Below, one piece after another: positions 1-45,220 of a stretch of 45,220 nt of DNA (position 1 is its first letter; each line of letters opens with the position of its first letter). Where the stretch lies: contig DAHVQK010000027.1 in the NCBI GenBank assembly GCA_027317845.1, positions 1 through 45,220 on the forward strand, written 5' to 3'. The notes below the pieces were generated by a model. The model saw nothing but the letters and a program-made list of their open reading frames with translations, did not search any database and had not been told where the DNA came from. This stretch comes from Gammaproteobacteria bacterium (GTDB taxonomy: Bacteria > Pseudomonadota > Gammaproteobacteria > Steroidobacterales > Steroidobacteraceae). The translations under genes were made by a program, and so were the position numbers.

Positions 1-167
1 ATCGCCTCCCGCGTCTCCCGTGCACCCATGTCCGGCACCGTCCCAAGACTCTCCCCGCTGGCAGGGTTCAATACCTCCACCACCGCACCTCCCTGCGCAG
101 CCACCCACCGGCCCCCTACATATCCCCGCTGGCGAAGCAGCTTCGGATCGGCGAGTGTCAGCATGTC

Positions 168-863
168 TCAGTTCTCCTCCTTCTCATTCTTCGCCCGTTC
201 CCCGCTCAGGTGCTGGCCGAGGAACTCCAGGGTGCGTTGGCGGGCAAGGGCGGCCGCCGCCGGATCGTAACTGGCTCGCAGGTCGCAGTTGAATCCATGT
301 CCGGCGCCCTCGTACAGGTGGAAGATGCCCGCCGGATGCAACGTCTTCATCCGCTCGATGTCGGTGAGTGGAATGCCCTTGTCGGCTGTGCCGAAGTGAT
401 ACATCACCGGGCAGTGCGGTGGCGCGCCGGCATCCTGCGCCCGGCCGTAATACACCACGGCGCAGTCGATCGGCAGCAGGCAGGCGGCGCGGTAGGATTG
501 TGCGCCGCCCCAGCAATAGCCCACCGTGGCCACCCGCCCGGAATGGCGCACCGCGGCGACCGTTGCCGCAAGGTCTTTCAGCGTCGCCTCCGGCTCGAGC
601 TCCTGCATGTAGCCGCGGCCCTCCTCGATCTCGGGCTGCGAGTAGCCGAGCTCGATGCCTCTGCGGATACGGTCGAACATCGCCGGAGCGATGGCGGTGT
701 ACCCGGCGCCCGCGAAGCCGTCGGTCACGGCGCGGATGTGTGCGTTGACGCCGAAGATCTCCTGGATCACGACCACGGCACCGTGGGGCTTGCCGCTCGG
801 CGCGGCGAGATAGGCCTGGAAATCATGTCCGTCCCGGGCCATGAGGGTGGTGAATTCGCCCAT
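168..863 (-). CDS. dienelactone hydrolase family protein
   Basis: MGEFTTLMARDGHDFQAYLAAPSGKPHGAVVVIQEIFGVNAHIRAVTDGFA..., nucleophile motif GYCWGG, C-terminal GAGHGFNCD; start set to the internal ATG at 863 rather than the longer ORF. Confidence 0.9.
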   Translation of the reverse strand: MGEFTTLMARDGHDFQAYLAAPSGKPHGAVVVIQEIFGVNAHIRAVTDGFAGAGYTAIAPAMFDRIRRGIELGYSQPEIEEGRGYMQELEPEATLKDLAATVAAVRHSGRVATVGYCWGGAQSYRAACLLPIDCAVVYYGRAQDAGAPPHCPVMYHFGTADKGIPLTDIERMKTLHPAGIFHLYEGAGHGFNCDLRASYDPAAAALARQRTLEFLGQHLSGERAKNEKEEN

Positions 864-1029
864 GTAGGAACCTCGCGCTGTCTCGCGGACGCAGGTGGGA
901 CCTCGCAGCATAGCGCCTGCGGCGAGGCGGTGGAAAGACGCCCCCGGCGCCGGGCCCTTTGGCTGCGGGCGAGCGGCCCGTGATAGCCTAGGGCCGATTG
1001 GGACCTGAGCGTCCTCTGGGGAGGGGTGC

Positions 1030-2316
1030 ATGCTCGTCGGCTCGAGCGTACGGCGCGTCGCGATCGTGGGAGGACTGCGCATCCCATTCGCCCGGGCCCA
1101 TACCGCGTACGCGACCGTGGGCAACCAGGAGATGCTCACGGCTGTCCTGCGCGGCGTGGTCGAGCGCTTCGAACTGCACGGCGCCCGGCTGGGCGATGTC
1201 ATTGCCGGGGCGGTCATCAAACACTCCCGCGACTACAACCTGACTCGCGAGAGCGTGCTCTCCAGCGGACTCGACCCGCAGACCCCGGGGCTCGACGTGC
1301 AGCGCGCGTGCGGCACGAGTCTCGAGGCCGCCATCGCCCTCGGCAACAAGATCGCCCTGGGTCAGATCGACAGCGGGATCGCCGCCGGCGTGGACACGAT
1401 CAGCGATCCACCCGTGGTTTATCCGCGCGCCTACCAGCGGCTGCTGCTCGCGAGCTACCACGGCAAGACCCTTGGCCAGCGTCTCTCGCCCTGGCTGCGC
1501 CTGCGCTTCAAGCACTTCAAGCCCGTGTTGCCGGGCGTGGTCGAGCCGCGCACCGGGCTGTCCATGGGCCAGAGCGCCGAGCTCATGGTGCAGCGCTGGC
1601 AGATCCCGCGCGAGGAGCAGGACAGGCTCGCCTACGAGAGCCACATGAATGCCGCGGCCGCCTGGGGCGAGGGGTTCTATGACGATCTGGTGATGCCCTT
1701 CCTCGGCCTGAAAACAGACAACAACGTCCGTCTCGACACCTCCATCGAGAAGCTTTCCAGGCTGCGCGCGAGCTTCGATCCGCGCGACGGCACGCTGACC
1801 GCGGGCAACAGCACGCCGCTCACCGACGGGGCGAGCGCCGTGCTGCTCGCCTCGGAACAATGGGCCGAGCGGCGTAAACTTCCCGTGCTCGCCTACTTGC
1901 GTTACGGCAAGGCATGGGCGGTGGATTTCGTGAGCGGCCGTGAAGGGTTGCTCATGGCGCCCGCCTACGCGGTTCCCGCCATGCTGCGCGATGCGGGACT
2001 CGCGCTTCGGGATTTCGACTACTACGAGATCCACGAGGCCTTCGCCGCGCAGGTGCTCTGCACGCTCGCCGCGTGGCAGTCGGCCGAGTTCTGCCGCGAG
2101 TCGCTCGGTCTCGATGCGCCGCTCGGCGCCATCGAGCGCTCGCGGCTCAACATGAAGGGCGGAAGCATCGCCATCGGTCACCCCTTCGGGGCCACCGGCA
2201 CGCGCATCGTGGCCTCTTTGGCCAAACTCCTCGCCGCCGACCCGGCCGCCCGGCGCGGACTGATTTCCGTTTGCACCGCCGGCGGGATGGGGGTGACGGC
2301 CATTCTGGAGAAATGA
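1030..2316 (+). CDS. acetyl-CoA C-acyltransferase (thiolase family, FadI-like)
   Basis: Active-site QRACGTSLEAA, EIHEAFAAQ, NMKGGSIAIGHPFGATGTRI and C-terminal CTAGGMG thiolase motifs. Confidence 0.9.
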   Translation: MLVGSSVRRVAIVGGLRIPFARAHTAYATVGNQEMLTAVLRGVVERFELHGARLGDVIAGAVIKHSRDYNLTRESVLSSGLDPQTPGLDVQRACGTSLEAAIALGNKIALGQIDSGIAAGVDTISDPPVVYPRAYQRLLLASYHGKTLGQRLSPWLRLRFKHFKPVLPGVVEPRTGLSMGQSAELMVQRWQIPREEQDRLAYESHMNAAAAWGEGFYDDLVMPFLGLKTDNNVRLDTSIEKLSRLRASFDPRDGTLTAGNSTPLTDGASAVLLASEQWAERRKLPVLAYLRYGKAWAVDFVSGREGLLMAPAYAVPAMLRDAGLALRDFDYYEIHEAFAAQVLCTLAAWQSAEFCRESLGLDAPLGAIERSRLNMKGGSIAIGHPFGATGTRIVASLAKLLAADPAARRGLISVCTAGGMGVTAILEK

Positions 2317-2472
2317 CGACGCCTCCGGCGGTGCCGTGGGAGCGTCTTGGGGCAGACTGTCGGGACGTATCGCGCGGGCGGCGCGCCCGCGGAACAAATA
2401 CAGACGTGCGTAAGCACGCGAGGAGGGCGGGTGCTCAGAGCAGGAGAGACCAGGCCAGCCCTCCGGTGTTGA

Positions 2473-4293
2473 TTGGGTGGCATGGGGGACCGAATGGGTC
2501 AGACTCCTTTTGAAGACAGCCAGACCCTGCGCTCGAATCTCGGGGTCCTGCTGGGCGGGACGCCGCTGTTTCGCGGGCTGGATCCGGCGCTGCTCGGCCG
2601 GATCGCCGCCTCGGCGCAATGGTTGTCCCTCCCCGGAGGCGCGACGTTGTTTTCCGCGGGCGAGGCGGCCGACGCGCTCTATGTGGTGCTGAGCGGCTCG
2701 CTCGGGGTGATGTCCCCCGACAGCCGCGCCCAGAGACGGTTCGTGGCGCGTCTCGCCGCCGGGGAGTCCGTCGGCGAGATGGGGCTGATCTCCGGCCGAC
2801 CGCGCCTCTTCAGCGTCGTCGCGTTGCGCAATACCGAGCTGGCGCGCATCTCGAGCAAGGCGTTCAACGAAGTTCTGCGGGGTGAGCCCGAGGCGATGCT
2901 GCGCATCGCGCAGCTGATGGTCGAGCGCCTCGAGGAGGCGGAGGGGGCGCCCCGGACGCACCCGCGTGGAGCCTACACGTTCACGGTCCTGCCCCAGAGC
3001 CTGGACGTGGATTTCGCGGCATTCTCGACCGCCCTGGTGAAGGCGCTCTCGGAGTTCGGGCGGGCGGAGCTGGTCTGGAGCGTGCGGGCCCGCACGCACA
3101 CCAGCCAATGGTTCAACGACATCGAGGCGGCAAACGACTATGTCGTGTACGTGGCCGACCCCACCCCCGATCGCTGGACCAAGCTGTGCGAGCGCCAGGC
3201 GGATGCGCTGCTGCTGTTGGCCCGGGCGGAGAGCCCGGCGGGCAGCTGGGCGGCGCTGCGCTGGCCGCATGATCACAGCCTGACCCCGCAGCGCTGGGAG
3301 CTGGTGCTGGCGCACGACAGCGAGATCGAGACCGGGGCTGCGGCCCGCTGGCTGGTCAATCTTCCTGACATTCCCCATCATCACGTCCAGACACCGGCCG
3401 ACTATGCCCGGTTCGCCCGATCGCTCACGGGCCGCGGCGTCGGGCTCGTGCTCTCGGGAGGCGGAGCGCGCGGGTTTGCGCACATCGGCGCGGTCAAGGC
3501 GCTGCGTGAGGCCGGCATTCCCATCGACGTGGTGGGCGGTACCAGCATGGGGGCCATTCTCGGCGCCGGCGTTGCTTCGCGCTGGAGCGTGCAGGAGCTG
3601 ACCGATCGGTTCCGGCACTGTTTCGTCGCCTCGCGACCGCTGCGCGATTACACGCTGCCCTTCGTGTCCCTGGTGTCCGGCCACAAGGTGAGCCGCATGC
3701 TGTACGAGGCGTTCGGTGACCTCGCCATCGAGGATCTGCCGCTGGCGTTCTTCTGCGTGTCGTCCAATCTGACCTTGGGCCGCGCACACGTTCATCGGCG
3801 CGATGCGCTGTGGCGCGCCCTGCGGGCCTCTGTCTCCGTCCCCGGAGTGTTGCCGCCCGTCGTGCACGGCGGTGAGGTGCTGGTCGACGGTGGGGCGATG
3901 AACAACCTGCCGGTCGATGTCATGCTGGAGATGGGACGGGGGCCGGTCATCGGCAGCGACGCCGGCGCCGACCGGGCTTTCGCCACCCACGGCGACGACA
4001 TCGACGTGCCGCTGCCCTGGCAGATCATGCGCTGGGTCAGGGCGCGGCGGCATCTGCCCAACATCTTCCAGATCCTGTGGCGCACCGGCATGGTCAACAG
4101 CAACGCCATCACCGCCGGTCAACGCGGCCGGGCGGATCTCTTGCTGCAGCCGCCGCTCGCGGAGATCGACATGCTCAACTGGAACGCGTTCGACCGCGCC
4201 GTCCAGGCAGGCTACGAATACACCAGCCGGCGCCTGGACGAGCTGCCCGCGGACTCTCCCCTGTGGCGCAGCGCCGGAGTGATCGGGGGGTGA
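2473..4293 (+). CDS. patatin-like phospholipase with N-terminal cyclic-nucleotide-binding domain (NTE family)
   Basis: cNMP-binding-like N-terminus (LSGSLGVMSPDSR...GESVGEMGLISGRPR), patatin GGGARGFAHIGAVKAL, GTSMG nucleophile elbow, VDGGAMNNLPVDV; the start may be an internal ATG. Confidence 0.88.
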   Translation: MGGMGDRMGQTPFEDSQTLRSNLGVLLGGTPLFRGLDPALLGRIAASAQWLSLPGGATLFSAGEAADALYVVLSGSLGVMSPDSRAQRRFVARLAAGESVGEMGLISGRPRLFSVVALRNTELARISSKAFNEVLRGEPEAMLRIAQLMVERLEEAEGAPRTHPRGAYTFTVLPQSLDVDFAAFSTALVKALSEFGRAELVWSVRARTHTSQWFNDIEAANDYVVYVADPTPDRWTKLCERQADALLLLARAESPAGSWAALRWPHDHSLTPQRWELVLAHDSEIETGAAARWLVNLPDIPHHHVQTPADYARFARSLTGRGVGLVLSGGGARGFAHIGAVKALREAGIPIDVVGGTSMGAILGAGVASRWSVQELTDRFRHCFVASRPLRDYTLPFVSLVSGHKVSRMLYEAFGDLAIEDLPLAFFCVSSNLTLGRAHVHRRDALWRALRASVSVPGVLPPVVHGGEVLVDGGAMNNLPVDVMLEMGRGPVIGSDAGADRAFATHGDDIDVPLPWQIMRWVRARRHLPNIFQILWRTGMVNSNAITAGQRGRADLLLQPPLAEIDMLNWNAFDRAVQAGYEYTSRRLDELPADSPLWRSAGVIGG

Positions 4294-4535
4294 AGACTCG
4301 AGCAGCCTACGTCGCGGGTGGACGTCGATACGTCGATGTCATAGAGCGATTTCGGACATCTCAATAATTTGATTGATATGGGAATTCATGTGATTATGAA
4401 ACGAAGTCCGAGAGCGTTTTTTGATCATCATGATCCGGCGAATCAAACATCGCATCGCGCGCAGTATCGGACGCAGCTCTACGGGACGCAGACGCATCAC
4501 ACGCAAGCTCCCGGTGGGGCGGGAGGAAGTGGTGT

Positions 4536-4883
4536 ATGAGAGCGGCCTCACCTGAGCAGGAAACGCTCATCGAAGAAGCCCGTGCAGAAGAACTCGTCGC
4601 GCTGCGAGCGGCGATCCTGGAGAAAGACATCCACGTTGCCGGGACGTCGCGGGTGATCTCTGAGGTCAACCTGCCCGGTTTTTCCCTGACGTTCTCGGGT
4701 GGCACCTGCCTCGCCAAGGCTTACGGACTGCGCGAGCGGATGTCGGAGGATATCGATCTGCGTCTGCAGGTCCCGCACACCCGCACGTTCAACCGATCGG
4801 CCGTGAGACGCTCACTTCATTCGGCTTCACCTGCGCATCGCGTTTCACACCCGGCATTGCGCTCCGTCCCATCGTGCGCCTAG
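4536..4883 (+). pseudogene. truncated nucleotidyltransferase, AbiEii/AbiGii toxin family remnant
   Basis: AILEKDIHVAG...LTFSGGTCLAKAYGLRERMSEDIDLRL matches the AbiEii N-terminal nucleotidyltransferase core; the rest of the domain is absent and the ORF ends after about 40 unrelated residues. Confidence 0.7.
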
Positions 4884-4890
4884 AAACTGG

Positions 4891-6435
4891 ATGACTGGAG
4901 GATCTGCTTCCGTGCAAATCGCGCTCATCGCCGCCCTGGCGGCCGCAATCGGTGCCATCGCGACATCGGTCGTCGCGCGCGCCCTGCGGCGGGCCGCCCT
5001 CGCCGCCACGGAATCCCAGCTCGCCGCGCTGCGCGAGCAGCTGGCGGCGGCGACGCGCGCTGGCGAGGACCTGCGGGTCGAGTGGAACAGGGCCTCCGAA
5101 GCCCTACGCGCGGAAACCGGACGGCGCGCCACGGCGGAAGCAGGCGCGGCTCGAGCGGTGGCGCTCGATGCGAACGTGGCGCAACTCAACGGTGAGCTGG
5201 CCACGCTCAAGGCGAGTCTCGCGGCCGGCGAGGCGAGGCTCGCCGCAGAGCGCGAGGCCGCGCGCCAGAACCTTCGGCTGCTGGAGGAGGCCCGGGCAAA
5301 GCTTTCCGATGCCTTCAAGGCGTTGTCCTCGGATGCGCTGAGGAGCAACAACCAGGCGTTTCTCGAGCTCGCGCGCGCCACGCTCGAGAAGTTCCAGCAG
5401 GGCGCGGCCGGGGATCTCGAGGCGCGACAGAAGGCCATCGAGCAGCTCACGCAGCCGATCCGCGAGCGCCTGGAGAAGTTCGACGGCAAGATCGATGAGC
5501 TCGAGCGGGCGCGCCACGGCGCGTACCGTGCGCTCACGCAGCAGGTCGATGACCTGCTCAAGGTGCATCTGCCGCAGCTGCAGCGCGACACCGCCGGCCT
5601 GGTCAAGGCGCTGCGCCAGCCCCAGGCGCGCGGGCGCTGGGGCGAGGTGCAGCTGCGGCGCGTGGTCGAGATGGCCGGCATGCAGGAGCACTGTGACTTC
5701 AAGGAACAGGTCAGCCAGACCCGCGAGGATGGCGCCCGTCTGCGTCCCGATCTCATCGTGTTCCTTCCCGGCGGGCGCCAGGTGGTCGTCGACGCCAAGG
5801 CGCCGGTCGATGCCTATCTGGAGGCCGTCGAAGCGCAGGATGAAGCCGCGCGCGCCCAGGCATTGATGCGCCATGCCCGACAGGTGCGCGACCATATCGC
5901 GACGCTCGGCAAGAAAGCCTACTTCGACCAGTTCGACCCCACGCCGGAGTTCGTCATCCTGTTCGTGCCCGGGGAGGCGTTCTTCTCCGCCGCGTTGGCC
6001 CAGGATCCCGAACTGATCGAGTATGGAGCCGAAAGCCGCGTCATCCCCGCAAGTCCGACCACGCTCATCGCTCTGCTCAAGGCGGTGTCCTACGGATGGC
6101 GCCAGGAGGCGCTCGCAAAGAACGCGCAGGAGGTCGCGGACCTCGGCAAACAACTCTACGAGAGGGTCGCTACGCTCGCCGGACATTGGGCCCGGGTAGG
6201 CGATCGTCTCGACAAGGCGCTCGAGGCGTACAACAGCGCCACGGCGACCCTGGAGACCCGCGTGCTGGTCTCGGCGCGCCGCTTCGCCGATCTCGGCGCC
6301 GCGCCGGTCGGCGCCGACATCGAGTCCCTGGAGCCGATCGAGCGCGTGGCGCGCAAGGTGCAGGCGGCCGCATTGTTGCAACCGCCGACGCCTGGGCCGT
6401 CGGCAGCGAACGAGGCCGAGGGCTCATCCGCCTGA
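4891..6435 (+). CDS. rmuC: DNA recombination protein RmuC
   Basis: Coiled-coil N-terminus then RGRWGEVQLRRVVEMAGMQEHCDF and FLPGGRQVVVDAKAPVDAYLEA, typical of RmuC. Confidence 0.92.
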   Translation: MTGGSASVQIALIAALAAAIGAIATSVVARALRRAALAATESQLAALREQLAAATRAGEDLRVEWNRASEALRAETGRRATAEAGAARAVALDANVAQLNGELATLKASLAAGEARLAAEREAARQNLRLLEEARAKLSDAFKALSSDALRSNNQAFLELARATLEKFQQGAAGDLEARQKAIEQLTQPIRERLEKFDGKIDELERARHGAYRALTQQVDDLLKVHLPQLQRDTAGLVKALRQPQARGRWGEVQLRRVVEMAGMQEHCDFKEQVSQTREDGARLRPDLIVFLPGGRQVVVDAKAPVDAYLEAVEAQDEAARAQALMRHARQVRDHIATLGKKAYFDQFDPTPEFVILFVPGEAFFSAALAQDPELIEYGAESRVIPASPTTLIALLKAVSYGWRQEALAKNAQEVADLGKQLYERVATLAGHWARVGDRLDKALEAYNSATATLETRVLVSARRFADLGAAPVGADIESLEPIERVARKVQAAALLQPPTPGPSAANEAEGSSA

Positions 6436-6509
6436 GCCGGTCGAGGATTGCCGGCGAATCGCCGCAGCTGTACGATTATCCAGGCCACGGACGTGGGGAG
6501 GAAGTCGCC

Positions 6510-6880
6510 GTGATCACGCTCTATCACCACCCCAAGCCCCGCTCCTCGCGCTTCATCTCCTGCTCGAGGAGCTGCAGGCGCCCTACGCGGTCCGCCTCGT
6601 CATGGTTCGCAAGCGCGACGGCAGCGGAGCGGTGGATCCGGCCAACCCCCAGCCGCACGGCAAGGGGCCGGTGATCTCCGACGGCGGCGTCATCGTCTTC
6701 GAGTCCTCCGCCGTCGCGCTCTACCTGACGGACCGTTTTCCGAAGAACGCACTCGGGCCACTGGTGGGCGAGCGTGATCGCGGCGCCTACCTCTCCTGGC
6801 TCGCCTACTACAGCGGTGTGCTCGAGCCGGCGTTCGTGTCGAAGCTGCCGAGCGTGCAGGTGCCACGCGGCACGCCCGGC
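6510..6880 (+). pseudogene. glutathione S-transferase remnant (frameshifted and C-terminally truncated)
   Basis: MITLYHHPKPRSSRFI in one frame continues as LLEELQAPYAVRLVMVRKRDGSGAVDPANPQPHGKGPVISDGGVIVFESSAVALYLTDRFP in another; the GST C-terminal domain is missing. Confidence 0.75.
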
Positions 6881-6964
6881 CGGCCTTTGAGCGCGCTCAG
6901 GGGCGGGACAACGGATGACTCTGGCACACTAGCGTCCCGAGGACATGCACCGGAGGTAGGATCG

Positions 6965-8551
6965 ATGAGCTTGCCAATGCCGCGCGGAATCCGTTGGGTT
7001 GCCGTCATCGCCCTGATGCTCTGCGTGCCGCTGCGGCCGGCCGTCGCCGAAGCGGCCCGACCGGTGAGCATCCGGGTCGACGGCGCCGCGCCGGGACACC
7101 CGTTCCCGCATTTCTGGGAGCAGATGTTCGGATCGGGACACGCCATCCTCGCGCTGCGGGCGAACTATCAGCGCGACATGCGCGAGGTCAGGCGCCACAC
7201 CGAGTTCCGCCTGGTGCGTTTTCACGGCATCTTCGATCGGGAGGTCGGCCTCTTTCACCTCGACGCGCACGGCCGGCCGGTCTACAACTTCACCTATGTC
7301 GACGAGATCTACGATGCGCTGCTCAGGCAGGGCGTGCGCCCGTACGTCGAGCTGAGCTTCATGCCGCCGCAGCTCGCCTCGCGCAAGGCGGCCGTGGGCT
7401 TCTGGTACGACCCGAACGTCGCCCCGCCCAAGAGCTGGAGGCTGTGGGGCCAGCTCGTCCACCGCTTCGCGCAACATCTGGTCAACCGGTACGGAATCAA
7501 CGAGGTCTCGCACTGGTACTTCGAGGTCTGGAATGAGCCGAACATCGGGTTCTGGGCGGGCGCACCGAGGCAGGCGAGCTACTTCCACCTGTACGAAGTG
7601 AGCGCGCGCGCGCTGAAGAGCGTCAGCCCGCGGTTGCGCGTGGGAGGGCCCGCGACCGCCCAGGCCGCGTGGATCCCGGCCTTCATCCGCTTCTGTGCGG
7701 CCCGGCACGTCCCCGTGGATTTCGTCTCGACCCACGTCTACGGCGATGACACCGCCGAGAACGTCCTGCACCGGCACGAGACCATCGGCCGCCGGGACAT
7801 GGTCGTGCGCGCCGTCGAGAAAGTGCACCGGGAAGTGCGGGACTCGCCGATGCCCGGGCTGCCGGTCATCTTCAGCGAATTCAACGCCACGTACACCGGC
7901 ACCGAAGTCGACGTGACGGACTCGCCCTACATCGGACCGTGGATGGCGCATACCATCAGCGCCACCGACGGTCTGGTGAAGCTGATGTCGTACTGGACCT
8001 TCTCCGATGTCTTCGAAGAACAGGGCGTGGTCAAGACACCGTTCTACGGGGGCTTCGGCCTGATCGCCGCCGGCGGCATTCCCAAGGCCGCCTTCAACGA
8101 CTTCAGTCTCCTGCACCGGCTCGGGACCGAACGGCTCGCGAACTCGTCCGATTCCGCGCTGGTCACGCGGCGCAAGGATGGGACACTGGTGATCGCGGTG
8201 TGGAATTACGCGCCGGCGGGGCCGCACGGCACCACCAAGACCTACCACCTCAAATTGCGGAACCTCTCCGGCGCGCGACATGCCTACATCTGGCTCGTCG
8301 ACCGCGACCACGGCTCGCCGCTCGCCACCTGGCAGGCCATGGGCTCGCCTCCCTATCCGACCTTTGCGCAACGCAAGGTATTGCTCGCGGCCGCGCGCCT
8401 GCCACCGCCTCGGGTGGAGGCGCTGCGGGGCGGCTCCCCGCGGCTGACGCTCTACCTGGTGCCGCACGCCCTCGCGCTGATCGAGCTGCGGCCGCATCCG
8501 GGCGCGGTCACCGCGAAGGGGCCGGCACGCTATGGATCCATGCGTAAGTAA
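6965..8551 (+). CDS. glycoside hydrolase family 39-like (beta-xylosidase type), secreted
   Basis: Signal peptide MSLPMPRGIRWVAVIALMLCVPLRPAVAEA; EVWNEPN acid/base and FSEFNAT nucleophile motifs; start at the ATG at 6965 rather than ORF start 6602. Confidence 0.83.
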   Translation: MSLPMPRGIRWVAVIALMLCVPLRPAVAEAARPVSIRVDGAAPGHPFPHFWEQMFGSGHAILALRANYQRDMREVRRHTEFRLVRFHGIFDREVGLFHLDAHGRPVYNFTYVDEIYDALLRQGVRPYVELSFMPPQLASRKAAVGFWYDPNVAPPKSWRLWGQLVHRFAQHLVNRYGINEVSHWYFEVWNEPNIGFWAGAPRQASYFHLYEVSARALKSVSPRLRVGGPATAQAAWIPAFIRFCAARHVPVDFVSTHVYGDDTAENVLHRHETIGRRDMVVRAVEKVHREVRDSPMPGLPVIFSEFNATYTGTEVDVTDSPYIGPWMAHTISATDGLVKLMSYWTFSDVFEEQGVVKTPFYGGFGLIAAGGIPKAAFNDFSLLHRLGTERLANSSDSALVTRRKDGTLVIAVWNYAPAGPHGTTKTYHLKLRNLSGARHAYIWLVDRDHGSPLATWQAMGSPPYPTFAQRKVLLAAARLPPPRVEALRGGSPRLTLYLVPHALALIELRPHPGAVTAKGPARYGSMRK

Positions 8552-8893
8552 TGTCCAGTGCGGTGTGCCGGAGGTGATGCGCCATGCGTCCATCCGGTAT
8601 ACCGCATGCACTCGAGCAGCGTTCGCTGCGCCCGCCCGCCCCAAGAGCCCGGGTACAAGTACGGCGTCCTCGTGCCGTGCCTCGAGAGGCTGGTTGCGGT
8701 GGGCGTGTGCGCTTACGCCCTCGACATGAGGTTCCACGATCGTGGCGGCTTTCCCGGTGGCGATCGACCGCGGGCGGGCGGCGGATCGCCGGCCCGAGAG
8801 AGTCGGGAGGGCGCATGAAGCCAGGGCGGGGATTGCGTTGGCTCGCGGAGGTACGCAAGATGCCGGCTGCAATCCTGCCCCGGTCCGCCCTTC

Positions 8894-9619
8894 ATGCCGG
8901 ATTCCGCTTCCTCTGGCACCGCGCTCGTTCTCTTCTGCCGCCGTCCCTCGGCCGGCTCGGGCAAGCAGCGGCTGGCCCGCCACCTCGGTGAGACGCACGC
9001 GCTCGCCGTCGCCTGTGCTCTGCTCGAGTGTGCGTTGGAGGACCTTGCCGCCTGGCCTGGCCCGCTGATCATATCGCCCGCGCGGCCAGAGGATGTCCCA
9101 TGGGCCGAGGGCCTCCTGCCCCGCGCCCAGTGGGTCATCCCCCAGCCCGAGGGCAATCTGGGGCACCGGATCGACGCTGTCGATGCGGACCTGCGCCGCC
9201 GAGGTTGCGAGCGCGTCTTGTTCATCGGGAGCGACGCGCCCTCTCTGCGGACCGAGGATCTGGAGGAGGCGGCCGCCACGCTCGATCACACCGACATCGC
9301 TCTGATTCCCGCGGCGGATGGCGGCGTGACGCTCATGGGGTCGCGGGTGGCCTGGCCGCCGCTCGCGGACCTGCCCTGGAGCGAGTGCGGACTCGGCGCT
9401 GCGCTCGAGCGGCGCTGTCGCGCCGCCGGCATGACCGTCGAGCGGCTCAAGCCATCTTATGACATCGACGAAGTCTCGGACTTCAGATTGGCGCTCGAGG
9501 CGCTGGCGCGGGATGCGCGCCCGGCGAGAGAACGCCTGAACGCGCTGCTCACGACCCTCGCGGGGCTGGCCGCGGGTCCGGCAAGGGCAACCGCCGGCAT
9601 CGACGAGGGGAGCCCGTGA
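8894..9619 (+). CDS. DUF2064 / TIGR04282-type glycosyltransferase
   Basis: ALVLFCRRPSAGSGKQRLARHLG, RVLFIGSDAPSLRTEDLEEAAATLDHTDIALIPAADGGVTLMG, PSYDIDEVSDF. Confidence 0.82.
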   Translation: MPDSASSGTALVLFCRRPSAGSGKQRLARHLGETHALAVACALLECALEDLAAWPGPLIISPARPEDVPWAEGLLPRAQWVIPQPEGNLGHRIDAVDADLRRRGCERVLFIGSDAPSLRTEDLEEAAATLDHTDIALIPAADGGVTLMGSRVAWPPLADLPWSECGLGAALERRCRAAGMTVERLKPSYDIDEVSDFRLALEALARDARPARERLNALLTTLAGLAAGPARATAGIDEGSP

Positions 9620-11082
9620 GCGTCACGCGGACGGAGGATGAGCATGCGCAGACGGCCCAGGGCCTCGAGGCCGAGTACCCGCGGCTGGTGTTCCCGCCCG
9701 CTCACCTCAATCCGCGACCCCGGGGTGTCTATAACCTGGTGGTGATCGGAGCCGGCCCCGCGGGCCTCGTGACCTCGATCGCCGCCGCCTCGCTCGGTGC
9801 CCGGGTGGCGCTCATCGAGCGCCATGCCATGGGGGGCGATTGTCTCAACGTGGGCTGTATCCCCTCCAAGACCCTGCTGGCCGCCGCCGCCGCCGGAGTG
9901 TCCTTCGAGGCGGCCATGGCGCGAGTGCGCGAGGTACGGGCCCGGATCGCCCATCACGACTCCGTCGAGCGCTACACCCGGGCCGGGGTCGAGGTCTTCC
10001 TCGGCGAGGCACGCTTCGAGAATCCCCACACCGTGCGGGTCGGCGATGCCCGCCTGAGCACGCGCAAAGCCGTCATCGCCACCGGCGCCCGCCCGCGGAT
10101 ACCCGCAATCCCGGGGCTCGCGGAACTTGGCGTGTTGACCAATGAAACGGTGTTTGAGCTGCGCGCACGGCCGAGGAGACTGGCGATCCTCGGCGCCGGC
10201 GCCATCGGGTGCGAGCTGGCGCAGGCATTCGCCCGTCTCGGCGCCCGCGTCGAGCTCATCGAGACGGCCCCTCGAGTGTTGCCCGCGGAGGAAGCGGAGG
10301 CCGCGGGACTCATCGCGGGTGCTCTGCGACGCGATGGCGTGACGGTGCATCTGGACGGTCGCGCCGTGGCCGCATCGGCGTCCCCGGACGGCAAGATCCT
10401 GGCGCTGGAAGACGGCCGCCGGGTGGTGGCCGATGAGGTGTTGATCGCTGCCGGACGGCGGCGCACCGTCGAGGGCCTGGACCTCGAGCGGGCCGAGGTC
10501 AAAGTCGATGCCCGGGGTGCGATCGAGGTCGATGCGCGTCTGCGCACCTCTCATCCGGACATCTATGCGGCCGGCGATGTCTGCTCGACGCATCAGTTCA
10601 CGCATGCGGCGGATGCACAGGCGCGCATCGTCATCCGCAACGCCCTGTTTCGCGGCCGCGCGCGCGCGGACCGGCTCATCGTGCCACGCTGCGTCTACAC
10701 CAAGCCGGAGCTGGCGCAGGTTGGCGCGACGGCGCGCGAGCTCGAGCAGGCGGGAAGACGATTCGAGCGGTATCGTCTGCAGTGGGGGGAGTTGGATCGA
10801 GGCGTGACGGATGCGGACGAGGAGGGCTTTGCCGAGGTGCGGGCAGATGCCGGTGGACACATCCTGGGGGCGACCCTGGTCGGCCGGGACGCCGGCGAGC
10901 AGATCGCCCCGCTCGCGCTCCTCATGATGCAAAGCAGGGGGCTCGGCAGCATTGGCTCGCTGGTGTTGCCGTATCCGACCCGCGCGGAGTACCTGCGCCG
11001 GCTCGCCGATCAGCACGCCCGTCGGCGTCTGACCCCGTGGGTGGCGAGCGCGCTGCGGGCATGGCTGCGCCATGCGCGCTGA
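9616..11082 (+). CDS. FAD-dependent pyridine nucleotide-disulfide oxidoreductase (MerA/dihydrolipoamide dehydrogenase-like)
   Basis: VVIGAGPAGLVTSIAAASLGARVALIERHAMGGDCLNVGCIPSKTLL redox-active CxxxxC, ILGAGAIGCELAQAFARLGARVELIE, YAAGDVCS; lacks the MerA C-terminal Cys pair. Confidence 0.9.
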   Translation: MSVTRTEDEHAQTAQGLEAEYPRLVFPPAHLNPRPRGVYNLVVIGAGPAGLVTSIAAASLGARVALIERHAMGGDCLNVGCIPSKTLLAAAAAGVSFEAAMARVREVRARIAHHDSVERYTRAGVEVFLGEARFENPHTVRVGDARLSTRKAVIATGARPRIPAIPGLAELGVLTNETVFELRARPRRLAILGAGAIGCELAQAFARLGARVELIETAPRVLPAEEAEAAGLIAGALRRDGVTVHLDGRAVAASASPDGKILALEDGRRVVADEVLIAAGRRRTVEGLDLERAEVKVDARGAIEVDARLRTSHPDIYAAGDVCSTHQFTHAADAQARIVIRNALFRGRARADRLIVPRCVYTKPELAQVGATARELEQAGRRFERYRLQWGELDRGVTDADEEGFAEVRADAGGHILGATLVGRDAGEQIAPLALLMMQSRGLGSIGSLVLPYPTRAEYLRRLADQHARRRLTPWVASALRAWLRHAR

Positions 11083-11791
11083 AGCGCCCGTGATGCCCCG
11101 GTTGACCGTTATCGTGCCGGTGCTGCGCGATGACGCCGCGCTTGACGGACTGTTGGCGGCGCTGCGCCGGCTGGACTGCCCGCCCGAGCGGCTGATCGTT
11201 GCCGACGGCGCGAGGAGCGGGCAGACCGCGGCGCTCTGCCGCCGGCATTCGGCTCGCTGGCTCCCCTGCGCCTGCGGCCGGGGTCCGCAGCTGAGCGCCG
11301 GCGTGTCGGGTTCGCGGCGGCCGGGCGCCGCGGCCGAAGTGCTCTGGTTCCTGCATGCCGACAGCCGGCCCGATCCGCGCGCGGCGCGTGCGATCCGTCT
11401 CGCGATCGTCCGGGGCGCGGTGGGGGGCTACTTCCGCTTCCGTTTCGACGGCCCGCGCAGCGGAATGAAATTTTTCCTGGAGCGCAGCATCGCGCTGCGC
11501 TGCCGTGTTGGCACGGTGTACGGCGACCAGGGGATCTTCGTGACCCGCTCGGTGTATGAGGCGGGTCCGGGCTTCGCCGCGCAGCCGCTGTTCGAGGAAG
11601 TGCCGCTGATCCGCTCTCTGAAGCGAACCGGCGGGTTCGTCGCGCTCGATGTGCCCATTACCGTCGACCCACGCCGCTGGGAGCGCGACGGATACCTGCG
11701 ACGCACGCTGCACAACCGGGTGCTCGCGTTGGGACACCTTCTGGGCGTGCCGCCGCTCCGGCTGGCTCAATGGTATCGAGCCACCCGATGA
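11072..11791 (+). CDS. TIGR04283-type (GT2-like) glycosyltransferase
   Basis: LTVIVPVLRDDAALDGLLAALRRL..., GPQLSAGV, LWFLHADSRPDP, VYGDQGIFVTRSVYEAGPGF. Confidence 0.85.
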   Translation: MRAEAPVMPRLTVIVPVLRDDAALDGLLAALRRLDCPPERLIVADGARSGQTAALCRRHSARWLPCACGRGPQLSAGVSGSRRPGAAAEVLWFLHADSRPDPRAARAIRLAIVRGAVGGYFRFRFDGPRSGMKFFLERSIALRCRVGTVYGDQGIFVTRSVYEAGPGFAAQPLFEEVPLIRSLKRTGGFVALDVPITVDPRRWERDGYLRRTLHNRVLALGHLLGVPPLRLAQWYRATR

Positions 11792-12723
11792 ACCACACCG
11801 CGACACAGACCCTGCCGCGCGACGACTGGCAGTTCACCCCACTCGGCGAGCCGCGTGGCTACATCCAGCCGCATGCACTCTCGGAGGTATGGTTTCACAC
11901 GGGCTCCGCCTGCAACCTCGCCTGCCCATTCTGTCTCGAGGGCTCAAAGCCCGGCGACCGGCGCATCGGGCGGGTGACGCTCGAGGACGTGCGGCCTTTC
12001 CTCGAGGAAGCCGCCGCGCTCGGGGTGAGGCAGCTGTCCTTCACCGGCGGAGAGCCGCTCATCGTCAAGGACCTGGTGCCGATCCTGGATCATGCGTTAT
12101 GCATCGCACCCGTGCTGGTATTGACCAACGGCGTGGATGCCCTGCCGCGGCGGTTGCCGAAGCTGCGCCCCCTGCGGGCCAGGGCGTATCCGCTCCGCTT
12201 TCGCGTGAGCCTCGATTATCCGGAGGCCGCGCGCCACGATGCGGGCCGAGGCTCGGGCAACTTCGAGAAGGCCTGCCGGACGCTGCAGTTGCTGCACGCG
12301 GAGGGGTATCCCGTATCGGTCGCGCGTCAGATGGAGGCAGGGGAGGACCGGGCGGGGGTCGAGGACCGATACCGGCGGTTGCTCGGCGATCTGGGGCTGC
12401 CGGCCGATCTGCACCTCGTGGCCTTCCCGGACTTCGGCACACCGGGGTCACACCCCGCGGTACCTCACCTCACGCGCTCATGCATGACGACCTACCAGAG
12501 CGAGGACTCGCGACGTGAGTTCATGTGCGCCTACAGCAAGATGGTCGCGAAGGTGGACGGGCGCATGCGGGTGTACGCCTGCACGCTGGTCGATGACGAT
12601 CCGGCCTACGACCAGGGTGGTACGCTCGCCGAGAGCCTCGGCAAGCGCGTGATGCTGCGGCATCACCGTTGTTTCGCGTGTTTCAAGTTTGGCGCCTCGT
12701 GCAGCGAGGCGACCGGACATTAG
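11788..12723 (+). CDS. radical SAM protein with C-terminal Cys-rich (SPASM/twitch-like) region
   Basis: HTGSACNLACPFCLEGSKPGD (CxxxCxxC), SFTGGEPL; C-terminal EFMCAYSK...YACTLV...HHRCFACFKFGASCSE. Confidence 0.88.
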   Translation: MNHTATQTLPRDDWQFTPLGEPRGYIQPHALSEVWFHTGSACNLACPFCLEGSKPGDRRIGRVTLEDVRPFLEEAAALGVRQLSFTGGEPLIVKDLVPILDHALCIAPVLVLTNGVDALPRRLPKLRPLRARAYPLRFRVSLDYPEAARHDAGRGSGNFEKACRTLQLLHAEGYPVSVARQMEAGEDRAGVEDRYRRLLGDLGLPADLHLVAFPDFGTPGSHPAVPHLTRSCMTTYQSEDSRREFMCAYSKMVAKVDGRMRVYACTLVDDDPAYDQGGTLAESLGKRVMLRHHRCFACFKFGASCSEATGH

Positions 12724-13565
12724 GCGGTCAGGAAATCGATGATCGCCTTCTGCGCGGCCGTCATCTGCTCGCGCGGCGTGATCACCGCCAGGCTGAGCGA
12801 GCTGCGGCAGGGGCGCGACTCGTCCTCGACGTGATCCGTCACGGCGCGCGCGATGAGCTGCTGCACGCGCGCCAGGCTGTCGCGGAACTGGCTCATCACC
12901 TGATCGACCGAGACGTGTTGGGTGGGGTCGTCGAGCCAGCAGTCGTAATCGGTCGCGACCGCGATCGTGCAGTAGCCGAGTTGGGCCTCGAGCGCGAGAA
13001 AAGCCTCCGGCACGTTGGTCATGCCGACTAGATCGGCGCCCGCGCCACGCAGCCAGTAGCTCTCCGCGCGGGTGCCCAGGCGCGGGCCCTCGACGCAGGC
13101 GTAGGTCTTGTCCAGGTGCAGCGGCTGCCCGAGCGACCGGGCCGTGCGCGCCAGGAGCCGTGCGGTGGCGGCGCAGGTCGGATGAGCCGTCGATACGTGG
13201 GCGACCAGTCCCTGGCCGAAGAAGCTGGCGGCGCGCAGGCCCTTCGTGAAGTCGAGGTACTGCGAGGGCAGCGCCAGGTCGCCGGGGCGGATCTCCTCGC
13301 GCAGGCTCCCGACCGCCGAGACCCCGATGATGGTGCGCGCGCCGACGCCCTTCAGCGCCCAGATGTTCGCCCGGAAGTTGATCTCGCTCGGCAGCAGATC
13401 GTGCTGCAGTCCGTGCCGGGCGAGGAAGGCGATCGGACGTCCGCCGAGCCGGCCCAGCATAAGGGGCGCGGAGGGCCGGCCGAAAGGTGTGTCCACCTCG
13501 CGGGTTTCCGTGACTTCGAGGCCGTCCATGCGATACAGGCCGGTGCCGCCGATGATGCCGATCAT
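12720..13565 (-). CDS. S-methyl-5'-thioadenosine phosphorylase family protein (MtnP-like)
   Basis: MIGIIGGTGLYRMDGLE, RHGLQHDLLPSEINFRANIWALK, GMTNVPEAFLALEAQLGYCTIAVATDYDCW. Confidence 0.87.
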   Translation of the reverse strand: MIGIIGGTGLYRMDGLEVTETREVDTPFGRPSAPLMLGRLGGRPIAFLARHGLQHDLLPSEINFRANIWALKGVGARTIIGVSAVGSLREEIRPGDLALPSQYLDFTKGLRAASFFGQGLVAHVSTAHPTCAATARLLARTARSLGQPLHLDKTYACVEGPRLGTRAESYWLRGAGADLVGMTNVPEAFLALEAQLGYCTIAVATDYDCWLDDPTQHVSVDQVMSQFRDSLARVQQLIARAVTDHVEDESRPCRSSLSLAVITPREQMTAAQKAIIDFLTA

Positions 13566-13660
13566 GAGGTGGATCTCTGTTGCGTGAGTCGCCGTAAGGC
13601 TGCAAGATGCCCTAAACGACGCCGGGCAACAAGCTCGGCTCTCAGCATGGGGACCCATGA

Positions 13661-14458
13661 ATGAACACTTCCCCCTTTCCTCCGCTGCAGCCGCCGCGGT
13701 GGCCGGCTCACGTGACCAAGGCCGGCCTTTGGATCCTGGCCGTGGGCGTTCTCATCGCGCTCCTCTCCGGGCAGCTCAATCGCTTCTCCCTGGCCGGAGT
13801 CGGCACGGCGCTCATGACGCTGGTGGTGGGACTCGGCGTGACTGTGGTCGGCACCGCCCTCGCCAGCGTCGGTGTGATGGTCGCCGCGGTCAAACGTTCG
13901 CCCATCCCCGGTACCGCGACCGTAGTCGGCATCGTGGTCGGGTTGGGCGTTACGGCCTATGTGCTTTCGTGGGTCATGAAAGCGCGCTCCGTGCCACCCA
14001 TTCACGACATCACAACGGACCTGACCAACCCGCCGGCGTTCGTTGCCGCCATTCCGCTGCGCGAGCGCTCTCACGCCGTCAATTCCCCTGAATATGTACG
14101 GCAGGTGCGCGGGCCCGGGGGTAAGATCCTCGACGTTCCCCAACTGCAGCGCGAGTACTACCCGTACATCAAGCCGCTGCAGCTGGCGCTGCCGCCGGAT
14201 CAGGCCCTCGCCCGGGCGCGCAAGGTGGCCGGCGAGATGGGCTGGCGGATCGATGCCTACGTGCCGGCGCAGGGCCGGCTCGAGGCCACCGCGCATACGT
14301 TGTTCTTCGATTTCAAGGACGACATCGTCGTCAGGGCCACCCCGAGCGGCACCGGCTCGCGCGTCGATGTGCGGTCGGAGTCGCGGGTCGGGGTGAGTGA
14401 TGTGGGCACGAACGCCGCCCGTATCCGGCGCTTTCTCGAACTCATGGAGAAGCCTTGA
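13661..14458 (+). CDS. DUF1499 domain-containing membrane protein
   Basis: Three hydrophobic segments, then HDITTDLTNPPAFVAAIPLRE...EYVRQVRGPGG and C-terminal DDIVVRATPSGTGSRVDVRSESRVGVSDVGTNAARIRRFL, characteristic of DUF1499. Confidence 0.82.
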   Translation: MNTSPFPPLQPPRWPAHVTKAGLWILAVGVLIALLSGQLNRFSLAGVGTALMTLVVGLGVTVVGTALASVGVMVAAVKRSPIPGTATVVGIVVGLGVTAYVLSWVMKARSVPPIHDITTDLTNPPAFVAAIPLRERSHAVNSPEYVRQVRGPGGKILDVPQLQREYYPYIKPLQLALPPDQALARARKVAGEMGWRIDAYVPAQGRLEATAHTLFFDFKDDIVVRATPSGTGSRVDVRSESRVGVSDVGTNAARIRRFLELMEKP

Positions 14459-14480
14459 TTCACCGGGGCCGGCACAGCCA

Positions 14481-16064
14481 ATGAGCGGTACCGCGATCGA
14501 CATCGCCTTCGAGCGGCGCCTCGCCTCGCTCATCAACAGCGGCCAGCCCGAGATCCTCCAGGGCGGTCGCCGGGGCGTCGAGAAGGAGTCGTTGCGCGTG
14601 ACGCCGCAGGGCCGTCTCGCCATGACTCCTCATCCACGCGCGCTCGGCTCGGCGCTCACCGGCGAACACATCACCACCGATTATTCCGAGGCGCTCATCG
14701 AGCTGGTCACGCCGACCTTCACCACCACGTGGGAGCTGCTGCAGTACCTGCTCGACCTGCACGAATTCGTCTACCGCCACCTCGGCGATGAGCTGCTGTG
14801 GGCGACCAGCATGCCGTGCAGGATAGGCGGCGACGAGGAGATCCCGCTCGCGCAGTACGGGCCCTCGCACATCGGACGGATGAAGACCGTGTACCGCAAC
14901 GGTCTCGGTCTGCGTTACGGCCGCATGATGCAGGCCATCTCCGGGGTCCACTTCAACTACTCGTTCCCACTCGCCTTCTGGCCGGCCTACGCCGACATCG
15001 TGAAATCGCGCGAACACGGCACGGAATTCGTCTCGGAGCGCTACTTCGATCTGTTGCGCAATTACCGCCGCCATGGCTGGCTGGTGCTGTACCTGTTCGG
15101 CGTCTCACCGGTGGTGTGCCAGTCGTTCCTGCGCGGCCGCGAGCACCACCTGCGGGAATTCGCACCCGGAACCGCCTACGAGCCCTATGCCACCAGTCTC
15201 AGGATGAGCGACATCGGCTACCGCAATCGCAATCAGGCGGACCTGACCGTCTCGGTCAACAGCCTGGAGGAGTACGTCCGCGACCTCGGCAGGGCCATCT
15301 CCACGGCGCATCCGCCCTATGCGGCGCTCGGCGTGGAGGAGAACGGCGAGTACCGGCAGCTCAACGCCAACATCCTGCAGATCGAGAACGAATACTACAG
15401 CTTCATCCGCCCGAAGCGCGTGGCCCGCTCCGGCGAGCGGCCCACCCAGGCACTCAGGCGCGCCGGAGTGGAGTACGTCGAGGTGCGGGCGCTCGATGTC
15501 AGCGCCTTCGATCCCGTGGGGGTCAACCAGAACAAGCTGCGCTTTCTCGAGGCGTTCGTCGCACTGTGTCTGCTGAAGGACAGTGCGCCGATCGCCGCCG
15601 CCGAGCAGCGCGCCCTCGACCAGAACCACGTCACGGTGGCCAGCCGCGGTCGCGAGCCGGGGCTGACGCTCTGGCGGGACGGCCACCTCGTTCCCATGCA
15701 CGATTGGGCCCGCGAGCTGCTCGATTCCATGCGCGGCATCTGCGAGATCCTCGATCGTGGCGACCCGGCCCGGCCTTACACCCTGGCGCTCGCGATCCAG
15801 GCCGCCAAGATCGAGGACGTCGCCAAGACCCCCTCGGCGCGCATGATGGCCGAGCTCGGCGCGACCGGAGAGTCGTTCTTCGACCTGGCGCTGCGGATGT
15901 CCTCGCTCCACAAGGGGTACTTCCTCGACCTGTATCCGCCCGATGGGGCGCGCCTGCGGGAATTCGCCCGGGAGGCCGAGGAGTCCCTGGTGCAGCAAAA
16001 GGCCATCGAGGCGGCCGATCGCGGCACCTTCGCCGAGTACCTGGCGCGGTATTTCGCCGGCTGA
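14481..16064 (+). CDS. gshA: glutamate-cysteine ligase
   Basis: GVEKESLRVTPQGRLAMTPHPRALGSALTGEHITTDYSEALIELVTP, ISGVHFNYSFP; proteobacterial GshA type. Confidence 0.93.
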   Translation: MSGTAIDIAFERRLASLINSGQPEILQGGRRGVEKESLRVTPQGRLAMTPHPRALGSALTGEHITTDYSEALIELVTPTFTTTWELLQYLLDLHEFVYRHLGDELLWATSMPCRIGGDEEIPLAQYGPSHIGRMKTVYRNGLGLRYGRMMQAISGVHFNYSFPLAFWPAYADIVKSREHGTEFVSERYFDLLRNYRRHGWLVLYLFGVSPVVCQSFLRGREHHLREFAPGTAYEPYATSLRMSDIGYRNRNQADLTVSVNSLEEYVRDLGRAISTAHPPYAALGVEENGEYRQLNANILQIENEYYSFIRPKRVARSGERPTQALRRAGVEYVEVRALDVSAFDPVGVNQNKLRFLEAFVALCLLKDSAPIAAAEQRALDQNHVTVASRGREPGLTLWRDGHLVPMHDWARELLDSMRGICEILDRGDPARPYTLALAIQAAKIEDVAKTPSARMMAELGATGESFFDLALRMSSLHKGYFLDLYPPDGARLREFAREAEESLVQQKAIEAADRGTFAEYLARYFAG

Positions 16065-16181
16065 GGGCCATCGGCGGGCGGGAGCCGGTCGGCGCCGCAA
16101 GGGCGCGCGAGACGCCGGCCGCGCGGTCAATCTATCGACCGGGCCATTGCGGCGCGGCTGCGCTTGACGGATTCTTCCCGG

Positions 16182-17102
16182 ATGAACGCGCTTTCCGTCC
16201 GGGGATTGACCAAGACCTACCGCAACGGCGTGCAGGCCCTGAAGGGCATCGACTTGAGCGTCGAGCAGGGGGACTTCTTCGCCCTGCTGGGGCCGAACGG
16301 GGCCGGCAAGACGACCCTCATCGGCATCGTCACCTCGCTGGTCCGCAAGAGCGGCGGGGAGGCCAGCATCTTCGGCTACGACATCGACCGGGAGCTCGAG
16401 GCGGCCAAGAGCTGCATCGGCGTGGTGCCGCAGGAGATCAACTTCAACCTGTTCGAGACCCCTGAGACCATCGTGGTCAACCAGGCGGGCTTCTACGGGA
16501 TCCCGCGCCCCGTGGCGCGCGAGCGCGCACAGAAGTATCTCAAGCAGCTGCAGCTGTGGGACAAGCGCAATCACGCCTCGCGTGGCCTCTCCGGCGGCAT
16601 GAAGCGCCGCCTGATGATCGCGCGCGCGCTGATGCACGAGCCGCGCCTGCTGATCCTGGATGAGCCGACGGCGGGCGTCGACATCGAGATCCGCCGCTCG
16701 ATGTGGGATTTCCTGCGCGAGATCAACCGCAACGGCACCACCATCATCCTGACGACGCACTATCTCGAGGAAGCCGAGACGCTCTGCCGCAACATCGCCA
16801 TCATCGACGGCGGGCGCATCATCGAGCGGGACCGGATGAGCAACCTGCTGCGCCGGCTGCACACCGAGACACTCGTGCTCACCCCGACGCGGCCACTGAT
16901 GGAGGCGCCGCGGCTCGAGGGCTATCCCGCCAGGCTCATCGATGAGCACACACTGGAGGTGGAGGTGTCCAAGGACCAGAACCTCAACGACCTGTTCGCG
17001 CGGCTCTCGGCGCTCGGCATCGAGGTGCTCAGCCTGCGCAACAAGGTGAACCGGCTGGAGGAGATCTTCATGCGACTCGTGGAGAGGGGGGCGGCGGCAT
17101 GA
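16182..17102 (+). CDS. ABC transporter ATP-binding protein (YadG-like)
   Basis: LLGPNGAGKTTLIGIVTSL Walker A, LSGGMKRRLMIARALMHEPRLLILDEPTAGVDIEIRRSMW. Confidence 0.9.
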   Translation: MNALSVRGLTKTYRNGVQALKGIDLSVEQGDFFALLGPNGAGKTTLIGIVTSLVRKSGGEASIFGYDIDRELEAAKSCIGVVPQEINFNLFETPETIVVNQAGFYGIPRPVARERAQKYLKQLQLWDKRNHASRGLSGGMKRRLMIARALMHEPRLLILDEPTAGVDIEIRRSMWDFLREINRNGTTIILTTHYLEEAETLCRNIAIIDGGRIIERDRMSNLLRRLHTETLVLTPTRPLMEAPRLEGYPARLIDEHTLEVEVSKDQNLNDLFARLSALGIEVLSLRNKVNRLEEIFMRLVERGAAA

Positions 17103-17911
17103 GTACCGTGGCGGCAAGCGCGGCCCCGCGGCCGCTCGCGCTCGGCAGAGCGCGCTGGGTCGGCTTCAAGACCATCATCATCCGCGAGTTCCACCGGATC
17201 ATCCGCATCTGGAGCCAGACCATCCTGCCCTCGGCGGTGACCGCGACGCTCTACTTCGTGATCTTCGGCAGCGTGATCGGCCAACGGATCGGTTCCATGG
17301 GCGGTTTCGGCTACATGATGTACATCGCGCCGGGACTGATCATGCAGGCCGTGATCAACAACTCCTACACCAACGTGGTGTCGTCGTTCTTTGGCGCCAA
17401 GTTCGGCAAACACATCGAGGAGCTGCTGGTCTCGCCGCTCCCGAGCTGGCTCATCGTCTCCGGCTACGTGGCGGGCGGGGTGCTGCGCGGGGCGATGGTG
17501 GGGCTGGCGGTGACCGCGGTGGCGCTGTTCTTCACGCACCTGCCGGTGGAGCATCCGCTGATCATCGCGGCGGCGGCGGTGCTGACCTCGGTGACCTTCT
17601 CCCTCGGCGGCTTCCTGAACGCCATGTTCGCCAAGAATTTCGACCAGGTCAGCATCATTCCGACCTTCCTGCTGGCGCCACTGACCTATCTCGGCGGGGT
17701 GTTCTATTCGATCTCGCGGCTGCCCGGATGGGCGCAGCACCTGTCGCTCGTCGACCCCATCCTCTACATGGTCAACGCCTTCCGCTTCGGTTTCCTCGGC
17801 GTGTCGGATGTCGGCGTGGGAGAGGCGTTTGCGATCATGCTGATCGCGGTGGCGGGGCTGTACAGCGCCGCCGTCGTGCTGATGGAGCGCGGCGCCGGGA
17901 TCCGCGAGTAA
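17099..17911 (+). CDS. ABC transporter permease (YadH/ABC-2 type)
   Basis: Overlaps the ATPase gene by 4 nt; multi-TM; PTFLLAPLTYLGGVFYSISRLPGWAQHLSLVDPILYMVNAFRFGFLG. Confidence 0.9.
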   Translation: MSTVAASAAPRPLALGRARWVGFKTIIIREFHRIIRIWSQTILPSAVTATLYFVIFGSVIGQRIGSMGGFGYMMYIAPGLIMQAVINNSYTNVVSSFFGAKFGKHIEELLVSPLPSWLIVSGYVAGGVLRGAMVGLAVTAVALFFTHLPVEHPLIIAAAAVLTSVTFSLGGFLNAMFAKNFDQVSIIPTFLLAPLTYLGGVFYSISRLPGWAQHLSLVDPILYMVNAFRFGFLGVSDVGVGEAFAIMLIAVAGLYSAAVVLMERGAGIRE

Positions 17912-17944
17912 CTCAGGCGGGGGCGGACGCCGCCCGCTTGCCGC

Positions 17945-18661
17945 CTAGCCCTTCACCCAGTTGCCCTGGCCGTCGCGGTAGTACCAGCCGGTCTGCCGGG
18001 CGTGGGCGATCCAGCGCCGCGCGAAGGCGCCGCGGATGTCGTTCACCCATTCCGGATGACCGTTGGCGATCGCGATCTGGGTGTACAGCTGCGACAGGTC
18101 CTGGTTCTGCTGCGCCACCAGTTGCGCGAGCGTCGCCCGCTGCATCAGCGGTACTGTGCTCTGATCACGCACCGCGATCGTGCCGTCCTCGGTCACTCCC
18201 ACCACGCCGGATTGGAAATAGGGCTTCAGGTGCTGAAAGCGCTGGTGCATGTCCGCGATGATGGCGCGGATCTGTGGGGTGGAGATGTTGAGGTTGGCTC
18301 CCCCGGCGGCCTGCGCAGACGGGATGAGCGCATCCAGAACGCGGATTGCGGCGGAGGCGAGCAGACTCTCGGGGCGCGAATCCGCGCTCGCGCGCGAGGA
18401 GGGCGGCTGGGTGCCGGGCGTGGCCTGTGGCTTCGCCGGCTCGGCGGGGGCGCCCGGCGCCGGAGTGGTGCTGCCGGTCACCGCGTTGATGATCTTGTCG
18501 GCGGCGCGTTGCGCTTCGGCGGCCGGAAAGTAGACGTTGACCGTCACGCAGCCGGCGAGCAGGCCAAGCGTCAACGCGGCGAGCACCGCGCCAACCTTCC
18601 GAGGGCCGTTGATGAGGGGGCGTGCGCCGGATGCCGGTGGGAGAGAGGTCGAGGGACGCAT
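17945..18661 (-). CDS. DUF1318 / YdbL-like protein with lipoprotein signal
   Basis: Lipobox LGLLAGC followed by VTVNVYFPAAEAQRAADKIINAV; C-terminal IAIANGHPEWVNDIRGAFARRWIAHARQTGWYYRDGQGNWVKG. Alternative ATG at about 18676. Confidence 0.8.
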   Translation of the reverse strand: MRPSTSLPPASGARPLINGPRKVGAVLAALTLGLLAGCVTVNVYFPAAEAQRAADKIINAVTGSTTPAPGAPAEPAKPQATPGTQPPSSRASADSRPESLLASAAIRVLDALIPSAQAAGGANLNISTPQIRAIIADMHQRFQHLKPYFQSGVVGVTEDGTIAVRDQSTVPLMQRATLAQLVAQQNQDLSQLYTQIAIANGHPEWVNDIRGAFARRWIAHARQTGWYYRDGQGNWVKG

Positions 18662-18755
18662 GGTCTGACTCCACATTGGTCTTGTCTCTATTCTCGCACC
18701 GTACCATGAACCACGGCTGACCAGGAGTGCGTGGATCCGCCATCGGCCGGCCGGC

Positions 18756-20846
18756 TCACCGCACCTGGATCCCGCCCTGGGCCTCGATCCCCCGCGTGAT
18801 CTGCGAGAGCAGTCTCGGCCAGTCGACCTGCCGCACGTTGCCGATGATGTCGAGGCGCGGGAGCCACGCACCCTGGACCAGGTAGTAGCCCCCATCTGGA
18901 GCCGGTCCAGCGCCGGACATCTGGCACACCTGGTTGTGCAGCCGGCAGCCGATCGCCAGACGCCGGTAGTGAAAGGTGTGAAAGAACTGCAGGACGCCGG
19001 ATTCGAGCGCCGCCGTCACCGCGCCGCCGCCGCCGCCGAGGGCCGCGATGCGGGTCACCGCCTTCTGGCTGATCCGATGAGCCGAGCGGTCTCCCGGCAT
19101 GGTGTAGACCCGGGCGTCAAAGGCGACGGGCGACCAGTCGAACAGGTGCAGTCCGGTGATGTCCGCGTCCACCCGGCCGGTGATGGAGCCGATGGCGAAG
19201 GTGTGGGTGACGAGGCCCAGATCGAGTCCGCGTGCCGTCACGTCGGCGGACAGCTGCGGCCATTGCCCGAGCGGGTTCTCGAGGCGGATGTGGCGGCCGG
19301 TGATGGTGCCGTCGAAGACTCGGGCCACGAGATTGCCGTCGAAAGTGAGTTCGTGGTCTCGGTAGCGTACCAGGGGAATGTGCCCGGAGAGCTGTCCATT
19401 CATGATCGGCCAATGAAACGCACGGCAGAGCCGCGGCATGCTGATGGGCGTGAGATCGGCGTCGAAATCAAACGTGGCCTTGGACAGGCCGAGATCGCGG
19501 CCGACGAGCGTGTGGATGAGGATGGCCCCGTTGAATACCGGCAGCCGCGCATCGCCCCCGAGCAATGCGAAGTTGCGCTTCCAGGCGAGGAAGGTCAGCT
19601 TCGCCGCGCCGCCGGCGAGGCCGTAGGCGCCCATTCGGGACCACGAGAGGTGCGACGGCGCCACCGTGCCGCCCGAAGTGGCGGCCCAGTGGATGTCACC
19701 GTTGGCCTCTCGCACGAAGAGCCGCGAGACCGGATCGTCGAAGGCAAACGAGCGCAGCGTCCCATCGAAACGGGAAATGGTGTTGTGGGAGATCCACGCC
19801 TCGCCGCTCGCTTCACCGCTGCTGGTGATCGAGCCCTGCGCCGAGGAGGCGAGCTTCAACTGCAGGAAGGTGGTGAAGGCGCCGGGAAAGATCAGATGGC
19901 GGACCGCGATCTGCGCGGTCTCGAGGTCGGGGTGCGGGCCCAGCGCCACGACGCCCTGACCCTCTGCATCGATCACACCCCGTTGTGTCAGATCGAGCCG
20001 CGAGACCTCGACCGGGCCCGCGCCCTGGCGGCTCAGGCGGGCGCGAAGCGCCAGCGGGTGGGCCGCGAGGTCGAGATACACGGGACCGGCCAAAGCCTGT
20101 CCCCGCGAGCCCCGCAGCGTCAGCCCCAGTGTCAGCGCCTGGCCTGCGCGCGTCAGCGTACCGCTGAGTGAGGCGCCGAGTGTCTGCCCGGCGACCGTTC
20201 CCGACGGATTGGTGAAGTCGAGGTCCACGGTGTGCGCGGCAAATCCCGCCGCCAGCACCGGACGGTTGGTCACTGAGAGCCGCACGTCCATATGACCGGT
20301 GGCGGTGTAGCCGGCCGGAAGCGCAAACCACGGGCGCGCGAGTTGCTGCGCATCCGCCAGGTCGATCCCTGACGCGCTGGCCGACAGCGCCCAGGCACCG
20401 GCGTGAGAGACCGCCTGGAGCTGTACCATCCCCCGGGCCAACGGCACCTTGAAGGCGCTGAAGCGTACGGTCTCGCTGACGGGATCGTAGTCACCGGACA
20501 GCGTTGCCTGGATCGCAGCGGGCGAACCCGCGCGCGCCGACAACTTCCCGCCATCGCACGCGAACCGTGGCTTGCCCAGATCGACCCGGGAGCAGGTGAG
20601 CTCGAGCCGCCGGAGCGTCGGCAGCCCGGGCTTGTGCACCGCAAGTGCGCCAACGTGCACATCGAGGGCGGGAGCCGGTGTGTCGAGGCTCAGGGTCGCC
20701 TGGCCGCCGGTGAGGGTCGCCAGGGGAGAGGACACGCGACCCACCGTGAGCACCAGCCGCTCGACCGCCCGGGCCGGCCCCGCCGCCAGACACGAGAAGA
20801 GGAGCCCCGTCACGACATAACGGGCCGTTTGTAACAAAAGCTTCAT
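18756..20846 (-). CDS. YdbH-like intermembrane bridge protein (AsmA-like, DUF2125/DctA-YdbH family)
   Basis: N-terminal hydrophobic segment, long beta-rich sequence, C-terminal LVQGAWLPRLDIIGNVRQVDWPRLLSQI; immediately upstream of the DUF1318 gene, as in ydbH-ynbE-ydbL loci. Confidence 0.75.
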   Translation of the reverse strand: MKLLLQTARYVVTGLLFSCLAAGPARAVERLVLTVGRVSSPLATLTGGQATLSLDTPAPALDVHVGALAVHKPGLPTLRRLELTCSRVDLGKPRFACDGGKLSARAGSPAAIQATLSGDYDPVSETVRFSAFKVPLARGMVQLQAVSHAGAWALSASASGIDLADAQQLARPWFALPAGYTATGHMDVRLSVTNRPVLAAGFAAHTVDLDFTNPSGTVAGQTLGASLSGTLTRAGQALTLGLTLRGSRGQALAGPVYLDLAAHPLALRARLSRQGAGPVEVSRLDLTQRGVIDAEGQGVVALGPHPDLETAQIAVRHLIFPGAFTTFLQLKLASSAQGSITSSGEASGEAWISHNTISRFDGTLRSFAFDDPVSRLFVREANGDIHWAATSGGTVAPSHLSWSRMGAYGLAGGAAKLTFLAWKRNFALLGGDARLPVFNGAILIHTLVGRDLGLSKATFDFDADLTPISMPRLCRAFHWPIMNGQLSGHIPLVRYRDHELTFDGNLVARVFDGTITGRHIRLENPLGQWPQLSADVTARGLDLGLVTHTFAIGSITGRVDADITGLHLFDWSPVAFDARVYTMPGDRSAHRISQKAVTRIAALGGGGGAVTAALESGVLQFFHTFHYRRLAIGCRLHNQVCQMSGAGPAPDGGYYLVQGAWLPRLDIIGNVRQVDWPRLLSQITRGIEAQGGIQVR

Positions 20847-20932
20847 CGAGCCGTCATCTCACCGACACGTCCATCCCGCATGCTGCCCTCCTCAAATCCT
20901 GTACCGTCCATACTGCACGTTCAAGCGCCCCG

Positions 20933-21472
20933 ATGAAAGCGACCGCCCTGTCCGAGTGGATCGCGCGAGTGGATGCCGCGGAGTACGGCCTGTGCCGCCG
21001 GTTGAACCGCGGCGCCTCTTTCGTCGTTCCCCGGCGTATCTTCCAGGTTGCAAGCCGCCTCGGCGACGGCGTGATCTGGTATGTGCTCATCCTGGTGCTG
21101 CCCCTGCTCTATGGCCGCGAGGCGATCCGTCCCTCGCTGGTCATGGCGATCAGCGGGTGCACGGGAGTGGTGATCTACAAGGTCTTGAAGCACGTGCTGG
21201 TGCGCGAACGGCCCTTCATCACGCATTCGGCCATCGATCTCGCGATGCCGCCGCTCGATCGCTACAGCTTCCCCTCCGGCCATACGCTGCACGCGGTGTG
21301 CTTCACGGTGCAGATGACCGCCCTCTACCCCGCGCTCGGGTGGGTGCTCATCCCGCTGACGCTGATGATTGCCGGCTCGAGAGTCGTGCTCGGGCTGCAT
21401 TATCCGACCGACGTGTTGGCCGGAGCGGCCATCGGGTTGTCGCTCGGCGTGCTGGGACTGACCTTCGTCTGA
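20933..21472 (+). CDS. PAP2-family phosphatase
   Basis: KHVLVRERPF, SFPSGHTLHAVCF and SRVVLGLHYPTDVLAGAAIG match the three acid phosphatase motifs. Confidence 0.9.
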   Translation: MKATALSEWIARVDAAEYGLCRRLNRGASFVVPRRIFQVASRLGDGVIWYVLILVLPLLYGREAIRPSLVMAISGCTGVVIYKVLKHVLVRERPFITHSAIDLAMPPLDRYSFPSGHTLHAVCFTVQMTALYPALGWVLIPLTLMIAGSRVVLGLHYPTDVLAGAAIGLSLGVLGLTFV

Positions 21473-22629
21473 TGCGTGTCCTGTTCGTATCTGACGTCTA
21501 CTTTCCCCGGGTCAACGGCGTCTCGACCTCCATCAGGACATTTCGGGGTGACCTTGCCCGCCTCGGTGTCGAGACGGTGCTGGTCGCACCGGAGTACCCA
21601 GGCCAGACCCCCCCTGACGAGCCCGACGTGATCCGCGTGCCGGGCGGGCGCGTGCCCGGCGACCCCGAAGACCGGCGGATGCGCTGGCGGCACCTCTATC
21701 AATCGCTGCAGAACCTGCCCGCCGACGAATTCGACCTGGTGCACATTCATACGCCCTTCGTCGCTCACTATGCCGCGGTGAGATACGCCAGGCGGCGCGG
21801 CATCCCCTGCATCGCCACCTATCACACGTTCTTCGAGGAATACCTGCATCACTACGTGCCCGCGTTGCCGAGACGGATCGGACGGGGGCTTGCGCGGAGA
21901 TTCACTCGATCGCAATGCGCCGACGTGCGGGCGTTGGTGGCGCCCTCCGAGCCTCTGCGGCAGGTGTTGCAGGACTACGGCGTCGACACTCCGGTGCATG
22001 TCATCCCGACCGGATTGCCGGCGGATCGGTTCACGCCGGGCGATGCCCGCCGGTTCCGGGCGCTCGCGGCTCTGCCGCCCGAGCGCCCCCTGGTCACCTA
22101 TGTCGGGCGGGTGGCGCACGAGAAGAACATCGACTTCCTGGTGCGCTCGTTCGTGCGGGTAAGGCAGGCGGTTCCCGAGGCCCTGCTGGTCATCGCGGGC
22201 GAAGGGCCCGCCCGCGAGGGGTTGCGCCAGCAGGTCGAGGCGCTCGGACTGGCGCGTGACGTGCACTTCGCCGGTTACCTGGACCGGGACACCACGCTGT
22301 TGGATTGCTATGCCGCGGCCTCGGTGTTCGTATTCGCCTCGCGCACCGAGACCCAGGGCCTGGTGCTGCTCGAGGCCATGGCCCAGGGAACACCCGTGGT
22401 GTCCACCGCAGAGCTCGGCACCCGATCCATCCTCGCGCCGGCCTGCGGCGCGATCGTCGCGGAAGAGCACGAAGAGTCCTTCGCGGCCAGCGTCATCCGC
22501 GTGCTGACCGATGAGAGCCTGCGCCTCACCCTCTCCGAGCAGGGCCGGACCTATGCCCGCGGCTGGTCGTCATCGGCCATGGCCGCCCGACTCGGCGAGC
22601 TGTATCACTCCATCCGGCGCAAGGGGTGA
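21472..22629 (+). CDS. glycosyltransferase family 4/1 (GT-B)
   Basis: MRVLFVSDVYFPRVNGVSTSIRTF, HIHTPF, PTGLPADRF, YVGRVAHEKNIDFLV, EAMAQGTPVV; TGATG overlap with the PAP2 gene. Confidence 0.9.
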   Translation: MRVLFVSDVYFPRVNGVSTSIRTFRGDLARLGVETVLVAPEYPGQTPPDEPDVIRVPGGRVPGDPEDRRMRWRHLYQSLQNLPADEFDLVHIHTPFVAHYAAVRYARRRGIPCIATYHTFFEEYLHHYVPALPRRIGRGLARRFTRSQCADVRALVAPSEPLRQVLQDYGVDTPVHVIPTGLPADRFTPGDARRFRALAALPPERPLVTYVGRVAHEKNIDFLVRSFVRVRQAVPEALLVIAGEGPAREGLRQQVEALGLARDVHFAGYLDRDTTLLDCYAAASVFVFASRTETQGLVLLEAMAQGTPVVSTAELGTRSILAPACGAIVAEEHEESFAASVIRVLTDESLRLTLSEQGRTYARGWSSSAMAARLGELYHSIRRKG

Positions 22630-23855
22630 GCTCCCGCAAGCGGCGAGCGGTGGCGGTCTCTCCCGGGTGCCTGGCGCAGATGGCTTTGCACGGGCGGAAC
22701 AGCGCCCACTTTCGTGAGCCAGGCGGCGAAAAACGGGTCCTCCAGGCGCCACCGGACATCGGTGTGAGTCTCCTCCCGCCGGATGATGTCGCGGGAGGCG
22801 AGCGAACCCAGCGACCGTGTCATGAGTGCGGGACTGAGGCGAAATCTCTGTAACGTCTCCTGGGTATGCAGACCCCGGCCGTGCAGGCTCGCGACCGCGG
22901 TCAGCGCGCGCTGCTGCGCCTGGGTGCAAAGATTCCACAGCTTCGAATAGAACGGGCCGTCCTCGGATACCAGGCGCTCCAGGGCGTGCTCGAGGAGTGC
23001 AATGGTCAGGTGCTTGCCCGAGGCCTGTCCGCGGACAATCTCCCACCCCATGTTCGCCAACGCCTGAACGTTGTATGGAACGTCCTCGGCGAGATCGAGC
23101 AGGCGCTCGATCGCCTCGGGATCGGCATCGAAGCCCGCAGTGAGGAAGCCTTTGTGGATCGCCTCCGAAAAGCCCGCGCGCGGTACGGGTCCGAGAACCA
23201 GTCTGCAGCCCAGCCGGTAAAAGGGGCGTGCCGGGTTGAGCGTCATGTCGTTCAGTAGCGTCGTTTTCGAGCCCGCGAACACATACGCCACCCGGACGTG
23301 TCGCCGGATGGTGGCGCTCAGCTGGCGCTCGATGTCCTCGCCGCCGACTTCGACGAGACGTTGAAACTCGTCCAGGATGAGTGCAACCGGACGATCGAGT
23401 GCCGCGGCCATCGCGGCCACGCCATCCAGCGCATCGAGGAGCAGCAGCGGCGATTGCGCGGCGCGCGGGTCGCCGATACCGAGACTCGCGGTCCAGGTGT
23501 TGGCGCCCGCATCGTAGTTGATCCGCGGGCCCAGCGTGGCGAAGAACCGGGTCACCTGTTCGCCGGTCCGCTTCAGATGGGTGGTGAGTTCGCGAGCGGC
23601 GCTCGTGACGATGGCGTTCACCAGCGCTTCAAAGGTTGGGTACGCCTCCGCGTCGTGCCGCAATACGACCGCGCCCGCGCTGCGCGCTTCGTGTTCTGCG
23701 ACGTTGAGGATTGATGTTTTGCCGAAACGCCGGGGTCCGATCAGGAAGAGCTTCTGGCGCTCGGTGATCGTCCGCACGACCTGGGCGACTTCTTCTGTGC
23801 GCTCGAGCAGTCGGCCGGGCTCGAGTTCGGAGCCGAACACGAATGGGTTTTCCAT
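22605..23855 (-). CDS. AAA-family P-loop ATPase (archaeal-type ATPase / STAND-like)
   Basis: ENPFVFGSELEPGRLLERTEEVAQV...LFLIGPRRFGKTSIL (Walker A), VALILDEFQRL (Walker B), winged-helix-like C-terminus. Confidence 0.83.
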   Translation of the reverse strand: MENPFVFGSELEPGRLLERTEEVAQVVRTITERQKLFLIGPRRFGKTSILNVAEHEARSAGAVVLRHDAEAYPTFEALVNAIVTSAARELTTHLKRTGEQVTRFFATLGPRINYDAGANTWTASLGIGDPRAAQSPLLLLDALDGVAAMAAALDRPVALILDEFQRLVEVGGEDIERQLSATIRRHVRVAYVFAGSKTTLLNDMTLNPARPFYRLGCRLVLGPVPRAGFSEAIHKGFLTAGFDADPEAIERLLDLAEDVPYNVQALANMGWEIVRGQASGKHLTIALLEHALERLVSEDGPFYSKLWNLCTQAQQRALTAVASLHGRGLHTQETLQRFRLSPALMTRSLGSLASRDIIRREETHTDVRWRLEDPFFAAWLTKVGAVPPVQSHLRQAPGRDRHRSPLAGAHPLRRME

Positions 23856-23884
23856 GTTTTTAACAGAACAGTTGAATGCTATTC

Positions 23885-23895
23885 TGTATTATACA
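23885..23895 (-). promoter_or_regulatory. putative -10 element inside a palindrome upstream of the AAA ATPase gene
   Basis: On the minus strand TATAAT (23888-23893) lies inside the perfect inverted repeat TGTAT-A-ATACA, in an unusually AT-rich patch. Confidence 0.45.
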
Positions 23896-24012
23896 AAAAT
23901 GTGTAATTCCGCGAGGGGGTCGAGCAGGCCACCGGCTTGGACGGATGCCAGTCAGCGGGCTGCGTTAAACTCAACCGTTTGAGCCCAGGTAGCCGGCAGA
24001 GGCGGCAGCAGC

Positions 24013-25095
24013 ATGGCAGTAGGCAAGGCGTGGGACGCCGAAGAAGGCGAAAAGGCTCCGCAGTCCCCGTGCGCCTGGCCCCTGGAGGAGGGCTTCCGGC
24101 CCCCTTTCCTGCTGCGCAGCCCTCACCTGCAGTCCATGCTGGCCAGCATCGGCCTGCGGCGGGGTCCCATCGTGCGCCGCGCCACGCCGCTGCTCGCCGC
24201 CCAGAGAGAGCTGTTGCTCGAGTGTGGCAAGGGTGTTCGGCTGCAGTGCTTCCGGTCCGGTGCCGGACGGGGCGACCCCGTGGTGCTGCTGCACGGCTGG
24301 GAAGGTAGCGCGGACTCCCTGTACGTGCTCTCGTTGGGACAGCAGCTCTTTGAGCGGGGATTCGACGTGTTGCGCCTCAATCTGCGCGATCACGGCGAGA
24401 CCCATGGGCTCAACCGCGGACTCTTTCACTCCTGCCGCCTGCCCGAGGTGGTGGGCGCACTGCGGGCGCTGCAGCGCCTCACCGGGCGCCCATTGCGGCT
24501 GGTCGGCTTCTCGCTCGGCGGCAATTTCCTGCTGCGGGCCGGCGCGGAAGCCCGTACCGCCGGCCTGGATCTCGCCCGAATCGTCGCCGTGTCGCCCGTC
24601 CTCGACCCCCATGAGACCCTGCGGGCGCTCGAGAAGGGATTTCACGGTTATTCCATCTATTTCGCGCGGAAATGGTGGCGATCACTCCGTAAAAAGCAGG
24701 CCGCCTGGCCGCAGGACTACGACTTCCGGGACCTTCACGGCACCCGCGACCTGCGCCGCCTGACCTCGGAGCTCATCGGCCGCTACACCGGCTTCCCGAG
24801 TCTCGAGGAGTACCTCGACGGCTATTCGCTCACCGGTCACCGGCTCGAAGCACTCGAGGTCCCCTCGACGCTGCTCACCGCGCTCGACGATCCCATCATT
24901 CCGCCTGAGGGACTTGCCCGGTTAGCGCGGCCTTCATGCCTCGACATCGTGGTGACCCGACGAGGCGGTCATTGCGGCTTTCTGGAGCGGCTCAACGGCC
25001 CAACCTGGGCCGAGCGCCTCGTCGTGGAAGAACTTACGCTCAAGGTGCCCATGACCCGGCCGTCCGACGCGACGCCTGCTGAAGAAGTGGCGTAA
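24013..25095 (+). CDS. alpha/beta-fold hydrolase, YheT family
   Basis: RSPHLQSMLASIG, LLHGWEGSADSLYVLSLGQQLFERGFDVLRLNLRDHG, LVGFSLGGNFLLR. Confidence 0.87.
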   Translation: MAVGKAWDAEEGEKAPQSPCAWPLEEGFRPPFLLRSPHLQSMLASIGLRRGPIVRRATPLLAAQRELLLECGKGVRLQCFRSGAGRGDPVVLLHGWEGSADSLYVLSLGQQLFERGFDVLRLNLRDHGETHGLNRGLFHSCRLPEVVGALRALQRLTGRPLRLVGFSLGGNFLLRAGAEARTAGLDLARIVAVSPVLDPHETLRALEKGFHGYSIYFARKWWRSLRKKQAAWPQDYDFRDLHGTRDLRRLTSELIGRYTGFPSLEEYLDGYSLTGHRLEALEVPSTLLTALDDPIIPPEGLARLARPSCLDIVVTRRGGHCGFLERLNGPTWAERLVVEELTLKVPMTRPSDATPAEEVA

Positions 25096-25215
25096 GCACG
25101 ATCGCGGCAGTTCACACGCTCCCGGATCCCCATCGAGGGATCCCCCCGTCTTCCTTCCGTTGCAGGCGCCAGAGGCCGGCCCTCGGCCGCCTCGCCCCGG
25201 GCGTACACTGACTCT

Positions 25216-26538
25216 ATGCGAAGACGCGCCCTCGTCGATCGTCCGCCGGCCGCCCGCGCTCCCGCGCTCGCGGGACGGGAGTCCGTGCGCGCAGTGACGC
25301 TGGCCAATGGTCTGCGGGTCATCATCTGGCCGGTGCACCACATTCCGAACGTGGCCCTGAATCTCTGGGTGCGCGCCGGCAGCCGCAACGAGGCCCCGGG
25401 CATCACGGGGCTGGCGCACTTCTTCGAGCACATGATGTTCAACGGCACTATCCGGCGCCACCCGGGTGAATTCGACCGGCTGATGGAGGCGCAGGGCGGG
25501 GCCAACAATGCCTTCACCAGCGATGACGTCACGGTGTATCAGGACTGGTTCCCCGCGCATGCACTCGAGCTCGTGCTCGATCTGGAATCGGACCGCGTCG
25601 CAAACCTCGCCTTCGCTGCGGAGCTGATCGAGAGCGAGCGCGGCGTCGTCACCTCCGAGCGCCGGCTGCGCGTCGAGGACAACAATCACGGGCTGCTCGC
25701 CGAACAGGTGCAGGCGGCCGCCTTCCTGGCGCATCCATATCGCTTCCCGACCATCGGCTGGCCCGAGGACATCCAGTCCTGGCGCATGGAGGACCTGCAG
25801 GCGTTCTACAGAACCTACTACGCGCCCAACAATCTCACGCTGACGCTCGCCGGCGACCTCGATCCGGAGCGCGCCCTCGCCCTGGCGCGGCGCTACTTCG
25901 AGCCCATCGCCGCGCAATCGCCGCCCGCGCCCATCGAGACGCGCGAGCCGGAACAGCGCGCGGAGCGGCGGGTGCTGATCCGGCGCAAGGTTCAGACCCC
26001 GCTCCTGCAGTGCGCGTACAAGGCGCCCGCCGCCGCCGATGTGCGCGCCCCGGCCATGGAGCTGCTGCTGTCGGTGCTGGTGGAGGGCGATGCTTCGCGC
26101 CTGCATCGCTCGCTGGTCGAGGACCAGCGCCTCGCCATCGAGGTGACGGGTCATTGGCAGGAGGGATTCGATCCGGGGCTCCTGTGGCTGTCGCTGACAC
26201 TCCCGGAGGAGGCCGCGCCCGAAGAGGTGCTCGGGGCGCTCGACCGGGAACTGACCCGCCTCGCGCGCGAGGTCGTGAGCGAGGCCGAGCTCGCGCGGGC
26301 GCGCAACCTCGCCGTGGTCGGATTCTGGAAGAAGCTCGCCACGATCGATGGCAAGGCGCACCTGCTTGGCGAGTACGAAGTGTTTCACGGCGGCTGGACC
26401 GGACTGTTCGAGGCGCCGGCGCGCCTCGCGGAGGTGTCCCGCGCCCAGCTGCGCGCCGTGGCCGAGGAGATCCTCGATCGCAGGAGACGCACCGTCGGCA
26501 TGTTGATCGAGGAGGGGCCGGGGAGCGCGAACGAATGA
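25216..26538 (+). CDS. M16 family zinc metallopeptidase (catalytic-type subunit)
   Basis: GLAHFFEHMMFNGT (HxxEH zinc motif) with downstream ELIESERGVVTSER. Confidence 0.92.
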   Translation: MRRRALVDRPPAARAPALAGRESVRAVTLANGLRVIIWPVHHIPNVALNLWVRAGSRNEAPGITGLAHFFEHMMFNGTIRRHPGEFDRLMEAQGGANNAFTSDDVTVYQDWFPAHALELVLDLESDRVANLAFAAELIESERGVVTSERRLRVEDNNHGLLAEQVQAAAFLAHPYRFPTIGWPEDIQSWRMEDLQAFYRTYYAPNNLTLTLAGDLDPERALALARRYFEPIAAQSPPAPIETREPEQRAERRVLIRRKVQTPLLQCAYKAPAAADVRAPAMELLLSVLVEGDASRLHRSLVEDQRLAIEVTGHWQEGFDPGLLWLSLTLPEEAAPEEVLGALDRELTRLAREVVSEAELARARNLAVVGFWKKLATIDGKAHLLGEYEVFHGGWTGLFEAPARLAEVSRAQLRAVAEEILDRRRRTVGMLIEEGPGSANE

Positions 26539-26614
26539 ACCGCCGGGAGCGGCTCATGAGGCGCGATGCGCGGCCCCGAGGGGATTTAGGGCGAGGCCCA
26601 GGAGGGGCCGAGCA

Positions 26615-27982
26615 GTGACGCGAGTACGCGTGCCCGAGCATACGCGTCTCGTGTTGGACAACGGCGTCACCCTCATTCTCATACCCCGGCGCGACGTACC
26701 GCTGGTCGCCTGCCACGCCGTGATGCGTGGCGGCGCGCTGACCGACCCGCAAGCCCTTCCCGGTGTCGCCTCGCTGGTGGCCGCCCTGTTGGAAAAGGGC
26801 GCGGGGGGACGCGACGCCTACGAGTTCGCCGATACGGTCGAGGGCGTCGGGGGCGCATTCGGCGCCGGGGCAGGGGCCGAGACGATCACCATCAGGGCGC
26901 AGTTCCTCGCGCGCGACCAATCCCTGATGCTCGAGCTGCTGGCGGATGCGCTGCGCTCGCCGAGGCTGGCGCCGCAGGAGTTCGAGCACCTGCGCGAACG
27001 GCAGATCGAGCTCATCAAGGCCGCCAAGGACTCCGAGCCCGCCGAGCTCATCGACGCCTATGGCCGCGCCCTCCTGTTCGAAACGCATCCCTACGGCCGT
27101 CCGGTGTTCGGCAGCGAAGCCTCTCTCGCCGCGATCGACCCCGCGCACGCCCGAGACAGCTACCACGGCCACTTCGGCGCCGACCGGCTGATCCTCGTGC
27201 TCGCCGGCGATCTCGACGTGGAGCGCATCGAGACGGCGGCCCGCGCGGCGTTCGGGGACTGGAGCAAGGCAGCCGCTCGATTGCGCCCGCTCGAGCGGCC
27301 CGCGGCCGCGGGCCGGCGCATCCTGCTGGTCGACTCGCCGGGCTCGACCCAGACGCACTTCTGGATCGCCAGCATCGGGGTCGACAAGCGCTACCGGCGC
27401 CACGCGGCGCTCGATCTGGTGAACACCCTGTTCGGCGGCCGGTTCACCTCGCTCCTGAACGCGGAGCTGCGCATCAAGTCGGGATTGTCCTACGGGGCGC
27501 GCTCGGGATTCGTCCGCGGCAGCGTTCCCGGCGAGTTCGCCATCCGCACCTTCGTCCAGGCGGACAAGACCGGGCTGGGTGTGGGCATGGTGCTCTCGGC
27601 ACTCACGCTGCTCAGGCACGAGGGAGTGACCGCGGATATGCTCGATTCCGCGCGAGCCTATACGCTCGGCCAGTATGCGCTCGGGCTCGAAACGGCCACG
27701 GACTGGGCCGCGGCGCTCGCCGAGATCGAGTTCTATGGCCTCGGAACGGGCTATATCGACGAGTACGCCGCAGAGCTCGCGGCGGTCGATCCCGCCGCCG
27801 CCCGGGAAGTGATCGATGAGGCGTTTCCGCCGGCGGAGTCGGTGTCCATCGTGGCGATCGGGGACGCCGCGGGCGTGCGCGGACAGCTCGAGGAATTCGG
27901 TCCCGTGATCGAGATACCGCTCACCGATCCTGATTTCCTGCCGCGGGTGACGGGAGACGAAGCGACTACGAGGGGGGGGTGA
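26615..27982 (+). CDS. M16 family peptidase-like protein (non-catalytic partner)
   Basis: M16 fold sequence without HxxEH (SLVAALLEKGAGGRDAYEFADTVEGVGG); IRTFVQADKT and R/Y-containing C-terminal region typical of the paired subunit. Confidence 0.88.
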   Translation: MTRVRVPEHTRLVLDNGVTLILIPRRDVPLVACHAVMRGGALTDPQALPGVASLVAALLEKGAGGRDAYEFADTVEGVGGAFGAGAGAETITIRAQFLARDQSLMLELLADALRSPRLAPQEFEHLRERQIELIKAAKDSEPAELIDAYGRALLFETHPYGRPVFGSEASLAAIDPAHARDSYHGHFGADRLILVLAGDLDVERIETAARAAFGDWSKAAARLRPLERPAAAGRRILLVDSPGSTQTHFWIASIGVDKRYRRHAALDLVNTLFGGRFTSLLNAELRIKSGLSYGARSGFVRGSVPGEFAIRTFVQADKTGLGVGMVLSALTLLRHEGVTADMLDSARAYTLGQYALGLETATDWAAALAEIEFYGLGTGYIDEYAAELAAVDPAAAREVIDEAFPPAESVSIVAIGDAAGVRGQLEEFGPVIEIPLTDPDFLPRVTGDEATTRGG

Positions 27983-27998
27983 GTCGCCCCGTCTCCCG
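27951..27998 (+). repeat. hairpin-forming repeat unit, copy 1
   Basis: CGGGAGACG...GCGACT...AGTCGC...CGTCTCCCG inverted repeat; overlaps the 3' end and stop codon of the M16 gene. Confidence 0.7.
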
Positions 27999-28052
27999 GA
28001 CCCATTAGCTTCCTCGCGCAGATGTCCCTTTTTTGACAGCTCCGGACGGTGT

Positions 28053-28114
28053 GGGTTCCGGGAGACGAAGCGCGCCCATGAGGGGGGGACTGGACCGCTT
28101 CGCCTCCCGGACCC
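28053..28114 (+). repeat. hairpin-forming repeat unit, copy 2
   Basis: GGGTTCCGGGAGACGAAGCG ... CGCTTCGCCTCCCGGACCC; near-perfect stem of about 18-19 bp sharing GGGAGACGAAGCG and CTCCCGGACCC with copy 1. Confidence 0.7.
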
Positions 28115-28123
28115 GGTAGTCGA

Positions 28124-28672
28124 TCAACTGCCCCGTGGGTGCACCTCCGTACCGTGGAATTTCAGCGCAGTGAGATTGCGCGTGACGAAGCCCGAGTCCG
28201 GGGCGAGCGTCCGCGCCCTGGCGAAATCCTGTTGCGCGCCGGCGTGATCGTGCGACAGCCAGCGCATCACACCGCGATCGGTGTAGGCGGCGGCCAGCCT
28301 CCGATCACCATCTACGCCCGATCCCACGGTCCAGGCGGGGCTGTCGAGGCGGGCCCTGCTCGCCGCGCGGACCGCGGTGTCGCAGGCCGCTTGCGCCGCA
28401 TGCCATTGCGCGGTCATCGAGAGCGCCACGCAGCGGTTGGTGCTGACGGCGGCCGCATCGAACGCCGCCGCGCTCGTGTGGCCGCGAAGTTGCTGCAGCG
28501 CGACCGGATACCGGCCGGCGAGCAGAGCGTGCCCACCAATGGCGGTCGGGTACGCGGTGAGCACGAAAGGGTGGGGTTGCTCGGCGGCGAAGGCGGCCGT
28601 TGCCATCGAGAGCGTGAGCCCTGCGCACAGCGCGAGTGGTAACGCCTGGACGTTGCGTCTGCGTGATGACAT
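28124..28672 (-). CDS. secreted TPR-like hypothetical protein
   Basis: Signal peptide MSSRRRNVQALPLALCAGLTLSMATAAFAAE; C-terminal AYTDRGVMRWLSHDHAGAQQDFARARTLAPDSGFVTRNL looks like a TPR unit. Confidence 0.65.
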   Translation of the reverse strand: MSSRRRNVQALPLALCAGLTLSMATAAFAAEQPHPFVLTAYPTAIGGHALLAGRYPVALQQLRGHTSAAAFDAAAVSTNRCVALSMTAQWHAAQAACDTAVRAASRARLDSPAWTVGSGVDGDRRLAAAYTDRGVMRWLSHDHAGAQQDFARARTLAPDSGFVTRNLTALKFHGTEVHPRGS

Positions 28673-28795
28673 GTGAGCTCTCCTGTCGTGTTGCGTTCCG
28701 GGGTCGGTGGCTCGTCGAGCGAGCGTTGACACGATAGAGGCCACCCGCGGCGGCGACAAACGAAAAGAATTGCGGCGTGAGATGAGCGCGGCTCA

Positions 28796-29764
28796 TCATC
28801 CGGTGGCGGCGCGGAGCGCCGGCAGACCGAGCGGCCGGCGATCGCCGCGCGGGTCCCTGAACTGAGCCAACATCCAGGCGCTGAACGCGCGGATATCGGG
28901 TTTGTCGGCATCCTTCGGCCGGTTCGCGAGGTAATAAGTGTCGGCGGTCGGCAGCTCGATGGCGAAGATCCGCACCAGCGCGCCGGTGCGGAACCACGAC
29001 TCGCAATGCGCGGTCGGTACGAGCGCCACACCGATCCCGCGCTCGGCGGCGCGCACGACCGCATGCATGGTGTCGAGCTCGAGAACGTTTTTCGGCTCCG
29101 GCGTCTCGAGGCCGACTTCCTCCGCCCAGCTTGCCCACACGTTGGGCCAGGGCTTGTGCACGATGAGCGCCATCTCCTTGAATACGGCGCCGCCCAAACG
29201 GGCCACGGCCGCGGCATGCCGTGGCGCGCAGACCGCGGTCAGCGTCAACGTGAACAGCGAGGTGGACTGCACGCCCTGCGGCGCCTCATCGGACAACAGG
29301 ATGGAGATGTCCGCGCTGGCGGGGTGCTGCACGGGTCGCGGCTCATGCGTGTCGATCTGGATGTCGACATCGGGGTGGTCTGCGCAAAAACCCGCCAGGC
29401 GGGGGATGAACAATTCGCTCGCGAAGAACGGTGGCGCCAGCACGCGCAGCGAGCGTCGGCCGCCGCGCCGCGCGAGCTGCGTCAGGCTCTTGTCGAGCGC
29501 CTCGAGGAGCGGGGCGATCTCATCGAGCAGCACGGCGCCGGCGTGAGTGAGCTCGAGCGCGCGCGGCTTGCGGTCGAACAGACGCACGCCGAGGGCCTCC
29601 TCTAGCTCTTTCATCTGGTGGCTGACGGCCGACGGTGTCAGATACAGCTCGTCGGCCGCAATCTTGAAGCTGCGATGGCGGGCGGCGGCGCAGAACACCC
29701 TGAGGCTGCGGGTCGGCGGTGGACGGGACAGACGCATCATTGCGGTGTGACAGGGCTCGTGCAT
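28796..29764 (-). CDS. LysR family transcriptional regulator (GcvA-like)
   Basis: SLRVFCAAARHRSFKIAADELYLTPSAVSHQMKELEEALGVRLFDRKPRALELTHAG. Confidence 0.92.
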   Translation of the reverse strand: MHEPCHTAMMRLSRPPPTRSLRVFCAAARHRSFKIAADELYLTPSAVSHQMKELEEALGVRLFDRKPRALELTHAGAVLLDEIAPLLEALDKSLTQLARRGGRRSLRVLAPPFFASELFIPRLAGFCADHPDVDIQIDTHEPRPVQHPASADISILLSDEAPQGVQSTSLFTLTLTAVCAPRHAAAVARLGGAVFKEMALIVHKPWPNVWASWAEEVGLETPEPKNVLELDTMHAVVRAAERGIGVALVPTAHCESWFRTGALVRIFAIELPTADTYYLANRPKDADKPDIRAFSAWMLAQFRDPRGDRRPLGLPALRAATG

Positions 29765-29955
29765 GGGGCACGAGGTAGTTTTGCAAGAACCGTGCCGTCA
29801 CGGCTCATCGCCCGAATGAGGCCATCCGTCGGAGGGCGGCGGACTCCCGGTGGCGCGCGCGCATCGGGTTGGGTCGAGCGTCGGCTTCCGTGCACCAACT
29901 TGGCGCGCCGTGGGAGGGGCGGGAAGCCGCGGCGCACCTGCGGGCCGCTCCGGGA

Positions 29956-30576
29956 TTACTGACCGAACCGCCTCGCGCCTCGAGCCAGGTACGCCGCCTC
30001 TTCAGGGGTGTTCGCGCGCCCGAGCGCCAGGTTGCGGTGTGGAAAGCGGCCGAATCGCACGACGATGGCGCGATGCCGCTCGGCCGATTCGAGCGCGCCC
30101 ATGAACACGGGCCGTGGCCCGGGCGCCTCGGCGAGAAGCCTGCGGTAGGCGGCCACCGATTCGTCCTGCGCATCGAGCCGCTCGGCGTGCTGCAGCGGCA
30201 TGTAGAAAAATATCCGCTCGATCGGCGAGAGCGCCGCATCCGCCGCGGCCTGCATGCCCGAGAGGGCGAGCGCGAGCGCCGCGTCATCGGTGGCGAAGGC
30301 GCGGGCCGTGCCCCGGTAGAGGTGGCGCGGGAACTGGTCGAGCAGGAGGATCAGGCTCAATCTCCGGTGCGGGCTGTCCGCCCAGGCGCCGAGCGAGCCC
30401 GAGGCGGCGCGCTCGCAGAGCCTGCCGTAGCGGGTGCGGATGAGCTCATCCAGCGCGCGCAGCTCCTCGCGCGAAACGCCGGCGCCGAACCAGAGCCGCT
30501 GGCGCTCGTCCACGGATTCGAGGGTGAGCGGCCCTTTGCCGAACCAGAACCGCCGCACCTCGAGAGACTCGTCCAT
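29956..30576 (-). CDS. DUF924 family protein
   Basis: FWFGKGPLTLESVDERQRLWFGAG, LILLLDQFPRHLYRGTARAFATDD, IERIFFYMPLQHAERL. Confidence 0.9.
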   Translation of the reverse strand: MDESLEVRRFWFGKGPLTLESVDERQRLWFGAGVSREELRALDELIRTRYGRLCERAASGSLGAWADSPHRRLSLILLLDQFPRHLYRGTARAFATDDAALALALSGMQAAADAALSPIERIFFYMPLQHAERLDAQDESVAAYRRLLAEAPGPRPVFMGALESAERHRAIVVRFGRFPHRNLALGRANTPEEAAYLARGARRFGQ

Positions 30577-30609
30577 CGATGCGCTGCGGGGCGGGGGCGT
30601 TAGGTCAGC

Positions 30610-30984
30610 CTACTCGCAGAGACTCTCGAGATAGCCTTGGGCGACCGGCGAGAGGCGCTTGCGGGCGAGCGCGCGGGCTTTCGGGGCATCCATGATGTAC
30701 TCCAGCGGGCCGGAGACCAGCATCTGCCGGATGCGCGGGTGACGCGCGGAGGCGCGGGCCATTTTGTTGAGCACCGTGAAGCCGCGGTTGATCTTCTCCC
30801 GCGAGGCACGGTTCAACTCGATGGTGCGGGCCAGGTACTGGCCGAAGCGGGCGTAGAGGAAGTAATCGTCGTCGCCGACCTGGAAACGGGCTTCGGCGAA
30901 GAAGTCGGGAAAGTTCCTCTCGAGGTACGAATTGACGCTGCACAGGGCGGGACGGGGATCGAGACTGCTCGCGCGCTGCTTCAT
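30610..30984 (-). CDS. conserved hypothetical protein
   Basis: 124-aa ORF MKQRASSLDPRPALCSVNSYLERNFPDFFAEARFQVGDDDYFLYARFGQYLARTIELNRAS...; protein-like composition, ends just before DUF924; family not recognised. Confidence 0.6.
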   Translation of the reverse strand: MKQRASSLDPRPALCSVNSYLERNFPDFFAEARFQVGDDDYFLYARFGQYLARTIELNRASREKINRGFTVLNKMARASARHPRIRQMLVSGPLEYIMDAPKARALARKRLSPVAQGYLESLCE

Positions 30985-31187
30985 GTCCTGTGTCACACCT
31001 CCCGAGGTCCGGACCACCATCGCTGGGCGCCGCGGGCGGCACCACACCCCGCGACGCGGCGCGAATGGTGCGCGAGAAGATCGGTGGATGCAAGCGGAAT
31101 ATGCGCCGAGCGCGCGAGGCTGTTGCCGTCCGCCGTCCACCAGTCGTCTAATAGACAGCGTCAGCCACCGCAAAGTCAGTTCCCGCG

Positions 31188-31772
31188 ATGCTCCGGTCAT
31201 CTCCCAGCCAGACCGCCGAGAGTGCCACGTCCGCCGAGGGTCGCGGGCACTCCCATGCTCTCTCGAAGCTCTTCGAGGAGCACAACCGGACCCTGCACTC
31301 ATTCCTGCTGACGCGCCTCGGCAATGAGCAGGAGGCGCGCGAGGTGGCGCAGGAGGCCTACGTGCGGCTGCTGCAGTTGGATCGGCCCGGGACGATCAGC
31401 TTCCTCCGGGCGTATCTGTTCAAGACCGCGGCCAATCTGGCGGTGGACCGGATTCGCCAGCAGGTCAATCGCGCGCGCCTCGATCAGATCGCGCCGCAGG
31501 CCGAGCCGGTCGATCACCTGAGTCCGGACCATCGGCTCATGGCCACCGAGGAGCTCGATGTGCTCGAGCGCGCGCTGTTCGAATTACCGCACAGCCACCG
31601 CCGGGCGTTCATGCTGCACCGCTTCGAGGACTGGCCGACGGCTGAGATCGCACGCGACCTCGGCGTCCGCGAGCGCTCCGCGCGCAATTACATCACGCGG
31701 GCCGCCGTGTACTGCAAGCTGCGGCTGATGGGCGTTGCGGAAGCGCAAGCCAAGGCGCAGGTGCGGTTATGA
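31188..31772 (+). CDS. ECF-type RNA polymerase sigma factor (FecI-like)
   Basis: LFEEHNRTLHSFLLTRLGNEQEAREVAQEAYVRLLQL (region 2) and LPHSHRRAFMLHRFEDWPTAEIARDLGVRERSARNYITRA (region 4). Confidence 0.92.
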   Translation: MLRSSPSQTAESATSAEGRGHSHALSKLFEEHNRTLHSFLLTRLGNEQEAREVAQEAYVRLLQLDRPGTISFLRAYLFKTAANLAVDRIRQQVNRARLDQIAPQAEPVDHLSPDHRLMATEELDVLERALFELPHSHRRAFMLHRFEDWPTAEIARDLGVRERSARNYITRAAVYCKLRLMGVAEAQAKAQVRL

Positions 31773-32803
31773 GTGCGCCCTTGGCGAGGTTAGGCCGCTC
31801 CGCCTCCCCCGAGGAAGCGCAGGCCATGCACGAGGCCATGGATTGGCTGGTGCGTCTGCACGAGCCACAGGTCTGCGACAGCGAGCTGGCCGAGTGGACC
31901 TTGTGGTACGAGGCCGACGAGCGGCACCAACAGGCGTTCGAGCAGATGCAGGACCTGTGGATCCGGGCTGGCGCGCTGGCGGAGGGGCCTCAGGGCTTGG
32001 GGCGCCTCGATCGCCTGCTCAGGCCGCCGCGGGAGGCAGATGCCCGGCACCGTCACCTCGGGCCGCGTATCGCCCTGGCGGCTTCGGTGGTCGCGGCGGC
32101 CGTGGGCGTCGCCTGGCTGTCGCACCGGCTCTTTCATGCGCGGCCGCCGACGAGTGCCGCCGCACCTCTGGTGCGCCGGTTGGCTTTGCCCGATGGCACA
32201 TCGCTCGAGGTCGCACCCGGGACGCGTATCGTCGTCCGATATACAGCAGCACTGCGCCGGGTCGCCGTGCTTGGTGGAGAAGCGTATTTCAGTGTACGAC
32301 ACGATCCGTCTCGTCCCTTTCTCGTCACGGTGAACGGTCTGACCGTGCGTGATGTGGGAACGGCGTTCAATGTGCGCAAGGCCGACAGCCGCGCGAACGT
32401 CACGGTGGTGCGAGGAGAGATCGAGGTCTCGCCAAGCTCCGCCGCCGCCTCGCGAGGGCATGTCGGAGTTCGAGTCAACGCGGGAGAAGAGGTCACCTGG
32501 GGAAGCCACGCCCACTGGGTGGTGGAGCGGACGGATACGAGGCGGGCGCTTGCCTGGCGCCAGGGCCGGCTGGAATACATCGACGAGCCGCTCTCGGCCG
32601 TGATCGCCGACGTCGACCGCTACGCGCACCATCCGGTCGTGCTCGGTGACAAGGCCGCGGGCCGCATCGCCTTCACCGGCACGGTCTTCGCCCGCTACGC
32701 CGACCAATGGGTGCGGGCGTTGCCGAGCGAATTTCCGGTCCGGCTGGTGTCCCGTCCCGGTCGCGCCCTGGTGCTCGAGAGCCGGACGGACAAACAGCCC
32801 TGA
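31769..32803 (+). CDS. FecR-family anti-sigma/sigma regulator
   Basis: EAMDWLVRLHEPQVCDSELAEWTLWYEADERHQQAFEQMQDLW; FecR domain TSLEVAPGTRIVVRYTAALRRVAVLGGEAYFSVRHDPSRPFLV. Confidence 0.92.
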   Translation: MSAPLARLGRSASPEEAQAMHEAMDWLVRLHEPQVCDSELAEWTLWYEADERHQQAFEQMQDLWIRAGALAEGPQGLGRLDRLLRPPREADARHRHLGPRIALAASVVAAAVGVAWLSHRLFHARPPTSAAAPLVRRLALPDGTSLEVAPGTRIVVRYTAALRRVAVLGGEAYFSVRHDPSRPFLVTVNGLTVRDVGTAFNVRKADSRANVTVVRGEIEVSPSSAAASRGHVGVRVNAGEEVTWGSHAHWVVERTDTRRALAWRQGRLEYIDEPLSAVIADVDRYAHHPVVLGDKAAGRIAFTGTVFARYADQWVRALPSEFPVRLVSRPGRALVLESRTDKQP

Positions 32804-32840
32804 GCGCCCACCGCGACGCCGGGAGGGACGAGGTGCGCGC

Positions 32841-35800
32841 GTGAGGGCCTCGCGTGTCGCTCGCGGGGCGATCCTGCTGCTGATCCTCTTACCGTGGGTC
32901 GGCCGCGAGGCCCGGGCCGCCATCTCCGCGGACGACCTGCACCGGATCGCGCAGTTCGACATCGGACCCCGGTCCCTCGCCGCGGCCCTCATCGCGTTCT
33001 CCCAGCAGTCGGGAATGCAGGTGATCACCCCCGCAAGCACGGTGGAGCATCTCGAGACACGGGGAGCTCACGGCGTACTGCCTGTCGGCGAGGCGCTCAC
33101 CCGGCTTCTGCGCGGCACGGGCCTGGGCTTTCACCTCGCGGGAGCGGATACGATCGGCATCGACGCTCCCGGGCGCAGCAAAGCCGCCTCGCACGCTCGA
33201 AGTCGCGCGATACCTGCGCATCCGTCCTCGCGCGAGGGCCCGGCGTCCGTGGACTTGCTCCCAGCGGCCCCGCCTCGCGCTGCCGGGGTCATGCGGCAGA
33301 TCGAGGTCAGCGGCTCGCGGCTGCTCACCCGGAGCATCCTCGTCACCGCGGTGCCGGTCGACAGCATGGTCAGTGCCAGCTTCCTGCGCGCCCATGGCTA
33401 CACGAACATCGCCGATGCCCTCGACGTGCTGCCGGAGTTGCAGGGCAGCGCCACACCGTTCGGCGCCCAGCGCGATTTCGGCGTGGGATTCAACTACATC
33501 GACCTGTACGACCTGGGGACCAACAGGACCCTCGAACTGGTCAACGGCCTGCGCTTCGTGTCCGACAATCCCGCCAATCTCTTCGCCCACAGCGGCGGCA
33601 CCCAGCTCGATCTGAACGCCCTGCCGGCAATCTTCCTCGACCGGGTGGACATCGTGCCGGCGACCGGGGCGGCGATCTACGGCGCCGACGCCGTTTCGGG
33701 GGTGGTGAACATCCGGATGAAGCAGCGGTTCACCGGCGCACGCCTCATCGCGAGTCTCGGCAACTCCGTCCGCTGGGACGCGGGGGAGTACGACCTGGAG
33801 GGTGCTCTAGGGCGAGATTTCCTGCATCACCGCCTGAATCTCGCGCTCGCCGCCGAGTTCGATCAGACGACCGCCGTGAGCGAGCGGCAGCGACCCTGGA
33901 CGGCGTTGCAGCAGGGCTTCGTGCCGAACCCCGTCTATGCCGGAGCGGGGAGCGGGGTGCCGGCGCAGATCCTCGCCGACAACCTGAGACTGTACGGCGT
34001 GACCAATGGCGGACTCCCCTACCGGCTCGATCAGACGCTGATCAATTTGCCCGGCACCTCCATGCCCGCACAGTTCGGCGCCAACGGGGACCTCATCCCG
34101 TTCAATACCGGCACGGTCTACAGCCCCACTCAGGCAAGCGGCGGCGACTCGCTCGATCTGGCGTCCATGACGCCGCTCCTGACGCCGAACAGGCGCATGT
34201 TGCTCTATGGCATCGGCAGTTACGATTTGTCCGAAGGGGTGCGCCTCGAGACGGCCGTCGTCTTCGATTACGTGGGCTCGCGCCTCGCCGACAATCAGCC
34301 GAATTTCGCCTACACGGCCTTCGGCCTCTCGCCCGCCTACAACGATCCCTTGCCGGGCGCGGCCTGGCTGATCGGTGCGCAGAACGGGTTTCTCGCTCCG
34401 CAGGCCCGCAGCGTGCTCGCGGCGGCCGGGGTCGGGGATTTCTACCTCTCGCGCAGCAACTACGACGCCACTCCATCGCCCATCTCCTCCTTCGTCCGCA
34501 CATTCAACATCAATTCGACGCTGCGAGGCCAATTTCGCGGGCTTGGGCGCCGCGTCCATTGGAACCTCTCATACTCTCACGGTCAGGCCCATTCCAGCTT
34601 CGCCCAGTACGGCTTCGTCTATGGCAATCCCGCATACCACGTGCCGAACCTCCTCGGCTATGCGCTCGATTCCATCATGGGCCCCGGCGGCGAGCCGCAG
34701 TGCCGCATCACGGCGCAGAACCCCGGATCGAGCGACCCCTACATCCGCAACTGCGTGCCGTTCGATCCCTTCGGCGCCGGCAACAACAGCCGTGCGGCCC
34801 TGGATTACGTCACCGCGCGCTTCGGCGACACGGCGCTCGACTGGCAGGATGACCTCGAGGCGAACCTGCAGGCGCCCCTGGCGAGGCTCCCCGCAGGCCC
34901 CCTGCGTGCGGCCATCGGCGCGGAGAGCCGCTACGAATACGGCAGCTTCAATCCCTCTGCCGCCTCGCGCGAGGGGCTGGGTTACGGTGTTCCGATCGCC
35001 TCGACCCATGGCCGGTTCGCGACCCACGAAGCCTATGGCGAGATGCGCTTACCGATCCTCGGCGGGCGCTTCAGCCGCCGCTGGGCCCATCAGCTGACCG
35101 CGAATGGGGCCTTCCGGCGTGTGGACAGTTCGCTCGCGGGATACTCGAACGCCTGGAACGTCGGAATCGTCTACGCGCCCAGCCCGGACATCGCCGTGCG
35201 TGTCAGCCGCGCGCGAACCTATCGGGAACCCTCGCTCCAGGAGGCCTACTCGCCCGCAACCAGCGCCTTCGATTCGGGTCTCGATCCCTGCCAGGCCGGC
35301 AATATCGCCTCGGGTCCCGACCCGGTGGTCCGCCAACGCAACTGCGCGGCGGCCTTCGCGGCACTGGGGACGAATCTCGCGCAGTTCACCAGCTCCAACG
35401 TCGAGAATCTCACCATCCCGGTGCAAAGCGGCGGCAATACGGCCCTCACCGACGAAGTGGCCCACTCGATGAACCTCGGTGTGGTGCTCACGCCGCGCTT
35501 GCTGCCGGGGCTCACCGTGAGCGCCGATTACATCCAGATCCTCATCCGCCAGGCGATCGAATATGCCGGCGTCGGGCTCTTGATGGAGCAGTGTTACGAT
35601 GCGCCCGTCTATCCGAGCGCCACCTGCGGCGATTTCACCCGCCAGCCGGGCACTGGCCAGGTCGTGGGCGCCCGCGAGACCTTCATCAACGCGGGCTTCA
35701 ACCATCTGCGCCTCGTCCAGTATCGACTGCGATACCGGCGCCGTCTCGGGCGGCTGCCCTGGCTCGAGCGCTTCAATGCTCCGGGCACCCTCGACATCGA

Positions 35801-36191
35801 CGCCGACGTGCTCGACATGAGGGAGAACAACAGCTCGGTCTCGGGCAGCGGGTTCGATGTCATCGAATTCGCCGGCACGATCGGTGTGCCTCGCTGGAGC
35901 TTCGTGTCCGATATCGGCTACGGGTGGCACCGGTGGTCGGTCCACTGGCTGACGCACTACTCCTCGCGATCCTACTTCGATCTCACCTATACCGCCGCCG
36001 ACCAGCTGCCGCTGTCGATCCCCTCGAGCACCATTCACGACCTCGATGTCCTGCATCGCCTCGGCCGCTGCTGCGAGGTGGGTCTGCACGTAAGCGATGT
36101 GTTCGACAAGGCGCCGCCGCCGCCGTGGGTCTATGGCGCGGATTATCTCGGCAGGATGATCGAGCTCAGTCTTCGCGCGCGGTTCAACTAG
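32841..36191 (+). CDS. TonB-dependent receptor with N-terminal STN (signalling) domain
   Basis: Signal peptide; FDIGPRSLAAALIAFSQQSGMQVITPAS STN domain; plug domain GYTNIADALDVLPELQG; C-terminal LSLRARFN; GTG start proposed at 32841. Confidence 0.9.
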   Translation: MRASRVARGAILLLILLPWVGREARAAISADDLHRIAQFDIGPRSLAAALIAFSQQSGMQVITPASTVEHLETRGAHGVLPVGEALTRLLRGTGLGFHLAGADTIGIDAPGRSKAASHARSRAIPAHPSSREGPASVDLLPAAPPRAAGVMRQIEVSGSRLLTRSILVTAVPVDSMVSASFLRAHGYTNIADALDVLPELQGSATPFGAQRDFGVGFNYIDLYDLGTNRTLELVNGLRFVSDNPANLFAHSGGTQLDLNALPAIFLDRVDIVPATGAAIYGADAVSGVVNIRMKQRFTGARLIASLGNSVRWDAGEYDLEGALGRDFLHHRLNLALAAEFDQTTAVSERQRPWTALQQGFVPNPVYAGAGSGVPAQILADNLRLYGVTNGGLPYRLDQTLINLPGTSMPAQFGANGDLIPFNTGTVYSPTQASGGDSLDLASMTPLLTPNRRMLLYGIGSYDLSEGVRLETAVVFDYVGSRLADNQPNFAYTAFGLSPAYNDPLPGAAWLIGAQNGFLAPQARSVLAAAGVGDFYLSRSNYDATPSPISSFVRTFNINSTLRGQFRGLGRRVHWNLSYSHGQAHSSFAQYGFVYGNPAYHVPNLLGYALDSIMGPGGEPQCRITAQNPGSSDPYIRNCVPFDPFGAGNNSRAALDYVTARFGDTALDWQDDLEANLQAPLARLPAGPLRAAIGAESRYEYGSFNPSAASREGLGYGVPIASTHGRFATHEAYGEMRLPILGGRFSRRWAHQLTANGAFRRVDSSLAGYSNAWNVGIVYAPSPDIAVRVSRARTYREPSLQEAYSPATSAFDSGLDPCQAGNIASGPDPVVRQRNCAAAFAALGTNLAQFTSSNVENLTIPVQSGGNTALTDEVAHSMNLGVVLTPRLLPGLTVSADYIQILIRQAIEYAGVGLLMEQCYDAPVYPSATCGDFTRQPGTGQVVGARETFINAGFNHLRLVQYRLRYRRRLGRLPWLERFNAPGTLDIDADVLDMRENNSSVSGSGFDVIEFAGTIGVPRWSFVSDIGYGWHRWSVHWLTHYSSRSYFDLTYTAADQLPLSIPSSTIHDLDVLHRLGRCCEVGLHVSDVFDKAPPPPWVYGADYLGRMIELSLRARFN

Positions 36192-37390
36192 AGGGCCCCG
36201 CGATGGCGCGGGGGTTGCTCGGAGGCTGGCCGGCGCCGGCGGCCGCGCAACACCTTCATCGTCAACTGCATGGCGAGGCCAATAGCGGCGAGGAAGGCGA
36301 CGAGACTGGTCGCCAGAGTCAGATTCAGCATTCGCTCGAGCGTGTGATTGCGCAGCCGCGCGCCTTGGTTCGACCACTGAGTGACGCGCAGCGTGGCGAT
36401 CACGGTGGCGCGCCCGAGACCGTGGATCGGCGCCTGCACGTGCGTGAGCCGCACCCCATGCGGTCCAACGAGCCGCCGGTACAGCCGCGCGAGGATGCCG
36501 GGTTCGGGTGCGGGCACCTGCGGCACGGTGAGCTCATCGGCCTCGGCCAGCGTGGCGCCGTCCGGGGTGCTCACCACGAGCCGCAGCCCCGGCCGCACGA
36601 ACCGCGTGAGATAGGCCGGCAGCGCCGGTGAGGCGAGAATCAGCCGGCCGCGGGTGCGCAGATCGCTCGTGCGCAGGGTGCCGTAACTGACGGGGGCGGC
36701 GCCACGGTAATCGCGATTGTCGATGAGGACGCCGAAGCGACCATCGGTGAGCGACAGTGGCATCGAGAACTCGACGTCAAATCCGCCGGAGCGGGGCTGC
36801 AAGGCTCCCGCGATGCGCGGGTCGACGAGCGCCCTTTTGCGTCCGTATTCGCCCGTCACGATGCGCCGCGCCACGATGGGGCCGGGGCCCGTGAGCGCGA
36901 AGAACTCCGCGTGCTGCACGCCGCTCGAATCGGCGTATCCCACCCAGATGCGTTCGCCTATCGCGGAGGGGCGCAGCGGCTTGGCGAGGGGCGCATCGAA
37001 CACCAGTCGAGGGTCCTTCGCCCTCAGCAGCACGTACAGCATCCGACCCTGCACGCCGGTGAGGATGCCGAAGCGGTAGGGAGCCTTGCCGTAATAACGC
37101 CACCCGCGTCGCTCGCGAGGCCAGTCCTCGGGATAGCCATCGACGTAGAGCGGCGCTCGCAGCAGAACGGGGGTGAGATCGTAGCGGCCGGGGATCAGCG
37201 GACCGGGATAGCGATAGAGGAGCTCGGTGCGCCCCTGGAGCGATGCGGCCAGTGTCCTCGCGACCGAGCTCAGGGTGTGCCGCTCGCTCGCGCGCAGCGC
37301 CGATTCCATCTGCCGCGCATAGCGGATGCCATCCCACGGCAACACCAGAGCGATGAGCGCGAGCAGCAGGATTTTGAGCCAGGACGACAT
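36188..37390 (-). CDS. membrane-anchored periplasmic sensor-domain protein resembling the input domain of PdsS-type histidine kinases; no kinase domain
   Basis: N-terminal TM LKILLLALIALVLPWDGIRYARQMESALRASERHTLSSVARTLAASLQGR; CBM9/DOMON-like LYVDGYPEDW...GRMLYVLLRAKDPRL...GFDVEFSMPLSL; second TM LNLTLATSLVAFLAAIGLAMQL, then a short basic tail and stop. Confidence 0.65.
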   Translation of the reverse strand: MSSWLKILLLALIALVLPWDGIRYARQMESALRASERHTLSSVARTLAASLQGRTELLYRYPGPLIPGRYDLTPVLLRAPLYVDGYPEDWPRERRGWRYYGKAPYRFGILTGVQGRMLYVLLRAKDPRLVFDAPLAKPLRPSAIGERIWVGYADSSGVQHAEFFALTGPGPIVARRIVTGEYGRKRALVDPRIAGALQPRSGGFDVEFSMPLSLTDGRFGVLIDNRDYRGAAPVSYGTLRTSDLRTRGRLILASPALPAYLTRFVRPGLRLVVSTPDGATLAEADELTVPQVPAPEPGILARLYRRLVGPHGVRLTHVQAPIHGLGRATVIATLRVTQWSNQGARLRNHTLERMLNLTLATSLVAFLAAIGLAMQLTMKVLRGRRRRPASEQPPRHRGAL

Positions 37391-37481
37391 CTATCGAGAC
37401 ATCACCATAAGGTTTAAGCAATCTTTCAGGTTGTGGGCATATAGTGGATTTTTTGGGGAGGCGGTTCCACTGCCAGGGCAC

Positions 37482-38777
37482 ATGAAGATACCCGAGATTC
37501 TGATCGTAGAGACGGTCCACCAGCCCGGAAGCCTGGCCAAAGTGCTGCAGGTGATCGCCGAGGCGGGACTCACCATCGAGCACCTCACCGCGGTGCGCCG
37601 CGGACAGGGCCGCACGGTCTGGGAAATCACGCTGGAGATGGACGAGGAGGCCGACAGGAGCCTCTACGATCGCATCGGCCAGCTGCCGACCGCGCGCTTC
37701 ATCGGCAAGTCGGACCGGGTGTTCAACCGTCACCGCGGCGGCAAGATCCGCACCGTCGCCAGCCTGCCGATCAACACGCGCCAGGTGCTGCGCGATGTCT
37801 ACACGCCGGGGGTGGCGCGGGTGTGCCTCGCCATCCAGCAGGACGCCTCGCTCGCCCACGAGTACACCAGCATCGATCACACGGTGGCCGTGATCACCAA
37901 CGGCACCGCGATACTCGGGCTCGGCAACATCGGGCCGCTCGCGGGGCTGCCGGTGATGGAGGGCAAGGCGGCGCTGTTCGCCGATCTCGCGGGGCTCTCC
38001 GGCGTGCCTCTCCTGATCGAGGAGACGCGGCCCGAGAAGGTCGTCGAGCTCATCGCCGCCATTCACCTGTCCTTCGGCGCGATCCAGCTGGAGGACTTCG
38101 CCGCGCCGGAGTGCTTCGAGATCGAGACTCGCCTGCGGGAGCGCCTCGAGAAGCCCGTGTTGCACGACGATCAACATGGCACCGCCGTCGTGGCGCTGGC
38201 GGCGCTCATCAACGCGGCGCGGCGTGCCGGCAGGAGCCTGCCGCAGAGCACGATCGGGCAGATTGGTCTCGGCGCCGCCGGCACCGGGATCGTGCGGCTG
38301 CTGCGCGCTTACGGCGTGAACCGAGTGCTCGGCGCGGATCGCGACCCGAGGGCCATCGAGCGCATCCGCGCGCTCGGCGGTGAGGGCGCGACGCTGGAGT
38401 CCATCATGCAGACCGCCGACGTGGTGCTCGCCACCACGGGTGTCAAGGGCCTGATCCGCCCGGAATGGGTGAGGCCCGGTCAGGTCATCCTGGCTCTGTC
38501 CAATCCGGACCCCGAGATCGAGCCCATGGTGGCCCGCGAGCGCGGCGCTGCCTTTGCCGCCGACGGCAAGGGCATCAACAATGTGCTCGCCTTCCCCGGA
38601 CTGTTCAAAGGTGCCCTGAGCGCCAGGGCGAGGCGCTTCACCGATGCGATGCTGATGGCTGCGGCGCAGACGATTGCGGACCTGGCGCAGGGGGATGAGC
38701 TGGTGCCCGACCCGCTCGACAAGGCCGTGCACGAGCACGTCGCCACCGCCGTGCGCAAGGCGAGTCTGCAGGGCTAG
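37482..38777 (+). CDS. NAD(P)-dependent malic enzyme with N-terminal ACT domain
   Basis: ACT-like MKIPEILIVETVHQPGSLAKVLQVIAEAGLTIEHL; YTPGVARVCLAI, VLHDDQHGTAVVALAAL, QIGLGAAGTGIVRLL, ALSNPDPEIEP. Confidence 0.9.
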   Translation: MKIPEILIVETVHQPGSLAKVLQVIAEAGLTIEHLTAVRRGQGRTVWEITLEMDEEADRSLYDRIGQLPTARFIGKSDRVFNRHRGGKIRTVASLPINTRQVLRDVYTPGVARVCLAIQQDASLAHEYTSIDHTVAVITNGTAILGLGNIGPLAGLPVMEGKAALFADLAGLSGVPLLIEETRPEKVVELIAAIHLSFGAIQLEDFAAPECFEIETRLRERLEKPVLHDDQHGTAVVALAALINAARRAGRSLPQSTIGQIGLGAAGTGIVRLLRAYGVNRVLGADRDPRAIERIRALGGEGATLESIMQTADVVLATTGVKGLIRPEWVRPGQVILALSNPDPEIEPMVARERGAAFAADGKGINNVLAFPGLFKGALSARARRFTDAMLMAAAQTIADLAQGDELVPDPLDKAVHEHVATAVRKASLQG

Positions 38778-38805
38778 GCAGCCCTGCGGGCTCGCGTCGC
38801 TCTGC

Positions 38806-39690
38806 TCAGGCGGGAACCGGCTCGGGCGTGAGCAGGCCGCGCAGCTTCCCGAGGGCGTTGGCTTCGATCTGGCGGATCCGCTCGGCGGATACGCCGTATT
38901 GGTCGGCCAGCTCGTGAAGGGTCGCCTTGTCGTCGCTCATCCAGCGCCGCTGCAGGATGTCGCGGCTGCGCGTGTCGAGCCGCTCGAGCGCGGTGCGCAG
39001 CTGCGCGGAAGTCTCGTGTTCCCACTCCGAGCTTTCGACCTGCTCCGCCGGGTCGGCTTCGGGAGCGGGCAGATAGGCCGCGGGACTGTAGGACTCCTCC
39101 TCGTCCGCATCGGGCGCGGGATCGAACGACAGATCATGCGCCGCGAGACGCTTCTCCATCTCGTTCACTTCGCTGGGGGTCACGCCCAGGTCCCGCGCCA
39201 CCGCCGCGGTCTCCTCGGCCGACAACCAGGTGAGGTTCTTCTTCAGACGGCGCAGATTGAAAAAGAGCTTGCGCTGAGCCTTGGTGGTGGCGATCTTGAC
39301 CAGGCGCCAGTTGCGCAGCACATATTCGTGGATCTCGGCACGGATCCAGTGCACCGCGAAGGACACCAGGCGGACGTTCAGCTTGGGGTCGAACCGCTTC
39401 ACGGCCTTCATCAGCCCGACATTGCCTTCCTGGATGAGGTCGCCGAACGGCAGGCCGTAGCCCCGATAGCCCCGGGCGATGTGCACCACGAAGCGCAGGT
39501 GCGACAACACCAGCTTGCGGGCGGATGCGAGATCTTCCTGGTCGCGGTAGCGCTCGGCGAGCGCGCGCTCCTGCTCCCGGTCCAAGACGGGAATGCGGCT
39601 GACCCGGTCGATATAGGCATCGACGCTGCCGACCGGGCCGGTGAGCGCCAGGTCGCAGGGCCGGGCGACCAATGCTGTGCTTGCGGTCAT
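38806..39690 (-). CDS. rpoH: RNA polymerase sigma-32 factor
   Basis: QEGNVGLMKAVKRFDPKLNVRLVSFAVHWIRAEIHEYVLRNW; RpoH-box-like QRKLFFNLRRLKK; region 4 LHELADQYGVSAERIRQIEANAL; ATG at 39690. Confidence 0.92.
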   Translation of the reverse strand: MTASTALVARPCDLALTGPVGSVDAYIDRVSRIPVLDREQERALAERYRDQEDLASARKLVLSHLRFVVHIARGYRGYGLPFGDLIQEGNVGLMKAVKRFDPKLNVRLVSFAVHWIRAEIHEYVLRNWRLVKIATTKAQRKLFFNLRRLKKNLTWLSAEETAAVARDLGVTPSEVNEMEKRLAAHDLSFDPAPDADEEESYSPAAYLPAPEADPAEQVESSEWEHETSAQLRTALERLDTRSRDILQRRWMSDDKATLHELADQYGVSAERIRQIEANALGKLRGLLTPEPVPA

Positions 39691-39719
39691 GCGTGCTCCG
39701 AGACTCTTGAGGGGAAATA

Positions 39720-39746
39720 TTAGCACTCACGATATTCGAGTGCTAA
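39720..39746 (-). promoter_or_regulatory. CIRCE element (HrcA operator)
   Basis: TTAGCACTC-acgatattc-GAGTGCTAA: exact 9-N9-9 inverted repeat; overlaps a possible rpoH promoter (minus strand TTAGCA-18 nt-TAATAT). Confidence 0.9.
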
Positions 39747-39893
39747 TCCGCCCAATAGGTTCCCCGTGGGTGGCCCCAAAGGGGGAGGGGGCGAAGCGTG
39801 AACTAAACCGTAGCCACCATTTCCAAGAGTGCTCAGGTTTTCGTCAGGATCTTCCTTTATCGTCAGCGGCGCAACCGCTTCACAGGTATCCCC

Positions 39894-40466
39894 ATGCACG
39901 GCCCGTCCCTCCGCCCGACCTCCATCACCCTGGCCGCCCATCAGAACTACGACGGCCTCAGCATTCTTCTGCATTGGCTCACGGCCTTCCTGGTGATCAG
40001 CCTGTGGACGCTCGGCCAGACCTTGAGCTATTTCCCGAAGGGCGCGCCCCGCGACGCGGCGCTTTCGGTGCACATCCTGTTCGGAATCACGGTGGGCGCG
40101 GTCCTCCTGGTCCGCATCGCGTGGCGCTCGAGCGCCGGCCGCCGCCTGCCACCGGCCGATGCCGGCTGGCCGGGCCGCCTGGCCCAGAGCGCCCATCATG
40201 GGCTCTACGTCCTGCTGCTCGTGACGGTGGCTCTCGGTCTATCGCGCGTCTGGCTGCACGGTAACAGCGTGTTCCACTGGTTCTCGTTCCCCAAGCCCGC
40301 TTTCAGCACGTGGAAGCTGACGCGGACGATCGGGGGGTTGCACGGCGATCTCGCGGACATCGTGGTCATCGTGGCGGGCCTGCACGCTGCCGCGGCGCTC
40401 GCGCACCACTATCTCCTGGGGGATTCGGTACTGAGGCGGATGCTGCCCGGAAAGCGCAAGGGGTGA
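39894..40466 (+). CDS. cytochrome b561 family protein
   Basis: ILLHWLTAFLVISLWTLGQ, VRIAWR, LPPADAGWPGRLAQSAHHGLYVLLLV, LHAAAALAHHYLLGDSVLRRMLP with conserved His residues. Confidence 0.9.
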   Translation: MHGPSLRPTSITLAAHQNYDGLSILLHWLTAFLVISLWTLGQTLSYFPKGAPRDAALSVHILFGITVGAVLLVRIAWRSSAGRRLPPADAGWPGRLAQSAHHGLYVLLLVTVALGLSRVWLHGNSVFHWFSFPKPAFSTWKLTRTIGGLHGDLADIVVIVAGLHAAAALAHHYLLGDSVLRRMLPGKRKG

Positions 40467-40490
40467 CCGGATTAGGGTAAAACGGGGGCT

Positions 40491-41306
40491 ATGCCAGAGC
40501 TTCCCGAAGTCGAGACCACCCGCCGCGGCATCGAGCCGCATGCCCTCGGCCGGCGGATCGTGGCGCTCGAGGTGTACGAGGCTCGCCTGCGCTGGCCGGT
40601 GCCCCCGTCCCTCCCGGCGCGCGTCGCGGGACAACGGATCACGACGACCGGCCGCCGGGCCAAGTACCTGCTGATCGGACTGGAATCCGGCACGCTGCTG
40701 CTGCATCTCGGCATGTCCGGGTCATTGCGCGTGTTGTCCGCAGATACCCCGAGGATCGCGCACGATCAATTCGATTTGCGGTTGGATTCGGGACGGATCC
40801 TTCGTTTCAACGATCCTCGCCGCTTCGGGAGCCTCCACTTCACCCCGGAGGATCCGGCGCGGCACCGGTTGCTCGAGCACCTCGCGCCGGAGCCGTTCGA
40901 CGACGCATTTGACGCAGCCTACCTCTGGAAAGTGACCCGCAGGCGTCGGCTGGCGATCAAGCAGCTGCTGATGAACAGCCGTCTGGTCGTCGGAGTGGGC
41001 AATATTTATGCGAGCGAGGCGCTGTTTCGGGCACGGATCCGGCCAGGACGGCAGGCCCTCAGCCTCTCGCGCGCCGAGGCGGTGCGGCTGATACGGGCGA
41101 TCCGCGGGGTGCTGGCGCAGGCCATCCGGGTGGGCGGCACCACGCTGCGCGATTACGTGGGCGCCGATGGGTCCCCAGGATACTTCCGGCAGAGACTGTA
41201 CGTGTATGAGCGGGCGGGCAAACCCTGCCGGGTGTGCCGCACGGCGATCCGGCAGATCACCCAGCAGGGGCGCTCGACGTATTACTGTCCGAGCTGCCAG
41301 CAGTGA
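40491..41306 (+). CDS. mutM: formamidopyrimidine-DNA glycosylase
   Basis: MPELPEVETTRRGI start, VGVGNIYASEALF, C-terminal zinc finger CRVCRTAIRQITQQGRSTYYCPSCQ. Confidence 0.96.
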   Translation: MPELPEVETTRRGIEPHALGRRIVALEVYEARLRWPVPPSLPARVAGQRITTTGRRAKYLLIGLESGTLLLHLGMSGSLRVLSADTPRIAHDQFDLRLDSGRILRFNDPRRFGSLHFTPEDPARHRLLEHLAPEPFDDAFDAAYLWKVTRRRRLAIKQLLMNSRLVVGVGNIYASEALFRARIRPGRQALSLSRAEAVRLIRAIRGVLAQAIRVGGTTLRDYVGADGSPGYFRQRLYVYERAGKPCRVCRTAIRQITQQGRSTYYCPSCQQ

Positions 41307-41309
41307 TGG

Positions 41310-44098
<2,789 letters not shown>

Positions 44099-44105
44099 CA
44101 CCCCG

Positions 44106-45029
44106 ATGAATCCGGCCACACTCGCCACACGCCATGCGCAGGCCCTGATGGGCGCCTTGGGCCGCCTTGCGAGGGCGCCGCTCGCCACGATACTCACGCT
44201 GCTGGTCATCGCTCTCGCGCTGGCCTTGCCGGCGGCCCTGGGCCTGCTCGTGACCAATGCGGAAGTCGCCACCGGCGGCTTCAGTCAGGCCGTGGACATG
44301 TCGGTGTACCTGAAATCGGGAGAGACAGTGCAGCAGGCGCAACGGCTTGCCCATCGGGTGCGCACCATGCCCGGCATCGCGAACGTCACAGTGATTTCCG
44401 CCGCACAGGGGCTGCGGGACTTCCGCAAGTACTCGGGGTTCGGCGCGGCGCTCGATGCTCTCACCAGCAACCCCCTGCCGAACGTGCTGCGCATCGTGCC
44501 GCGCGCCGAGGCGAGCTCGGCTGCCGATCTCGATCGGCTGCGCAGGGACATCGGCGCGTGGCCCGAGGTGCAGGTGGTGCAGCTCGATGCTCAATGGGTA
44601 TTGCGCTTCAATGCCATGCTCGGGGTGCTGCGACGACTCGTGCTCACCGCGGCAGTGCTGTTCGGCGCAGGCGTGCTGGCGGTGATCGGCAACACGATCC
44701 GCCTCGAGATCCTCAACCGCCACGCCGAGATCGAGGTGACGAAGCTCGTCGGTGGCTCGAATGCCTTCGTGCGCCGGCCGTTCCTGTACACCGGGATGCT
44801 GTACGGGCTCGGTGGGGCGCTGCTCGCCTGGATGATTCTCGAGGCCGTGGTGATCGGGCTGACCGGCCCCGTGGCGAGGCTTGCTCAGCTCTATGGCAGC
44901 GCCTTCGTCCCGGCCGGACTTGCTGCACGGCAGTGTGGCGTGCTGTTCGGCGGTGCAGTGGTGCTGGGATGGCTGGGCGCGTGGATTTCCGCCTACCACC
45001 ATCTGCGCCGCATCGAGCCCCGGGCCTGA
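44106..45029 (+). CDS. ftsX: cell division protein FtsX
   Basis: Directly downstream of ftsE; TM-periplasmic loop-TM topology; NTIRLEILNRHAEIEVTKLVGGSNAFVRRPFLYTGMLYG. Confidence 0.95.
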   Translation: MNPATLATRHAQALMGALGRLARAPLATILTLLVIALALALPAALGLLVTNAEVATGGFSQAVDMSVYLKSGETVQQAQRLAHRVRTMPGIANVTVISAAQGLRDFRKYSGFGAALDALTSNPLPNVLRIVPRAEASSAADLDRLRRDIGAWPEVQVVQLDAQWVLRFNAMLGVLRRLVLTAAVLFGAGVLAVIGNTIRLEILNRHAEIEVTKLVGGSNAFVRRPFLYTGMLYGLGGALLAWMILEAVVIGLTGPVARLAQLYGSAFVPAGLAARQCGVLFGGAVVLGWLGAWISAYHHLRRIEPRA

Positions 45030-45045
45030 GGTTCGGCCCGGTTTT
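45020..45045 (+). terminator. rho-independent terminator of ftsX
   Basis: CCGGGCC-tgaggttc-GGCCCGG followed by TTTT; overlaps the ftsX stop codon. Confidence 0.65.
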
Positions 45046-45062
45046 CCGTCAGCGATCGCTTG

Positions 45063-45091
45063 CCGGAGCCGCGCGCAACGCGCGGCTCCGG
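45063..45091. terminator. strong stem-loop between ftsX and rpmG
   Basis: CCGGAGCCGCGCG-caa-CGCGCGGCTCCGG: 13-bp perfect stem with 3-nt loop directly downstream of the rpmG stop; no clear U-tract. Confidence 0.55.
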
Positions 45092-45092
45092 A

Positions 45093-45220
45093 TCACTTGA
45101 TCTTGGTCTCTTTGTAGGAGACGTGCTTACGCGCCATGGGGTCGAACTTGCGCACTTCCAGCTTGTCGGGGTGCAGGCGCTTGTTCTTGGTGGTCACGTA
45201 GAAGTGGCCGGTGCCGGCCG
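45093..45220 (-). CDS. rpmG: 50S ribosomal protein L33 (partial, runs off the window edge)
   Basis: Reverse complement translates to ...[41 protein letters not shown]; not listed in the ORF track because it is short and truncated. Confidence 0.93.

Follow-up and report, generated by a model that had tools for sequence, protein, structure and literature searches.

The rpoH locus and its CIRCE operator

The window (the whole stretch of DNA analysed, 45,220 nucleotides) exhibits a minus-strand ORF for the sigma factor RpoH (sigma-32), the product of which matches the RpoH profile TIGR02392 with 404 bits (cut-off 323). Its closest homologues in the public genome collection are those of unclassified Gammaproteobacteria and of a Steroidobacteraceae MAG, which places the organism probably within Steroidobacterales or close to it. 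The divergently transcribed neighbour (39894-40466) encodes a cytochrome b561 by Pfam PF01292 (85.5 bits, threshold 30.1); with NCBI's narrower b561 equivalog it scores 76 bits, short of the 170 required. The features of the locus are collected in Table 1. Longer rpoH ORFs, starting at GTG codons inside the operator described below (39726 and 39730), were set aside because the homology with relatives begins at the ATG.

Table 1. Features of the rpoH locus and its upstream region (positions in the window)
Feature	Position	Strand	Basis
rpoH (sigma-32), 294 aa	38806..39690	-	ORF list; RpoH profile
Shine-Dalgarno-like GGAG of rpoH	39696..39699	-	sequence
Possible sigma-70 -10, TAATAT (right-arm end and three flanking bases)	39717..39722	-	flank kept at rpoH, not at groES
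CIRCE operator (predicted HrcA site), 9-9-9 palindrome	39720..39746	-	perfect match; kept in relatives
Sigma-E-type -10, TCGAAT	39734..39739	-	TCNNA frequency at rpoH versus groES sites
Possible sigma-70 -35, TTAGCA (within CIRCE left arm)	39741..39746	-	sequence; inseparable from operator conservation
Sigma-E-type -35, GGAACCT	39757..39763	-	GAAC spacing at rpoH sites; composite match 39720-39762 in own genome

Between the two genes lies a perfect CIRCE element, TTAGCACTC-N9-GAGTGCTAA, separated by 29 bp from the rpoH ATG (39690, minus strand). A scan of the window found this single copy with no mismatch and no second match even when up to three mismatches were allowed, and CIRCE occurred in none of 100 dinucleotide shuffles of the window. 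The ORF coordinates agree as well, so that the mismatch-free CIRCE reported at this distance by a first-pass annotation of the sequence is confirmed. The same site is the sole CIRCE (at most three mismatches) in the 1.9-Mb source MAG, which is about 63% complete.

The MAG contains a single hrcA gene (G000:C48:5494-6162, 219.6 bits in a profile search), which exhibits no CIRCE of its own in the genome scan at up to three mismatches. Downstream of this hrcA (L002) comes a grpE-like gene, and a nadK-like gene is divergent from hrcA. A groES gene was not detected in the MAG, as fits its 63% completeness, and the organism's own regulon therefore cannot be completed. Of the two things that the first-pass annotation had suggested looking for in the same genome, hrcA is thus present, and further CIRCE copies were not found in this 63%-complete assembly. 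The sequence-level features expected of a member of the HrcA/CIRCE regulon come together at the site: a motif free of mismatches, hrcA in the genome, a position in the promoter or leader of a heat-shock gene, and conservation. The presence of hrcA and the conserved palindrome give good computational support to the earlier proposal that HrcA controls sigma-32.

Conservation upstream of rpoH

CIRCE was found at up to two mismatches in 59 of 60 relatives, typically in two copies. In the relatives examined, one copy directly precedes rpoH and the second lies in front of groES. Conservation of the palindrome in close relatives had been named beforehand as a test, and the element indeed precedes rpoH in nearly all congeners and in nearly all members of the order. 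The groES-type copies listed in the window's genus mostly read TTAGCAGCC...GAGTGCTAA (two mismatches), against zero to two mismatches for the rpoH copies; rpoH thus often has the better operator. The arrangement extends beyond the order. Among 79 rpoH loci with upstream sequence in the public genome collection, 49 exhibit CIRCE at up to two mismatches, including those of Thioalkalivibrio, Crenothrix, Plasticicumulans and Woeseiaceae; the Halomonas and Pseudomonas loci of this set have no CIRCE at that threshold.

A predicted sigma-E-type promoter overlapping the operator

Alignment of the rpoH operators reveals GGAACTT, GGAACC or TGAACT at one distance from CIRCE. Of 72 sites picked solely by rpoH homology and CIRCE, and therefore blind to GAAC, 62 have this tetranucleotide beginning 15 or 16 nt ahead of CIRCE; its background frequency is about 0.2% per position. 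Immediately after the left arm NNA is favoured, and joined to the TC that ends the arm these loop bases read TCNNA. The resulting layout at rpoH is GAAC(TT)-N16/17-TCNNA. TCNNA occupies the -10 spot at 108 of 120 main-type rpoH sites versus 1 of 22 groES sites; these counts come from 147 dereplicated sites, of which 30 had been preselected by the composite pattern described below, and the GAAC frequency of this larger set is accordingly not unbiased. In the window the -10 is likewise made of the TC of the left arm and the first loop bases, with a spacer of 17 nt (16 in most relatives), and the elements GAACCT-N17-TCGAAT depart by one step each in -35, spacer and -10 from the best sigma-E form, in which the spacer is 16 nt and the -10 begins with TCT. 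This predicted sigma-E-type promoter, which the first-pass annotation missed, is a feature of fixed spacing with its -10 inside the operator.

At five rpoH sites (L072, L203, L206, L247 and L250) the operator is located 15 bp further downstream, just past the sigma-E -10, and GAAC-N15/16-TCNNA is kept intact. Promoter and operator are therefore two separate modules. The corresponding sigma factor gene is present: the MAG has one clear copy of rpoE (G000:C119:7666-8220, 293 bits, above the cut-off in a profile search), preceded by TGAACTT-N16-TCTATTC. The motif TGAACTT-N16-TC[TC]ATTC also occurs upstream of rpoE in eleven congeners, and in these and the MAG it lies mostly some 76 to 92 nt ahead of the point where the profile match begins.

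We consider it likely, from the layout of these sites, that CIRCE overlies an rpoH promoter whose main partner is sigma-E in a P3-like configuration, that the palindrome probably also accommodates a weaker promoter of the sigma-70 type, and that HrcA gates transcription from there. The second promoter had been proposed by the first-pass annotation as TTAGCA-N18-TAATAT on the minus strand. The hexamers are there: A[AC]T directly after the rpoH operators generates TAANAT-like sequences 18 nt from TTAGCA. At the right boundary, TA[AG]N[AC]T is found at 109 of 120 main-type rpoH sites and at all five displaced ones, versus none of 22 groES sites, and it persists in some decayed rpoH sites. TTAGCA-N18-TAATAT is thus a plausible second, overlapping promoter and a reasonable candidate for recognition by sigma-70, although it is not the whole story, given the sigma-E-type promoter at fixed spacing. 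If HrcA repressed rpoH solely through these hexamers and the GAAC box were something else, their retention at rpoH, their absence at groES and their survival in decayed sites would all be accounted for. Such a view leaves unexplained, however, the rpoH-specific GAAC at 15-16 nt and the loop TCNNA, as well as the agreement with E. coli P3 in both form and spacing, and we regard it as improbable.

Composite sites and the presence of hrcA

The composite pattern, GAAC-N10..12-CIRCE, was searched for with few substitutions allowed. It was found in 107 of 370 sampled Gammaproteobacteria, and a reversed control pattern gave no match in the same 370. In all 30 composite loci that were fetched, an RpoH homologue starts downstream in the same orientation, at a distance of 24-283 nt (tblastn with the window RpoH as query). 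Being strict, the pattern misses sites: 32 of 44 rpoH upstream regions from genomes with hrcA and no composite match exhibit CIRCE at up to two mismatches, many of them carrying TTGGCACTC with the same GAAC spacing. Outside the Gammaproteobacteria, the composite was found in 1 of about 135 genomes (loop GCGGAGGTT).

A profile search detects hrcA in 277 of the 370 Gammaproteobacteria. All the composites fall in these genomes (107/277 with hrcA versus 0/93 without; Fisher P = 4e-17). Likewise, hrcA is present in 22 of 24 tested genomes with CIRCE at rpoH versus 5 of 26 without it; the latter five indicate that the arrangement is not obligatory. At L073, L089 (from Nitrococcus), L094, L105 and L107, where hrcA is present and rpoH has no CIRCE, the link was either lost or never formed. 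Conversely, L271 and L223 retain a CIRCE at rpoH that is intact or almost so in genomes called hrcA-negative, a call that relies on one profile search of draft genomes. In L271 (G227) the CIRCE is perfect and the genome 97% complete, which points to a missed gene, a recent loss or another binder.

These data also bear on two further readings of the palindrome. A 9-bp stem can form in the rpoH leader, and in E. coli the translation of rpoH is controlled by mRNA structure; the element might accordingly act as an RNA hairpin governing stability or translation instead of as a DNA operator. However, where the stem is broken, the commonest cause is a G-to-C change at position 20, which produces a C-C mismatch with no compensating substitution (18 of 147 sites); moreover, the palindrome is tied to the presence of hrcA, and the groES operators have the same 9-9-9 form. 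A hairpin function is therefore very unlikely. The operator can hardly serve the cytochrome b561 gene, alone or together with rpoH; the first-pass annotation had thought an additional effect on this gene conceivable. The two genes do share the intergenic region that holds the operator, and the b561 ATG is 147 bp away, but its promoter elements face rpoH, and a b561 role is unsupported because the operator stays with rpoH where the upstream neighbour is ftsX, pirin, an ABC permease or a transposase.

A predicted two-input circuit

Returning to an HrcA-gated, mainly sigma-E-type promoter, the expected behaviour can be outlined. HrcA is activated by GroEL in other bacteria. When GroEL is in surplus, active HrcA would cover the -10 region or regions and hold rpoH down. 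Misfolded protein occupying GroEL would deprive HrcA of its activity, and rpoH would then be transcribed, most strongly when envelope stress has also freed sigma-E, which would drive rpoH only once HrcA has released the operator. RpoH would in turn activate groESL, whose own CIRCE abuts a sigma-32 promoter, and newly made GroEL would restore HrcA activity. HrcA would thereby act at two tiers, rpoH and groESL, as a coherent feed-forward repression within a negative feedback loop. At groES operators of the same order a sigma-32-type sequence, CTTGAAA...CTATTA, does abut CIRCE. To judge from these promoter sequences, HrcA apparently gates a sigma-E promoter at rpoH and a sigma-32 promoter at groESL.

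What is known of sigma-32 regulation comes largely from work on E. coli, a species that lacks HrcA. In many Gammaproteobacteria two inputs to sigma-32, a GroEL-dependent repressor and the sigma factor of envelope stress, appear to converge on a single element some 45 bp long. The composite thus suggests a circuit specific enough to be tested, and the E. coli rpoH P3 may plausibly derive from such an element.

Relation to known systems

The site shares with the known HrcA/CIRCE regulon (groESL and hrcA-grpE-dnaK-dnaJ operons) the identical operator consensus, the presence of hrcA and, in relatives, a second site at groES. It differs in that its target is the gene for sigma-32, that hrcA of the MAG has no CIRCE, and that the relatives mostly exhibit two sites (rpoH and groES where examined).

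Permina and Gelfand (2003/2004), the most likely earlier source, may already list gammaproteobacterial sites with CIRCE upstream of rpoH. In the literature searched, which covered few subscription papers, we found no report of the composite of CIRCE and a sigma-E promoter at rpoH. In Geobacter sulfurreducens, then placed in the delta-proteobacteria, a perfect CIRCE was predicted in 2004 at -51 from the rpoH translation start (PMC545781). The first-pass annotation was therefore right to refrain from calling the arrangement unprecedented. That perfect CIRCE before rpoH resembles ours, but it belongs to a distant lineage, is listed for one Geobacter genome only, and no sigma-E promoter was reported alongside (PMC545781).

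The rpoH gene of E. coli K-12 is preceded by GAACTT-N16-TCTGAT, which we take to be P3. Its resemblance to the GGAAC-N16/17-TCNNA described here is close in both form and spacing. In contrast, E. coli has no CIRCE at rpoH, and the HrcA profile, run as a control, gave no E. coli match. P3 is transcribed by RpoE, which was first identified through this promoter (PMC8103513).

Three loci from genomes called hrcA-negative (L233, L237 and L244) exhibit worn CIRCE copies between the sigma-E -35 and rpoH. In these relics GAACTT and a left arm of the kind TTGGCACTC are still recognisable next to an eroded right arm, the pattern that decay of CIRCE following hrcA loss would leave. We tentatively suggest, rating the chances at slightly below even, that in early Gammaproteobacteria rpoH was driven by a sigma-E promoter fused with an HrcA operator, and that E. 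coli P3 would be the remnant of this fusion after HrcA loss. If true, the textbook control of rpoH by sigma-E would be half of an older two-input gate.

As a separate observation, two loci (L112 and L151) exhibit two CIRCE-like palindromes in tandem upstream of rpoH.
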